Origin: an uncultured Prochlorococcus sp.
GTDB lineage: Bacteria > Cyanobacteriota > Cyanobacteriia > PCC-6307 > Cyanobiaceae
Assembly: GCA_902583265.1 (NCBI GenBank)
Contig: CACHVD010000006.1
Span: 1 to 55,079, forward strand
Direction of reading: 5' to 3'
Length of the DNA: 55,079 nucleotides
In this document: positions 1 through 55,079 of the stretch, piece after piece
Numbering within the stretch: position 1 is the first letter of the stretch
Layout: each line of letters starts with the position of its first letter
Notes under the pieces: model-generated
Seen by the model: only the letters and a program-made list of their open reading frames with translations
Told to the model about the DNA's origin: nothing
Database searches by the model: none
Program-made: the position numbers and the translations under genes

Positions 1-2
1 AC

Positions 3-1049
3 GTTACTCCAGAAAAAGAGGATTTTGGGCGAATGGCTGCTTCAACAACTAAGCAAGTTTTAGCCCAAAAATTAAGGGACCAACAAAGAAAAATGATCCA
101 GGAAGAATTTGCAGATTTGGAAGATCCTGTTTTAACTGCAAGAGTTATAAGATTTGAAAGGCAATCAGTCATTATGGGAGTAAGTTCTGGTATTGGCAGA
201 CCTGAAGTAGAAGCAGAACTGCCTAAGAGAGATCAATTACCAAATGATAATTACAGAGCAAATGCAACTTTCAAAGTATTTCTTAAAGAAGTTAGCGAAA
301 TAGCCAGAAAAGGTCCTCAACTTTTTGTTAGTAGAGCAAATGCTGGTTTAGTAGTTTATTTATTTGAAAATGAAGTACCGGAAATTCAAGAGGGTACTGT
401 AAAAATTGTTGCTGTTTCAAGAGAAGCAAACCCTCCATCAAGAGCAGTTGGGCCAAGAACTAAAGTAGCTGTTGATAGTGTCGAACAAGAAGTTGACCCT
501 GTAGGTGCATGTATTGGAGCGAGAGGAGCAAGGATTCAACAGGTAGTTAATGAATTGAGGGGAGAAAAAATTGATGTTATTAAATGGTCATCAGATCCAA
601 TACAGTATATTTTAAACTCTTTAAGTCCTGCGAAAGTAGATCTAGTAAGACTAGTGGACCCAGCAGGGCAACATGCACATGTTTTAGTGCCTCCTGATCA
701 ATTGAGTCTTGCAATCGGGAGAGAAGGCCAAAATGTGAGACTTGCCGCAAGATTAACTGGTTGGAAGATTGATGTTAAAAACTCACATGAATATGATCAG
801 GAGGCAGAAGATGCTGCAGTCTCTGAATTAATTATTCAAAGAGAAGATGAAGAGAATCTTCAGAGAGAGGCTGAGCTAAGATTAGAAGCAGAACAAGCTG
901 AGCGCGCTGCGGAAGATGCAAGATTAAGAGAGCTTTATCCGCTTCCTGAAGATGATCAAGAATATGAAGAAGAACTATACGAGGATGTTGCCTTTTCAGA
1001 TAATGATCAAGATAGTGAAATATCATCTAGAGAGGAAGGAAAAAGGTGA
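3..1049 (+). CDS. nusA: Transcription termination/antitermination factor NusA (5' end outside window)
   Basis: NusA binds RNA polymerase and nascent RNA and modulates pausing, termination and antitermination. The frame is open from the first complete codon at base 3, so the N-terminal RNAP-binding domain lies before the window; the ATG at 33 is internal. What remains is the S1 region followed by the two KH domains, visible as the stretch with CIGARGARIQQV and the later LAIGREGQNVRLAARLTG. The C-terminal tail is highly acidic and Glu/Ala-rich, probably helical (about residues 250-335 of the visible part), and replaces the acidic repeats of proteobacterial NusA. The stop overlaps the next gene in a TGATG arrangement, giving the usual nusA-ylxR-infB operon. 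Confidence 0.97.
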   Translation, partial: VTPEKEDFGRMAASTTKQVLAQKLRDQQRKMIQEEFADLEDPVLTARVIRFERQSVIMGVSSGIGRPEVEAELPKRDQLPNDNYRANATFKVFLKEVSEIARKGPQLFVSRANAGLVVYLFENEVPEIQEGTVKIVAVSREANPPSRAVGPRTKVAVDSVEQEVDPVGACIGARGARIQQVVNELRGEKIDVIKWSSDPIQYILNSLSPAKVDLVRLVDPAGQHAHVLVPPDQLSLAIGREGQNVRLAARLTGWKIDVKNSHEYDQEAEDAAVSELIIQREDEENLQREAELRLEAEQAERAAEDARLRELYPLPEDDQEYEEELYEDVAFSDNDQDSEISSREEGKR

Positions 1050-1327
1050 TGCAACAAGTGCCTGTTATGCGTATGTGCATTTCATGTAGAAAAACATATG
1101 ATAGAAAAGATCTTTTAAAGATTACCAAAGATCATAATGAAGGCATTATGTTTCAAAAGGGAATGGGGAGATCAGCTTACATTTGCAATTCTGAAAAATG
1201 TTACTCTGATTCCAAGATAAAAAAAAAGCTTCAAAAAGCTTTAAAAACATGTTTAGAACCTGAATTTATTGAAATTTTTGAAAAAGAAATTACAAGCTAC
1301 AATGACCATTCCAATAAAGGAATATAA
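1049..1327 (+). CDS. rnpM: RNase P modulator RnpM / YlxR-family RNA-binding protein (DUF448)
   Basis: Small basic protein of the YlxR (DUF448) family; in Bacillus its homologue binds and modulates RNase P RNA, and the family is thought to be RNA-binding. Family signatures are the early RMCISCRK cysteine pair and the GMGRSAYIC motif in the middle, followed by a Lys-rich helix. I prefer the ATG at 1049, which overlaps the nusA stop as TGATG and implies translational coupling; a GTG at 1046 in the same frame would add one residue. Its position between nusA and infB is the classic order, which supports the assignment. Confidence 0.9.
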   Translation: MQQVPVMRMCISCRKTYDRKDLLKITKDHNEGIMFQKGMGRSAYICNSEKCYSDSKIKKKLQKALKTCLEPEFIEIFEKEITSYNDHSNKGI

Positions 1328-1369
1328 TTAAAATAAATCCTCTTTTGAAAAGAGTACAAATCAGATTAA

Positions 1370-1579
1370 ATGACTATCAGCGATAAAATCAGAATTTACG
1401 AACTTTCCAGAGATCTAAATCTGGAAAATAAAGATATTTTGGATGCAGCTCAAAAACTTTCAATTTCAGTAAAAAGCCATAGCAGCTCTATAAGTAAAGA
1501 AGACGCAAAAAAAATAACAAATCTTATTAACAAAAAAAATTCAGATAAAAAGATACTTTCAATACTGAATGACCAGTAG
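1370..1579 (+). pseudogene. infB: infB 5' fragment: N-terminal IF2 domain, cut off by a 55-bp foreign block
   Basis: The ATG at 1370 opens a frame beginning [17 protein letters not shown], which is the first IF2 N-terminal helical subdomain at the start of cyanobacterial IF2. The family-like sequence runs to about residue 64, where the repeated block (1561-1615) begins, and reading stops at TAG 1577-1579. Family-like IF2 linker sequence resumes right after the block (DNQKQNKED at 1615-1641) in a different frame and continues into the main infB ORF. The two frames overlap only at about 1573-1576, with no A/T-rich slippery heptamer there, so programmed frameshifting is not evident. Either infB is truly split in this strain or the block is an assembly artefact. 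The fragment alone could not act as an initiation factor. Confidence 0.8.
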
Positions 1580-1615
1580 ATTCTAAAATTTTCTTTGGTA
1601 CTAGCTTTAATAAAG
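1561..1615 (+). repeat. 55-bp perfect direct repeat, copy 1 (inside infB)
   Basis: Bases 1561-1615 are identical to 11369-11423, with mismatches immediately outside at both ends (1560 c against t; 1616 a against g). At the second site the sequence is part of an intact coding gene read on the minus strand, so that site is probably the source and this one the recipient. Here it introduces TAG at 1577 and shifts the frame. Confidence 0.97.
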
Positions 1616-1707
1616 ATAATCAAAAACAAAACAAAGAAGATGTATCTCCTCTTATCTCATCTTTAAAAGGTGAACCAATTAAAGAAAATTCAAACAAAAA
1701 GCCATTA

Positions 1708-4700
1708 TTGATAAAGCCTCTTAATAAACCCAATATTATTAATAGTTCACAATCTCAAGCAAACCTTAAGAATCGAAATATTAAGAGTAAGCCTTTACAA
1801 AATTTCAACCAGGATAAAAAAACTTTCCTAAATAGCACAACCCCACCTATAAAAAGTCCTGCAAAACCACCTATTCAACTAATTGCAAAGCCTAAGAATA
1901 TAAAAAATAATGTTAAATCTAATGAATCTTCAAAGAACACCTACAATTTAGGGGACAAAAGAAAACTATCAAACAAACTTGATCAAAATACAAACAAACC
2001 TAAATTAAAAAATAATAAATTAAAAACCCCTGAGCTCGTAGGAGCACCGATAAGAAGAGACGACTCTCTTAAGCAAAATAATAAGCAAAATATTTCCTTT
2101 AAGCAGAGTAACTCCAATAGACCTGGTGCACCCAATAGACCTGGTACACCCAATAGACCTGGTGCACCCAATAGACCTGGTGCGTCCAATAATAAGCCTG
2201 GATTGAGAAACAAATCATCGGATAAAGGCAGATCTGGCTCATTTAATAGACAAGTCAATCCCAATAAATCGTTTGCTGGCAGCAGCCCTGGATTGAGAAA
2301 CCAACAATCAGATCAAAGGGGGTCTGGCTCCTTTAATAGACAATTAAATTCCAATAGACCAGGTGCTCCGGGTAGATCTGGCATGCCAAATAGGCCTAGT
2401 TCTAAATTTAATGAACAGAAGTCCTCGGGAATTAGGAAACCCGTGTCACCTAATGAACTTTTGCAACTTCAAAAAACTAATATATCGGATAAGGACAAAA
2501 AAGGTATAAAAATTGACGAAAAACAAAAAATAGAGTCACCTAAACATAAGGTGAAAGCTCCTAACAGTAGGCTAAGCACTGCCCCTAGTTCCAAAAAAAC
2601 GCCCCATAGAACATTTTCGAATAGTTCAAAAAAACCAGGAAAAACTGACTGGGACGATAGTGCTAAATTAGAAGCATTAAGAAATAAGAATCCCCAGAAA
2701 CAACGACAGAAAGTTCATATTATTGGAGAAAATGATGATTCTTTAACATCTGAGACTAGTGGGTATTCAGGTGAAAAAATTTCAATATTATCAGCTAGTT
2801 TGGCACGTCCAAAGAAAGAAAAGTCTGATGATAATAAATCTCAAAAATCTATAAAACAATTTAAGAAGAAGAAAAAAGAGACTACTAGGCAAAGGCAGAA
2901 AAGAAGAGCTTTGGAATTAAAGGCTGCTAAGGAGGCTAAACAAATAAGGCCTGAAATGATAATAGTCCCCGAAGATAATTTAACAGTTCAAGAATTAGCT
3001 GATAAATTAAGTCTTGAAAGTTCTGAAATAATCAAATCTCTTTTTTTTAAAGGAATAACGGCAACAGTTACTCAATCACTTGACTTAACAACTATCGAAA
3101 CAGTAGCAGAAGAATTTGGGGTTCCTGTTTTGCAGGATGATATCCAAGAAGCTGCTGAGAAAACAGTAGACATGATTGAGTCAGATGATATGGATAGTCT
3201 AATAAAAAGGCCACCTGTTATCACAGTAATGGGTCATGTAGATCATGGTAAAACTAGTCTTTTAGATTCCATTAGAGAATCCAGAGTAGCTTCAGGAGAA
3301 GCAGGAGGAATTACTCAACATATAGGAGCTTATCAAGTTGAATTTGAACATGAATCTAAAAAGAAAAAATTAACTTTTCTTGATACCCCTGGACATGAAG
3401 CCTTTACAGCAATGAGAGCAAGAGGTACAAAAGTCACTGACGTAGCTGTTCTTGTGGTAGCTGCAGATGATGGTTGCAGACCCCAAACGATTGAGGCCAT
3501 AAGCCATGCAAGAGCAGCAAAGGTCCCAATTGTTGTTGCAATAAATAAAATTGATAAGGAAGGAGCTTCTCCAGAGAGAGTAAAGCAAGAACTATCAGAA
3601 AAAGACTTAATTGCTGAAGATTGGGGAGGAGATACTGTGATGGTGCCAGTGAGTGCAATCAAAAAACAAAATATCGAAAAATTGCTTGAAATGATTTTGT
3701 TAGTGTCTGAAGTTGAAGATCTACAAGCTAACCCTTACAGATCGGCAAAAGGTACGGTCATTGAAGCTCACTTAGATAAAGCCAAAGGGCCTGTAGCTAC
3801 TTTGTTAGTACAAAATGGTACATTAAAATCTGGAGATGTTTTAGCTGCAGGTTCAGTCCTTGGAAAAATTAGAGCAATGGTTGATGAACATGGCAATAGA
3901 ATCAAAGAAGCAGGTCCTTCCTTCCCAGTAGAAGCATTAGGATTCAGTGAAGTACCTACAGCAGGCGATGAATTTGAAGTCTACTCTGATGAAAAAACTG
4001 CTCGAGCTATTGTTGGAGATAGAGCCACAGATGCTAGGGCGACAAAATTAGCTCAGCAAATGGCTTCCAGAAGAGTCAGCTTATCCTCCTTATCAAATCA
4101 AGCAAATGATGGTGAATTAAAAGAGTTAAACTTAATTCTTAAAGCTGATGTTCAAGGTAGTGTTGAAGCGATATTGGGATCACTTGAACAATTACCGAAA
4201 AATGAAGTTCAAGTTAGAGTTCTACTATCTGCTCCTGGAGAAATAACTGAGACAGATATAGACCTTGCAGCTGCATCAGGATCAGTAATCATTGGGTTTA
4301 ACACCTCATTAGCATCTGGAGCAAAAAGAGCAGCTGATGCTAATGATGTTGATATAAGAGAATATGAAGTAATCTATAAACTCCTTGAAGATATTCAGTT
4401 GGCTATGGAAGGTCTTCTTGAACCGGATCTTGTAGAAGAAGCATTAGGTAAAGCCGAAGTTCGAGCAACTTTCGCAGTTGGTAAAGGAGCTATTGCAGGT
4501 TGTTATATTCAAACTGGCAAATTACAACGCAATTGTTCTCTTAGAGTAATTAGATCAGATAAGGTAATTTTTGAAGGTAATTTAGACTCTCTAAAAAGGT
4601 CTAAAGATGATGTGAAAGAAGTAAATACAGGATTTGAATGTGGAGTTGGCTGTGATAAATTCTCGTCTTGGAATGAAGGGGACATAATCGAAGCATTCAA

Positions 4701-4734
4701 ATTTGTTACTCAAAAGAGGACATTAACTAAATAA
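1708..4734 (+). CDS. infB: Translation initiation factor IF-2, main ORF (5' part displaced by inserted block)
   Basis: IF-2 is the GTPase that brings fMet-tRNA to the 30S subunit and promotes 50S joining. The 1008-codon ORF contains a long Lys/Asn/Pro/Gly-rich disordered linker (about 1-400), a second IF2_N subdomain ([16 protein letters not shown] region), the GTPase domain with GHVDHGKT (about 509-516), DTPGHE (about 558), NKID (about 613) and SAI, then the beta-barrel, IF2 domain 3 and the C-terminal fMet-tRNA-binding domain. The listed start is a TTG; the frame is open back to 1573 but offers only ATT/ATC codons there. The natural start is almost certainly the ATG at 1370, separated by the 55-bp block and a frame change. 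If the break is real, a shortened IF2 starting inside the linker, comparable to the internal-start forms of E. coli IF2, would keep all essential domains. Confidence 0.93.
2116..2187 (+). repeat. Four tandem 18-bp repeats in the infB linker (NRPGAP units)
   Basis: Four consecutive 18-bp units, starting at 2116, 2134, 2152 and 2170, encode [18 protein letters not shown] and NRPGAS. Units one and three are identical; the others differ by one to a few bases. A partial echo ([15 protein letters not shown]) lies near 2356-2400. Such repeats in the disordered IF2 linker probably vary in number between strains through slippage. Confidence 0.95.
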
Positions 4735-4759
4735 CAAAATAACTAAATAATTTTTTAAC

Positions 4760-4999
4760 TTATTGATCTTTATTCCGGTCAAGGAATAATAAAGTAGGAA
4801 AAATCATACAAGCACCAATTTGTATAAGGAGATTGTTTTGCTGTAATTCACTCCCACTTGCAATTTTTGAAAGCATTATTACAAGTCCCAAAAATGCCGA
4901 ACCACTAAAAGCTATCCATAATGTTTTCCTTAATCCTTTAAAAGGAGCTTGAGATTCCTTTAATAGTTTCTTTTTTAATTCAGGATCTATTTTTGACAT
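4760..4999 (-). CDS. DUF3493 family small membrane protein (LPA1/Rep27-like)
   Basis: About 79 residues with two hydrophobic segments (LWIAFSGSAFLGLVIML and the LLIQIGACMIFPTLLFL region) joined by a short polar loop, and a basic amphipathic N-terminus with PELKKKLLKESQAPFKGLR. This resembles the cyanobacterial DUF3493 family, whose plastid relatives (LPA1/Rep27) assist photosystem II D1 assembly; a PSII role here is only inferred from the family. I chose the ATG at 4999; a TTG at 5011 would add MKEL. It is convergent with infB and 55 bp from the tRNA-Thr gene. Confidence 0.7.
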   Translation of the reverse strand: MSKIDPELKKKLLKESQAPFKGLRKTLWIAFSGSAFLGLVIMLSKIASGSELQQNNLLIQIGACMIFPTLLFLDRNKDQ

Positions 5000-5054
5000 T
5001 AATTCTTTCAATTATAAAATGAATTCTATATGAAAATAACAATATTTTTACATT

Positions 5055-5126
5055 GCCGGTATAGCTCAGCGGTAGAGCAACTGTCTCGTAAACAGTAGGT
5101 CGTTGGTTCAATTCCAATTATCGGCA
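5055..5126 (+). tRNA. trnT-CGT: tRNA-Thr (anticodon CGT)
   Basis: A complete 72-nt cloverleaf without encoded CCA. The acceptor stem GCCGGTA pairs with TATCGGC (one G-U), the D-arm carries AGCTCAGCGGTAGAGC, the anticodon stem-loop is ACTGT-CTCGTAA-ACAGT with CGT at 5087-5089, and the T-loop is GGTTCAATTCC. The isolated + strand gene follows a - strand gene and precedes a 276-bp AT-rich spacer. CGT decodes ACG, a rare codon in so AT-rich a genome. Confidence 0.95.
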
Positions 5127-5402
5127 TTTCAAAAGCGTTTAAAAAAAAGAATTATTTTTAGAGTTTCGCAACTAAAAATTATTTAAAGATTTTTTCATCG
5201 CTTCAGATAATCTTTTTTGAATAAGAATTTACATTTTTTGATAAAAGTTTATCTCTTTCCAGCTAAATGGATTAACAAATCAAACTAATAAAATAACATT
5301 CTTTATCTAGTTAAAAATATTTATTATTTGAAAATTTTTATTAGTACTTTTTAAATATTTTTAATTACGCCAAAATAGTAATAAAGTAGTTAGATTCTTA
5401 GT

Positions 5403-7049
5403 GTGGCAAATTTATATGAATTTCGTAGCATGAATTTAAATTTTGGTTTCACAAAAATAAATAAAAAGAAGTTCGATAAGAAGAACTATGGGAAAATTCT
5501 TATTGTAAGACTTCCATGCAATCCAATATTTCCTATAGGACCTATTTATTTAGCAGATCATATTCATAAATGTTTCCCAAATATTGAACAACAATTTATT
5601 GATTTAGCAATAATTCCATCTAATAAAATTACAAAATATTTAACTAGAAAAATTGATCAATTTAGACCTCACCTAATAATTTTTTCATGGAGGGATATAC
5701 AAATTTATGCACCTGTCGATGGCAGAAGCGGAAATCCCCTACAAAACTCTTTTGAGGTTTTTTACTCAAAAAATATCCTTAAAAAAATTAGAGGTTCTTG
5801 GGGAGGATTAAAATTAATTGCATCTCATTATGGAGAAATATATAGAAATACCTCTTTAGTTAAGATGGGGCTCAAAAGAGCACAAAAATACAACAAAGAT
5901 GTAAAAATAATTTTGGGAGGTGGGGCTGTTAGTGTTTTTTATGAACAATTAGGAAATCTTCTTCCAAAAGGAACTGTTATTTCTGTTGGAGAGGGAGAAA
6001 ATCTCATAGAGAAAATCATTAGGGGAGATTCTACAGATGAAGAAAGATGTTACATTGCTGGGGAAAAACCTCGGAATAAATTAATACATGAACAACCTTC
6101 AGGCACTGTTAAAACTGCCTGCAACTATAAATACATTAAATCAATATGGCCTGAATTTAATTGGTATATAGATGGTGGAGATTATTATGTAGGGGTGCAA
6201 ACAAAAAGAGGTTGTCCTCATAATTGTTGTTTCTGTGTTTATACAGTTGTGGAAGGAAAGCAGGTTCGAGTTAATCCTGTTAAAGAAGTAATAAAGGAAA
6301 TGAAGCAATTATATGATCTTGGAGTTAGAGGATTTTGGTTTACAGACGCGCAGTTTATTCCAGCTAAGAAACACATCGAAGATGCAAAGACACTTTTGCA
6401 AGCTATAAAGGATCAAGGTTGGGACGATATTAATTGGGCCGCATACATTAGAGCAGATAATATTGATGCTGAGCTAGCTCAGCTTATGGTTGATACAGGT
6501 ATGAGCTATTTTGAAATCGGTATCACTTCAGGCTCTCAAGAACTTGTTAGGAAAATGAGATTAGCGTATGACCTTAAAACTGTATTAAATAATTGCAGAA
6601 TGCTAGTCCAATCAGGTTTCAAGAACCATGTTTCAGTCAATTATTCATTTAATGTTTTTGATGAAACGCCAAGCACCATTAGACAAACAATTGCCTACCA
6701 TAGAGAATTAGAAAATATTTTTGGTAAAGGCTTAGTTGATCCTGCTATATTCTTTATAGGCTTGCAGCCTCACACACTTCTTGAGCAGTACGCCTTAGAA
6801 CATAAAATTTTGAAGCCTAATTATAATCCAATGAGCATGATGCCATGGACAGCGCGAAAACTTCTTTGGAATCCAGGCTCATTAGGCGAAAAACTTGGTC
6901 AGGTTTGTTTAGAAGCTTTTGATAATCAAGAAGATGAATTCGGTAAAACAGTTATCAACATTCTTGAGAGAGAATATGGAAAGTCTTCTTTAAAAGAATC
7001 CTTAAAAGTCCGCCCGTTATCAGAAAGAAAACTAGCTCATTCTAAATAA
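5403..7049 (+). CDS. B12-binding-type radical SAM protein (PSII high-light acclimation family)
   Basis: The 548-residue protein has an N-terminal Rossmann-like, cobalamin-binding-type region (about 25-240, with VRLPCNPIFPIGPIYLA and ILGGGAVSVF) and a radical SAM core. The cluster motif is RGCPHNCCFC with cysteines at about 271, 275 and 278 (CxxxCxxC), followed by TDAQF and GITSGS, which fit the SAM-binding barrel. It resembles the conserved cyanobacterial family that annotation pipelines call photosystem II high light acclimation radical SAM protein; the substrate is unknown to me. The GTG start at 5403 gives MANLYEFRS; an ATG at 5430 is an alternative. It stands alone between an AT-rich spacer and convergent clpS. 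Confidence 0.8.
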   Translation: MANLYEFRSMNLNFGFTKINKKKFDKKNYGKILIVRLPCNPIFPIGPIYLADHIHKCFPNIEQQFIDLAIIPSNKITKYLTRKIDQFRPHLIIFSWRDIQIYAPVDGRSGNPLQNSFEVFYSKNILKKIRGSWGGLKLIASHYGEIYRNTSLVKMGLKRAQKYNKDVKIILGGGAVSVFYEQLGNLLPKGTVISVGEGENLIEKIIRGDSTDEERCYIAGEKPRNKLIHEQPSGTVKTACNYKYIKSIWPEFNWYIDGGDYYVGVQTKRGCPHNCCFCVYTVVEGKQVRVNPVKEVIKEMKQLYDLGVRGFWFTDAQFIPAKKHIEDAKTLLQAIKDQGWDDINWAAYIRADNIDAELAQLMVDTGMSYFEIGITSGSQELVRKMRLAYDLKTVLNNCRMLVQSGFKNHVSVNYSFNVFDETPSTIRQTIAYHRELENIFGKGLVDPAIFFIGLQPHTLLEQYALEHKILKPNYNPMSMMPWTARKLLWNPGSLGEKLGQVCLEAFDNQEDEFGKTVINILEREYGKSSLKESLKVRPLSERKLAHSK

Positions 7050-7064
7050 TAAATTAAATAGTTA

Positions 7065-7382
7065 TTAATCTTCCTTTTCAATTGAACTAGAAATACCTTT
7101 CGATTTTAAAGATTCTGAATAGAATTCTGCTGGTTCTAAATCACAAACTATTACTAAACCTACACCAGTATTATGTGCCTCTAACATTATGGCAATAGCA
7201 TCTTGTTCGCTTAATTGCGGTACAACTTCTCGTAATGAAATAGCGACATACTCCATTGAATTAACTGGGTCATTATGAAGTAAAACCTTATATTTTGGAG
7301 ATTTATTTTTTAATTCAGCAGGTTTCTTTTCAAGAACTGCTGAATTATTAAGTTCACTTTGTTCTAGCTTTAAATATTGCAT
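7065..7382 (-). CDS. clpS: ATP-dependent Clp protease adaptor ClpS
   Basis: ClpS delivers N-degron substrates to the ClpA/ClpC-ClpP protease. The 105-residue protein has a variable polar N-terminal arm (about 1-30) and the conserved core KYKVLLHNDPVNSMEYV, where the Asn-Asp pair contributes to the N-degron pocket, followed by the EAHNTGVGLVIVCDLEPAE region. It lies 31 bp downstream of dapL on the same strand, so co-transcription is plausible, and is convergent with the radical SAM gene. Cyanobacteria often encode a second ClpS; which type this is cannot be judged here. Confidence 0.93.
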   Translation of the reverse strand: MQYLKLEQSELNNSAVLEKKPAELKNKSPKYKVLLHNDPVNSMEYVAISLREVVPQLSEQDAIAIMLEAHNTGVGLVIVCDLEPAEFYSESLKSKGISSSIEKED

Positions 7383-7413
7383 TAATTTTTTTGGAACTAA
7401 ATTATACTTACGA

Positions 7414-8640
7414 TTATATATTAATTATTCTTTCCATTGCATCAATAACGTTTGATCTTGAGTTGAATGCTGACAATCGAAAATAACCTTCTCCTGACAA
7501 TCCAAATCCGCTTCCAGGTGTTCCCACGACGCTAACTTTATGGAGAAGGAAATCAAAAAAATCCCAGGATGACATTTGATCAGGAACTTTAATCCAGATG
7601 TAAGGAGCATTATCTCCTCCATAAACTTTATATCCTGCAGCCTGAAGTTTATTTTTCATAATTTTTGCATTTTCCATATAAAAATCAATTAAATCTTTTA
7701 CCTCTTTCTTCCCTTCAAGAGAATAAACAGCCTCTGCTCCTCTCTGAACCACATAACTTACTCCATTAAACTTTGTAGATTGTCGCCTATTCCAAAGAGG
7801 CCATAAGTCTATTTCTTCATTTGTTGAACTCAAACCTTTAAGATTTTTAGGTATTACTGTAAAAGCACATCTAACTCCTGTGAATCCTGCATTCTTTGAA
7901 AAAGATCTAAATTCAATAGCACAATCCTTTGCCCCTTGAATCTCATAAATTGAATGTGGAATATCATTATCTTGAATAAATGCTTCATAAGCAGCATCAA
8001 AAAGTATTAGAGATTTATTTTCAAGAGCATAGTCAACCCACTTTTTTAATTCTTCTTTAGTAATCGTTGCTCCAGTTGGATTATTTGGAAAACAAAGATA
8101 TAAAATATCAACTTTTTTTTCAGGTAGTTCAGGCAGAAAGTTATTCCCCTCGTTTATTGCAAGATATGTCAATCCTTGATAAGTTCCATTTTCAAGCGCA
8201 TCTCCAGTTCTGCCCGTCATAACGTTACTATCTACATAAACAGGGTAAACAGGATCTGTTACAGCAATTGAATTATCTTTGCCAAGAATATCTAATATAT
8301 TGCTACTATCGCATTTAGAACCATCTGACACAAAGATTTCTTCAGGTAATATCTGACAGCCTCTCGAAATAAAATCATGCTCAGATATTTTTTCTCTGAG
8401 CCAAGAATAACCTTGTTCTGGTCCATAACCCCTAAAACCTTCTTTTGTTCCCATATCACCTAGAGCTTTGCCCATGGCCTCTATGCATGATCTAGGTAAT
8501 GGTTCTGTAACATCTCCTATGCCAAGCTTAATAATATCAGCACTATTATTTGATTGAGAATATATTTTTACCCTTTTAGCAATTTCAGGGAATAAATAGC
8601 CTGCTTTGAGTTTTAAATAATTTTCGTTTACTTTAACCAC
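7414..8640 (-). CDS. dapL: LL-diaminopimelate aminotransferase
   Basis: A PLP-dependent class I/II aminotransferase that converts tetrahydrodipicolinate directly to LL-diaminopimelate for lysine and peptidoglycan synthesis, the DapL route used by cyanobacteria and plants. At 408 residues it matches the family length. Visible are [12 protein letters not shown] near the N-terminus, the FPNNPTGA motif that binds the cofactor, and the Schiff-base lysine in [10 protein letters not shown] at about K249. A 293-bp AT-rich spacer separates its start from rne, which is divergent. Confidence 0.95.
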
Positions 8641-8933
8641 TTTAGAAGAAATCTCAACAATATTAGAATAATTGATTAACGTGCTTTAGTGGTGATTAGA
8701 TGTTAAAATTATCTTAGTTATGATTAATTTAAGAGATAATCATAGCTACGAATTCAATTTCAATTATTTCGAAAATCGTTTAAAGCTTTATAAATAGTAG
8801 AATTAAATCACTATTAACTTTATTAATTCAAAAATACACAATACTAGATATAAAAATTGCTTTATTAAAAGATAAAAATCTAACTCTTTACTTTAGATGA
8901 TTTTCAAAATCCAAATCAATCATAATCAACTAT
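8641..8933. other. AT-rich intergenic region between dapL and rne
   Basis: A 293-bp divergent spacer with no ORF of note, presumably holding the promoters of both dapL and rne. In many bacteria a long rne 5' UTR mediates autoregulation, and the length here would allow that, but I see no strong hairpin that proves it. Confidence 0.4.
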
Positions 8934-10721
8934 ATGTCTCAGCAAATTATCATAGCTGAGCAGTCTCGAATTGCAGCACTACTCACAGATGATCGAGTTG
9001 ATGAATTAATCGTCGCACAAGGCCAATATCAGATTGGTGATATTTTTTTAGGAACAGTTGAAAATGTTCTCCCTGGCATTGATGCCGCTTTCATAAATAT
9101 TGGTGAGAGTGATAAAAATGGATTCATCCATGTATCAGATTTAGGTCCTTTAAAACTCAAGAAGGGAACATTAGGAATAACTGAACTACTAGAGCCCAAG
9201 CAAAAAGTTCTTGTTCAGGTAATTAAAGAGCCTACAGGATCTAAAGGTCCTAGACTTTCCGGTAGTATTTCAATACCTGGAAAGTACTTAATATTTCAGC
9301 CATATGGCCAGGGAGTAAATATTTCCAGAAAAATAAACACAGAAACAGAACGGAACCGTTTAAAAGCTCTAGGGGTTTTAATTAAACCAACTAGCACAGG
9401 TTTACTATTTAGAACAGAAGCAGAAAAGATTAAAGAAGAACTACTTATTGAAGATTTAGAAAATTTAATTCAAGAATGGGATAATATCTTACAAGTTTCT
9501 GAGACTTTAAATCCACCAAATTTAATCAAAAGAGATGATGATTTTTCTCTTAAGATTTTAAGAGATCATATTAAAGCATCAACTAAAACAGTAATTATTG
9601 ATAGTAAATTATCGGTTGAGAGGGCAAAAGATTTCTTAACGAATTATGAATCTAATGTAGATATTGAATTTCATGATGAAGATTTGAACCAACATATTTT
9701 AGAAAAATACGAAATTAAGAAAACAATTCAAAAAGCTCTTCAACCGCGAGTGGATCTTCCTTCAGGAGGCTATATAATTATTGAACCAACTGAAGCTTTA
9801 ACAGTAATTGATGTAAACTCTGGATCATTTACAAGATCCGCAAACTCAAGACAGACTGTTTTGTGGACGAATTGCGAAGCAGCTGTTGAAATATCTAGAC
9901 AAATGAAATTAAGAAATATTGGCGGAGTTATCGTAATAGATTTTATTGATATGGAATCTAGAAGAGATCAATTTCAGTTACTTGAACATTTTACTTCAGC
10001 GATAAAAGATGATTCTGCTAGACCTCAGATAGCTCAGCTTACTGAATTAGGTTTAGTTGAGTTAACAAGAAAAAGGCAAGGTCAAAATATATATGAATTA
10101 TTCGGTAAAAAATGTTCTTCCTGCAATGGGACAGGCCATGTAGAAAATCAATTGAATTTTGAAATTTCTAATTTGCAAGTTAAAAATATTGAAGAAAAGG
10201 CTTCTAAATCAAATAACAATCAGGCAAAAATAGATGAAAAAGCATTACTTAACACCAAGAATTTAAATAAAGAGGATTCTTCTATTAAAAAAGAAAATGA
10301 TAATGATGAATTTAATACATTAAATTCGAAAGAAAAAAATATAGTAACTGTTGATCTTACAAATGATGAGAAAATTGTTTTCAGTCACTTAGGTATTAAT
10401 CCACTAATAAAGTTAGGGAAAGAATATCTAACTAGTAATAGTTTTGTGAGTTTGAAGAACAATAGTACGGAAAAAGAAAATACTTTAGATAATAAAAAAA
10501 CAACAACTGGAAAACGAGTCAAAAAAACCTCACAATCCAGAGAACTTGAAGAGATACCGATTACTATCGAAGAAAACGCAAATTCCAATGATGAAGCAAA
10601 AAACAAAACTAATGAAAGTGAAGAAGTTGTATCTTTGGATCAAAAGAATGAAATTGAAATAACAGATGAAATAAAAAATGCAAGAAAAAAAAGAAGAAGA
10701 TCCTCTGCAAGTATTGAATAA
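8934..10721 (+). CDS. rne: Ribonuclease E/G
   Basis: An endoribonuclease that starts mRNA decay and processes rRNA and tRNA precursors. The 595-residue protein has an N-terminal S1 domain (about 35-110), the 5'-sensor/RNase H-like region, the DNase I-like catalytic segment [16 protein letters not shown] with its Mg-binding aspartates, a second acidic cluster near VIDFIDM, and the zinc-link CSSCNGTG. After about residue 410 comes a low-complexity charged tail ending in [11 protein letters not shown]. In cyanobacteria a C-terminal Arg-rich peptide of RNase E recruits PNPase, and this tail resembles a shortened version. The tail codons overlap the rnhB start by 44 bp. Confidence 0.96.
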
Positions 10722-11295
10722 AGTGTATGAAGTTGGAATGGATGAAGTTGGGAGGGGAGCAGTTTTTGGCCCAGTTTTCTCAGCAGTTGTATTATTAACT
10801 GAAAAAAATAAATTTATCCTAAAAAAATTTGGAGTAATGGATAGTAAAAAATTAACTCCCAAAAAAAGAAACTTCCTTTTTCCAAAAATTTTGTCCCTTT
10901 CTACAGATTATGGAATTGGACAATCCTCTGTTAGAGAAATAGATAAGTTCGGCATCAGAGTTGCAACTGAACTTTCAATGATAAGAGCTATAAAAAAATT
11001 AAAAGAAAAACCATCTGAATTATTAATTGATGGACCATTGTTGTTAAGGCCATGGAAGGGAATTCAAAAAAATATAGTGTCGGGAGACTCGAAATTTACT
11101 TCAATATCTTCAGCGAGCATAGTTGCAAAAGTATCTCGCGATAATCTTATGGAAAGTTTAGAAAAAAAATTCTCAGGATACTTTATTTTTAAAAATAAAG
11201 GATATGGTACTAAAGAACATCTTTCAAGTATCAAAGAAAATGGAATAACTAATCTTCATAGGAAAAGTTTTTTAACGAAATCAAATCTTATTTGA
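10678..11295 (+). CDS. rnhB: Ribonuclease HII
   Basis: RNase HII cleaves RNA in RNA/DNA hybrids and removes single ribonucleotides. The 205-residue protein has the catalytic [13 protein letters not shown] motif (acidic residues at about D22 and E23), [15 protein letters not shown] and [10 protein letters not shown], the usual active-site blocks. The ATG at 10678 lies 44 bp inside rne in another frame; the catalytic motif begins only at residue 20 and no later in-frame ATG precedes it, so the overlap is probably real and implies translational coupling. Its 3' end overlaps the convergent DUF1997 gene by 15 bp. Confidence 0.95.
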
Positions 11296-11799
11296 TTCAC
11301 ACCACTCCAAAAAATCTTTAACTAACTGCTGTTGAACTCTTGTCTTTATTCCCAATAAAATCCCATTTAATACTGAATGACCAGTAGATTCTAAAATTTT
11401 CTTTGGTACTAGCTTTAATAAAGGAGGTTGGCTCACAGATACTCCTAGAAGCGCCTCCCCTTCTAATCCAATATCAGTTGCTTCCAAATTCGCTTTCAAA
11501 ATAAGATTGAAGTCATCTATCATCCCCAAACCATCCAATGTACTTTCAAGAGCACTCATTTTTAAAATTCCTTCTTTATTTTCTACCGCAATTGAAACAA
11601 CAGGGTTAATATCTAATTGGAAAACCTTAAAACTTGTTACTGTATACTTGTACTTACCTTCCCCTTCAGGTAATAATTTTTTTGAGTCTAGCATTGCTCC
11701 AACAACTCTTTCTTCTTCCAAAAGATACTTAGAAAGATATTCTTTATTTCTTGTTACAGAAAGCTTTAGTTTCTGTTTAGCATCAAAAGACAACAGCAT
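11281..11799 (-). CDS. DUF1997 family protein
   Basis: A 172-residue protein matching the cyanobacterial/plastid DUF1997 family, whose fold is thought to resemble START/coenzyme-Q-binding lipid-transfer domains; the function is not established. It begins [15 protein letters not shown] and has an alternating hydrophobic, beta-rich pattern with no signal peptide or membrane segment, ending in a helix with [14 protein letters not shown]. The ORF is intact here, although a 55-bp part of it (11369-11423) reappears inside infB. The gene is tail-to-tail with rnhB (15-bp overlap) and divergent from pheA with a 52-bp gap. Confidence 0.75.
11369..11423 (+). repeat. 55-bp perfect direct repeat, copy 2 (inside the DUF1997 gene)
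   Basis: Identical to 1561-1615 and in the same orientation on the + strand. Here the sequence belongs to an uninterrupted gene read on the minus strand and encodes roughly [18 protein letters not shown] in that gene, so it is the likely original. Confidence 0.97.
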
Positions 11800-11851
11800 T
11801 TTCTATATTCCTCCAATGCTTATTTGATTTCTTTTTTTCTTACTTTTAATC

Positions 11852-12697
11852 ATGCGCAAACAAGTTGCATATTTAGGTCCTAAAGGGACATACGCAGAAA
11901 AAGCAGCTCATATTTTATCAAAGCTTGCCAATTTTCATTCACCTATATTTGTACCATGTAAAGGGTTACATTCGGTCATTAAATCAATAGCGTTCAACAA
12001 TTGTGATGCTGCTGTAGTTCCTATTGAAAATTCTGTAGAAGGCGGAGTTACAGCCACCTTAGATGCCCTTTGGAAATTTCCTGATATTTTTATAAATAAA
12101 GCAATTGTTTTACCTATAAGACATGCATTAATAAGTGATGGAGAACTTTCAATTATCTCAGAAGTACTATCTCATCCTCAAGCATTAGCTCAATGTTCAG
12201 AATGGTTATCTGAAAATCTTCCTAATGCGATCCCTCTTCCAACAAATTCAACATCAGAGGCAGTCAATATGGTTAAAGGAAGTAAATTTAGAGCAGCTAT
12301 CGGTTCGAAATCTTTAATTAAAATTGAAGGACTTAAAGAATTAGCGTTTCCTATAAATGACGTCCCTGGTAATTGCACAAGATTTGTCTTATTGAGCAAA
12401 GAATCAAATTTTGATTCAGCAAATATTGCCAGTTTTGCTTTCTCATTAATCTCTAATAAACCTGGTGCTTTGCTAGAAGCAATTAATCATATTGCAAATT
12501 TTGGATTTAATATGAGTAAAATTGAGTCTAGACCTTCTAAGAGAGAGTTAGGCGAATATATAATTTATATTGATTTAGAAATAAATAATCAAAATAATAT
12601 TGCAAATCTTCGCGAATTAAAAAATCATTTAGAACCTCTATGCAATAACTTCGTTGATTTTGGAAATTATTTTTCTGAAAAAATTGATCTAAATTAA
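11852..12697 (+). CDS. pheA: Prephenate dehydratase
   Basis: Converts prephenate to phenylpyruvate in phenylalanine synthesis. The 281-residue protein starts VAYLGPKGTYAEKAA, then has VVPIENSVEGGVTATLD and the catalytic-site GNCTRFVLLS, all typical of the dehydratase domain (about 1-190), followed by an ACT domain with GALLEAINHIANFGFNM and KIESRPSK, the phenylalanine-binding signature used for feedback inhibition. There is no chorismate mutase domain, so it is the monofunctional form. It ends 1 bp before the convergent methyltransferase gene. Confidence 0.96.
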   Translation: MRKQVAYLGPKGTYAEKAAHILSKLANFHSPIFVPCKGLHSVIKSIAFNNCDAAVVPIENSVEGGVTATLDALWKFPDIFINKAIVLPIRHALISDGELSIISEVLSHPQALAQCSEWLSENLPNAIPLPTNSTSEAVNMVKGSKFRAAIGSKSLIKIEGLKELAFPINDVPGNCTRFVLLSKESNFDSANIASFAFSLISNKPGALLEAINHIANFGFNMSKIESRPSKRELGEYIIYIDLEINNQNNIANLRELKNHLEPLCNNFVDFGNYFSEKIDLN

Positions 12698-12698
12698 T

Positions 12699-13634
12699 TT
12701 ACCCTCTGCATTTATATACTCCAAACTCCATTAAACCTTTTCCAAATGCCCAATTCATGAGAAGTATAGTTGGGACTTCTCTAATTGACTTTATCAATGC
12801 TAAGGGTCCCAGAGACAAAATTGCAAATGGTCTTCGTATGCCTTCAATAATGGAGTCGAACCATGAAGGGTTTGTATAAGTATTCCAATTTTCAGAAATA
12901 ACTCTTCCTGCACTATTTTTATTAGTCTTCAGAATATTACCGAAATCATTAATGCTAATAAAATTAGGATGTACCCACTGTTCAAGTAATTGTTTAAGTA
13001 CTAACCTCTCAATAAAAGATGGAGGGTATGCCTTAAGATCTCTTGAGTTCCAATCAGCCAATGCCAAATACCCGCCAGGTCTCAAAGTTCTTAACATTTC
13101 ATCTGCAAACTTAGCTTTATCTTTCATGTGTGCACCAGCCTCAACACTCCAAACAGCATCAAATACTCCATCATCAAATTTTAAATTCAATGCATCCATA
13201 ACTTGGAAGCTGCAATTTAGTCCTGCAGGAGTAAGTTCTCTAGCTCTTTTTACTTGAGCAGGACTAATTGTTATTCCAGTAACATTAAAACCATAATATT
13301 TTGCAAGAATCCTTGAACTTCCTCCTATTCCACAGCCTACATCCAGGATTCTGGAACCTTTTGGCAATTTATCTAAATCACTCCATTTGACTAACTCATG
13401 TACAAACTGGACTTTAGCCTCTCTAAAATCAATATTTTTCTTTCTGGAGGGATAAAAACCTAAGTGGATATGCTCTCCCCACAACCTCTCAAGTAATTTA
13501 TCTTGGGTCCAAGCATCATATGCAGATGCTACTGTACCAGAAGAAATAAATTTTCTGGCGTTAATTCTCCAAATAATAGATAAAATTAAAATAAATAAAA
13601 CTAGTAAAAAAAAAGGTATAAATAATTCAAACAT
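12699..13634 (-). CDS. 2-methyl-6-phytyl/solanyl-benzoquinone methyltransferase (MPBQ/MSBQ MT)
   Basis: A SAM-dependent methyltransferase for ring methylation in plastoquinone and tocopherol synthesis. The 311-residue protein has an N-terminal hydrophobic anchor (FIPFFLLVLFILILSIIW), then AYDAWTQDKLLERLWGEHIH, the SAM-binding ILDVGCGIGGSSRILAKYYG, and a C-terminal KSIREVPTILLMNWAFG. The order and wording of these blocks match my memory of Synechocystis Sll0418, the characterised MPBQ methyltransferase. A gamma-tocopherol methyltransferase role is the main alternative, because the two are related; the membrane anchor and the C-terminal block favour MPBQ/MSBQ. The downstream neighbour starts right after it in a likely two-gene unit with the Lon-domain gene. 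Confidence 0.85.
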   Translation of the reverse strand: MFELFIPFFLLVLFILILSIIWRINARKFISSGTVASAYDAWTQDKLLERLWGEHIHLGFYPSRKKNIDFREAKVQFVHELVKWSDLDKLPKGSRILDVGCGIGGSSRILAKYYGFNVTGITISPAQVKRARELTPAGLNCSFQVMDALNLKFDDGVFDAVWSVEAGAHMKDKAKFADEMLRTLRPGGYLALADWNSRDLKAYPPSFIERLVLKQLLEQWVHPNFISINDFGNILKTNKNSAGRVISENWNTYTNPSWFDSIIEGIRRPFAILSLGPLALIKSIREVPTILLMNWAFGKGLMEFGVYKCRG

Positions 13635-14291
13635 TTAATTTTCTTTTATATCAGGAAGACTTTCTTTCAAAGCAGTTCTTGCTGCCAGTTGTTTTCTTGT
13701 ATGATCAAGCATTTCATATTCTCTTTGCAAACGAGTATAAGTATTTCTTTCCTCTAGAAGTCTTTGCTGCTCCTCTGCAACAGGACCGCCCAAATGTGAA
13801 CCAATCCAAAATGATAATTCCATTGGATTCTTTGGTAATTTATCGGGAAGATTTTTCTTAGTATTTGTAAGCTTACCTGTTAGATTAATAACATCCTTCA
13901 GTGCTTCTGTAACTGAATCTTTTAGAGAATCTAATTTTTGAAGGTTTTCAATATTATCATCATTAACCCAGCTTACCATCGCCGAACAAAATGGAGTTGA
14001 GCGAATGATTTCTAAAACTTGAAATCTTTGCTGTCCGAGAGTGATGATGTTACTTCTTCCATCATCTGAAGTTTGATGTTTTATTATTTGGGCGCAACAT
14101 CCAATATTGGCCATACTTTTAGTATTTGGATCCCACTTTATAACTCCAAACATAGAATCGGTCTCGAGTACAGATTGAAGCATAATTCTGTATCTCGATT
14201 CAAAGATATGTAAAGGTAATACTTCTTGAGGAAAAAGGACTACCTCTGGCAAAGGAAATAAAGGTAATTCCCTTACTGAGAGCTCTCCCAT
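13635..14291 (-). CDS. Lon N-terminal (substrate-binding) domain protein
   Basis: A stand-alone Lon N-domain protein (LonN/PUA-like fold) without ATPase or protease domains. The start ELPLFPLPEVVLFPQEVLPL and HIFESRYRIML are the family signature; the C-terminal third is helical and charged. Proteins of this type are conserved in cyanobacteria, with an unproven role possibly in substrate recognition. At 218 residues it is the usual length for the short form. It lies directly upstream of, and abuts, the methyltransferase gene, and 55 bp downstream of the rpsJ end on the same strand. Confidence 0.85.
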   Translation of the reverse strand: MGELSVRELPLFPLPEVVLFPQEVLPLHIFESRYRIMLQSVLETDSMFGVIKWDPNTKSMANIGCCAQIIKHQTSDDGRSNIITLGQQRFQVLEIIRSTPFCSAMVSWVNDDNIENLQKLDSLKDSVTEALKDVINLTGKLTNTKKNLPDKLPKNPMELSFWIGSHLGGPVAEEQQRLLEERNTYTRLQREYEMLDHTRKQLAARTALKESLPDIKEN

Positions 14292-14346
14292 TTAAACCTC
14301 ATTTATATTTATTATTTTAGACAATTAATGTCTTTTTCGGGATTTA

Positions 14347-14667
14347 TTAAAGTTTAACTTCTATATCAACACCACTAGGAAGATCCAACTTCATTAAAGC
14401 ATCAATTGTTTTTGCAGAAGGACTATAGATATCGATTATTCTTCGATGAGTTCTCGTCTCAAAATGCTCTCTAGAATCTTTATCGACATGTGGCGACCTT
14501 AAAACGCAATAGATTTTCCTTTTTGTAGGTAAAGGTATTGGACCAATTGCTGAGGCTGAAGTAGTATCAGCAGTTTGGATTATTTTATCGCAAGACAAAT
14601 CAAGCATTCTTCTATCAAAAGCTTTAAGTCTTATTCTTATTTTTTGTTGTGCAATTGATGCAGTCAT
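14347..14667 (-). CDS. rpsJ: 30S ribosomal protein S10
   Basis: Small-subunit protein that also acts as NusE in antitermination. The 106-residue sequence has [15 protein letters not shown] near the start, [19 protein letters not shown] in the middle and [16 protein letters not shown]. In this lineage rpsJ sits at the end of the str operon, after tuf, rather than at the head of the S10 cluster, which begins elsewhere in the window with rplD-rplW. Confidence 0.97.
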
Positions 14668-14683
14668 AATTAAAAATTAACTT

Positions 14684-14717
14684 AAATGGAGGGCTATTGA
14701 GTAAAAACAGCCCATTT
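14684..14717 (-). terminator. Imperfect hairpin in the tuf-rpsJ spacer (attenuator or terminator candidate)
   Basis: Arms AAATGG-(AGG)-GCT and AGC-CCATTT pair around a loop with one asymmetric bulge. It lies just past tuf, upstream of rpsJ. On the minus strand a moderately T-rich run follows, not a clean U-tract, so it may only dampen read-through from tuf into rpsJ. Confidence 0.3.
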
Positions 14718-14767
14718 CCATCTACTTATATTAAATGATTAAGGTTAAATTCTTAAAATTAAATATA

Positions 14768-15967
14768 TTATTTGAGGATTTTAGAAACAACTCCAGCACC
14801 AATAGTACGTCCACCTTCACGGATCGCAAATCGCATACCTTGTTCAATAGCTACTGGACAAATTAATTCTCCAGTCATCTTGATTCTGTCTCCTGGCATA
14901 ACCATTTCAACATTAGAACCATCATCAGAGGTAAATGCTGTTATTTGACCTGTCACATCAGTTGTTCTGATGTAAAACTGTGGTCTATATCCTGCGAAGA
15001 AAGGAGTATGTCTGCCGCCTTCCTCTTTTTTTAAAACATAAACTTCTCCTTCAAATTGAGTATGGGGAGTTATTGACCCTTTCTTAACAAGAACCATTCC
15101 TCTCTCAATATCCTCTTTCTGAACACCACGTAAAAGTAATCCAACATTGTCTCCAGCCATACCTTCATCAAGAAGTTTACGGAACATTTCAACTCCAGTA
15201 ACTGTTGTTACTCTTGTGTCTCTTATTCCAACTATTTCAACTTCTTCTCCAACTTTAACTTTACCTCTCTCAATTCTTCCGGTAGCAACAGTTCCTCTAC
15301 CAGTGATTGAGAAAACATCTTCAACAGCCATCAAGAATGGTTTATCAACTTCTCTTTCTGGTTCAGGAATGTTAGCATCGACTGCTTTCATTAATTCTTC
15401 GATCTTTGATTCCCAAGTAGAATCACCTTCGAGAGCTTTTAAACCTGAAACTTGAACGATAGGAATATCATCTCCAGGGAAGTCATAACTATCTAGTAGT
15501 TCTCTTATTTCCATTTCAACGAGTTCAATAATTTCTTCATCATCGACCATATCGCACTTATTGAGAGCAACTACTAGGGCAGGAACTCCAACCTGTTTAG
15601 CTAAAAGAATATGCTCTTTTGTTTGAGCCATAGGACCATCTGTAGCTGCGCAAACAAGAATTGCTCCATCCATCTGGGCGGCCCCTGTGATCATATTTTT
15701 GACATAATCAGCATGTCCTGGGCAATCTACATGAGCATAATGTCTGCCTTCAGTTTCATATTCGACGTGAGCGGTATTAATAGTAATGCCACGCTCTCTT
15801 TCTTCAGGAGCACCATCAATGTCTCCATAGTCTTGAGCTTGAGCTTGACCTTTTTTGGCTAATACATTAGTAATAGCAGCAGTTAGTGTTGTTTTTCCAT
15901 GATCAACATGGCCAATAGTACCTATGTTGACATGTGGTTTGTTCCTTTCGAACTTCTCGCGAGCCAT
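14768..15967 (-). CDS. tuf: Translation elongation factor Tu
   Basis: GTPase that carries aminoacyl-tRNA to the ribosome. The 399-residue protein contains [10 protein letters not shown] (P-loop), the switch [35 protein letters not shown] and SGLKAL, then the two beta-barrel domains ending in [15 protein letters not shown]. Length and all GTPase motifs are as expected. It lies 45 bp downstream of fusA on the same strand. Only one copy is seen in the window. Confidence 0.98.
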
Positions 15968-16012
15968 TTTGAATTAAAGAATCGAGGGTTTAAGAGTGTT
16001 TTAGTTTAGAGA

Positions 16013-18088
16013 TCAGGAGTTGCCCTGATTCTTGGAAATGATAGCTTCAGCAACATTACGAGGAACTTCCTCATAATTTGCGAACTCCATTGAAAATATA
16101 CCCCGACCTTGAGTCATTGATCGGAGTTGAGTGGCATAACCGAACATTTCGGCTAAGGGCACTTTGGCCTGTACCTTAGACAATCCATCATCAACAGATT
16201 GTCCTTCTACTTGACCTCTTCTAGAAGAGAGATCACCAATTACAGATCCAAGAAAGTCGTCAGGACTTTCGACCTCGACTTTCATCATAGGCTCTAAAAG
16301 GACAGGATTGCATTTTTTAACCCCGTCTTTAAAAGCCATGGAACCTGCAATTTTGAAGGCCATTTCAGATGAGTCTACATCGTGGAATGAACCATCGACT
16401 AGTGTTACTTTTACATCAATGAGTGGATAACCGGCAAGAACACCAGATTCACAAGTTTCTTTCATACCATTAGATGCTGGACCGATGTACTCTTTTGGTA
16501 CAGCTCCGCCAACAATTTTGTTAACAAATTCAAAACCTTTTCCTACTTCAGCAGGTTCCATTTCAATAATTACGTGACCATATTGACCTTTTCCTCCAGT
16601 CTGTCTTGCATATTTACCTTCACCTTTAGAACTAGACCTAATAGTTTCTCTATATGAAACCTGAGGAGCTCCTATATTTGCTTCAACTTTAAATTCCCTT
16701 AGCATTCTGTCAACAAGGATCTCTAAGTGCAACTCACCCATACCTGCAATAACCGTCTGATTTGTCTCAGGATCTGTACTTACTCTGAAGGTTGGATCCT
16801 CTTCAGATAAAGCAGTTAAGGCTTTTGATAGTTTTTCCATATCGCCTTTGGTTTTTGGCTCAACCGCCACCGAGATAACTGGTTCAGGGATAAACAATGT
16901 CTCCAAAACTATTGGATCTTCTGTGTTACATAAGGTGTCGCCAGTAGTTGTGTTCTTGAGACCTAATACAGCTCCTAAATCCCCAGCCCTCAATTCATCA
17001 ACTTCCTCTCTTTCATCAGCTTTAAGAATCACTAATCTAGAAATTCTTTCTTTAGCATCTTTAGTAGAATTCATTACATAACTTCCTTTGGAAAGAACAC
17101 CTGAATACATTCTTACAAAAGTTAATTTTCCATATGGATCTGACATCACTTTGAAAGCTAAAGCACTGAAAGGAGCATTATCATCTGAAGGTCTAACATC
17201 TTCTTTACCACTTGGTAAAACACCTTGTATTGGTTTCACATCAACTGGTGCTGGCAAGTAATCAACTACAGCATCTAATACGAGTTGGACACCTTTATTC
17301 TTAAAAGCTGAGCCACAAAGTACAGGAACCAATCCATGTTTTAAAACCCCTTCCCTGATACCTTTTTTAAGTTGTTCTTCAGATAATTCTCCTGTATCAA
17401 GGAATATTTCAATTAACTTCTCATCATTTTCTGCAACACTTTCCATTAACTTATTTCTCCACTCAGCAGCCTCTTCTTGCATTTCAGAAGGAATTGGTGC
17501 TTCTTCAATATCAGTGCCTAAGTCATTTTTATAAAGATAAGCTTTGTTAGCTACTAAATCAATGATGCCAGTAAGATCTCCCTCAGCTCCAATTGGTAGC
17601 TGAATAGGAAGGGCATTTGCCTTAAGTCGATCTTTAATCTGCTTGTTAACTTTTAAGAAATCTGCGCCGGTTCTGTCCATTTTGTTTACAAAAACCATTC
17701 TAGGAACTGAGTATCTATCAGCTTGACGCCAAACTGTCTCAGATTGAGGCTGAACTCCACCAACTGCGCAAAATACAGCTATAACTCCATCCAAAACTCT
17801 CATTGATCTTTCCACTTCAATAGTAAAGTCAACGTGTCCCGGTGTATCAATAATATTAATTCTATGGTCTTGCCAACTTGTAGATATTGCAGCAGCTGTA
17901 ATAGTTATTCCTCTTTCTCTTTCTTGAGCCATCCAATCCGTTACGGCGGCACCATCATGAACCTCTCCTATCTTGTGAACCACACCTGAATAGAACAAGA
18001 TTCTCTCTGTCGTTGTTGTCTTCCCTGCATCAATGTGAGCGGCTATACCTATGTTCCTTACTCGCTCTAGGGGAAAGTCGCGTGCCAA
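16013..18088 (-). CDS. fusA: Translation elongation factor G
   Basis: GTPase that drives translocation on the ribosome. I place the start at a TTG (18088), giving the canonical [20 protein letters not shown] and 691 residues; an upstream in-frame ATG at 18130 would add 14 residues not usual for EF-G. Motifs: [32 protein letters not shown], then domains II-V with a C-terminal [13 protein letters not shown]. It lies between rpsG and tuf in the str operon. Confidence 0.96.
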
Positions 18089-18183
18089 TTTTAAAGCTCC
18101 AAATAAATTGATTTTTAAATTATAGTTCACCCTAAAAGTAAACTTTTAACATAATAAACTACTCAAGTACCTTTTTGACGAAA

Positions 18184-18654
18184 TTAATATCTGTAATGTG
18201 CAAAAGCTTTATTAGCTTCAGCCATTTTATGTGTATCTTCTCTCTTTTTGACTGCACTACCAGTTTCATTTGCTGCATCCATCAACTCACCAGCAAGTTT
18301 TTGGGACATACTTTTTCCATTCCTTGCACGTGAGAATGTCACGAGCCATCTTAATGCCATAGCTGTACCTCTCTCTTGGCGTACTTCCATGGGCACTTGA
18401 TATGTTGCACCACCAACTCTTCTAGCTCGTACCTCTACAAGAGGAGTAGCATTTTTTACTGCTGTTTCGAATAATTCAACTGCGTTCCCACCTGTTCTCT
18501 CGCTTATTAAAGAAAAAGCATCAGACAATATTCTTTGAGCTGTAGATTTTTTACCATGTTTCATCAATCGAGAAATCATCATTGAAGCAAGACGACTATT
18601 AAATTGAGGATCTGGAAGAACTGGTCTTTTTACTGCTGCATTACGACGTGACAT
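18184..18654 (-). CDS. rpsG: 30S ribosomal protein S7
   Basis: 16S rRNA 3' domain organiser at the E-site. The 156-residue protein begins [16 protein letters not shown] and contains [14 protein letters not shown] and the basic [15 protein letters not shown], typical of S7. It lies 25 bp downstream of rpsL and about 95 bp upstream of the fusA start, within the str operon. Confidence 0.98.
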
Positions 18655-18679
18655 GTTTTTAAAAGGTGTTGTTTACAAA

Positions 18680-19054
18680 TTAATCTTTTGGAGCTTTTGC
18701 TCCGTATTTAGATCTGGATTGACGTCTATCTTTGACTCCAGCCGTATCTAAAGTTCCTCTTATTATATGATATCTAACTCCAGGTAAATCCTTAACTCTT
18801 CCACCCCTAAGTAGTACTACAGAGTGTTCTTGCAAATTATGACCAATTCCAGGAATATAAGCAGTTACTTCGAAACCAGAAGTTAATCTAACCCTAGCAA
18901 CCTTTCTCAAAGCTGAATTAGGCTTCTTTGGTGTTGATGTATAGACTCTCGTACATACCCCTCTTCTCTCAGGGCAAGCTTTTAATGCAGGAGATTTTGT
19001 TTTCTTTGTCAGACGTTTTCTTTCTGAACCTACTAATTGTGAGATGGTGGGCAT
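18680..19054 (-). CDS. rpsL: 30S ribosomal protein S12
   Basis: Decoding-centre protein. The 124-residue sequence has [15 protein letters not shown], the loop associated with streptomycin resistance, with lysine in the wild-type position, and [16 protein letters not shown]. It heads the str operon (rpsL-rpsG-fusA-tuf-rpsJ); its promoter should lie in the 195-bp spacer shared with divergent gltB. Confidence 0.98.
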
Positions 19055-19207
19055 CTATTAAAACTTAGATAAAATAAATATTTAACAATCATAACCTTTT
19101 AAGAGCACTAACTAAAAGTTTTTAATTATATTTTTTTTTAAAATTTGTTAAATTAAGATTATTTGGTAAATATTAATTATCTTTAGATTTATTTTCATAT
19201 TTATTTT

Positions 19208-19213
19208 TATAAT
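19208..19213 (+). promoter_or_regulatory. Candidate -10 element of gltB
   Basis: A perfect TATAAT 36 bp before the gltB ATG, in the divergent rpsL-gltB spacer. In a genome this AT-rich the hexamer alone is weak evidence, but the spacing to the start codon is right for a short 5' UTR. Confidence 0.35.
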
Positions 19214-19249
19214 AGAAGTACATAAATAACTAAAAGATTTAAATAATCT

Positions 19250-22200
19250 ATGGGAGAGAGTATCAAAAGAATCGTTGGCCCATATCAAGATAGTTATTCC
19301 CCAAATGGAATAATTGGGGAGAAAGATGCGTGTGGAGTTGGTTTCGTAGCAAATGTTGAAGGAATAGAAAGCAACTGGATCCTTAAACAATCTCTGAAGG
19401 GCCTCAACTGTATGGAGCATAGAGGAGGTTGTGGAGGAGATAGTGACTCAGGAGATGGAGCAGGGATTTTATGTTCAATCCCATGGGGATATATAGACGA
19501 GAAAATTAATCTAAAAAATACTCAAAAATTTAATAGAGGTTTAGGCATGGTTTTTATGCCTAACAAAAAAGAAAAAATTGAAATATGTAAATCAATATGT
19601 AATGCAGAAGCAGAAAAATTAAAAGTCAATAAAACATTTTGGAGAACAGTGCCCGTTAATAATGAAATCTTAGGTCCTTTAGCTAAAGCAAATGCTCCAT
19701 TTATATGTCAGTGGATTTTATATATAGATAAAAAAGATCATAAGGATGTTGAAAAACTTTTATTTCAATTAAGGAAAAGAATTGAGAAAAAAATAAGAGA
19801 AACTTTCAAAAACGATGTTGGGGATTGTGAATTTTATTTTGCCTCACTAAGTTCTCAAACAGTTGTTTATAAAGGTATGGTTCGCTCTGAAGTATTATCC
19901 GAGTTTTATCAAGATCTAAAAGAAGAGAGTTTTAAAGTTTCATTTTCTGTTTATCATCGTAGATTTAGTACTAATACACTTCCAAAATGGCCACTAGCTC
20001 AGCCTATGAGATTTTTGGGTCATAATGGCGAAATAAATACTCTCTTAGGCAATATTAATTGGGCTAAAGCTTCAGAAACACATATAGATGATTTTTGGGG
20101 AGAGTTATCTAATGAAATTAAGCCCATTGTAGATGTAAACAAAAGTGATTCATCAAATCTTGATGCAACCCTTGAAATCAATATTCGTTCAGGTCAGCCC
20201 ATTACTGACTCATTATTAAAACTTGTTCCTGAAGCATTTAGAGATCAACCAGAACTTGAGAAGAGAGATTACATAAAAGCTTTTTATGAATATTCTGCAA
20301 GCCTACAAGAAGCTTGGGATGGTCCAGCACTCCTTGTATTTGCTGATGGAAATTTTGTCGGAGCAACGCTTGATAGAAATGGCCTAAGACCAGCAAGATA
20401 TTCAATCACGAATGATGGTTTTGTAATAATGGGTTCTGAAACAGGAGTAGTTGATCTTGAAGAAGAAAGAGTAATAGAAAAAGGTCGATTAGGACCAGGA
20501 CAAATGTTGGCAGTTGATTTTCATCAGAATAGAATCCTAAGAAATTGGGAAGTAAAATCTGAAGCAGCTCAAAGGCATGATTATAAAAATCTTCTCAGTA
20601 ACAGAACTATAAAAATTGAAAATAATGAATGGGTTAAAGACTGCAAACTAAAAGACCTTGAGTTGTTGCAACAACAAACTGCATACGGGTTTTCAGCGGA
20701 AGATAATGACCTTATCTTAGATTCAATGGCTTCATTAGCTAAAGAGCCTACTTATTGCATGGGCGACGACATCCCATTAGCAGTTCTTTCATCTAAGCCA
20801 CATATTTTATACGACTACTTTAAGCAAAGATTTGCGCAAGTTACTAATCCTCCTATTGACCCTCTGAGAGAAAAACTTGTAATGAGTTTAGAGATGCATC
20901 TAGGAGAAAGATGTACACCATTTGAAATTAAAGATGCTAAATCTTTTATTCATTTACAAAGTCCGATTCTAAATGAGGAAGAACTCATTTCCATCAAAAA
21001 ATCAAAAATTAAATCTCAGACAATTTCAAGTTTGTTTGATTTAGAGGAAGGTATTCAAGGCTTAGAGAACCAATTAAAACTAATCTGTAAAAAGAGTGAG
21101 CTGTCTATAAAAGAAGGTTGCTCTTTAATTATCATTTCTGATAAGGGAATTAATCCTAAAAAGACTTTCATACCTCCTTTACTTGCTGTTGGAGCAATTC
21201 ATCATTATCTTCTTAAAAAAGAAATCAGGCTAAAAGCTTCTTTAATAATTGAGACCGGTCAATGTTGGAGCACACATCACTTAGCTTGTTTAATTGGATA
21301 TGGAGCAAGTGCAGTTTGCCCTTGGTTGACCTTCGAAGCAGGTAGACACTGGTTAAAACATCCAAAAACACAAAAACTCATTGATAGCAAAAAAATAAAT
21401 CCTTTATCAATAGTTGATGTTCAAGAAAATATTAAAAAAGCTCTAGAAGACGGTCTAAGAAAAATTCTTTCAAAAATAGGCATCTCACTTTTATCTAGTT
21501 ACCATGGTGCACAAATTTTTGAAGCTGTAGGCCTTGGATCTGACTTAATAAAAATTGCTTTTGATGGTACAACAAGTCGTATCGCTGGCATAACATTAAA
21601 AGAATTAACTAATGAAACACTCTCAATACATACGAAAGCCTATCCAGAGATCGATTTAAAGAAATTAGAATTTTTAGGATTTGTACAATTTAGAAATAAT
21701 GGAGAATATCATTCCAATAACCCAGAGATGTCCAAAGTTTTACATTCGGCGGTAAAACAAGGGCCAGGATACGATCATTTTGAAACTTACAAAAAACTTA
21801 TTAGTAATAGACCGACAACATCTCTTAGAGATTTACTAACAATTAATTCAAAAAGAAAAAGTATTCCATTAGAGGAAGTTGAAAGTGTTGAATCAATTTG
21901 CAAAAGGTTCTGTACTGGAGGAATGAGTTTAGGTGCTTTATCCAGAGAAGCTCATGAAGTTTTAGCAGTTGCAATGAATAGAATTGGTGGAAAAAGTAAT
22001 AGTGGAGAAGGAGGAGAAGATCCAGCTCGTTTTAATGTTTTAAATGATATAGATGAAAATACTCAGTCAGCGACTTTGCCATTTATTAAAGGCTTAAAGG
22101 ACGGAGACACCGCATGCTCCGCTATAAAACAAATAGCATCAGGAAGATTTGGAGTTACACCTGAATATCTAAGAAGTGGTAAACAACTCGAAATTAAAAT

Positions 22201-23821
22201 GGCTCAAGGTGCAAAACCCGGAGAGGGGGGACAATTACCTGGTCCAAAAGTTGATTCTTACATTGCAAAACTAAGAAATAGTAAACCTGGAGTAGCTTTA
22301 ATATCTCCTCCCCCGCATCATGATATTTATTCAATTGAAGATTTAGCTCAACTTATCCACGACTTACACCAAGTTCATCCAAAAGCGAAAGTAAGCGTTA
22401 AACTTGTTTCCGAAATTGGTATAGGCACTATTGCTGCTGGAGTGAGCAAAGCTAATGCAGATGTAATTCAAATATCAGGCCATGACGGAGGTACAGGTGC
22501 TTCACCCCTGAGTTCTATTAAACATGCAGGTTTACCATGGGAACTTGGTGTTGCTGAGGTTCATAAATCTCTGTTAGAGAATAACTTACGCGAAAGAGTA
22601 ATTTTGAGAACTGATGGAGGTCTTAAAACAGGCTGGGATGTAGTTATTGCAGCTTTACTCGGTGCTGAAGAATACGGTTTTGGTTCTGTAGCGATGATTG
22701 CTGAAGGATGCATAATGGCTCGGGTTTGCCATACAAACAAGTGTCCTGTTGGAGTTGCTACTCAAAAAGAAGAATTAAGAAAAAGATTCAAAGGTATTCC
22801 AGAAAATGTCGTCAATTTTTTCTTGTATATTGCTGAAGAAGTAAGACAGATTATGAGTAGTATCGGTGTCTCTAATATGGAAGAACTGATTGGTAATCAA
22901 GAATTTCTTTCTGCAAGAAATATCGATCTTCCAAAAACTTCTAATATTGATCTTTCTTCTTTAATAAATAAACACTCAACCCCTGATAGATCATGGTTAA
23001 AACACTTAAAAACTGCCCATAGTAATGGTTCTGTATTAGAAGACGAGTTTTTGTCTGATACTAAATTTATTGATTCAATTAAAAATCACGAAATATTAAC
23101 CAAAGAAATTAAGATAAAAAATACAGATAGAAGTGTTTGTGCGAAAATTTCAGGAGAAATCGCAGAACTTCACGGCAACACTGGCTTCAATGGAGAACTC
23201 AACTTAAATTTCAAAGGATATGCAGGACAAAGCTTTGGTGCCTTTTTATTGAAGGGAATGAATGTTCAATTAATCGGAGAAGCTAATGATTATGTTTGTA
23301 AAGGAATGAATGGAGGAACACTCACAATAATTCCACCAAAAATAAATGAAATCTCCTCCGAACAAGTCATCCTAGGAAATACTTGTCTTTATGGAGCAAC
23401 AGGTGGAAAATTATTTGCATTAGGAAAATCGGGAGAAAGATTTGCGGTTAGAAATAGTGGTGCTACAGCGGTAACAGAAGGAGCAGGTGATCATTGTTGT
23501 GAATACATGACTGGTGGGAAAGTTGTTATTCTAGGTTCCACAGGAAGGAATATTGGTGCGGGCATGACTGGTGGAATAGCTTTTATAATCGATGAAAATA
23601 ATGATTTAAGTAATAAAGTAAATAAAGAAATAGTAAGCATTCATCAAATAACTTCATCAAAGCAGGAAAATATCTTATTGGAAATTATTAGAGAATATCA
23701 AGCAAAAACAAATAGCTTAAAGGCTGCCAAAATAATTGAAAATTGGTCTCTTTTTAAAAGTACTTTCAAATTGATTGTTCCCCCAAGCGAAGAAGAGATG
23801 CTTGGTATAAAAAAAATGTAA
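19250..23821 (+). CDS. gltS: Ferredoxin-dependent glutamate synthase (Fd-GOGAT)
   Basis: Makes two glutamates from glutamine and 2-oxoglutarate with electrons from photosynthetic ferredoxin. The 1523-residue protein opens with a short propeptide and the N-terminal nucleophile Cys28 of the glutaminase domain (DACGVGFVA), continues through the central domain, the FMN-binding synthase barrel (GRFGVTPEYL, GAKPGEGGQLPGPK, SGHDGGTGASPL) and the 3Fe-4S cysteines at about 1154, 1160 and 1165 in CIMARVCHTNKC, and ends in the GXGXG beta-helix. The single-subunit length and the absence of an adjacent gltD point to the ferredoxin type. The stop abuts the next gene directly. Confidence 0.97.
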   Translation: MGESIKRIVGPYQDSYSPNGIIGEKDACGVGFVANVEGIESNWILKQSLKGLNCMEHRGGCGGDSDSGDGAGILCSIPWGYIDEKINLKNTQKFNRGLGMVFMPNKKEKIEICKSICNAEAEKLKVNKTFWRTVPVNNEILGPLAKANAPFICQWILYIDKKDHKDVEKLLFQLRKRIEKKIRETFKNDVGDCEFYFASLSSQTVVYKGMVRSEVLSEFYQDLKEESFKVSFSVYHRRFSTNTLPKWPLAQPMRFLGHNGEINTLLGNINWAKASETHIDDFWGELSNEIKPIVDVNKSDSSNLDATLEINIRSGQPITDSLLKLVPEAFRDQPELEKRDYIKAFYEYSASLQEAWDGPALLVFADGNFVGATLDRNGLRPARYSITNDGFVIMGSETGVVDLEEERVIEKGRLGPGQMLAVDFHQNRILRNWEVKSEAAQRHDYKNLLSNRTIKIENNEWVKDCKLKDLELLQQQTAYGFSAEDNDLILDSMASLAKEPTYCMGDDIPLAVLSSKPHILYDYFKQRFAQVTNPPIDPLREKLVMSLEMHLGERCTPFEIKDAKSFIHLQSPILNEEELISIKKSKIKSQTISSLFDLEEGIQGLENQLKLICKKSELSIKEGCSLIIISDKGINPKKTFIPPLLAVGAIHHYLLKKEIRLKASLIIETGQCWSTHHLACLIGYGASAVCPWLTFEAGRHWLKHPKTQKLIDSKKINPLSIVDVQENIKKALEDGLRKILSKIGISLLSSYHGAQIFEAVGLGSDLIKIAFDGTTSRIAGITLKELTNETLSIHTKAYPEIDLKKLEFLGFVQFRNNGEYHSNNPEMSKVLHSAVKQGPGYDHFETYKKLISNRPTTSLRDLLTINSKRKSIPLEEVESVESICKRFCTGGMSLGALSREAHEVLAVAMNRIGGKSNSGEGGEDPARFNVLNDIDENTQSATLPFIKGLKDGDTACSAIKQIASGRFGVTPEYLRSGKQLEIKMAQGAKPGEGGQLPGPKVDSYIAKLRNSKPGVALISPPPHHDIYSIEDLAQLIHDLHQVHPKAKVSVKLVSEIGIGTIAAGVSKANADVIQISGHDGGTGASPLSSIKHAGLPWELGVAEVHKSLLENNLRERVILRTDGGLKTGWDVVIAALLGAEEYGFGSVAMIAEGCIMARVCHTNKCPVGVATQKEELRKRFKGIPENVVNFFLYIAEEVRQIMSSIGVSNMEELIGNQEFLSARNIDLPKTSNIDLSSLINKHSTPDRSWLKHLKTAHSNGSVLEDEFLSDTKFIDSIKNHEILTKEIKIKNTDRSVCAKISGEIAELHGNTGFNGELNLNFKGYAGQSFGAFLLKGMNVQLIGEANDYVCKGMNGGTLTIIPPKINEISSEQVILGNTCLYGATGGKLFALGKSGERFAVRNSGATAVTEGAGDHCCEYMTGGKVVILGSTGRNIGAGMTGGIAFIIDENNDLSNKVNKEIVSIHQITSSKQENILLEIIREYQAKTNSLKAAKIIENWSLFKSTFKLIVPPSEEEMLGIKKM

Positions 23822-24115
23822 ATGCCTTTCTTTGTAAAAACTGAAATTATAAAAAAAGAATACTTAATTAATAATTATTTAAAGCGAAAAATAATTAATG
23901 AACATATTGATTGGGTAAAAAAATTAAAAAAAGAGGGAATTAATATAAAAAGTGGCTTTTTGGTAGATGAGTTAAATAGACCAGGTGACGGCGGATTACT
24001 TATTCTTGAAATGAATAATTATAGAAATGCACTAAAAATAATTAAGAATGATCCAATGATTAAAAATGATCTAGTTGAATGGAAATTAAATGAGTGGGTA
24101 GATCCAAATAAATAA
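23822..24115 (+). CDS. YciI-like family protein
   Basis: A 97-residue protein of the YCII-like (ferredoxin-fold dimer) type: an N-terminal strand, HIDWVKKLKKEGINIKSGFL, GDGGLLILEMNNYRNALKII and NDPMIKNDLVEWKLNEW fit the fold with the conserved DP pair. The function is unknown; the family is thought to act on small molecules. It begins at the base after the gltS stop codon, so it is very likely translated from the same mRNA. It is convergent with lipA after 6 bp. Confidence 0.75.
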   Translation: MPFFVKTEIIKKEYLINNYLKRKIINEHIDWVKKLKKEGINIKSGFLVDELNRPGDGGLLILEMNNYRNALKIIKNDPMIKNDLVEWKLNEWVDPNK

Positions 24116-24121
24116 ATATAA

Positions 24122-25015
24122 CTATCTTGGATACTTTTTCATAAGTTTTTGAATCTCTTCAGCATGGTAGCTACTACGAGTTAAAGGAGAACTAACTACT
24201 TGCATGAAGTTTAAATCTTTTTCCCCGAACACTTTATAGTAATTAAATTTTGAAGGACTTACAAATCTTTTAACAGGTAAATGATTAGGGCCAGGAGATA
24301 AATATTGGCCAATAGTAACAATATCAACGAAATTACTTTTTAAATCCTTTAGCAGACTTAAGACCTCCTCGTCTTTTTCCCCTAAACCAAGCATGAAGCC
24401 TGACTTTGTATAAATTTTGGGAGAGTAGTCTCTGGTTCTTTTAAGCAACTCAAGAGTTCTTTCATATTTACCTTGAGGTCTTACTTTTTTATATAACGAA
24501 GACACAGTCTCAATATTGTGGTTTAAAACGTTTGGATTTGAATCAAGAACTTTTTCAAGCGCTTTCCAGTTACCACAAAGATCAGGTATAAGAAGCTCAA
24601 TAGTAGTTTCAGGAGATTTTTCTCTTATTTGATGAACACATTGAAAAAATTGAGATGCGCCACCATCCTCAAGATCGTCTCTATTAACAGATGTGATTAC
24701 AACATGCTTCAGCTTCATTCTAAAAACAGCTTCGGCTAAACGATATGGTTCAGTTGGGTCTAAGTCTCTCTTAGATCTATCAAAATCAATATCGCAATAT
24801 GGACATGCTCTAGTGCAACCAGGACCCATTATGAGGAAAGTTGCAGTTCCACTAGCAAAACATTCGCCTATATTTGGACAGCTTGCTTCTTGACATACGG
24901 TATTGAGATTTAAATCATTTAATAAATTTGCAGTATTACCAATTCGCTCAACTTGTGGAGCTTTGACCCTTAACCATTCAGGTTTTGAAATTAAACTATT
25001 AGGATTATTAGTCAC
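24122..25015 (-). CDS. lipA: Lipoyl synthase
   Basis: Radical SAM enzyme that inserts two sulfurs into octanoyl groups of lipoyl-dependent enzymes. Both clusters are visible: the auxiliary set [12 protein letters not shown] and the radical SAM set CTRACPYC (CxxxCxxC), plus the C-terminal [13 protein letters not shown] containing the serine that ligates the auxiliary cluster. The length (297) is normal. Cyanobacteria often carry two lipA paralogues; whether this is LipA1 or LipA2 cannot be judged here. Confidence 0.95.
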
Positions 25016-25301
25016 ATTAAATCTTCTTGACCTGTAATTTTATCTTACTAAAAACAAGATGAATTAACTATTTATAATTTCAAATACGAAGCTCATTCAA
25101 CAGAAGTAAATAAATGAATTCAACTAATCCTTTTACAATTAAGAAAATCTAAATTAAATTTACTCGTTACAAACTATCTTGTTTCATTAACTAAAATTGA
25201 ATCAGATTTCATAATGTTATTTTTAATACAGATATCAGAACGTACTTACCTTAATTATATTGTTTGAAAGCTAGTTATTTTGCTTTATTTTGTACTAAAA
25301 A
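25016..25301. other. AT-rich intergenic region between lipA and the recombinase-like gene
   Basis: About 286 bp without a supported gene; the longest ATG-initiated frame I checked is about 12 codons. It is presumably a divergent promoter region. No inverted repeats resembling a recombination site were recognised, although a recombinase-like gene follows. Confidence 0.4.
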
Positions 25302-25976
25302 GTGTTTTTTTATTTAATATTTGATACAGTAAAAAGTATATGTAATAAAACAGTGACATCAAAATTTAAACGAAAACGTATTTTATTATCAGAAAAAAAT
25401 AAAAACTCTAAAGCAATAGGTTACGCTAGAGCTACTCATAACGAATATGAATATTTAGAGGAGCAAATAAAATTTTTGAAGGAAGAGGGTTGCAGTTTAG
25501 TGTTCTCTGAATTTATAAGTTTAGATGAAGAAATCAAACCCCAACTCAAAAAAGCTATAAATTCCTTATCAAAAGGCGATCAATTAATAATAACTCAGCT
25601 TGATCGAGCATTTAAAAATAAAAAAGAATGTTTGATAACAATAAATAAACTTATAAATAAGGATATTCAATTGCGCACTTTGACTGGTTTTTTTGCTTCT
25701 AATGAATCTTCTAATGCAAATTCTTCAATTTTTCGGATTTTATATGAATTAGATAATTTAGAAGACAAAAGTTTAGGAGAAAGAAAAAAAGAACAACTTT
25801 TACGCAGAAAATTATCTGGGAATAATTTGGGAGGAAGGCCCAAAATAAGTCCTCTAAAAGAATCTTTGGTAATCAGATTGCGTAATGAAGGATATTCTTA
25901 TCGATCAATCAGATCACAAACAGGAATTGCGTTGTCAACAATAAGAAGAGTAATTTTAGAGGGAGAACAAAAATAA
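25302..25976 (+). CDS. Serine-recombinase-like protein lacking the catalytic serine, with HTH
   Basis: The 224-residue ORF shows a resolvase-type N-terminal domain (about 37-150) and a Hin-like helix-turn-helix at the C-terminus (GRPKISPLKESLVIRLRNEG then YSYRSIRSQTGIALSTIRR). In active serine recombinases the motif reads YARVS; here it is YARAT at about 41-45, so Thr replaces the nucleophilic Ser. The LDRLGR motif is LDRAFK at about 100-105, so one of the usual arginines is Lys. The protein may therefore be a DNA-binding regulator rather than a recombinase. The start is uncertain: GTG at 25302, or GTG at 25353, which better fits the domain. It is followed after 1 bp by a 70-aa gene. Confidence 0.75.
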   Translation: MFFYLIFDTVKSICNKTVTSKFKRKRILLSEKNKNSKAIGYARATHNEYEYLEEQIKFLKEEGCSLVFSEFISLDEEIKPQLKKAINSLSKGDQLIITQLDRAFKNKKECLITINKLINKDIQLRTLTGFFASNESSNANSSIFRILYELDNLEDKSLGERKKEQLLRRKLSGNNLGGRPKISPLKESLVIRLRNEGYSYRSIRSQTGIALSTIRRVILEGEQK

Positions 25977-25977
25977 A

Positions 25978-26190
25978 ATGAAGAGGAAAGAAATTGAAAA
26001 TTTAATTAAAGAAAATTTTAAAGATACAGCGTTGCGTATTTATGAATTAGATAATGAAGATAGAAAAAGTTTATTAGCTGAATATAGAGAATGGATTATG
26101 AATGATTTAGATTTTGAAGAAGTAATGATGTTGCCTTATGAAGCATATACTGACAAATTAGATTCTAATTTCTTAGAAGATTCAATTTAG
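25978..26190 (+). CDS. Hypothetical acidic 70-aa protein
   Basis: Not recognised. An acidic, helical, soluble protein without cysteines or membrane segments (LIKENFKDTALRIYELDNED, then LLAEYREWIMNDLDFEEV). It starts 1 bp after the recombinase-like gene stop, so the two are probably co-translated, and ends 2 bp before the convergent serine hydrolase gene. Acidic partner of a DNA-binding protein is a guess from the arrangement only. Confidence 0.65.
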   Translation: MKRKEIENLIKENFKDTALRIYELDNEDRKSLLAEYREWIMNDLDFEEVMMLPYEAYTDKLDSNFLEDSI

Positions 26191-26192
26191 TC

Positions 26193-27095
26193 CTAAATAT
26201 TATATTTTTTATTAAATTCATACACTTCTTTTGATATTAATGGTAAGAAAGAAGAATCTTTAGAATATTTTTCACCATCACAAAAAACAACTAATAAAGT
26301 GTGTAGAGATTGACTATTAGTCCACCAAGCAGAATCATGTCTAACTTCTGACATTAAGCCTGCTTTACTCCAAAGATTAATGCTTTCTGGTAAGCCTGCG
26401 CCCAAAAAACCATCTATTTGATTAAAAGAATCTTTTTTAAGAACAACTTTATCTAAATTTCTTTTTAAAAAACTGCGTAAATTTAAATCATTTTTTTGAT
26501 AATCAATATGAATCATAATTTCCTCTAAAACCCTTGCAGCCGAATCAGAATTCATAGCGTTTCTATTTTTATTATTATGTCCATAAAATTCTTTTTCACG
26601 ACCAAATGGTCCATCATCCCAGGTCTTTTGACAGCAATTTATACCACTCAATTCCTCCCAATGTAAATCATGTAGCCAATCGTTTATTATACTTCTTTGA
26701 TATTTCCAATTTTCCCATGATTCACCCTCAATACAAGGTCCACTTGTCGTTCCAGTAAGTAAATCAATTAAGAAGCTTGTTGCATTATTACTTGAGAAAG
26801 ATAACATTTTCCTTACAGCATCAATAATTTCATCCGATAATAATAAACTTCCTTTTTTAATCCAATAATATGTAGCAAGACTATAAACCAACTTGACTAT
26901 GCTGGCAGGGTAAACCATTTTTTTATTATTTATGCCAGTGCCAAAACCTTTAAATACACCTTGATTTCCACTTTTATAATTAATCCAAGTTATGGCAATA
27001 TCTTCACTTGAAAAATCTTTATTATAAGAGCATACTCTCCCTAAAATATCATTTAAGGCTAGACCCATCTCTTCACTTAAATAGTAAAAGGACAT
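26193..27095 (-). CDS. Serine hydrolase of the class A beta-lactamase fold
   Basis: The 300-residue protein has the three penicilloyl-serine transferase motifs: SxxK as SIVK (S65, K68), SxN as SNN near 102-104, and a KTG-like KAG in LWSKAGLMSEVRHD. The Glu166-type omega loop typical of true class A enzymes is not obvious to me. No signal peptide is visible at either start (ATG 27095, or ATG 27068 at residue 10), so a cytoplasmic location or an unusual export route is possible. A role in peptidoglycan or peptide hydrolysis is inferred from the fold and from the divergent NlpC/P60 neighbour; resistance is only one option. The start codons of the two genes are 3 bp apart. Confidence 0.75.
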   Translation of the reverse strand: MSFYYLSEEMGLALNDILGRVCSYNKDFSSEDIAITWINYKSGNQGVFKGFGTGINNKKMVYPASIVKLVYSLATYYWIKKGSLLLSDEIIDAVRKMLSFSSNNATSFLIDLLTGTTSGPCIEGESWENWKYQRSIINDWLHDLHWEELSGINCCQKTWDDGPFGREKEFYGHNNKNRNAMNSDSAARVLEEIMIHIDYQKNDLNLRSFLKRNLDKVVLKKDSFNQIDGFLGAGLPESINLWSKAGLMSEVRHDSAWWTNSQSLHTLLVVFCDGEKYSKDSSFLPLISKEVYEFNKKYNI

Positions 27096-27098
27096 TGT

Positions 27099-27857
27099 AT
27101 GAAAAAAAATAAAAATCCTATCTCACTATTTAAACAAACTAATTTTTCAAAAACTATTTGGTGGAAATTAAAAGTTAATATTTCGGGATATCAAAATGAA
27201 ACAGAGGATAAATTAGTTACTGAAATATTTAAAAATAGAATTTTTAGGCTTATTTATCCAAATATTTATCAAAACAACCATAAATATTCAAGAATACTAG
27301 TTCAACTATATGAAGATGGCTACGTCTGTTGGATAAATTTAGATGGATTAATTATTGAGAAATACGAATTCAAGAAAAATAACAGTTTAGAAAATGAACA
27401 CTTCTTTATAAAAAATAAAGTTAACTCAATTTTAAAATGGATCAAGGATCAATCTGAGTTAAATAATGAATATCTTTGGGGCGGTACATTAGGACCCAAT
27501 TTTGATTGTTCTGGATTAATTCAGACTGCTTTTTTAAAGCATAAAATTTATATACCTCGAGACTCTTTTCAAATAAAAAGTTTTTGTAAGCACCTTTTTT
27601 ATTACAAAGAATCTTATGCGGATCTACGACCTGGCGATCTTTTATTTTTTGGAAATGAAGAAAAATGTGATCATATTGGAATCTATAAAGGAGACGGATT
27701 CTATTACCATAGCTCTGGAATGGATTTTGGCAGAAATGGAATAGGATTAGATACCCTAAAAAAGTCTAATGATAAAATCTCGTTGCATTATAAATCTAAA
27801 CTTATTTCGGCAGGAAGAGTAGTTAGAAATTATAGATGGGACCGCACTATACGTTAA
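27099..27857 (+). CDS. NlpC/P60 (C40) family peptidase
   Basis: A cell-wall-type cysteine peptidase, probably cleaving the D-Glu/diaminopimelate bond of stem peptides. An N-terminal SH3-like region (about 20-95) precedes the C40 domain with catalytic Cys137 in NFDCSGLIQTAF, His192 in CDHIGIYKG and a later His204 in the YYHSSGMDFG segment; RPGDLLFFG is the usual preceding motif. No clear signal peptide is seen. An AAAAGGA Shine-Dalgarno stretch lies 7 bp before the ATG at 27099, inside the first codons of the divergent serine hydrolase gene if that gene starts at 27095. The pairing suggests a shared cell-wall task. Confidence 0.85.
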   Translation: MKKNKNPISLFKQTNFSKTIWWKLKVNISGYQNETEDKLVTEIFKNRIFRLIYPNIYQNNHKYSRILVQLYEDGYVCWINLDGLIIEKYEFKKNNSLENEHFFIKNKVNSILKWIKDQSELNNEYLWGGTLGPNFDCSGLIQTAFLKHKIYIPRDSFQIKSFCKHLFYYKESYADLRPGDLLFFGNEEKCDHIGIYKGDGFYYHSSGMDFGRNGIGLDTLKKSNDKISLHYKSKLISAGRVVRNYRWDRTIR

Positions 27858-27921
27858 TTAATAGAACTCACCTTAAAATTTTAAATCAAATTTAAGTATT
27901 ACTTATTCTTTTATTTAGAAA

Positions 27922-28521
27922 TTAACCAGCAGTCCAAATACTTTTAATGATTGGCATTATGGTATCTAAGTGTAATGTCCCAACAAGTAACCAAGCAAAA
28001 ACAGCTCCTCCACATCCTCCTAACCAAAATCCACTTGTAAAATCAGCCCAACCAGCTCTTGTAAATAAGTCCTTTGGCGGATTATTAACAGTCGCATCTG
28101 GAGGTTGAACATTAGGTGCTTTACCAGGCGCATTGTATAGAACAAAAAGTGCTGTCAAAATATGAACAGCTCCAATAGTAGCGAGAAGTCCAGCTGTTAA
28201 AGCAAATTCAGAATTTCTTAATGGGCCAGTCATGGTAAAAGGTCCATAAAGAAGATATCCAAAAGCTGCTCCAGTTTCTAAACCTCTAAAATTAGGGGAA
28301 ATACCTTCTCTGTAAAAAGGTAAATTATTTATAAAGGCTTTTGTAAAATAACCACTATTAACTGGAGTAGCTAAATTACCAACACAAGGATCAGCAACTG
28401 TTTTTACTGCCCATTGTTCTGCTACGCCAATATCATTTGGTTGTACAGAAGTATCTATGTATTTCTCATCAAACTTAATAGAACTTGTTGATTCAGAGAA
28501 TGATTTTTGAAAGTCGCTCAT
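27922..28521 (-). CDS. psaL: Photosystem I reaction center subunit XI (PsaL)
   Basis: PsaL organises the PSI trimer or tetramer. The 199-residue protein has a polar N-terminus, [20 protein letters not shown] and [19 protein letters not shown], then hydrophobic transmembrane stretches ([21 protein letters not shown] and the [20 protein letters not shown] region). It is 27 bp downstream of psaI on the same strand, so the two are co-transcribed. Confidence 0.97.
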
Positions 28522-28548
28522 TTTTTTAATAGTTTAGTGTTTGATAAT

Positions 28549-28662
28549 TTATTCAGTTGCTGTAATTAATCTTCCAATCAATACGATAAAAACAGCAGGC
28601 ATTGCTATACCAATTAATGGGACAAAAATTGAGGGTAAAAGACTTGGTAAATCAGATGGCAT
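28549..28662 (-). CDS. psaI: Photosystem I subunit VIII (PsaI), 37 aa
   Basis: A short gene. Translation from the ATG at 28662 gives a 37-residue protein starting MPSDLPSLLPSIFVPLIG, continuing with a single hydrophobic helix (IAMPAVFIVLIGRLI) and ending TATE. This matches PsaI, a one-helix PSI subunit that contacts PsaL. It lies immediately upstream of psaL on the same strand, the expected partner. Confidence 0.93.
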   Translation of the reverse strand: MPSDLPSLLPSIFVPLIGIAMPAVFIVLIGRLITATE

Positions 28663-28708
28663 AGTTCTTTAAACATCTTTAATCACTTTAGTATTTATCA
28701 GCGAAATA

Positions 28709-28984
28709 ATGTTAATTTTATTACTGGATGATATAAAAATTATTAACTTTTTACATGTTAAATTTTTTCGCAATTTTGCTTATTATTTTATAGGAATATT
28801 ACTTGTATTTTTTAAAAAAATAAGCTTTAAAAAGTTAATAAATCAAAGCAATTTAAATTCTATTAAATTAAAGAAAAATAAAAAAAGTAATAATATATTT
28901 CTATCTAAAAAAAATAGTCATTTATACAATCACGCAGAAAAAAATACTCAGTATTTTATAAAAATTCTCAAAGAAATAAAATGA
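28709..28984 (+). CDS. Hypothetical small membrane protein
   Basis: Not recognised. 91 residues with one hydrophobic segment (FAYYFIGILLVFF) preceded by a short N-terminal hydrophobic stretch, then a strongly basic Lys/Asn-rich tail. It is divergent from psaI (46-bp gap). Its stop overlaps the following 54-codon ORF in an ATGA junction, which supports both as translated genes; conservation in other genomes is untested. Confidence 0.5.
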   Translation: MLILLLDDIKIINFLHVKFFRNFAYYFIGILLVFFKKISFKKLINQSNLNSIKLKKNKKSNNIFLSKKNSHLYNHAEKNTQYFIKILKEIK

Positions 28985-29145
28985 TTAGTCTTTTTCAGGG
29001 TGATAAAGAAAATAAATTAAAGGTATTAAAAATTGCGGAGGAATTAGCTGATAAATCAACATTACCAATTTTACGAAAAGGCTTAAGAGATATTTCTCCA
29101 GAAGTCGTTGTAATTTCAGCTTTATTAATAAGAAATTTCAAGTAA
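28981..29145 (+). CDS. Hypothetical 54-aa protein coupled to upstream gene
   Basis: The ATG at 28981 overlaps the previous stop (ATGA, 28981-28984). The 54-residue product begins MISLFQGDKENKLKVLKIAE, then ELADKSTLPILRKGLRDISP, and reads like two amphipathic helices, reminiscent of a single HEAT-type repeat, with no membrane segment. It ends 4 bp before the convergent glycosyltransferase gene. The family is unknown. Confidence 0.5.
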   Translation: MISLFQGDKENKLKVLKIAEELADKSTLPILRKGLRDISPEVVVISALLIRNFK

Positions 29146-29149
29146 ACAA

Positions 29150-30112
29150 TTAATTTTGCTTAGCACTGTTTATTGATCTAATTCTGTAAATTGGACGACT
29201 TTGACTTTCATGATATGTTCTAATTAAAAGTTCGCTCAATAATCCAAAGCTAAATAATTGAACCCCAGTAATTCCCAATATTAAAGCAAACATTAACAAA
29301 GGACGATTTCCAATATCCTCACCCATTATTTTTAAAACTATCAAATAGGAACTCATTGTAATACTAATCAAAATACTTATGATTCCAACAAAACCAAATC
29401 CATACATCGGTCTTGTTAAAAATTTAGTCATAAACCAAACAGTTAGTAAATCCATTAAAACTCTAAAAGTTCTATCAATTCCATATTTACTAGATCCATA
29501 TTGCCTGCTCCTATGATTTACTTTAATTTCTTTGATTCTTGCACCTTCAATATTTGCTAAAACGGGCAAAAACCTGTGAAGTTCCCCATATAACTTTATA
29601 TCTTCTATTATTTCTTTCTTAAACGCTTTTAATGAGCAACCATAGTCATGCAACTTCAAACCTGTTACATGAGCTATTAACTTATTCGCTATTTTTGATG
29701 GTATCTTTCTATTAATTAATTTATCTTTTCTATCAAACCTCCAACCACAAACTAAATCATAACCATTATTAATTTCTGAAATTAATAAAGGAATATCATT
29801 TGGATCATTCTGTAAATCACCATCCAAAGTAATAACAATATCGCCCTTAGAATTATCAAAGCCAGCTGACATTGCTGCAGTTTGACCATAATTTTTGCGA
29901 AGGGAAATTACTGACAATTCTCTAATCTTGAGAGTTAGTTGCTTCAATACTTGATGAGTATTATCTTTAGAACCATCATTTACAACAATCAATTCAAAAT
30001 TAAATTTATGAGAAGACATTACATTTATAACTTCATCCAATAAAAGACCAATACTCTCGCTTTCATTGAAAACAGGGACGATAATAGAAATTAATTGCTT
30101 TATATCTGACAT
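29150..30112 (-). CDS. Family 2 glycosyltransferase, polyprenyl-phosphate sugar type
   Basis: The 320-residue protein has the GT2 fold: SIIVPVFNESESIGLLLDEV, VVNDGSKDNT, TLDGDLQNDPNDIP (DxD motif) and YGCSLKAFKKEII, the set seen in dolichyl-/undecaprenyl-phosphate sugar transferases such as GtrB, DPM1 or ArnC. Two C-terminal transmembrane helices (about 225-290) anchor it, as in GtrB. The sugar and acceptor are not shown by sequence. It lies on the same strand as psaAB but downstream of their terminator, so it probably has its own promoter. Confidence 0.85.
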   Translation of the reverse strand: MSDIKQLISIIVPVFNESESIGLLLDEVINVMSSHKFNFELIVVNDGSKDNTHQVLKQLTLKIRELSVISLRKNYGQTAAMSAGFDNSKGDIVITLDGDLQNDPNDIPLLISEINNGYDLVCGWRFDRKDKLINRKIPSKIANKLIAHVTGLKLHDYGCSLKAFKKEIIEDIKLYGELHRFLPVLANIEGARIKEIKVNHRSRQYGSSKYGIDRTFRVLMDLLTVWFMTKFLTRPMYGFGFVGIISILISITMSSYLIVLKIMGEDIGNRPLLMFALILGITGVQLFSFGLLSELLIRTYHESQSRPIYRIRSINSAKQN

Positions 30113-30166
30113 TTATATTGAATAGTAATTACATAATTTTAACTTAATTTAGAACATTAAAATTAA

Positions 30167-30198
30167 ACAAAAAAAAATCACCACATTTGTGGTGATTT
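30167..30198 (-). terminator. Rho-independent terminator after psaB
   Basis: Perfect 10-bp stem AAATCACCAC/GTGGTGATTT with loop ATTT, followed on the minus strand by an uninterrupted T-run. It sits just past the psaB stop and ends the psaAB transcript before the glycosyltransferase gene. Confidence 0.9.
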
Positions 30199-30216
30199 AA
30201 ATTATTTAAGGTAAAT

Positions 30217-32445
30217 TCAACCAAACTTACCTGAAGTGGATGCAATAACAAATGCCCCAAATGTAAGTATGTTTCCAATAGTGAAATGTGCTAGTCCAAC
30301 TAATCTAGCTTGGACAATTGAAAGTGCTACTGGCTTATCTCTCCAGCCAACAAGGTTAGCAATTGGAGTACGCTGATGTGCCCATACTAATGTTTCAATT
30401 AACTCTTGCCAGTAACCACGCCATGATATTAGGAACATGAAACCAGTAGCCCAAACTAAGTGACCGAATAGGAACATCCAAGCCCAAGGAGATAGAGAAT
30501 TTACTCCAAATGGATTATATCCATTAATAAGTTGAGCAGAATTTAACCAGAGATAATCTCTGAACCAACCCATTAAATAAGTTCCTGATTCGTTAAATTG
30601 TGCTACGTTACCCTGCCAAATTGCTAGGTGTTTCCAATGCCAGTAGAAAGTTACCCATGCTAATAAATTTAATGCCCAGAACATTGCTAAATACATAGCG
30701 TCCCAAGATGAACTATCACAAGTGCCTCCACGTCCGGGTCCATCGCAAGGGAAAGCATAACCTAAGTCTTTCTTATCAGGAATTAATTTTGTTCCTCTAG
30801 CATCAAGTGCACCTTTGATAAGGATTAATGCAGTTGTATGAAGACCTAAAGCGATAGCATGGTGAACTAAGAAATCTGCTGGACCGATAGGTAAGAAAGC
30901 ACTTAATGCATCTTGTCTATTAATAAGATCCATCCAGTAATGATTACCTGGTAATGAATTAGCTGCGAGAGTTGCTGAACTTGTAGGATCAGATAATAAA
31001 GCGTTGAAGCCGTACATCATCTTACCTTGAGCAGCTTGAATAAATTGAGCAAAAACTGGCTCAATTAGAATTTGCTTTTCAGGATTACCAAAAGCCACAA
31101 CAACATCGTTATGAACATAAATTCCAAGAGTATGGAATCCAAGCAACATTGTTACCCAACTAAGGTGACTTATCAAAGCTTCCTTTGTTCCAAGCACTCT
31201 TGCTAATACATTATCTTTATTTAATTCTGGATCGTAATCTCTCACAAAGAAGATAGCACCGTGTGCGAAAGCACCAACCATCAAGAACATTGCTATGTAC
31301 TGATGGTGACTATATAAAGCAGATTGTGTAGTGTAGTCTCTTGCAATGAAAGCATAAGAGGGAAGTGCACCCATATGTTGAGCAACTAGAGAAGTTGCCA
31401 CACCAAGTGATGCTAATGCTAGTCCAAGTTGGAAATGTAATGAGTTATTTACGGTTTCATATATTCCATCATGGTTAATTCCGAAACTACCTTTATGAGG
31501 GTCATTAGGGTGTCTTGTATTATGAGCTTCTGTAATTTCTTTGAGGCTATGTCCAATACCAAAAGTATTTCTATACATGTGACCGGCAATTACAAAAACT
31601 GTACCAATCGCAATATGGTGATGCGCAATATCTGTAAGCCATAATGCCTCGCTTTGAGGATGAAGACCACCTAAGAAAGTAAATATTGCTGTTCCAGCTC
31701 CTTCAGCTGTTCCAAATACTTGATCTAAAGAATCAGGATTTTGAGCATAAGCTCCCCAATTTAATGTAAAGAAAGGAGCTAAACCTGCAGGGTGTGGAAG
31801 CACTGTTAACCAATTATCCCAACCTACATGCTGTCCTCTTGATTCAGGTATAGCAACATGAACCAAATGACCTGTCCAAGCGATACTACTAAAACCAAAT
31901 AAGACAGCTAAATGATGATTTAATCTTGACTCAGCATTTTTAAACCAAGCTAGAGAGGGTCTAAATTTTGGCTGTAAGTGTAACCAACCTGCAAACAGAG
32001 TCCAACAAGCCAAAATACTCATGAATATTGAAGCTTGGAAGAGTTGCTCATTAGTTCTCATTCCAATTGTATACCACCAATGGTAGAGACCTGAGTAAGC
32101 TATGTTTACTGGACCACTAGCTCCTGCTTGTGTCATTGCTTCTGTGATCCCAGATCCAAAATGAGGATCCCAAATAGCATGAGCAATAGGTCGTACGTGA
32201 GTCGGATCAAGTACAAATTGCTCGAAGTTGCCTTGCCAAGCAATATGAAATAAGTTACCAGCTACCCAGAGCGCGATTATCGCGAGATGACCAAAATGTG
32301 TAGAGAAAAGCTTCTGATAAAGCTTTTCTTCGGTCATACCATCATGACTTTCAAAGTCGTGAGCGGTAGCTATTCCGTACCATATTCGTCGGGTTGTAGG
32401 GTCCTGAGCTAGACCCTGGTTAAATGATGGAAATTTTGTTGCCAT
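30217..32445 (-). CDS. psaB: Photosystem I core protein PsaB (P700 apoprotein A2)
   Basis: One of the two large PSI subunits that bind P700, most antenna chlorophyll and the shared FX cluster. The 742-residue protein starts [20 protein letters not shown] and has eleven membrane helices, many His chlorophyll ligands, and the FX loop [18 protein letters not shown] with two cysteines. The stop lies 18 bp before the terminator stem and psaA is 27 bp upstream on the same strand, forming the psaAB operon. Confidence 0.98.
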
Positions 32446-32472
32446 TGAATTAAAAAGGTGAAGTTCAGGTAA

Positions 32473-34776
32473 TTAGCCCAGCCCGAAAAGGCGAGCATGG
32501 AAGAAGGCCCATGTGGTAGCAATACCTCCGACAAGGAAGTGTGTTACACCTACTGCTCTACCCTGGGTGATAGATAAAGCTCTTGGTTGAATAGTTGGAG
32601 CAACTTTAAGCTTGTTATGTGCCCAAACAATTGATTCAAATAATTCTTGCCAATATCCCCTACCACTAAAGAGGAACATTAAACTAAATGCCCATATGAA
32701 GTGAGCTCCTAAGAACATCAAACCGTACATGCTTATTGATTGTCCATAACTTGTTAATACTTGAGATGCTTGCGCCCAAAGGAAATCTCTTAACCAACCA
32801 TTAATAGTAATGGAACTCTGTGCGAAGTTACCACCTGTAAGTCCCCAAACATCACTCTGCATTTTCCAAGAGAAGTGGAAAATTACTATTGATAAACAGT
32901 TATACATCCAAAAAAGGGCTAAGAACACGTGGTCCCATGAAGAAACTTGACATGTACCACCTCTTCCAGGTCCATCACAAGGAAATCTAAATCCTAAAGA
33001 AGCTTTATCAGGGATCAACCTTGAACTTCTTGCATAAAGTACTCCTTTGAGAAGTATCAAAACAGTTACATGAATTTGGAAAGCATGAATATGATGAATC
33101 ATTAAATCAGCTGTCCCTAATGGAATTGGAGCTATAGCAACCTTTCCACCCACTTCTACTAAACTTCCATTAAAAACTTCACTTAACGCTTTGTGAGGTA
33201 AAGCTTCTGAAGTACCTGCTAAAAGAGAAGTTCCAACAGCAGATGCTTGAATACTCTGAACCCATTGAGCAAAAATTGGCTGAAGTTGGATTGCAGAATC
33301 ACTAAACATATCTTGAGGTCTGCCCAAAGCCCTCATAGTGTCGTTATGAATGTATAGTCCAAAACTATGGAATCCCAACCACATACATACCCAGTTCAAG
33401 TGACTAATTAAGGCATCTCTTGCTTTAAGGATTCTGTCTAATACGTTATCAATATGTTTTGCTGGGTCATAATCTCTAACCATTGCAATTCCAGCATGGG
33501 CGCCTGCACCAACTATGAATAATCCACCTATCCACATGTGATGAGTAAATAATCCAAGAACTGTCATGTAGTCAGTAGCTATATATGGATATGGAGGCAT
33601 CGCATACATATGATGAGATACAAGTATGCTTATTGATCCAAGCATTGCTAGGTTTACTGCAAGCTGGGCATGTCTACTTTCTGCCATAAACTCAAAAAGA
33701 CCTTGATGACCTTTAGGAGCAGGAAATAATATTGGGTCTCCTTGCTGTGAATCTAATATTTCTTTCATACTATGACCAATACCGTAATTGGTCCTATACA
33801 TATGACCACCAATGATTGCTATTACACCAAAAGCTAGGTGATGATGTGAAACATCAGTCATCCATAAACTTCCTGTAACAGGGTTAAGTCCACCTTTGAA
33901 GGTAAGGAAATCAGAGAAAGCTAACCAGTTTAAACTAAAGAAATTACCTGTACCACTTGCTAATCCTGGAAATATCTGACCGATGATTTGTGGGTCACAG
34001 AGTTGATGCGGCATAGGCATATCTGCAATAGTTGCTATTTCTTTACCATTGATTACTAAAGGAGAACCTGCATCAATTGCGTCTAACAGTGCTGCAGTAG
34101 GAGCTCCGATATGAATACAATGGCCAGCCCACGCTAATGAGCCTAGTCCAACTAAACCAGCTATATGGTGGTTAAGCATAGACTCAATATCCTGGAACCA
34201 CTCCATTTTTGGAGCTGCTTTGTGATAATGAAAAATTCCTGCATGTAGCATTAGTGCAGCCATTACTACAGCACCTATTGCCAAAGCCATAAGTTCGCTT
34301 TCATTAGTTATTCCCCATGCTCGCCACATGTGGAATATTCCTGAACTAATTTGAATTCCGTTGTAGTTAGCACCAAGATCAGCATTAAGCATTTCTTGAC
34401 CGACAATTGCCCATACTTGTTGAGCTCCCGGTTTTACATGAGTTGGGTCAGCTAACCAACCTGAATAATTAGAAAATCTTGCTCCATGGAAAAATGCAGC
34501 ACTCATCCATATAAAAATGACTGCAAGATGTCCAAAATGAGCTGAAAAGATTTTTCTTGTTGCTTCTTCAGCATCGCCTGTATGCACATCGAAATCATGT
34601 GCGTCAGCATGCAAATTCCAGATCCAAGTTGTGGTTTTTGGACCTTTAGATAATTTACTTGACCAGAAACCTGGCTTATCTAATTTTGCAAAATCAATAG
34701 GTCTTGGATCGGCCTTAACAGGATCCTCCAAAACTTTTTTGTTTTTTTCTCCACTTTCTGGTGGGCTGATGGTCAT
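32473..34776 (-). CDS. psaA: Photosystem I core protein PsaA (P700 apoprotein A1)
   Basis: Partner of PsaB in the P700 heterodimer. The 767-residue protein starts [20 protein letters not shown], has the same eleven-helix plan, and carries the FX loop [19 protein letters not shown] with two cysteines. A GAGGTGCTAG stretch just before the ATG provides a Shine-Dalgarno-like GAGG. It is the first gene of psaAB; the 335-bp upstream spacer contains a short dyad. Confidence 0.98.
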
Positions 34777-35111
34777 CTAGCACCTCGAAAATAATTGACA
34801 TTAAAGCCGATTGATCGGATCTTGAACTTATTTATAATGATAATATTCAAGAAAACGAATCCCTCAGAACTTTAGATATTCGTTTCAAAAATAATAAGGC
34901 AAAGATTCTTTCGTTATGCATTAACGTAACAAATGTTCTAATGATTGTTACTATATGAATATTTTGTTAAATTCCAGTCCATGACATAATTCTGAGTATT
35001 TTTACTCAAATTTTAAGTAAATTTCTTAAATTTTTTTTTATATTTCAAAGAAAATTTTTTAAAATCAAGTGACAGGATATAATTCCAACGTAACTATCAA
35101 TAGTTTCTGAT
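34777..35111. other. Divergent promoter region psaA / cbiG-cobJ
   Basis: 335 bp without a supported gene. It must carry the psaA promoter on one side and the corrin gene promoter on the other. A perfect dyad lies near psaA; the rest is AT-rich, with a few GTTAC-like words but no full RpaB HLR1 motif that I could confirm. Confidence 0.5.
34807..34818 (-). promoter_or_regulatory. Short perfect dyad upstream of psaA
   Basis: CCGATTGATCGG is a perfect inverted repeat (5-bp arms, TG spacer) 31-42 bp before the psaA start codon. It is GC-richer than its surroundings, which makes chance less likely. It could be an operator or a small 5' UTR hairpin; which protein would bind it is unknown. Confidence 0.35.
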
Positions 35112-36914
35112 TTGAAAGGAATTGCTATAGGTCTATCTAATAATTCAAAAGAAATTTTAAAAAGGCTTAAAAAAACTGAATTTGTCAAAGATATATTCAT
35201 TGCAGGTTCTTCAAAAGATGATGTAGAGGAAAATGAACTTTTTCTAGTACAAAAACCTAGAGAAATATTACTTAAAAAATGGCCGGAAATAGATTTAATA
35301 ATTTTCATAGGATCCATTGCTGCATCAATACGCATAATAAATTCTTTTTTAACTTCTAAAGATCAAGATCCTGGTGTAATAGTTATAGATAACAAGTGTT
35401 CTAAGATAGTTCCTTTAATTGGCTTACATCAGTCAAATACGCAAAATATTGCATATCAAATTGCTAATTTACTTGGTGGAGAAATAATAGAAACTAATAA
35501 TTCCAATGATAAAAGCTTCTTAAATCTCGATGCATTTGGGAATCAATGGGGTTGGGAAAGATCTGGCAAAATTAAGGATTGGTCAAAACTAGTAATTAAA
35601 CAAGCTAAGAACGAACAAATATTTTGCAAACAATTATCTGGTAATAGCTTATGGAAAAATTCAGAATCAGGGGGGATAATTAATCAAATTAATGAAAAAG
35701 AAATTGAAAACCCAGATTCAACATTTCATGTGAGCATATTCGAAAATCATGAAACAACTTGGCACCCGCCCGTATTATGGATTGGCATTGGATGTGAAAG
35801 AAATACAAGTAAAGAATTAATAGCAAATTCTTTAAATAATTTATTGGAGTCGAGAAATTTATCCATGTATTCAATTGCGGGACTTGCAACGATTGATATT
35901 AAAAAAGATGAAAAAGGAATTTTAGAACTTGCTGAAGAAAAAAACTTGCCTATAAAGTTTTTTAGTAAAGAAGATCTTTCAACAATAATTGTTCCAAATC
36001 CTTCGAGTGTTGTAGAAATGGAAATTGGCACCTCTTCCGTAGCGGAAGCCTCTTGCTTACTAGCAGCAGGAGAAGAATCAAAATTATTAGAAGAAAAAAG
36101 AATTTTTAAAAATCAATTTGGGGCAGTCACTATTGCTGTAGCAGAATCAAAAAATCAATATAATCCAACCCATGGCGAAATACATATTGTTGGAACTGGG
36201 CCTGGTGATATCTCCTTCTTAACCAGTGATGCAAAAAAAGCACTTTCAAGATGTACTGTTTGGATCGGATACAAAATGTATTTAGATTTAATTAAGTCCT
36301 TAAAAAGGAGTGACCAAGTTTTAATTGAAAGTAAACTTACTGAAGAGAAAGAGAGATGCAGTAAAACAATTAAACTAGCTGAGGAAGGAATTAAAGTGGC
36401 TTTAATTTCTTCGGGTGAATCTGGATTTTATGGCATGGCAGGTTTAATTTTAGAATTACTTCAAACAATCAACAAAGAATATAGACCTTACTTTGAAGTA
36501 CATCCAGGTATAAGTAGTGTTCAATTAGCGGCTGCGATTAGTGGAGCACCACTAATGAATGACTTTTGTTCAGTAAGCTTAAGCGATAAATTGACTCCAT
36601 GGTCTTTAATAGAAAAAAGAATTGAAGGAGCTCTTGTGGGCGACTTTGTAATAGCTTTATTTAATCCTCAATCCGTTGAAAGAAATTGGCAGCTTAAAAG
36701 CGTAATAGATACATGTTTACAATCTAGGCATGGTGAAACTCCAGTTTTAATAGCTAGACAAGTAGGGAGAGAAAATCAAACCAAAAAATTTTTTACTTTA
36801 AACACAATTCCTTTCAAAGAGATTGATATGTTATCAATCATTATAATTGGTAATTCTCAAACAACCTTAGTTGACGAAATTTTTCTCACTCCCAGAGGAT
36901 ATTTACAAAATTAA
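35112..36914 (+). CDS. cobJ: Fused CbiG - precorrin-3B C17-methyltransferase (CobJ/CbiH)
   Basis: Cobalamin corrin-ring synthesis. The N-terminal part (about 1-350) is CbiG-like, ending with PPVLWIGIGCERNTSKELI and a GTSSVAEASCLLAAG block; CbiG opens the lactone ring in the anaerobic route. From about 355 a SAM-dependent tetrapyrrole methylase begins: GEIHIVGTGPGDISFLTSDA, VWIGYKMYLDLI and ISSGESGFYGMA match CobJ/CbiH, which methylates C17 with ring contraction. The fusion puts two consecutive steps in one 600-residue protein. The start is a TTG at 35112 because the fold begins immediately. Confidence 0.92.
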   Translation: MKGIAIGLSNNSKEILKRLKKTEFVKDIFIAGSSKDDVEENELFLVQKPREILLKKWPEIDLIIFIGSIAASIRIINSFLTSKDQDPGVIVIDNKCSKIVPLIGLHQSNTQNIAYQIANLLGGEIIETNNSNDKSFLNLDAFGNQWGWERSGKIKDWSKLVIKQAKNEQIFCKQLSGNSLWKNSESGGIINQINEKEIENPDSTFHVSIFENHETTWHPPVLWIGIGCERNTSKELIANSLNNLLESRNLSMYSIAGLATIDIKKDEKGILELAEEKNLPIKFFSKEDLSTIIVPNPSSVVEMEIGTSSVAEASCLLAAGEESKLLEEKRIFKNQFGAVTIAVAESKNQYNPTHGEIHIVGTGPGDISFLTSDAKKALSRCTVWIGYKMYLDLIKSLKRSDQVLIESKLTEEKERCSKTIKLAEEGIKVALISSGESGFYGMAGLILELLQTINKEYRPYFEVHPGISSVQLAAAISGAPLMNDFCSVSLSDKLTPWSLIEKRIEGALVGDFVIALFNPQSVERNWQLKSVIDTCLQSRHGETPVLIARQVGRENQTKKFFTLNTIPFKEIDMLSIIIIGNSQTTLVDEIFLTPRGYLQN

Positions 36915-36984
36915 GTTTAGATAATCAATAATTTTATAAATAGAATATTTTCTTTGCTTTTTCTTTATAAGAATACTAATCTTT

Positions 36985-36990
36985 TATAAT
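36985..36990 (+). promoter_or_regulatory. Candidate -10 element of the HAD gene (near-leaderless)
   Basis: TATAAT ends 15 bp before the TTG start of the next gene. If used, transcription would begin within a few bases of the start codon, leaving almost no 5' UTR. AT-richness makes this tentative. Confidence 0.35.
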
Positions 36991-37005
36991 AAAGATGTAA
37001 AAAAA

Positions 37006-37794
37006 TTGAAAAATATTGGTTTAATTTTGTTTGACATTGATGGGGTAATCCGCAGCGTAGAAAATAGTTACAGGCTCTCATTAAAAAAAACAGTTTACAG
37101 ATTTTCCGGATGGGAGCCAAGTTATATAGATATTGATAATGCAAAAAATGAAGGGATCTGGAATAATGACTGGGATTTAAGTTTAGAACTTATAAAAAGA
37201 TGTATAAAAAAAAAGAACTTAAACCTTAAAATTCCTCCAAGAGAGAAAATAGTAAAATGTTTTGAAGAGTTTTACTTTGGTGGAGATCCAAATAAAGATA
37301 GTAAATATTGGTCTGGTTACATAACAAATGAGGAATTATTAGTTGATAAAAAGTTTTTTGATTTAATTCAAGGTAATGGAATAATCTGGGGTTTTGTTAG
37401 TGGTGCAGAGCCTGCTTCTGCAAAATTTGTTTTAGAAAAAAGACTTGGACTAAAATCACCACCATTAATATCTATGGGAGATGCTCCTGACAAGCCTGAT
37501 CCCAAAGGTTTTATTAACTTATCAAAAAAGCTAATTGGAGATAAACTTGGCGAATCAAATATTCCCATTGCATATGTAGGAGATACTATTGCAGATGTAA
37601 ATACAGTTATAAACGCTAGAAAGAAAATACCATCTCAGAAATTTATAAGTATCGGAATAGCTCCCCCTCATTTACATTTAAATTCTCGATTAAAAGAACG
37701 TAATTCTTACGAAACAAATCTTAGGAATGCAGGCGCTGATTTGATTTTAAAATCTATTTACGACCTTAAAGATATTAATCTTGACTTGTTTTAA
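37006..37794 (+). CDS. HAD-superfamily hydrolase (TIGR01548-type)
   Basis: The 262-residue protein has the HAD motif I LILFDIDGVIRS at the very N-terminus, with nucleophile Asp and the following DxD, motif II in WGFVSGAE, a lysine around GDAPDKPDPKGF, and motif III YVGDTIADV. It resembles the cyanobacterial TIGR01548 group of predicted phosphatases of unknown substrate. The start is a TTG at 37006; no in-frame ATG precedes the catalytic motif, so this is the only workable start. Confidence 0.82.
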   Translation: MKNIGLILFDIDGVIRSVENSYRLSLKKTVYRFSGWEPSYIDIDNAKNEGIWNNDWDLSLELIKRCIKKKNLNLKIPPREKIVKCFEEFYFGGDPNKDSKYWSGYITNEELLVDKKFFDLIQGNGIIWGFVSGAEPASAKFVLEKRLGLKSPPLISMGDAPDKPDPKGFINLSKKLIGDKLGESNIPIAYVGDTIADVNTVINARKKIPSQKFISIGIAPPHLHLNSRLKERNSYETNLRNAGADLILKSIYDLKDINLDLF

Positions 37795-37830
37795 AACAAT
37801 TATTAATTAAAAAATTTTCTAAATAAATCA

Positions 37831-37919
37831 CGGAGAGGGAGGGATTCGAACCCTCGACAAAAGTTACCTCCTGTAACTCCTTAGCAGGGAGCCGCTTTCA
37901 ACCACTCAGCCACCTCTCC
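37831..37919 (-). tRNA. trnS-GCT: tRNA-Ser (anticodon GCT)
   Basis: An 89-nt class II tRNA on the minus strand with a long variable arm. The acceptor stem GGAGAGG pairs with CCTCTCC, the anticodon loop is CTGCTAA (GCT), and the T-arm is GAGGGTTCGAATCCCTC. Discriminator base G, no encoded CCA. Confidence 0.95.
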
Positions 37920-37980
37920 AGTTCTTATACAATATCAATTTTTATGCTAACATTCAAAATTTTTTATTTAATCGAAATGT

Positions 37981-39180
37981 CTAATCTACTTGAACTTTCG
38001 GTAATCTATTTTTAAAAGAACAAAGAATTTCCCAAGGGATAGTATTAGATTTGTTTGCCCAATCAAGAGGAGAAATTGTTTTATCTCCATCAGATCCTAG
38101 TAATACCATAGTACTACCAACTTGAATTTCATTAGAATCCGTTATGTCTACCATCATTTGGTCCATGGTTATAGATCCAACTTGAGGATAAAATTTATTA
38201 TTGTGGATAACTTCAATCTTGCCTGAAAGATTTCTTGGTACACCATCTGCATAACCAATACTTAATACAGCTAACTGAGTTTTTCTATGACTTACAAATT
38301 TCCCTCCGTAACTTACACTTACACCTTTATCAATAGTTCTTATAAAAGCTACTTTAACCTTCAAAGATAAAGCTGGTTGAAGTAATAAATTTTTATCTAT
38401 TTTGTCTAAAGGACTGTATCCATACATAGAAAGTCCAACACGTACCATATTAAAATGAAAATTCTTGTTAAGAAGCATTCCTGCAGAATTAGCCAAATGT
38501 ATCTTTATTTTACGATTTCTTTTAAGATTAATTTGCTTTAATAATTTATTAAACTTGATTCTTTGTAGTTGTGTAATACTTTTAGAATCTAATACGTTAT
38601 CTTCATCTGCAGACGATAAATGACTATATATTCCTTCTATTGAAATATGCTCAAAAGATTTTATTTTTTCAAATTGCTCAACAAATTTTTTAAATTCGAA
38701 TCCTAATCTTGACATTCCAGTATCAACCTTAAGATGTAAAGAAAATTTTAACCCAAAGTGCTTCCCGATATTATTACAAATTAAACACTCTCTTATACTG
38801 CTGATTGTTGGCATAAGATCATTTTTAAAGGATATTATTAAATCTCTTTTTGTATATAGATTTCCGAGAATAAGAATTGGTTTTTTAACCCCAAAAGAAC
38901 GTAGCTTAATCCCTTCATTTAAAGTGGCAACTCCAAATTGTGAGGCTCCGCCTTTAATAGCGTAGTCGGATACTACTTTTGCATCATGTCCATATCCATC
39001 AGCTTTGACAACAGCCATAAATTGACAATTTTTGCTTAACTTTGCCCTCAACTGCCTAACATTTGTCTCTAGCGCTTTGCCTTTAACTTCTATCCATGCT
39101 CTTTGCTTTGGATCTATATCTTTTTTGAAAGTTGGATATTTATCAAAATTAAATCCCTGATTGGTTTGCCGAATTTGCAT
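37981..39180 (-). CDS. alr: Alanine racemase
   Basis: A PLP enzyme that makes D-alanine for peptidoglycan. The 399-residue protein has the cofactor lysine motif AVVKADGYGHDA (about residue 60), LKVDTGMSRLGF, ANSAGML, and the C-terminal catalytic-tyrosine region SYGGKFVSHRKTQLAV. About 25 extra N-terminal residues precede the domain. It is divergent from the HNH gene and next to the tRNA-Ser gene. Confidence 0.95.
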   Translation of the reverse strand: MQIRQTNQGFNFDKYPTFKKDIDPKQRAWIEVKGKALETNVRQLRAKLSKNCQFMAVVKADGYGHDAKVVSDYAIKGGASQFGVATLNEGIKLRSFGVKKPILILGNLYTKRDLIISFKNDLMPTISSIRECLICNNIGKHFGLKFSLHLKVDTGMSRLGFEFKKFVEQFEKIKSFEHISIEGIYSHLSSADEDNVLDSKSITQLQRIKFNKLLKQINLKRNRKIKIHLANSAGMLLNKNFHFNMVRVGLSMYGYSPLDKIDKNLLLQPALSLKVKVAFIRTIDKGVSVSYGGKFVSHRKTQLAVLSIGYADGVPRNLSGKIEVIHNNKFYPQVGSITMDQMMVDITDSNEIQVGSTMVLLGSDGDKTISPLDWANKSNTIPWEILCSFKNRLPKVQVD

Positions 39181-39248
39181 TAACTTTGCACAAATATATG
39201 CGCTTATTGAAATATACAGTTAGCATGACATGTAAATTGTATTTTGGC

Positions 39249-39755
39249 ATGGGCCAGACTCTAGTTTTAAATGCATCTTATGAACCTTTAAACATCACTT
39301 CTTGGCGAAGAGCTGTCATTTTGATGATCAAAGGTAAAGCAGAAAGCTTAGAGGAAGATAAATCATATGCAATACATAGCGGAAGAAAATTGCCGACGGT
39401 TATAAGACTTCGCTATTACGTAAAGGTTCCTTTTAGAGAGGTTTCTTTAACTAGAAAAAATATTCTTCTTCGAGATAACAATGCCTGCCAATACTGTAAC
39501 TATAGGGGAAGTGACCTATCAATTGATCATGTTTTACCAAGAAGCAGAGGTGGAACAGATAATTGGGAAAATGTTACGACTGCATGTCTTAGATGTAATG
39601 TACAAAAAGGTAATAGAACCCCAGAGGAGGCTAATATGCCTTTAAAGCGCAAGCCTTATCGTCCACTTAGTAATCTCAATTTTGAGGCCACAAGACAAAT
39701 TGACTCCGGCAGACATAAAGAATGGAGTAAATACGTAATAGGAATTGCCATCTAA
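39249..39755 (+). CDS. HNH endonuclease domain protein
   Basis: A small nuclease-fold protein: about 70 residues of conserved N-terminal sequence (MGQTLVLNASYEPLNITSWR) and an HNH domain with CQYC, DLSIDHVLPRSRGG, NVTTAC and CNVQKGNRTPEEA, which holds the two CxxC zinc pairs and the catalytic His. Widely conserved in cyanobacteria; the substrate is unknown and it is not part of an obvious intron or phage. I start at the ATG at 39249, matching the conserved block; in-frame starts at 39225 and TTG 39186 are alternatives. Divergent from alr. Confidence 0.8.
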   Translation: MGQTLVLNASYEPLNITSWRRAVILMIKGKAESLEEDKSYAIHSGRKLPTVIRLRYYVKVPFREVSLTRKNILLRDNNACQYCNYRGSDLSIDHVLPRSRGGTDNWENVTTACLRCNVQKGNRTPEEANMPLKRKPYRPLSNLNFEATRQIDSGRHKEWSKYVIGIAI

Positions 39756-39767
39756 AATAATATAAAC

Positions 39768-40862
39768 TTAATTTACTTCGTTATTAAAATCTTCCATCAT
39801 TCTTTTTTGTTCTTGCGCTATGCATGCATCAATCACTTCATCTAATTGACCAGCAAGAATTGGCTCCAGTGAAAAATTGGAACCTAATCTATGGTCAGTT
39901 GTCCTGTTATCTTTAAAATTATAAGTTCTAATTTTTTCACTCCTATCACCCGTTCCAACCTGGGAAAGCCTCTGAGATCTTTCTTGTGCATTAGCTTCTT
40001 TTAATTGCATTTCATATAATTTAGCTCTTAAAATTTCCATTGCTCGTTCGCGATTTTGCAATTGTGATCTCTCTTGAGTACAAAAAACTCTTATTCCTGT
40101 AGGCTTATGGAGAAGATCAATAGCTGTCTCTACCTTATTAACATTTTGTCCCCCTGCACCTCCTGATCTTGCTGTACCAACCTCTAAATCAGTTGGATCA
40201 ATCTTAACCTCAACGGGATCAGCCTCAGGCATGACAGCAACAGTAGCAGTAGAGGTGTGTACTCTTCCTTGAGATTCAGTAGCTGGAACTCTTTGAACTC
40301 TATGAACACCAGCTTCAAATTTAAGTTGACTGTATACTGAATCTCCCTTGACAGAGATAACTAACTCTTTGAATCCACCCATATCTGACTCTGAAGCACT
40401 AACGGGTTTTACAGACCATCCAATTTTTTGTCCATATCTTTCATACATTCTTGCTAAATCACCGGCCCATATACAAGCCTCGTTACCTCCAGCACCTGCT
40501 CTGATTTCTAACATTACACTTCTCTCATCCCTTGGATCTTTCGGTAATAATGCGATTGTAGTTTTTTGAATAAGTTCATTCTTACATTCCTCCAGGTTAA
40601 TTAATTCCTCATTTATAAAAGATTCCATCTCTTTATCATTTCTACTCTCTTTTAGTAGATTTTTTGAATCTTCAATTTCCTTATCAGTTTCAAGTAACTT
40701 TTTAAAGTCAACCACTAAAGGTTCCAATTTTGACCTCTCTCTTGCTATTGACTCTAATTTCTTGGGATCATTTGCTACATCTGGATCTGCAAGTTGCACT
40801 TCCAAATTTTCAAAACTTTCTGAAGCAGTCTTCAACCTTGCAATTAGTGTTGAGTATTCCAA
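39768..40862 (-). CDS. prfA: Peptide chain release factor 1
   Basis: Terminates translation at UAA/UAG. The 364-residue protein has the stop-codon-reading region [18 protein letters not shown] and the catalytic GGQ in [15 protein letters not shown], then the conserved C-terminal helices. The length is normal. It is the last gene of the long ribosomal run, 27 bp after rpmE, and a natural partner of the translation genes. Confidence 0.97.
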
Positions 40863-40889
40863 TTGAAATTTTGCTTAAGTTTGAAAATT

Positions 40890-41150
40890 CTATTTATTAG
40901 AATCTTTTTGTTCTTTTTTATCTTTTGATGTAGCTGAATTGGCAGAACCCATTCCATATTTTTTCATAAACCTATCAACTCTACCTTCTGTATCCAGAAT
41001 TTTCTGAGTTCCAGTAAAGAAAGGATGATTACCACTCCATACATCAACATGTAATTCAGGCTGAGTTGAACCTGTCGTCATTACAACTTCTCCATTACAA
41101 ATAACTTTTGCATCTGGATACCATTTTGGATGAATTTCTGATTTTGGCAT
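40890..41150 (-). CDS. rpmE: 50S ribosomal protein L31 (zinc-free form)
   Basis: 86 residues with IHPKWYPDAKVICNGEVVMT, TGSTQPELHVDVWSGNHPFFTGTQK and a charged C-terminal tail. The fold markers (IHP, HPFFTG) are those of L31, but only one of the four zinc-ribbon cysteines remains, so this is a C-minus form. It is 14 bp downstream of rpsI. Confidence 0.95.
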   Translation of the reverse strand: MPKSEIHPKWYPDAKVICNGEVVMTTGSTQPELHVDVWSGNHPFFTGTQKILDTEGRVDRFMKKYGMGSANSATSKDKKEQKDSNK

Positions 41151-41164
41151 AATGTAAGATTCGT

Positions 41165-41575
41165 TTAACGTTTGGAGAATTGTGGAGCTTTTCTTGCTTT
41201 TTTAAGACCATATTTTCTTCTTTCCTTCGCTCTAGGATCTCTACTGAGGTGACCTTCAGTTTTTAATGGTTTCCTGTTATCTGGAGATAATTCGCATAGT
41301 GCCCTTGCTGCCCCTTGCTTAATAGCATCTGCTTGGCCAGTCAATCCACCACCAAATACATTGACCAAAATATCATAAGAATTTTCTAGTCCTAAAGTTT
41401 GCAAAGGTGCTTTTATAGAATTTAAGTGTAGAGGATTAAAGTTTAGGTAATCATCTCCTGAACGACCATTAATTTTTATTTGTCCATCCCCAGGAATCAA
41501 ACGAACTCTCGCTACTGAAGTTTTTCTTCTTCCAGTACCCCAATAAACAGCTTTGTTTTTTATTTGACTATTCAT
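41165..41575 (-). CDS. rpsI: 30S ribosomal protein S9
   Basis: 136 residues: [14 protein letters not shown] near the start, [21 protein letters not shown] in the middle and the basic end [20 protein letters not shown] that reaches the P-site tRNA. It lies 10 bp after rplM, the conserved rplM-rpsI pair. Confidence 0.97.
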
Positions 41576-41585
41576 TATTTATAAA

Positions 41586-42017
41586 TTAACTATTTAATAA
41601 TACAGGATTCTGGGCAGCATGCGGATGATCAGCACCTTTATAAACTTTTAATTTTTTAAATTGCTGTCTTCCTAAAGAGTTATGAGGGAGCATACCTTTG
41701 ACAGCCTGCTCGATGATTCTTTCAGGAATTCTTTCTAGAAGAGACTCAAATTTTTCAACTTTCATACCTCCAGGTCTGCCAGAATGTCTTCTATACAACT
41801 TTTGTGATGCTTTTTTTCCAGTTACCTCAACTTTTTCAGCATTTACAACAATGACAAAATCACCTGTATCCAAATGAGGTGTAAATGTTGGCTTATTTTT
41901 TCCTCTTAAAACGGCTGCAATTTCTGTAGCAAGTCTCCCAAGTGTCTTATCTTTTGCGTCAACTAAAAACCAATTTCTTTCAATGGTTTCTAAAGACGGA
42001 GTCATCGTTCTATTCAT
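41586..42017 (-). CDS. rplM: 50S ribosomal protein L13
   Basis: 143 residues: [40 protein letters not shown] and [19 protein letters not shown] are the L13 blocks. It is 115 bp after truA; this spacer contains a short hairpin, so rplM-rpsI-rpmE-prfA may have a separate promoter. Confidence 0.97.
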
Positions 42018-42095
42018 TTACCAAATTTATGAAAATAAACTTAAATCAGTCTTCAAATTCTACCTTATTGGAGGAGTATTAAACAAACATTTGAG

Positions 42096-42113
42096 GTTAT
42101 TTAAACAAATAAC
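42096..42113 (-). terminator. Small AT-rich hairpin between truA and rplM
   Basis: Perfect 7-bp stem GTTATTT/AAATAAC with a 4-nt loop in the 115-bp spacer. No G/C-rich stem or long U-run follows, so it is a weak terminator or attenuator candidate only. Confidence 0.3.
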
Positions 42114-42132
42114 TTGCTTTAATTAAATTTAC

Positions 42133-42939
42133 TTAAGAAAAACCCTTAATTAAAAACACTGGGAAAAAATCGTTATTATTGATCTTTTTAAAAACATTTT
42201 TTTCATATACAGCATTTACAAAACATAAACCTTTAGCGGGAGCAGACTCTTTAACATCATTTTTCTTTTTATTTACCCATCTATCTTTGAAAATTTCTGG
42301 CGATATTTTTTTTTCTCCAACTAACACTAGTTGACCAACTATTAAACGTACCATTCCATAGAGAAAACCTGTAGCTTTAATATCAATTAAAATTAAATCC
42401 TCTACTCTTTTTATATCTATATTTTTGATTTTAGTAATAGAAGTTTTTCTATTGCTTCCACTTTTCTGAAAAGCAAAAAAATCATGTTCTCCTTCCATAC
42501 TCTTTGAAGCAATTGACATTAAAACTTCATCTAAATTTTTTTGGTACCTATGCCATACCCAATTATCTATAAACAAGTTAGGTAATTTACTGTTATTGAT
42601 AACATATCGATAGTGTCTATAGATTGCTGAATAACATGCATGCCAACCATCTTTAACCTCAACAGATTCTAAAATTCTAATTGTTGAAGGTAAAAAACTA
42701 TTTAGTACATCCGAAAAACGATTTCCTGGAATAACACAATCAACATCAAAATGAACTACTTGACCTGATGCATGTACTCCTGCGTCGGTTCTTCCTGCGG
42801 CAAAAGTTGTCACAGCATGATTAGTAATTTTAAAAAGAGCTCTCTCTAGAATTTCCTGAACTGCAGTTGCATTTTTTTGTCTTTGCCAACCTGAATAACT
42901 AGATCCGTCATATTGGACTAGTAAAGCTACCCTTTTCAA
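42133..42939 (-). CDS. truA: tRNA pseudouridine(38-40) synthase
   Basis: The 268-residue protein has the TruA start VALLVQYDGSSYSGWQRQ and the catalytic aspartate in AAGRTDAGVHASGQVVHF, then DFFAFQKSGSNRKTSI and GFLYGMVRLIVG QLV. It modifies the anticodon stem of many tRNAs. It is 37 bp downstream of rplQ, the common rpoA-rplQ-truA-rplM order of cyanobacteria. Confidence 0.96.
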   Translation of the reverse strand: MKRVALLVQYDGSSYSGWQRQKNATAVQEILERALFKITNHAVTTFAAGRTDAGVHASGQVVHFDVDCVIPGNRFSDVLNSFLPSTIRILESVEVKDGWHACYSAIYRHYRYVINNSKLPNLFIDNWVWHRYQKNLDEVLMSIASKSMEGEHDFFAFQKSGSNRKTSITKIKNIDIKRVEDLILIDIKATGFLYGMVRLIVGQLVLVGEKKISPEIFKDRWVNKKKNDVKESAPAKGLCFVNAVYEKNVFKKINNNDFFPVFLIKGFS

Positions 42940-42976
42940 AAGTTATATTCTAGTAAAATAGCCTTTTTAAACTGAC

Positions 42977-43327
42977 TCAAACAAGCTCAATTATAGCCAT
43001 CTGAGCATTATCTCCTTTTCTAGATACGGTTCTGACTATGCGTGTATAGCCTCCTTTTCTATCTCCATATCTTTCTTTTGCTTTTTCAAATAATGAATGA
43101 ACTAATTTCTTATCATAAATGTATCCAATAGCCCTTCTCCTAGAAGACAAACTACCATCTTTGGCAAGGGAAATCATCCTTTCGGCTTCGTTTCTCAAAG
43201 CTTTCGCCCTAGCTTTAGTTGTCGTTACTCTACCTTCCCTAATTAATTGTGTAGTTAAGCCTCTTAAAAGTGCTTTCCTCTGGTCAGCAGGTTTACTTAA
43301 TAATGGAATTCTAAGTTGGTGTCTCAT
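42977..43327 (-). CDS. rplQ: 50S ribosomal protein L17
   Basis: 116 residues beginning [20 protein letters not shown], with [20 protein letters not shown] and the end [20 protein letters not shown], all L17. It lies 14 bp after rpoA in the alpha operon. Confidence 0.97.
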
Positions 43328-43341
43328 AATCTTAAAAAAAG

Positions 43342-44280
43342 TTAAACTGAGGTTCTACTTTGTGGAATAGAAATTCCAATACGCTCAAGAGCTTCAATCA
43401 CCTCATCAGCAGATTTAGAACCAAAGTTCTTAATTTCGAGAAGATCCTCATAGCTAAAGCCCATTAAATCAGAAACTGAGTTAACTTGCGCTCTTTTTAG
43501 ACAATTATACGCTCTAACTGACAAGTTTAGTTCTTCGAGTGGAATTTGAGCTTCAGGAGATGGTTCAGGTTCTTCAGGAATTTCTTCAACCATTGTAACA
43601 GTAGCAAGAGGTTGAAAGAGTTCTATTAACTGGTTTGCAGCTTCAGCAATTGCATCATCAGGAGTTGTTGAGCCATCTGTTACTACTTCTATTTTTAATC
43701 TTTCTCTACCTGTTCCCCCCTCTGCCACAGCAGTTTCATCAATCGTAAAATTAACTCTTTTGACAGGCATAAATACAGCATCTATTTGAAGTAAGTCGAT
43801 AGCAGTTGTTTCTTCATTCTTACGATCAACCGGCCTATATCCAATACCTCTTTCAACATGGATTTCTAACTCTAAGTTATGTCCCTCCTGAATGGTTGCA
43901 ATTGGTTTTTCACCATCAACAATTTCAACCTGAGATGAGAATTGAATATCATTTGCCTTCACCTCCATTGGACCACTTGCTACTAACCTGCCAATTTCAA
44001 GCTCTGGATTAGAACTATTAATTGATAGTTGCTTACAATTGAGAAGAATATCTAGAACATCTTCTCTAACTCCAGGAATAGTTGCATATTCGTGATTAAT
44101 TCCTGCTATTCTTACTGCAGTTACTGCACTGCCTTCAAGTCCACCCATAAGGACTCTCCTAAGCGAATTACCTAAAGTTGTGGCTTGTCCCCTTTCCAGA
44201 GGGCCAATTAAAAAAGTTCCTGTTTGGGAGCGATCATCTGATATTTGATGATCGATTCTGTCAATCTGGTATTGCAACAC
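43342..44280 (-). CDS. rpoA: RNA polymerase subunit alpha
   Basis: 312 residues. The N-terminal dimerisation domain starts [20 protein letters not shown] and has [20 protein letters not shown] and [14 protein letters not shown]; the C-terminal domain (about 240-305) with [20 protein letters not shown] and [15 protein letters not shown] contacts UP elements and activators. It is 52 bp after rpsK. Confidence 0.98.
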
Positions 44281-44332
44281 GGAAAAAAATAAGATTAAAA
44301 GTTTTTTGGTGGGTTTGGAGAATGGTTAAGAC

Positions 44333-44725
44333 CTAAACGCGTCTCCTTTTAGGCCTTCTACATCCATTATGAGGTAATGGAGTTACATCTCTTATTAGAG
44401 TTATTTCTAAACCGGCCACTTGTAAAGCTCTTATGGCCGTTTCCCTACCTGAGCCAGGTCCTCTAACTAAGACTTCTATTTGTCTCATACCTTGATCAAG
44501 TGCTCTCCTAGCTGCAGCTTCAGCTGCTGTTTGAGCAGCAAATGGTGTACCTTTACGAGCCCCTTTAAATCCACTGGCACCAGCAGAAGACCAAGAAATT
44601 ACATGGCCAGAAGTGTCAGTAATTGAAACTATAGTGTTATTAAATGTGCTTTGAATGTGTACCACACCATTAGGTACATTACGTTTGGATTTCTTTGAAC
44701 CTGTTTTTTTTACTGTAGCTGCCAT
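44333..44725 (-). CDS. rpsK: 30S ribosomal protein S11
   Basis: 130 residues: [40 protein letters not shown] and [19 protein letters not shown] at the C-terminus, as expected for S11 at the platform. It lies between rpsM and rpoA in the alpha operon. Confidence 0.98.
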
Positions 44726-44769
44726 GATGTTTTAATTTAATATTAGAATTTGTGAGTAGATTTAGTTAA

Positions 44770-45135
44770 TTATTTTTTTCTTCCAGCAACTGTTTTTCTT
44801 GAACCTCGTCTTGTTCTAGCGTTAGTTCTAGTTCTTTGGCCTCTCACAGGAAGACTCATTCTATGCCTTCTTCCTCTAACACAACCTATATCTTGTAGAC
44901 GTTTTAAGGCCATTCCCTCTTTTCTTCTCAAATCTCCTTCTAAAGTGAATTCCTCGGATGCACCTCTAAGTTTTTGCACATCAGAATCTGAAAGATCTTT
45001 TACACGAATATCTGGGTTTACGCCTGTATTTGCAAGAATTAGCTTTGATCTTGTTAAACCAATTCCATAGACGTATGTAAGTGCAATTTCAACTCGCTTT
45101 TCGCGAGGTATGTCAATTCCTGCAATCCTGGCCAC
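44770..45135 (-). CDS. rpsM: 30S ribosomal protein S13
   Basis: 121 residues: [26 protein letters not shown] at the start and [19 protein letters not shown] at the basic C-terminus that touches tRNA. It lies 41 bp after rpmJ. Confidence 0.98.
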
Positions 45136-45176
45136 GTGTTTTGAATAAATAAAAGTTTGAATAAAAGGGTTGAAAT

Positions 45177-45293
45177 TTAACCCTGACGCTGTTTATTGCG
45201 AGGTCTTTTCTTGTTAATAACATAGATTTTACCTCTTCGCCTCACGATCTGATCGTCAGGACTAATTTTTTTGACTGATGATCTGACCTTCAT
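45177..45293 (-). CDS. rpmJ: 50S ribosomal protein L36 (zinc-free form), 38 aa
   Basis: A short gene. The ATG at 45293 gives a 38-residue protein starting [20 protein letters not shown], continuing [18 protein letters not shown], with no cysteine. The MKVR start and KQRQG end are L36 signatures, but the four Zn ligands (usually three Cys and one His) are absent. Sits between adk and rpsM as in other bacteria; infA is not between them. Confidence 0.95.
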
Positions 45294-45337
45294 AGGGGTT
45301 TTACAAATAAACTTTAATACTATATTCTACATCATGA

Positions 45338-45886
45338 TCAAGCCATTTTTTGTTTGATATCAGAGGAAATGGTTTTTAAATCTCTATCAGCGTTAATATA
45401 CTCAAGTAAACATAGATCTTTAAAATATTGAATTAATGGTTCTGTAGTTTTTTTATAAATGTCAAGTCTTTTTTTAATAGTCTGTTCAGTATCATCTTTT
45501 CTCCCTCTTAAAAGCAAACGTTTAATTAGAACTTCTTCTGGAATATCTAAGTAAAAAACTATTTCTAAAGGTTGATTTATTTCAATTAAAACCTCATTCA
45601 ACGAATTTGCTTGCGATAAATTTCTCGGGTAGCCATCTAGGATCCAACCATCATTATCCTTATCTAGATTATGCCTTACTATTTTTAATACAAGTTCATC
45701 ACTTACAAGTTCTCCACGATTAATAATATCCTTTACCTGTCTACCAAGAGTAGTATTCATTTCAATTTCTTTTCTTAATAATTCACCTGTGGAAAGGTGC
45801 AAGTAAGAATTAGTTTTGCTTAATAATTCTGCCTGGGTCCCTTTCCCTGCTCCAGGCGCTCCTAAAAATAATAAATGTTTTTTCAT
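45338..45886 (-). CDS. adk: Adenylate kinase
   Basis: Interconverts ATP+AMP and two ADP. 182 residues with the P-loop [27 protein letters not shown], the AMP-binding [13 protein letters not shown] and a short LID ([20 protein letters not shown]) without the zinc cysteines of longer forms. Its ATG overlaps the secY stop by one base, giving tight coupling. Confidence 0.96.
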
Positions 45887-47205
45887 TAATTGTTAATTAG
45901 CCCCTCGTACCTTTGAGAAATGACATAAGTCTGAATTTGCTTAGCAGTATCTATAGCAACACCAACAAGAATAAGTAATGAAGTAGCGCCTAAACCCTGA
46001 AAAGTCTGCACATTTGTAGCTCTTTCTACTGCAGCAGGGATTATAGCTACTGAACCAAGGAATAATCCTCCTAATAATGTCAACCTATTTTGTATCCCTG
46101 ATAAATAGTTTGCAGTATTAGTTCCTGGTCTAACTCCTGGTATTGCTACTCCACCTTTTTTTAAATTTGAAGCAACATCAATTGGATTAATTGTAAGAGA
46201 TGCATAAAAATAAGAGAATCCCAAAATTAAAGAGAAGAATGTTAGAGCATAAGGCCATGGGTTAGAAGATCCAGGATTTAAACTACTCGCTAATTTGATT
46301 AAAACCGGGTTGCCCGTAACATTTGCGATAGTTATAGGTAAAAAGATTAAAGCAGATGCAAATATGATAGGCATGACACCACCTGCGTTTAATTTTAAAG
46401 GCAAATAACTTTGTCTTGTGGGAAGTAATGTTGTATTTCCTATTTGCCTTTTTGCACTAACAATGGGAATACGTCTTGCTCCCTCCTGAACAAAAATTAT
46501 CCCAACAATTGTCAATAAAAATACTCCAAGTAAAACTGCTATACCTAATACATCTCCTCGATCACCAGTTTGAGCTTTTTCGATGGTTGAACTAAGAGCC
46601 TTAGGTAAAGTCGAAACGATATTCAAAAAAATTACCAATGAAGCTCCTTGTCCAATTCCTTTCTCTGTAATAATTTCACTAAACCACATAACTAACATTG
46701 AGCCAGTAACTAAAGCTATGGAGGTTTGCAAGACAAATGTAGTTTCACTTATACCTTGTATTGCATATTGTCTGAGAATTAAAGAAAAAATAATACTCTG
46801 CAAAAACCCCCAACCTAAAGAAACATACCTGGTTATTTGAGCAATTTTTCTTCTACCTGCTTCTCCTTCATTTTTTTGTAAATCTTCAAGAACAGGCAAT
46901 GAAGCTGTGAGAAGCTGAATAATAATTGATGCGTTTATAAAGGGCAGTATACCTAATGCAAATATTCCCAGAGTTGAAATCCCTCCGCCAGTAAAAATAT
47001 CTAAAAAACCAATTAATTGGCCTCCTTGATCTATAAAACTTTTAAAAGCAACCCTATCAATACCGGGCATTGGTATGTAAATACCAAGTCTTACTAAAAG
47101 AAGAAGACCTAAAGTTGTTAAAACTCTTCCCCTAAGCTCTTTATTTAAAAATAATTGAGAAAGTATTTCAGAAGCGCTAGGATTTCTACTTTTGTTGACA
47201 AACAT
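45886..47205 (-). CDS. secY: Preprotein translocase subunit SecY
   Basis: Central pore of the Sec translocon. 439 residues with ten hydrophobic segments and family marks [52 protein letters not shown] and [20 protein letters not shown]. In cyanobacteria one SecY serves both plasma and thylakoid membranes. It follows rplO by 29 bp in the spc operon. Confidence 0.97.
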
Positions 47206-47234
47206 TTTAAAGCTTACCTAAATTTTTAATAAAT

Positions 47235-47693
47235 TTATTTATTATTTATAATCTCGCAGGATCCACCGGCGTCCTCAATTTTTTGTTTTGCAACTTTTGT
47301 GAATGCATGGGCTTGGACTGTTAACTTTACATTAACTTTTCCGTTACCAAGAATTTTTAAAGGAAATTTTGGCTTAAAAAGCAATCCTTTCTTAACTAGT
47401 GAATCTAAATTAACAATATCATTTTCTTTAAAATCATTTAATTTATATAAATTTATGATAGAAAAGTTCCTTTGATTAATTATTTCAAAGTGCTTTAATT
47501 TTGGAACTCTTCTATAAAGAGGCATTTGGCCACCTTCAAAACCTGGACGGGTGGGTCTTCCTGAACGCGACTTTTGTCCTCTCATTCCGAAACCACATGA
47601 AGCTCCCTGGCCGGCAGCAATACCCCTACCCTTTCTTAATTTTTTCTTCCTTGAGCCTGAGTTTGATTTAAGTGTATTTAATGTTGAAGTCAT
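47235..47693 (-). CDS. rplO: 50S ribosomal protein L15
   Basis: I start at the ATG at 47693 ([20 protein letters not shown]), 4 bp past the rpsE stop; an upstream ATG at 47717 would overlap rpsE and add 8 non-family residues. The body has [35 protein letters not shown] and [19 protein letters not shown]. No rpmD (L30) lies between rpsE and rplO. Confidence 0.95.
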
Positions 47694-47697
47694 AATT

Positions 47698-48318
47698 TCA
47701 AGAATAAAGCTGTTCAAGTGAGATGCCTCTCTCCCTTGAGGCAGATTTGTGTGTTCTTAATTGTGCAAGAGCAACCATAGCAGCTCTTGCATTATTCAAA
47801 GGTGTCTTACTACCCAATCTTTTTGCTAAGACATTTTTTATGCCAGCTAATTCTAAGACTGTTCTAATTGAACCACCAGCAATTACACCAGTACCTGGGG
47901 CAGCTGGTCTAATTAGAACATTAGCAGCACCATCTCGTCCTAAAGATAAAGTCGGTATTGAATTATTTGGGGTTAAAGGAACCCTAACGAGATTCTTTTT
48001 ACCATCTGAAACTCCCTTTCTAACAGCACCAATGACATCCCCTGCTTTACCAACTCCTACTCCAACTTGACCTTTCTCATTACCTACAACGACAATTGCC
48101 CTAAAACTCATTTTTTTTCCACCCTTAACAGTCTTAGAAACACGTCGAATTTGAACAACTCTTTCTTGCCAGTCAGAATCTCTCTCAAGATTTTTTGAAT
48201 CACCTCTTCTATTTCTTTTTCGATCATTACGATTATTCTTTTTTTGTTCTACGGGCATAGCACCAGGAACGTTATCGTTCTTGGATTGAATTTCTTGTTT
48301 TGTTGGAGTATCAGTCAT
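47698..48318 (-). CDS. rpsE: 30S ribosomal protein S5
   Basis: 206 residues: an extended charged N-terminus (about 1-50), [60 protein letters not shown] and [19 protein letters not shown]. Located 16 bp after rplR. Confidence 0.97.
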
Positions 48319-48334
48319 AGTAAAAAATTAAGAG

Positions 48335-48703
48335 TTAGAATTCAAGGCCGGCTTCACGAGCAGCGTCTGCAAGTGCCTTTACTCTGCCGTGATATAAATT
48401 ACCTCCACGGTCAAAAATAACTTGCTTAATACCTTTTTTTATCGCTCTCGTTGCTAATAATTTTCCAACAATGGAAGAAGAATTACAATCAGAAGGTAGT
48501 TTATCAGATTTTTCTCTTAGTTCCTTATCAACAGTTGAAGCAGAGCAAATGGTTGTTTGAGAGCTATCATCTATAACCTGGGCATAAATATGGTTATTAG
48601 AGCGAAAAACAGACAATCTTGGACGCGTTGCATCTCCAATTAAGTATCTCCTTAATCTTCTATGTCTTTTTTGGGTTTGTAATTTCCTGGAAAGTTTGGT
48701 CAT
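48335..48703 (-). CDS. rplR: 50S ribosomal protein L18
   Basis: 122 residues binding 5S r[43 protein letters not shown] and [26 protein letters not shown]. It is 14 bp after rplF. Confidence 0.97.
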
Positions 48704-48717
48704 TTTTTTAATTGGAA

Positions 48718-49257
48718 TTATTTTTTGCCAGATTTACCAGCTTTTCTGAGAATTCTCTCATCATGGTATTTAATTCCTTTTCCTTTATATGGCTCTGGAG
48801 GTCTAATTGATCTGATTTTTGCTGCTTCATTGCCAACAATTTCCTTATCAATTCCAGATACGGTAACGTTTGTATTACTCTCAACTTTGTATGTTATACC
48901 ATCAGGGGGGATCATTTCTACAGGATGACTATATCCTGCACTAACAACTAGATTCTTACCTTTTACTTGTGCTCTTGATCCAACGCCTACAATTTCTAGT
49001 TTCTTTGAAAAACCTTGAGTAACCCCTTCAACCATATTTGCAATTAAAGCTCTACATAAACCATGTCTCTGCCTTGAATGTATTTTGGTTGTGGTAGGAC
49101 TTACGACAACAGTATTATCTTTCTTATCAAAACTAACCCCCTCAGGCATGAGACGTTTTAACTCACCCTTTGGGCCCTTAACTGTAACTGTTAATCCATC
49201 AAAATCAACTGTAACTTTCTCTGGAATAAGTACTGGTGTTTTTCCGATTCTTGACAT
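48718..49257 (-). CDS. rplF: 50S ribosomal protein L6
   Basis: 179 residues: [40 protein letters not shown] and the C-terminal [20 protein letters not shown]. Two L6 repeats. It follows rpsH by 12 bp. Confidence 0.98.
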
Positions 49258-49269
49258 GATTAATTCTCC

Positions 49270-49671
49270 TTAATAAACATAGCAGAGGACTTCGCCGCCA
49301 ATGCCTTGCTTTCTAGCATCGCGATCACTCATAACGCCTTTAGAAGTTGATATTATTGCAACTCCAAGACCTCCAAGAACTTTTGGTAAACCTCTAGTAT
49401 TTTTATATATTCTCAAACCAGGTTTACTAACTCTTTGCATGGATCGAATAGTAGGAAATTTGTTTTTTCCACTATATTTGAGGCCGAGTATTATTTGTGA
49501 TTTATAACCTTCACCTTCCTCATTAATATCAGAAATGAACCCCTCTTTTTGAAGTACTTTGGCGATACTTAAGGACATTTTTGAACCTGGGATTGTTGTG
49601 GTTGTATGCTTTTTTTGACTCGCATTTCTAATTCGAGTGAGCATATCTGAAATAGGATCGTGATTTGACAT
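49270..49671 (-). CDS. rpsH: 30S ribosomal protein S8
   Basis: 133 residues: [40 protein letters not shown] and [20 protein letters not shown] with the GEVLCYVY end. It lies only 9 bp after rplE, so no rpsN (S14) is present in its usual bacterial slot. Confidence 0.98.
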
Positions 49672-49680
49672 AGTTTTAAT

Positions 49681-50220
49681 TTAATTCTTACTAAAAGGCA
49701 TTCCTAACTCCTGCAAAAGAGCTTTACCTTCTTGATCTGATTTTGCACTAGTGACAATTGTTATATCCATACCTCTTATTGCATCTATTTTATCAAAAGA
49801 GATTTCAGGAAAAATCAATTGCTCTTTCACGCCAACGGTGTAATTACCTCTCCCATCAAAACTTTTTGGATTAACTCCTCTAAAGTCTCTTATTCTTGGT
49901 AAAGCTAGATTTATAAATCTCTCTAAAAAAGAATACATCCTGTCTCCTCTCAAAGTTACAGTACAACCAATAGGCATGCCCTCACGAATTTTAAAACCCG
50001 CGATAGCTTTTTTGGCCCTAGTTACTAAAGCCTTTTGTCCTGTAATTGTTGCCATTTCATTTAAAGAGGCTTCAAGAGCTTTCGAATTCGAAGCTGCTTC
50101 ACCAAGACCTCTGTTAACGTTGACTTTGACAACTTTAGGTACTTGATGAATATTTTTAAGACCAAGGTCCTTTAAAAGTTTTGGTCTTATTGATTCTTTG
50201 TAGCGATTTTTTAGAGTCAT
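49681..50220 (-). CDS. rplE: 50S ribosomal protein L5
   Basis: 179 residues: [60 protein letters not shown] and [20 protein letters not shown]. Binds 5S rRNA and the P-site tRNA. It starts 74 bp after rplX, one of the larger gaps in the cluster. Confidence 0.98.
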
Positions 50221-50294
50221 AATTTTTTGTTAATTCTGGTCTTTGTCAGAATTGATAAATTAGAAAAAGTTGAAATCTGGTTTCTGATGAAAAA

Positions 50295-50651
50295 TTAATC
50301 AATTACTTCACCAGTTTTCTTCAATCTTCTTTTCTTAACCCCCTCTTTATCAATAAAGTATTCAATCTTACTTATAAGATTTTTATCCTTTGAAAAAAAC
50401 ATTACATTTGATGCATGTAAAGATGCTTCTTCTGTAAGAATTCTTCCAGTTTCTCCTTCCTGAGTTGGTTTTACATGTTTGGTCCTGAGGTTAATTCCCT
50501 TTACAACTACTCTATTTTCAAGAGGGATAGTTTTTAAAACTTCACCAGTTTTCCCTTTGTCCTTGCCATTAATTACTTTTACCAAATCTCCAGTTTTGAT
50601 TCTCATTTTTATTCTCTGGAAATTTTTCTTTTGCTTTAATGAATCCAACAT
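50295..50651 (-). CDS. rplX: 50S ribosomal protein L24
   Basis: A 118-residue protein with the KOW motif in [20 protein letters not shown] and the [16 protein letters not shown] region. The start abuts the rplN stop; the ATG at residue 16 would give a shorter protein starting MRIKTGDL, so the first 15 residues are uncertain. A 74-bp gap to rplE follows. Confidence 0.93.
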
Positions 50652-51017
50652 TTAAATCACCTCCGGAGCAAGAGAAACGATCTTTGTATAATTTTTATCC
50701 CGCAGTTCTCTAGCTACAGGACCAAAGACTCTCGTACCTTTTGGATTCTTATCTTCATTAATCAATACTGCCGCATTGTCATCAAATCTGATTGAATTAC
50801 CAGTATTTCTTCTTAATGTTGCTTTAGTTCTGACAATAACAGCTTTAACAACTTCAGATTTCTTAACTCCCATGTTAGGAAGAGCATCTTTTACAGTTGC
50901 TACGATTACATCCCCGACATGTGCATACCTTCTATTAGAACCTAAAACCCTAATACATTGGAGTCTCTTTGCTCCGCTATTATCAGCGACTGTTAAATAA
51001 GTTTCTTGTTGAATCAT
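50652..51017 (-). CDS. rplN: 50S ribosomal protein L14
   Basis: 121 residues starting [20 protein letters not shown], with [40 protein letters not shown] and [20 protein letters not shown]. Its start overlaps the rpsQ stop by 4 bp. Confidence 0.98.
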
Positions 51018-51280
51018 TTTTTAACCTCCTCAGCTTGACTTGTTTTATTGAGAATCTCTTCTATGGCCCATCTTTTATGAGCACTAAGCGGTCTAGTTTC
51101 TCTAATTTTAACTCGATCACCTAAAACGCATGTATTTTCTGGATCATGCGCCTTATATCGAGTAGTTCTACTTACAATTTTTTTATAAGTGGGATGTGGA
51201 TATCTGTTAATAACAGCAACAACAACTGTTTTATCCATTTTGTCGCTGACAACAGTACCAATTCTTTCTTTAAGTGCCAT
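51014..51280 (-). CDS. rpsQ: 30S ribosomal protein S17
   Basis: 88 residues: [40 protein letters not shown] and [19 protein letters not shown]. It follows rpmC by 9 bp and overlaps rplN by 4 bp. Confidence 0.97.
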
Positions 51281-51289
51281 AACTAATAA

Positions 51290-51508
51290 TTAATCAGAAG
51301 TTGTTTTAGAAGCAGATTGACTCTTACTGAGAGTGAGTAATTGCGCAACTTGTTTCTTGATAATTTTAAATTTATGAGTTTCATTCAGCTGTCTTGTAGC
51401 TTGCTTGAATCTCAAGTCAAAAAGATCTTTTCGTAATTGGTCAATCTTTTCTGTAATTTGTTCAGAATTTAATTTTTTAAACTCCTTTAGTGACTCTGAG
51501 TTTTTCAT
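51290..51508 (-). CDS. rpmC: 50S ribosomal protein L29
   Basis: A 72-residue helical hairpin protein with [20 protein letters not shown] and the following basic helix, the L29 signature near the exit tunnel. The start overlaps the rplP stop by 4 bp. Confidence 0.95.
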
Positions 51509-51987
51509 TGTTTAACCTCCTCTTGAGATTTTTTACTATTTTTCAAATTTTCTTGGGAGGAATTTTCTAGATTTTTATCAATGGAGATAAATTTAGTTTT
51601 TACTGGAAGTTTGTATTGAGCCAGACGCATAGCTTCTTTTGCAGTTTCCTCAGTGATATCCTCACCACCCATTTCAAAAAGTATTCTTCCAGGTTTTACA
51701 ACTGCGACCCAAAACTCAGGATTACCTTTACCAGAACCCATTCTGGTTTCGGCAGGTCTCATGGTTACGGGTTTATCAGGAAATATTCTTATCCAGATTT
51801 GACCACCACGTTTGATATATCTAGTCATAGCTCTTCTGCTTGCTTCAATCTGACGTGCAGTTACCCAGCCACAGTCTTGAGCTTGGAGAGCAAATTGACC
51901 GAATGCAATAGTATTACCTTTTGAGGCTACACCCCTCATTCTGCCTCTATGTTGTTTGCGGAATTTAGTACGTTTTGGACTAAGCAT
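51505..51987 (-). CDS. rplP: 50S ribosomal protein L16
   Basis: 160 residues: [60 protein letters not shown] and [17 protein letters not shown]; the charged, Ser-rich C-terminal tail (about 137-160) is longer than in E. coli. It is 11 bp after rpsC. Confidence 0.97.
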
Positions 51988-51998
51988 TTTTATACCTC

Positions 51999-52730
51999 CT
52001 ATGAATTCTCATTTGAACGATCCTCAAATTGCTGAGGTCTTCTACTAGCTTTCCTCACAGGGCTCGCACCCACAGGGATAGTTTGTTCTTCTTTAGGGAG
52101 AACTTCACCTTTGAAAACCCAAACTTTAATGCCTAGAACACCGTAAGTTGTATTAGCTTCACGTGTTGCGTAGTCAATTTCAGCTCTCAAAGTATGTAAA
52201 GGTACTCTACCTTCTCTAGTCCATTCAGTTCTAGCTATTTCAGCACCATTTAACCTGCCCCCTACTTGAATTTTAAGACCTAGAACTCCAGCCCTTTGAG
52301 CCCTTTGTAAGGCCATCCTGATAGTTCTTCTAAAGGCGACTCTTTTTTCTAGTTGTTGAGCAATATATTCAGCTAGTAAAAAAGCATCAGCGTCCACGCG
52401 TTCAACTTCAACAACGTTTATTCTGACTTGCCTTGTTCTATCACCTATAGTTTTTTGAATGCCAGATCTTAATTCTTCAATACCACTTCCTTGTCTTCCA
52501 ACTATAACTCCTGGTCTTGCTGTTTTTAATTCAAGTTCCAGTTGATCAGCTTTTCTTGCTATTAAGACATCGCTAATTCCTGCTGCTCCATATTTTTTTT
52601 GTATGAAGGTACGAATTTTAAAATCTTCTTGGAGAAGAATTGGATATGTTTTAGAAGTGGCAAACCACTTAGAGCGATGCTCTTGTGTAATTCCTAATCT
52701 TAGTCCAGAAGGATGTATTTTATGTCCCAT
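51999..52730 (-). CDS. rpsC: 30S ribosomal protein S3
   Basis: 243 residues: [20 protein letters not shown], a KH domain with [20 protein letters not shown], and the C-terminal domain with [20 protein letters not shown]. It overlaps the rplV stop by one base. Confidence 0.98.
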
Positions 52731-53116
52731 TAGTTTTGTACCTCGGCATTAGTTTGAGTAGGAGCAGACTCTACAGAAATACTGATGTGGCAAGTCTGTT
52801 TTTTAATTGAAAAAGCTCGACCTTGAGCTCTGGGTCTATACCTTTTCATTACTGGACCACTATTAGCCCATGCAGAGGAAATAACAAGGGTAGATGGATC
52901 CATTCCAAGATTATGTTCTGCATTAGCAACAGCAGATCTTAGAACTTTAGTGATGGGGTCTGTAGATCTGTAAGGCATAAATTCCAACATAATCAATGCA
53001 TCTCTATAAGATCTACCCCTTATCTGATCCAAAACTCTTCTCACTTTAGAGGCTGATCCGCGAACATAATTCCCATGAGCAATTGCTGTTTTTGTTGTTT
53101 CAGGTGTTTTTGTCAT
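52730..53116 (-). CDS. rplV: 50S ribosomal protein L22
   Basis: 128 residues: [40 protein letters not shown] and the tunnel-loop [20 protein letters not shown]. It overlaps the rpsS stop by 4 bp. Confidence 0.98.
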
Positions 53117-53391
53117 GATTTTGCTCCTTTTTTATCTCTTATATGACCTCGGTAAGTGCGTGTAGGAGCAAATTCACCGAGTTTATGACCAATCATTTGT
53201 TCAGTAATAAATACTGGAATGTGAGTCTTGCCATTATGTACAGCGATTGTATGACCGATCATTAAAGGTAAAATCGTAGAGGATCTTGACCATGTTTTGA
53301 TAACAGACTTGTCATTATCGGTATTTTGTTTTTCTACCTTCTTGAGCAGGCTATCTGCTATAAAAGGTCCTTTTTTTAGTGAACGTCCCAT
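53113..53391 (-). CDS. rpsS: 30S ribosomal protein S19
   Basis: I start at the ATG at 53391, giving the standard 92-residue S19 ([60 protein letters not shown]). The longer open frame to 53484 runs back into rplB and carries unrelated residues, so it is not used. Confidence 0.97.
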
Positions 53392-53428
53392 GATTATGTA
53401 ATAGAAATTGAAATAATAAATGAAGTAA

Positions 53429-54292
53429 TCAAGAGTCTCTTCCTCCTCTACTCCTCTTAGAAACGCGACGGCGTCTTCGAACAACTAATTTATTACTTGG
53501 TTTGTTCTTTTTACGTGTCTTTAGTCCAAGAGCTGGCTTACCCCATGGAGTAACTGGGCCTGCTCTACCAATTGGTGCTTTTCCCTCTCCTCCTCCATGT
53601 GGATGATCACATGGATTCATTACACTACCTCTTACTTGAGGCCTTCTTCCAATCCATCTTCTTCTTCCTGCTTTACCTAAGCTAGTATTTCTTATTTCAG
53701 AATTACCTACTTCACCAAGAGTTGCGTAGCATTCTTTTCTTACAAGTCTTACCTCAGTAGATGGGAGTTTTAAAGCAACATAATCTCCCTCTTTTGCCAT
53801 AACTTGAGCACTAGCTCCTGCGGATCTAACCATTTGAGCACCCCTACCTGCGTATAACTCAACACAATGAACACTAGATCCTAATGGCATAACAGAAAGC
53901 GGCATTGCATTTCCATCTTCAATTGGAACACTTTCTCCAGAAATGACATTTTGTCCGACTTTTACTCCTGCTGGTGCGATAATGTATCTTTTCTCTCCAT
54001 CTTCGTAAAATAAAAGTGCCAACCTTGCATTTCTATGAGGATCGTAGTGTATAGCTGCAACTTTAGCGTTGATATTTCTTTTATCTCTTCTAAAGTCGAC
54101 CAATCTATATTGCCTTTTATGACCACCTCCACGATGACGACAAGTGATAACTCCACGATTATTCCTGCCTTTAACTCTATGTTTTGAAACTATTAGTGAT
54201 CTTTCAGGTTTTGCACTTGTGATTTCACTAAAGTCAGTAACTACTCTCTGCCTAGTGCCAGGTGTATAAGGTTTAAATTTACGTATTGCCAT
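53429..54292 (-). CDS. rplB: 50S ribosomal protein L2
   Basis: 287 residues: [40 protein letters not shown] and the peptidyl-transferase-associated [20 protein letters not shown], whose His is functionally important. Starts 12 bp after rplW. Confidence 0.98.
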
Positions 54293-54304
54293 GATTAAAA
54301 CTCC

Positions 54305-54607
54305 TTAAGATTCTGGAAATAGTTGGATTTTGTCTCCTTCAGCAAGGCGTACAATTGCCTTCTTGACCTGAGAACGTTTACCGGAAAATTTCCCGACTCT
54401 TCTTGTTCTCCTAGGAGGATTCATAGTGTTAACTCCTATGACTTTAACACTGAACAAGGCTTCAATAGCTGCCTTTATTTGTGGTTTAGCCGCTCTATGA
54501 TCTACTTCGAAAGTATATTGGTTAAGGTCTAGTGCATTTGTAGCTTTTTCAGTAATAACTGGCTTTCGTATTACATCGGCTAAACGAGAATCGAATAATT
54601 TACTCAT
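54305..54607 (-). CDS. rplW: 50S ribosomal protein L23
   Basis: 100 residues: [44 protein letters not shown] and the basic loop [20 protein letters not shown] at the tunnel exit, where SRP and trigger factor dock. Overlaps rplD by 4 bp. Confidence 0.97.
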
Positions 54608-55079
54608 GATGCATAAACCTCCTGAATTTTATCTATCGCTGATTGACCTATTACCAATTTATTAGCATTGAGAATATCAAATACATTTAATTGATCGGCG
54701 GCGATTAACTTTACTTTCTCGATATTATTAATGGATTTTTTTATAATATCGGAAGGGCTATCAAGAATAACCAAAACTTTTTCAGTTTTTTGTATACCTA
54801 ATCGAGCAAGGCCATCAATGATAGCACTTGTTTTAGGCTGCTTTAAAGTAGATCCAAAATCTTCAACAGCCTTCATATCAGATACTCTGGACATAAGAGC
54901 TGTTCTAAGAGCTAATCTACGTTCCTTACGATTCATATCAAGATTGTAAGAACGTGGCTTCGGTCCAAAAATAATTCCGCCACCAGGTCTTAAGGGTGTC
55001 CTTATTGATCCTTGACGAGCTCTTCCTGTACCTTTTTGTTTGTATGGCTTTCTACCGCCCCCGCGCACTTCAGATCTTG
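54604..55079 (-). CDS. rplD: 50S ribosomal protein L4 (5' end outside window)
   Basis: The frame is open to the window edge, and the residues RSEV precede the GTG at 55068, so that GTG is internal and the gene continues beyond the window. Visible are [40 protein letters not shown] and [15 protein letters not shown], all L4. It would be followed off-window by rplC, as the S10 cluster order predicts. Confidence 0.97.

Follow-up and report, generated by a model that had tools for sequence, protein, structure and literature searches.

The infB gene in the window, i.e. the whole stretch of 55,079 nucleotides analysed here, is interrupted by a 55-nt block (positions 1561-1615) that is an exact copy, in direct orientation, of positions 11369-11423, with a start-to-start distance of 9,808 bp. 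We conclude that this observation is correct and that its cause is likely to be amplification or assembly chimerism. The block is therefore most likely a chimera that was not part of the genome of the cell, and infB is probably intact in the living organism.

An exact copy of a distant gene segment splits infB in the draft

The sequences that flank the two copies diverge immediately (C/T on the left, A/G on the right). The sequence-only reading had claimed a perfect 55-bp copy in the same orientation, 9.8 kb away and with mismatched flanks, which is confirmed. BLAST reports the pair as 58 nt at 98%, as two extra bases agree past the left mismatch. A 38-nt core of the block was present twice in none of 100 shuffles, and repeats reached at most 21 nt in 40 versions of the window generated with a third-order Markov model; from this we conclude that chance cannot explain a repeat of 55 nt. 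The features concerned are the following.

1370..1579, plus strand: 5' part of infB (69 codons), which encodes the first IF2_N domain (PF04760, E 2e-13) and ends at the TAG from the block
1561..1615, plus strand: recipient block, exact copy of 11369-11423 within the infB linker
1564-1611, 48 nt: surely foreign part of the block; 1561-1563 (AAT) and 1612-1615 (AAAG) also stand in the uninterrupted infB of the closest relatives
1616..4734, plus strand: rest of infB in another frame (in frame from 1618), with linker, second IF2_N domain, G domain and following domains (TIGR00487)
11281..11799, minus strand: donor gene, intact, encoding a DUF1997 protein of 172 aa (PF09366, E 3.8e-33)
11369..11423, plus strand: donor site, at the ancestral position, inside the DUF1997 gene

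Starting from the ATG at 1370, infB terminates after 69 codons at a TAG (1577-1579). For the remaining part, the ORF prediction begins at a TTG at 1708, in-frame ATGs are located at 2383 and 2956, and the frame is open to 4734. Indeed, the match to the IF-2 model TIGR00487 reaches 825.9 bits and covers model positions 6-586 of 587, and IF2 is complete from the linker to the C-terminus after the block. The domains that characterize a bacterial IF2 in one open frame (IF2_N, G domain and following domains) are thus all there, split over two frames. This agrees with the sequence-only reading, according to which the block brings an in-frame TAG and a frameshift and IF2 resumes after it.

The infB site in related genomes

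The stretch containing the infB start was matched in 136 of the 151 genomes searched, our own included, and the best 29 of these 136 matching genomes (own not counted) were read as relatives after their loci had been oriented. The block is absent from the infB site in all 29, which have an ordinary linker there; most of them encode ILSINKPSIKK or ILSIKKPSIKK at the site of the block. The infB frame is open through the stretch compared in 28 of the 29 relatives, and the remaining one (L017, G121 C92) was kept among those counted despite its frame stop. Its infB has a stop in codon 230 that follows eight consecutive C, which is likely a single-base error in another draft.

In comparison with the nearest relatives, 19 bases have given way to 48 foreign ones, or to 55 when the shared edges are counted, with a net gain of 29 nt, by which the infB frame is shifted. 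The shared edges are AAT (3 nt) on the left and AAAG (4 nt) on the right, and both occur in the ordinary infB of these relatives. It had been guessed before that about 24 bp of linker were replaced, and that the edges shared AATA and AAAG with the copy; the alignment with relatives gives 19 bp with the shared edge bases set aside, and it retains AAAG on the right and shortens the left edge to AAT. As judged from this comparison, the block is a two-junction templated patch inside infB. The linker peptide removed by the patch is well kept in the relatives.

Origin and direction of the copied segment

The 38-nt core was found with up to 3 mismatches in 155 of the 266 genomes of the genus, our own included, and not at this threshold in the other 111, many of the 266 being incomplete. 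One site each is present in 154 of the 265 other genomes, and two sites are present in our own genome alone; a second core site with up to 3 mismatches is absent from the 265 other genomes, many of which are incomplete drafts. In G087 and G020, the single donor site follows the infB site at a downstream distance of about 10 kb, which matches the arrangement in our own genome. The single site in 154 other genomes and its conserved position in G087 and G020 indicate that 11369-11423 is the ancestral location and that 1561-1615 is derived. Two genomes with two matches each, G020 and G225, were suspected to be second cases, and these matches turned out to be the donor site and ordinary infB flanks.

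The donor site was rightly placed inside an intact gene by the sequence-only reading, namely the gene of the DUF1997 protein on the minus strand, and the copied segment is an arbitrary slice of this coding gene. No matches spanning the block junctions were found in other genomes, the best match outside our own genome being the donor site of G087. The exact junction and the exact left flank gave 0 matches each in the genome contigs searched, from which our own record was possibly left out, and the infB stretch had no match in the phage collection. The presence of two identical copies in one contig would also be expected of a natural repeat or mobile sequence residing at both sites, but the segment occurs as a single copy in each of the 154 other genomes, is not found at infB in any of the 29 relatives, and shows neither element ends nor a target duplication around what is a piece of coding sequence, which leaves this explanation with next to no probability.

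Exact repeats in the genome and in the genus

Exact repeats of at least 26 nt were sought in 795,066 bases of our own genome, in 797,752 bases of ten other drafts, in 320,000 bases of eight more drafts and in four single-contig genomes (400,000 bases). The samples amounted to 40-80 kb per other draft and 40-100 kb overall per other genome, a size at which pairs located far apart are mostly missed. Our own genome contains six such repeats, i.e. the block, near-tandem pairs of 42, 32, 26 and 26 nt, and an inverted pair of 29 nt, which is the next non-tandem exact repeat after the block in these 795,066 bases. The block is the sole dispersed repeat of its size found, but not the sole repeat above 43 nt. 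The right end of contig C5 (G000, L119), which was read apart, carries exact copies in near-tandem arrangement, up to 49 nt long and with a spacing of 123 bp. A 23-nt part of them is found again, in inverted orientation, at the left end of C15 (L046); the assembly may have broken here at an array of repeats.

With palindromes set aside, the dispersed exact repeats in the ten other drafts (797,752 bases) were confined to two genomes: G087 has two pairs, of 1,138 bp and 26 nt, and G079 has inverted arms of 5,656 bp. None of at least 26 nt were found in the 320,000 bases of the eight further drafts. The two identical 1,138-bp copies in G087 (C2, L054:14060-16487) are located 1,290 bp apart from start to start, and each covers what we take from the translation to be a psbA-like gene; this pair is a recent or homogenised tandem duplication. 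Contig C25 of G079 (L087, 17,752 bp) was examined because infB matched twice on it. Its arms (1-5656 and 12097-17752), each of which contains the infB start, are exact inverted copies of one another, a shape that would fit a chimera formed in amplification or assembly.

All of the 46 exact repeats in the four single-contig genomes (400,000 bases) are near-tandem. Two of them, in G015 and G041, are exactly 55 nt long, from which it follows that 55 is not special as a number. A second patch of the kind seen in infB was found neither in the 795 kb of our own genome nor in the 1.12 Mb from 18 other drafts. The block is thus exceptional, and a recurring class of 55-nt duplications to which it could belong was not found.

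Character of the assembly

The window is contig C6 of a draft of 1,039,904 bases in 30 contigs, with an estimated completeness of 64%, a contamination of 0 and a smallest contig of 2,222 bp. Judging from these assembly statistics, the draft looks like a single-cell amplified genome. By its gene content and AT-richness, and by the size of 1.6-1.8 Mb of near-complete genomes in the genus, we take the source to be Prochlorococcus. When the 60 ends of the 30 contigs were compared, different contigs shared at most 23 nt at their ends, which fits trimmed ends; untrimmed assembler output, which would be recognized by shared contig ends, is not supported. In the workflow described for single cells of Prochlorococcus (PMC6122165, PMC5519541), contigs above 2,000 bp are kept, ends are trimmed and SPAdes is run with --sc; the contig sizes of the draft fit this cut-off. 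For benchmark cultures the workflow averaged 1.5 misassemblies per 100 kb, with the P. marinus cells tending toward the fewest. If the workflow average applied, a 55-kb contig would carry about 0.8 misassemblies, not all of which would be of the present kind.

Weighing chimera formation against mutation in the cell

The most likely course of events is a chimera formed during single-cell whole-genome amplification, in which a growing strand would leave infB at the shared AAT, continue for 48-55 bases on the DUF1997 gene, 9.8 kb distant, and re-enter infB at the shared AAAG after skipping 19 bases, whereupon the assembler would take the chimeric molecule as the consensus. We infer both the single-cell origin and that the switch took place in the tube rather than inside the cell. 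Several results favour an artefact: the draft resembles a single-cell genome and a second case is missing among the 266 genomes; the identity extends over 55 nt, with two sites only in our own genome and an ordinary infB in 29 of 29 relatives; the patch deletes a well-kept linker peptide; the next non-tandem repeat in the 795 kb of our own genome reaches only 29 nt; and the inverted contig over infB in G079 provides another chimera-like draft of the genus. According to Lasken and Stockwell 2007 (PMC1855051), chimeras from multiple-displacement amplification (MDA) that join segments less than 10 kb apart have shared bases at the join in more than 90% of cases, and the block, with its AAT and AAAG edges and a distance of 9,808 bp, has the same properties. 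Like these chimeras, it lacks a natural counterpart in relatives. However, the described MDA chimeras are mostly inverted joins of two segments, and the block has two junctions and a direct orientation: 406 of the 475 chimeras in the E. coli amplification study (85%) were inverted, which is a tendency and no requirement, 69 were direct, and only 11 were both direct and joined segments less than 10 kb apart (same source). The need for two direct-orientation switches weakens the artefact reading, as do the lack of a second patch in the 795 kb of our own genome and the 1.12 Mb of 18 drafts and the fact that the IF2 core is intact while a truncated IF2 can be viable. By our rough estimate, edges of 3 and 4 nt that are shared in DNA this rich in AT speak only weakly for microhomology. 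We found no sequence feature that tells an event in the tube from an event in the cell.

The same anatomy, a clean two-edge replacement with shared bases, is expected of template switching within the cell, and a recent mutation in the cell or its clone, by which replication switched template at the short shared bases and brought 48-55 nt from the DUF1997 gene into infB, is accordingly the alternative, which we consider rather unlikely. IF2 would then restart downstream, the candidate starts being ATG 2383 (783 aa) and ATG 2956 (592 aa), or be made as two polypeptides, the 69-aa first IF2_N domain and the remainder. The completeness of the IF2 core according to TIGR00487 speaks for this, and so do methionines at the positions of ATG 2383 and ATG 2956 in G087 and G020, which may represent starts. 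The essentiality of IF2 had been put forward earlier; IF2 is essential, but the argument is weaker than stated. In PMC3334882 and PMC11838494, E. coli is reported to have shorter IF2 forms and to tolerate N-terminal truncation with cold sensitivity. At 37 C its cells are said to do without the N-terminal disordered region, and an IF2 from which the N-terminal third of the residues is missing keeps them viable when in excess. Since E. coli tolerates this loss, essentiality alone does not exclude a real event. Against a mutation stand the lack of a second site, with at most 3 mismatches, among the 265 other genomes, many of them incomplete drafts, the lack of the block at infB in the 29 relatives, the loss of a well-kept part of the linker and the lower cost of an artefact given this kind of draft. 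That a wild cell carries a real, recent templated replacement splitting infB and lives on an IF2 restarted in the disordered linker, possibly together with a separate 69-residue N-domain protein, seems improbable to us.

A pure product of assembly was also taken into account. SPAdes uses a default final k of 55. A repeat whose length equals k forms just one node of the de Bruijn graph, and the whole patch can then be assembled even if no read spans it. Two unrelated chimeric reads could therefore have been spliced via the shared 55-mer without any molecule that held the whole patch; we know of no assembler step that inserts a k-mer without reads joining both sides. The repeat length of exactly 55 nt and the use of SPAdes --sc in the single-cell workflow mentioned above are in line with such a splice. 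It would need two chimeric reads whose breakpoints are separated by exactly 55 nt in the donor and by 19 nt in infB, dispersed 55-nt repeats do not recur, and near-tandem ones of this length exist in two single-contig genomes; we consider this course of events highly improbable. The sequence-only reading had argued from the equality of 55 bp and an assembly k-mer size, for which we see no support, as 0 further dispersed 55-nt repeats were present in 795 kb of our own genome and in the 1.12 Mb sampled from 18 drafts, where distant pairs are mostly missed. The match of 55 with k is suggestive only. Of the two options that this reading had left side by side, a true templated insertion or a chimera, the comparison with relatives bears out a templated replacement with shared edges, and we judge the artefact to be the likelier cause. 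Two of the arguments given proved weaker than stated.

Relation to known systems

Replication template switching of the MMBIR/FoSTeS type resembles the block in its short copied patch, shared edges, unchanged donor and the loss of few target bases. The papers listed on this mechanism mostly concern eukaryotes, and an origin of the block in the cell is only a candidate. A product from a downstream start would, if expressed, be shorter by the N-terminal domain and some of the linker, and in this it would resemble the isoforms IF2-1/2/3 of E. coli; the short isoforms of E. coli, however, accompany full-length IF2 from an intact gene, whereas full-length IF2 could not be made here.

Draft genomes can thus hold clean and convincing, but probably false, breaks in an essential gene, and dispersed exact repeats above 30 nt warrant suspicion, since they were rare in the samples examined. 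If the break were real, it would represent a natural test of what the IF2 N-terminus is needed for in a streamlined cyanobacterium.

Further features of the linker and the window

Near window position 1735, the infB linker is shortened in frame by 48 nt compared to the nearest relatives, between two AATAARCC motifs, which looks like ordinary linker variation. Further downstream (2096-2386), the linker contains tandem 18-nt units that encode PNRPGA-like repeats. The window also includes a tRNA-Thr (cgt) at 5054-5127 on the plus strand and a tRNA-Ser (gct) at 37830-37920 on the minus strand.
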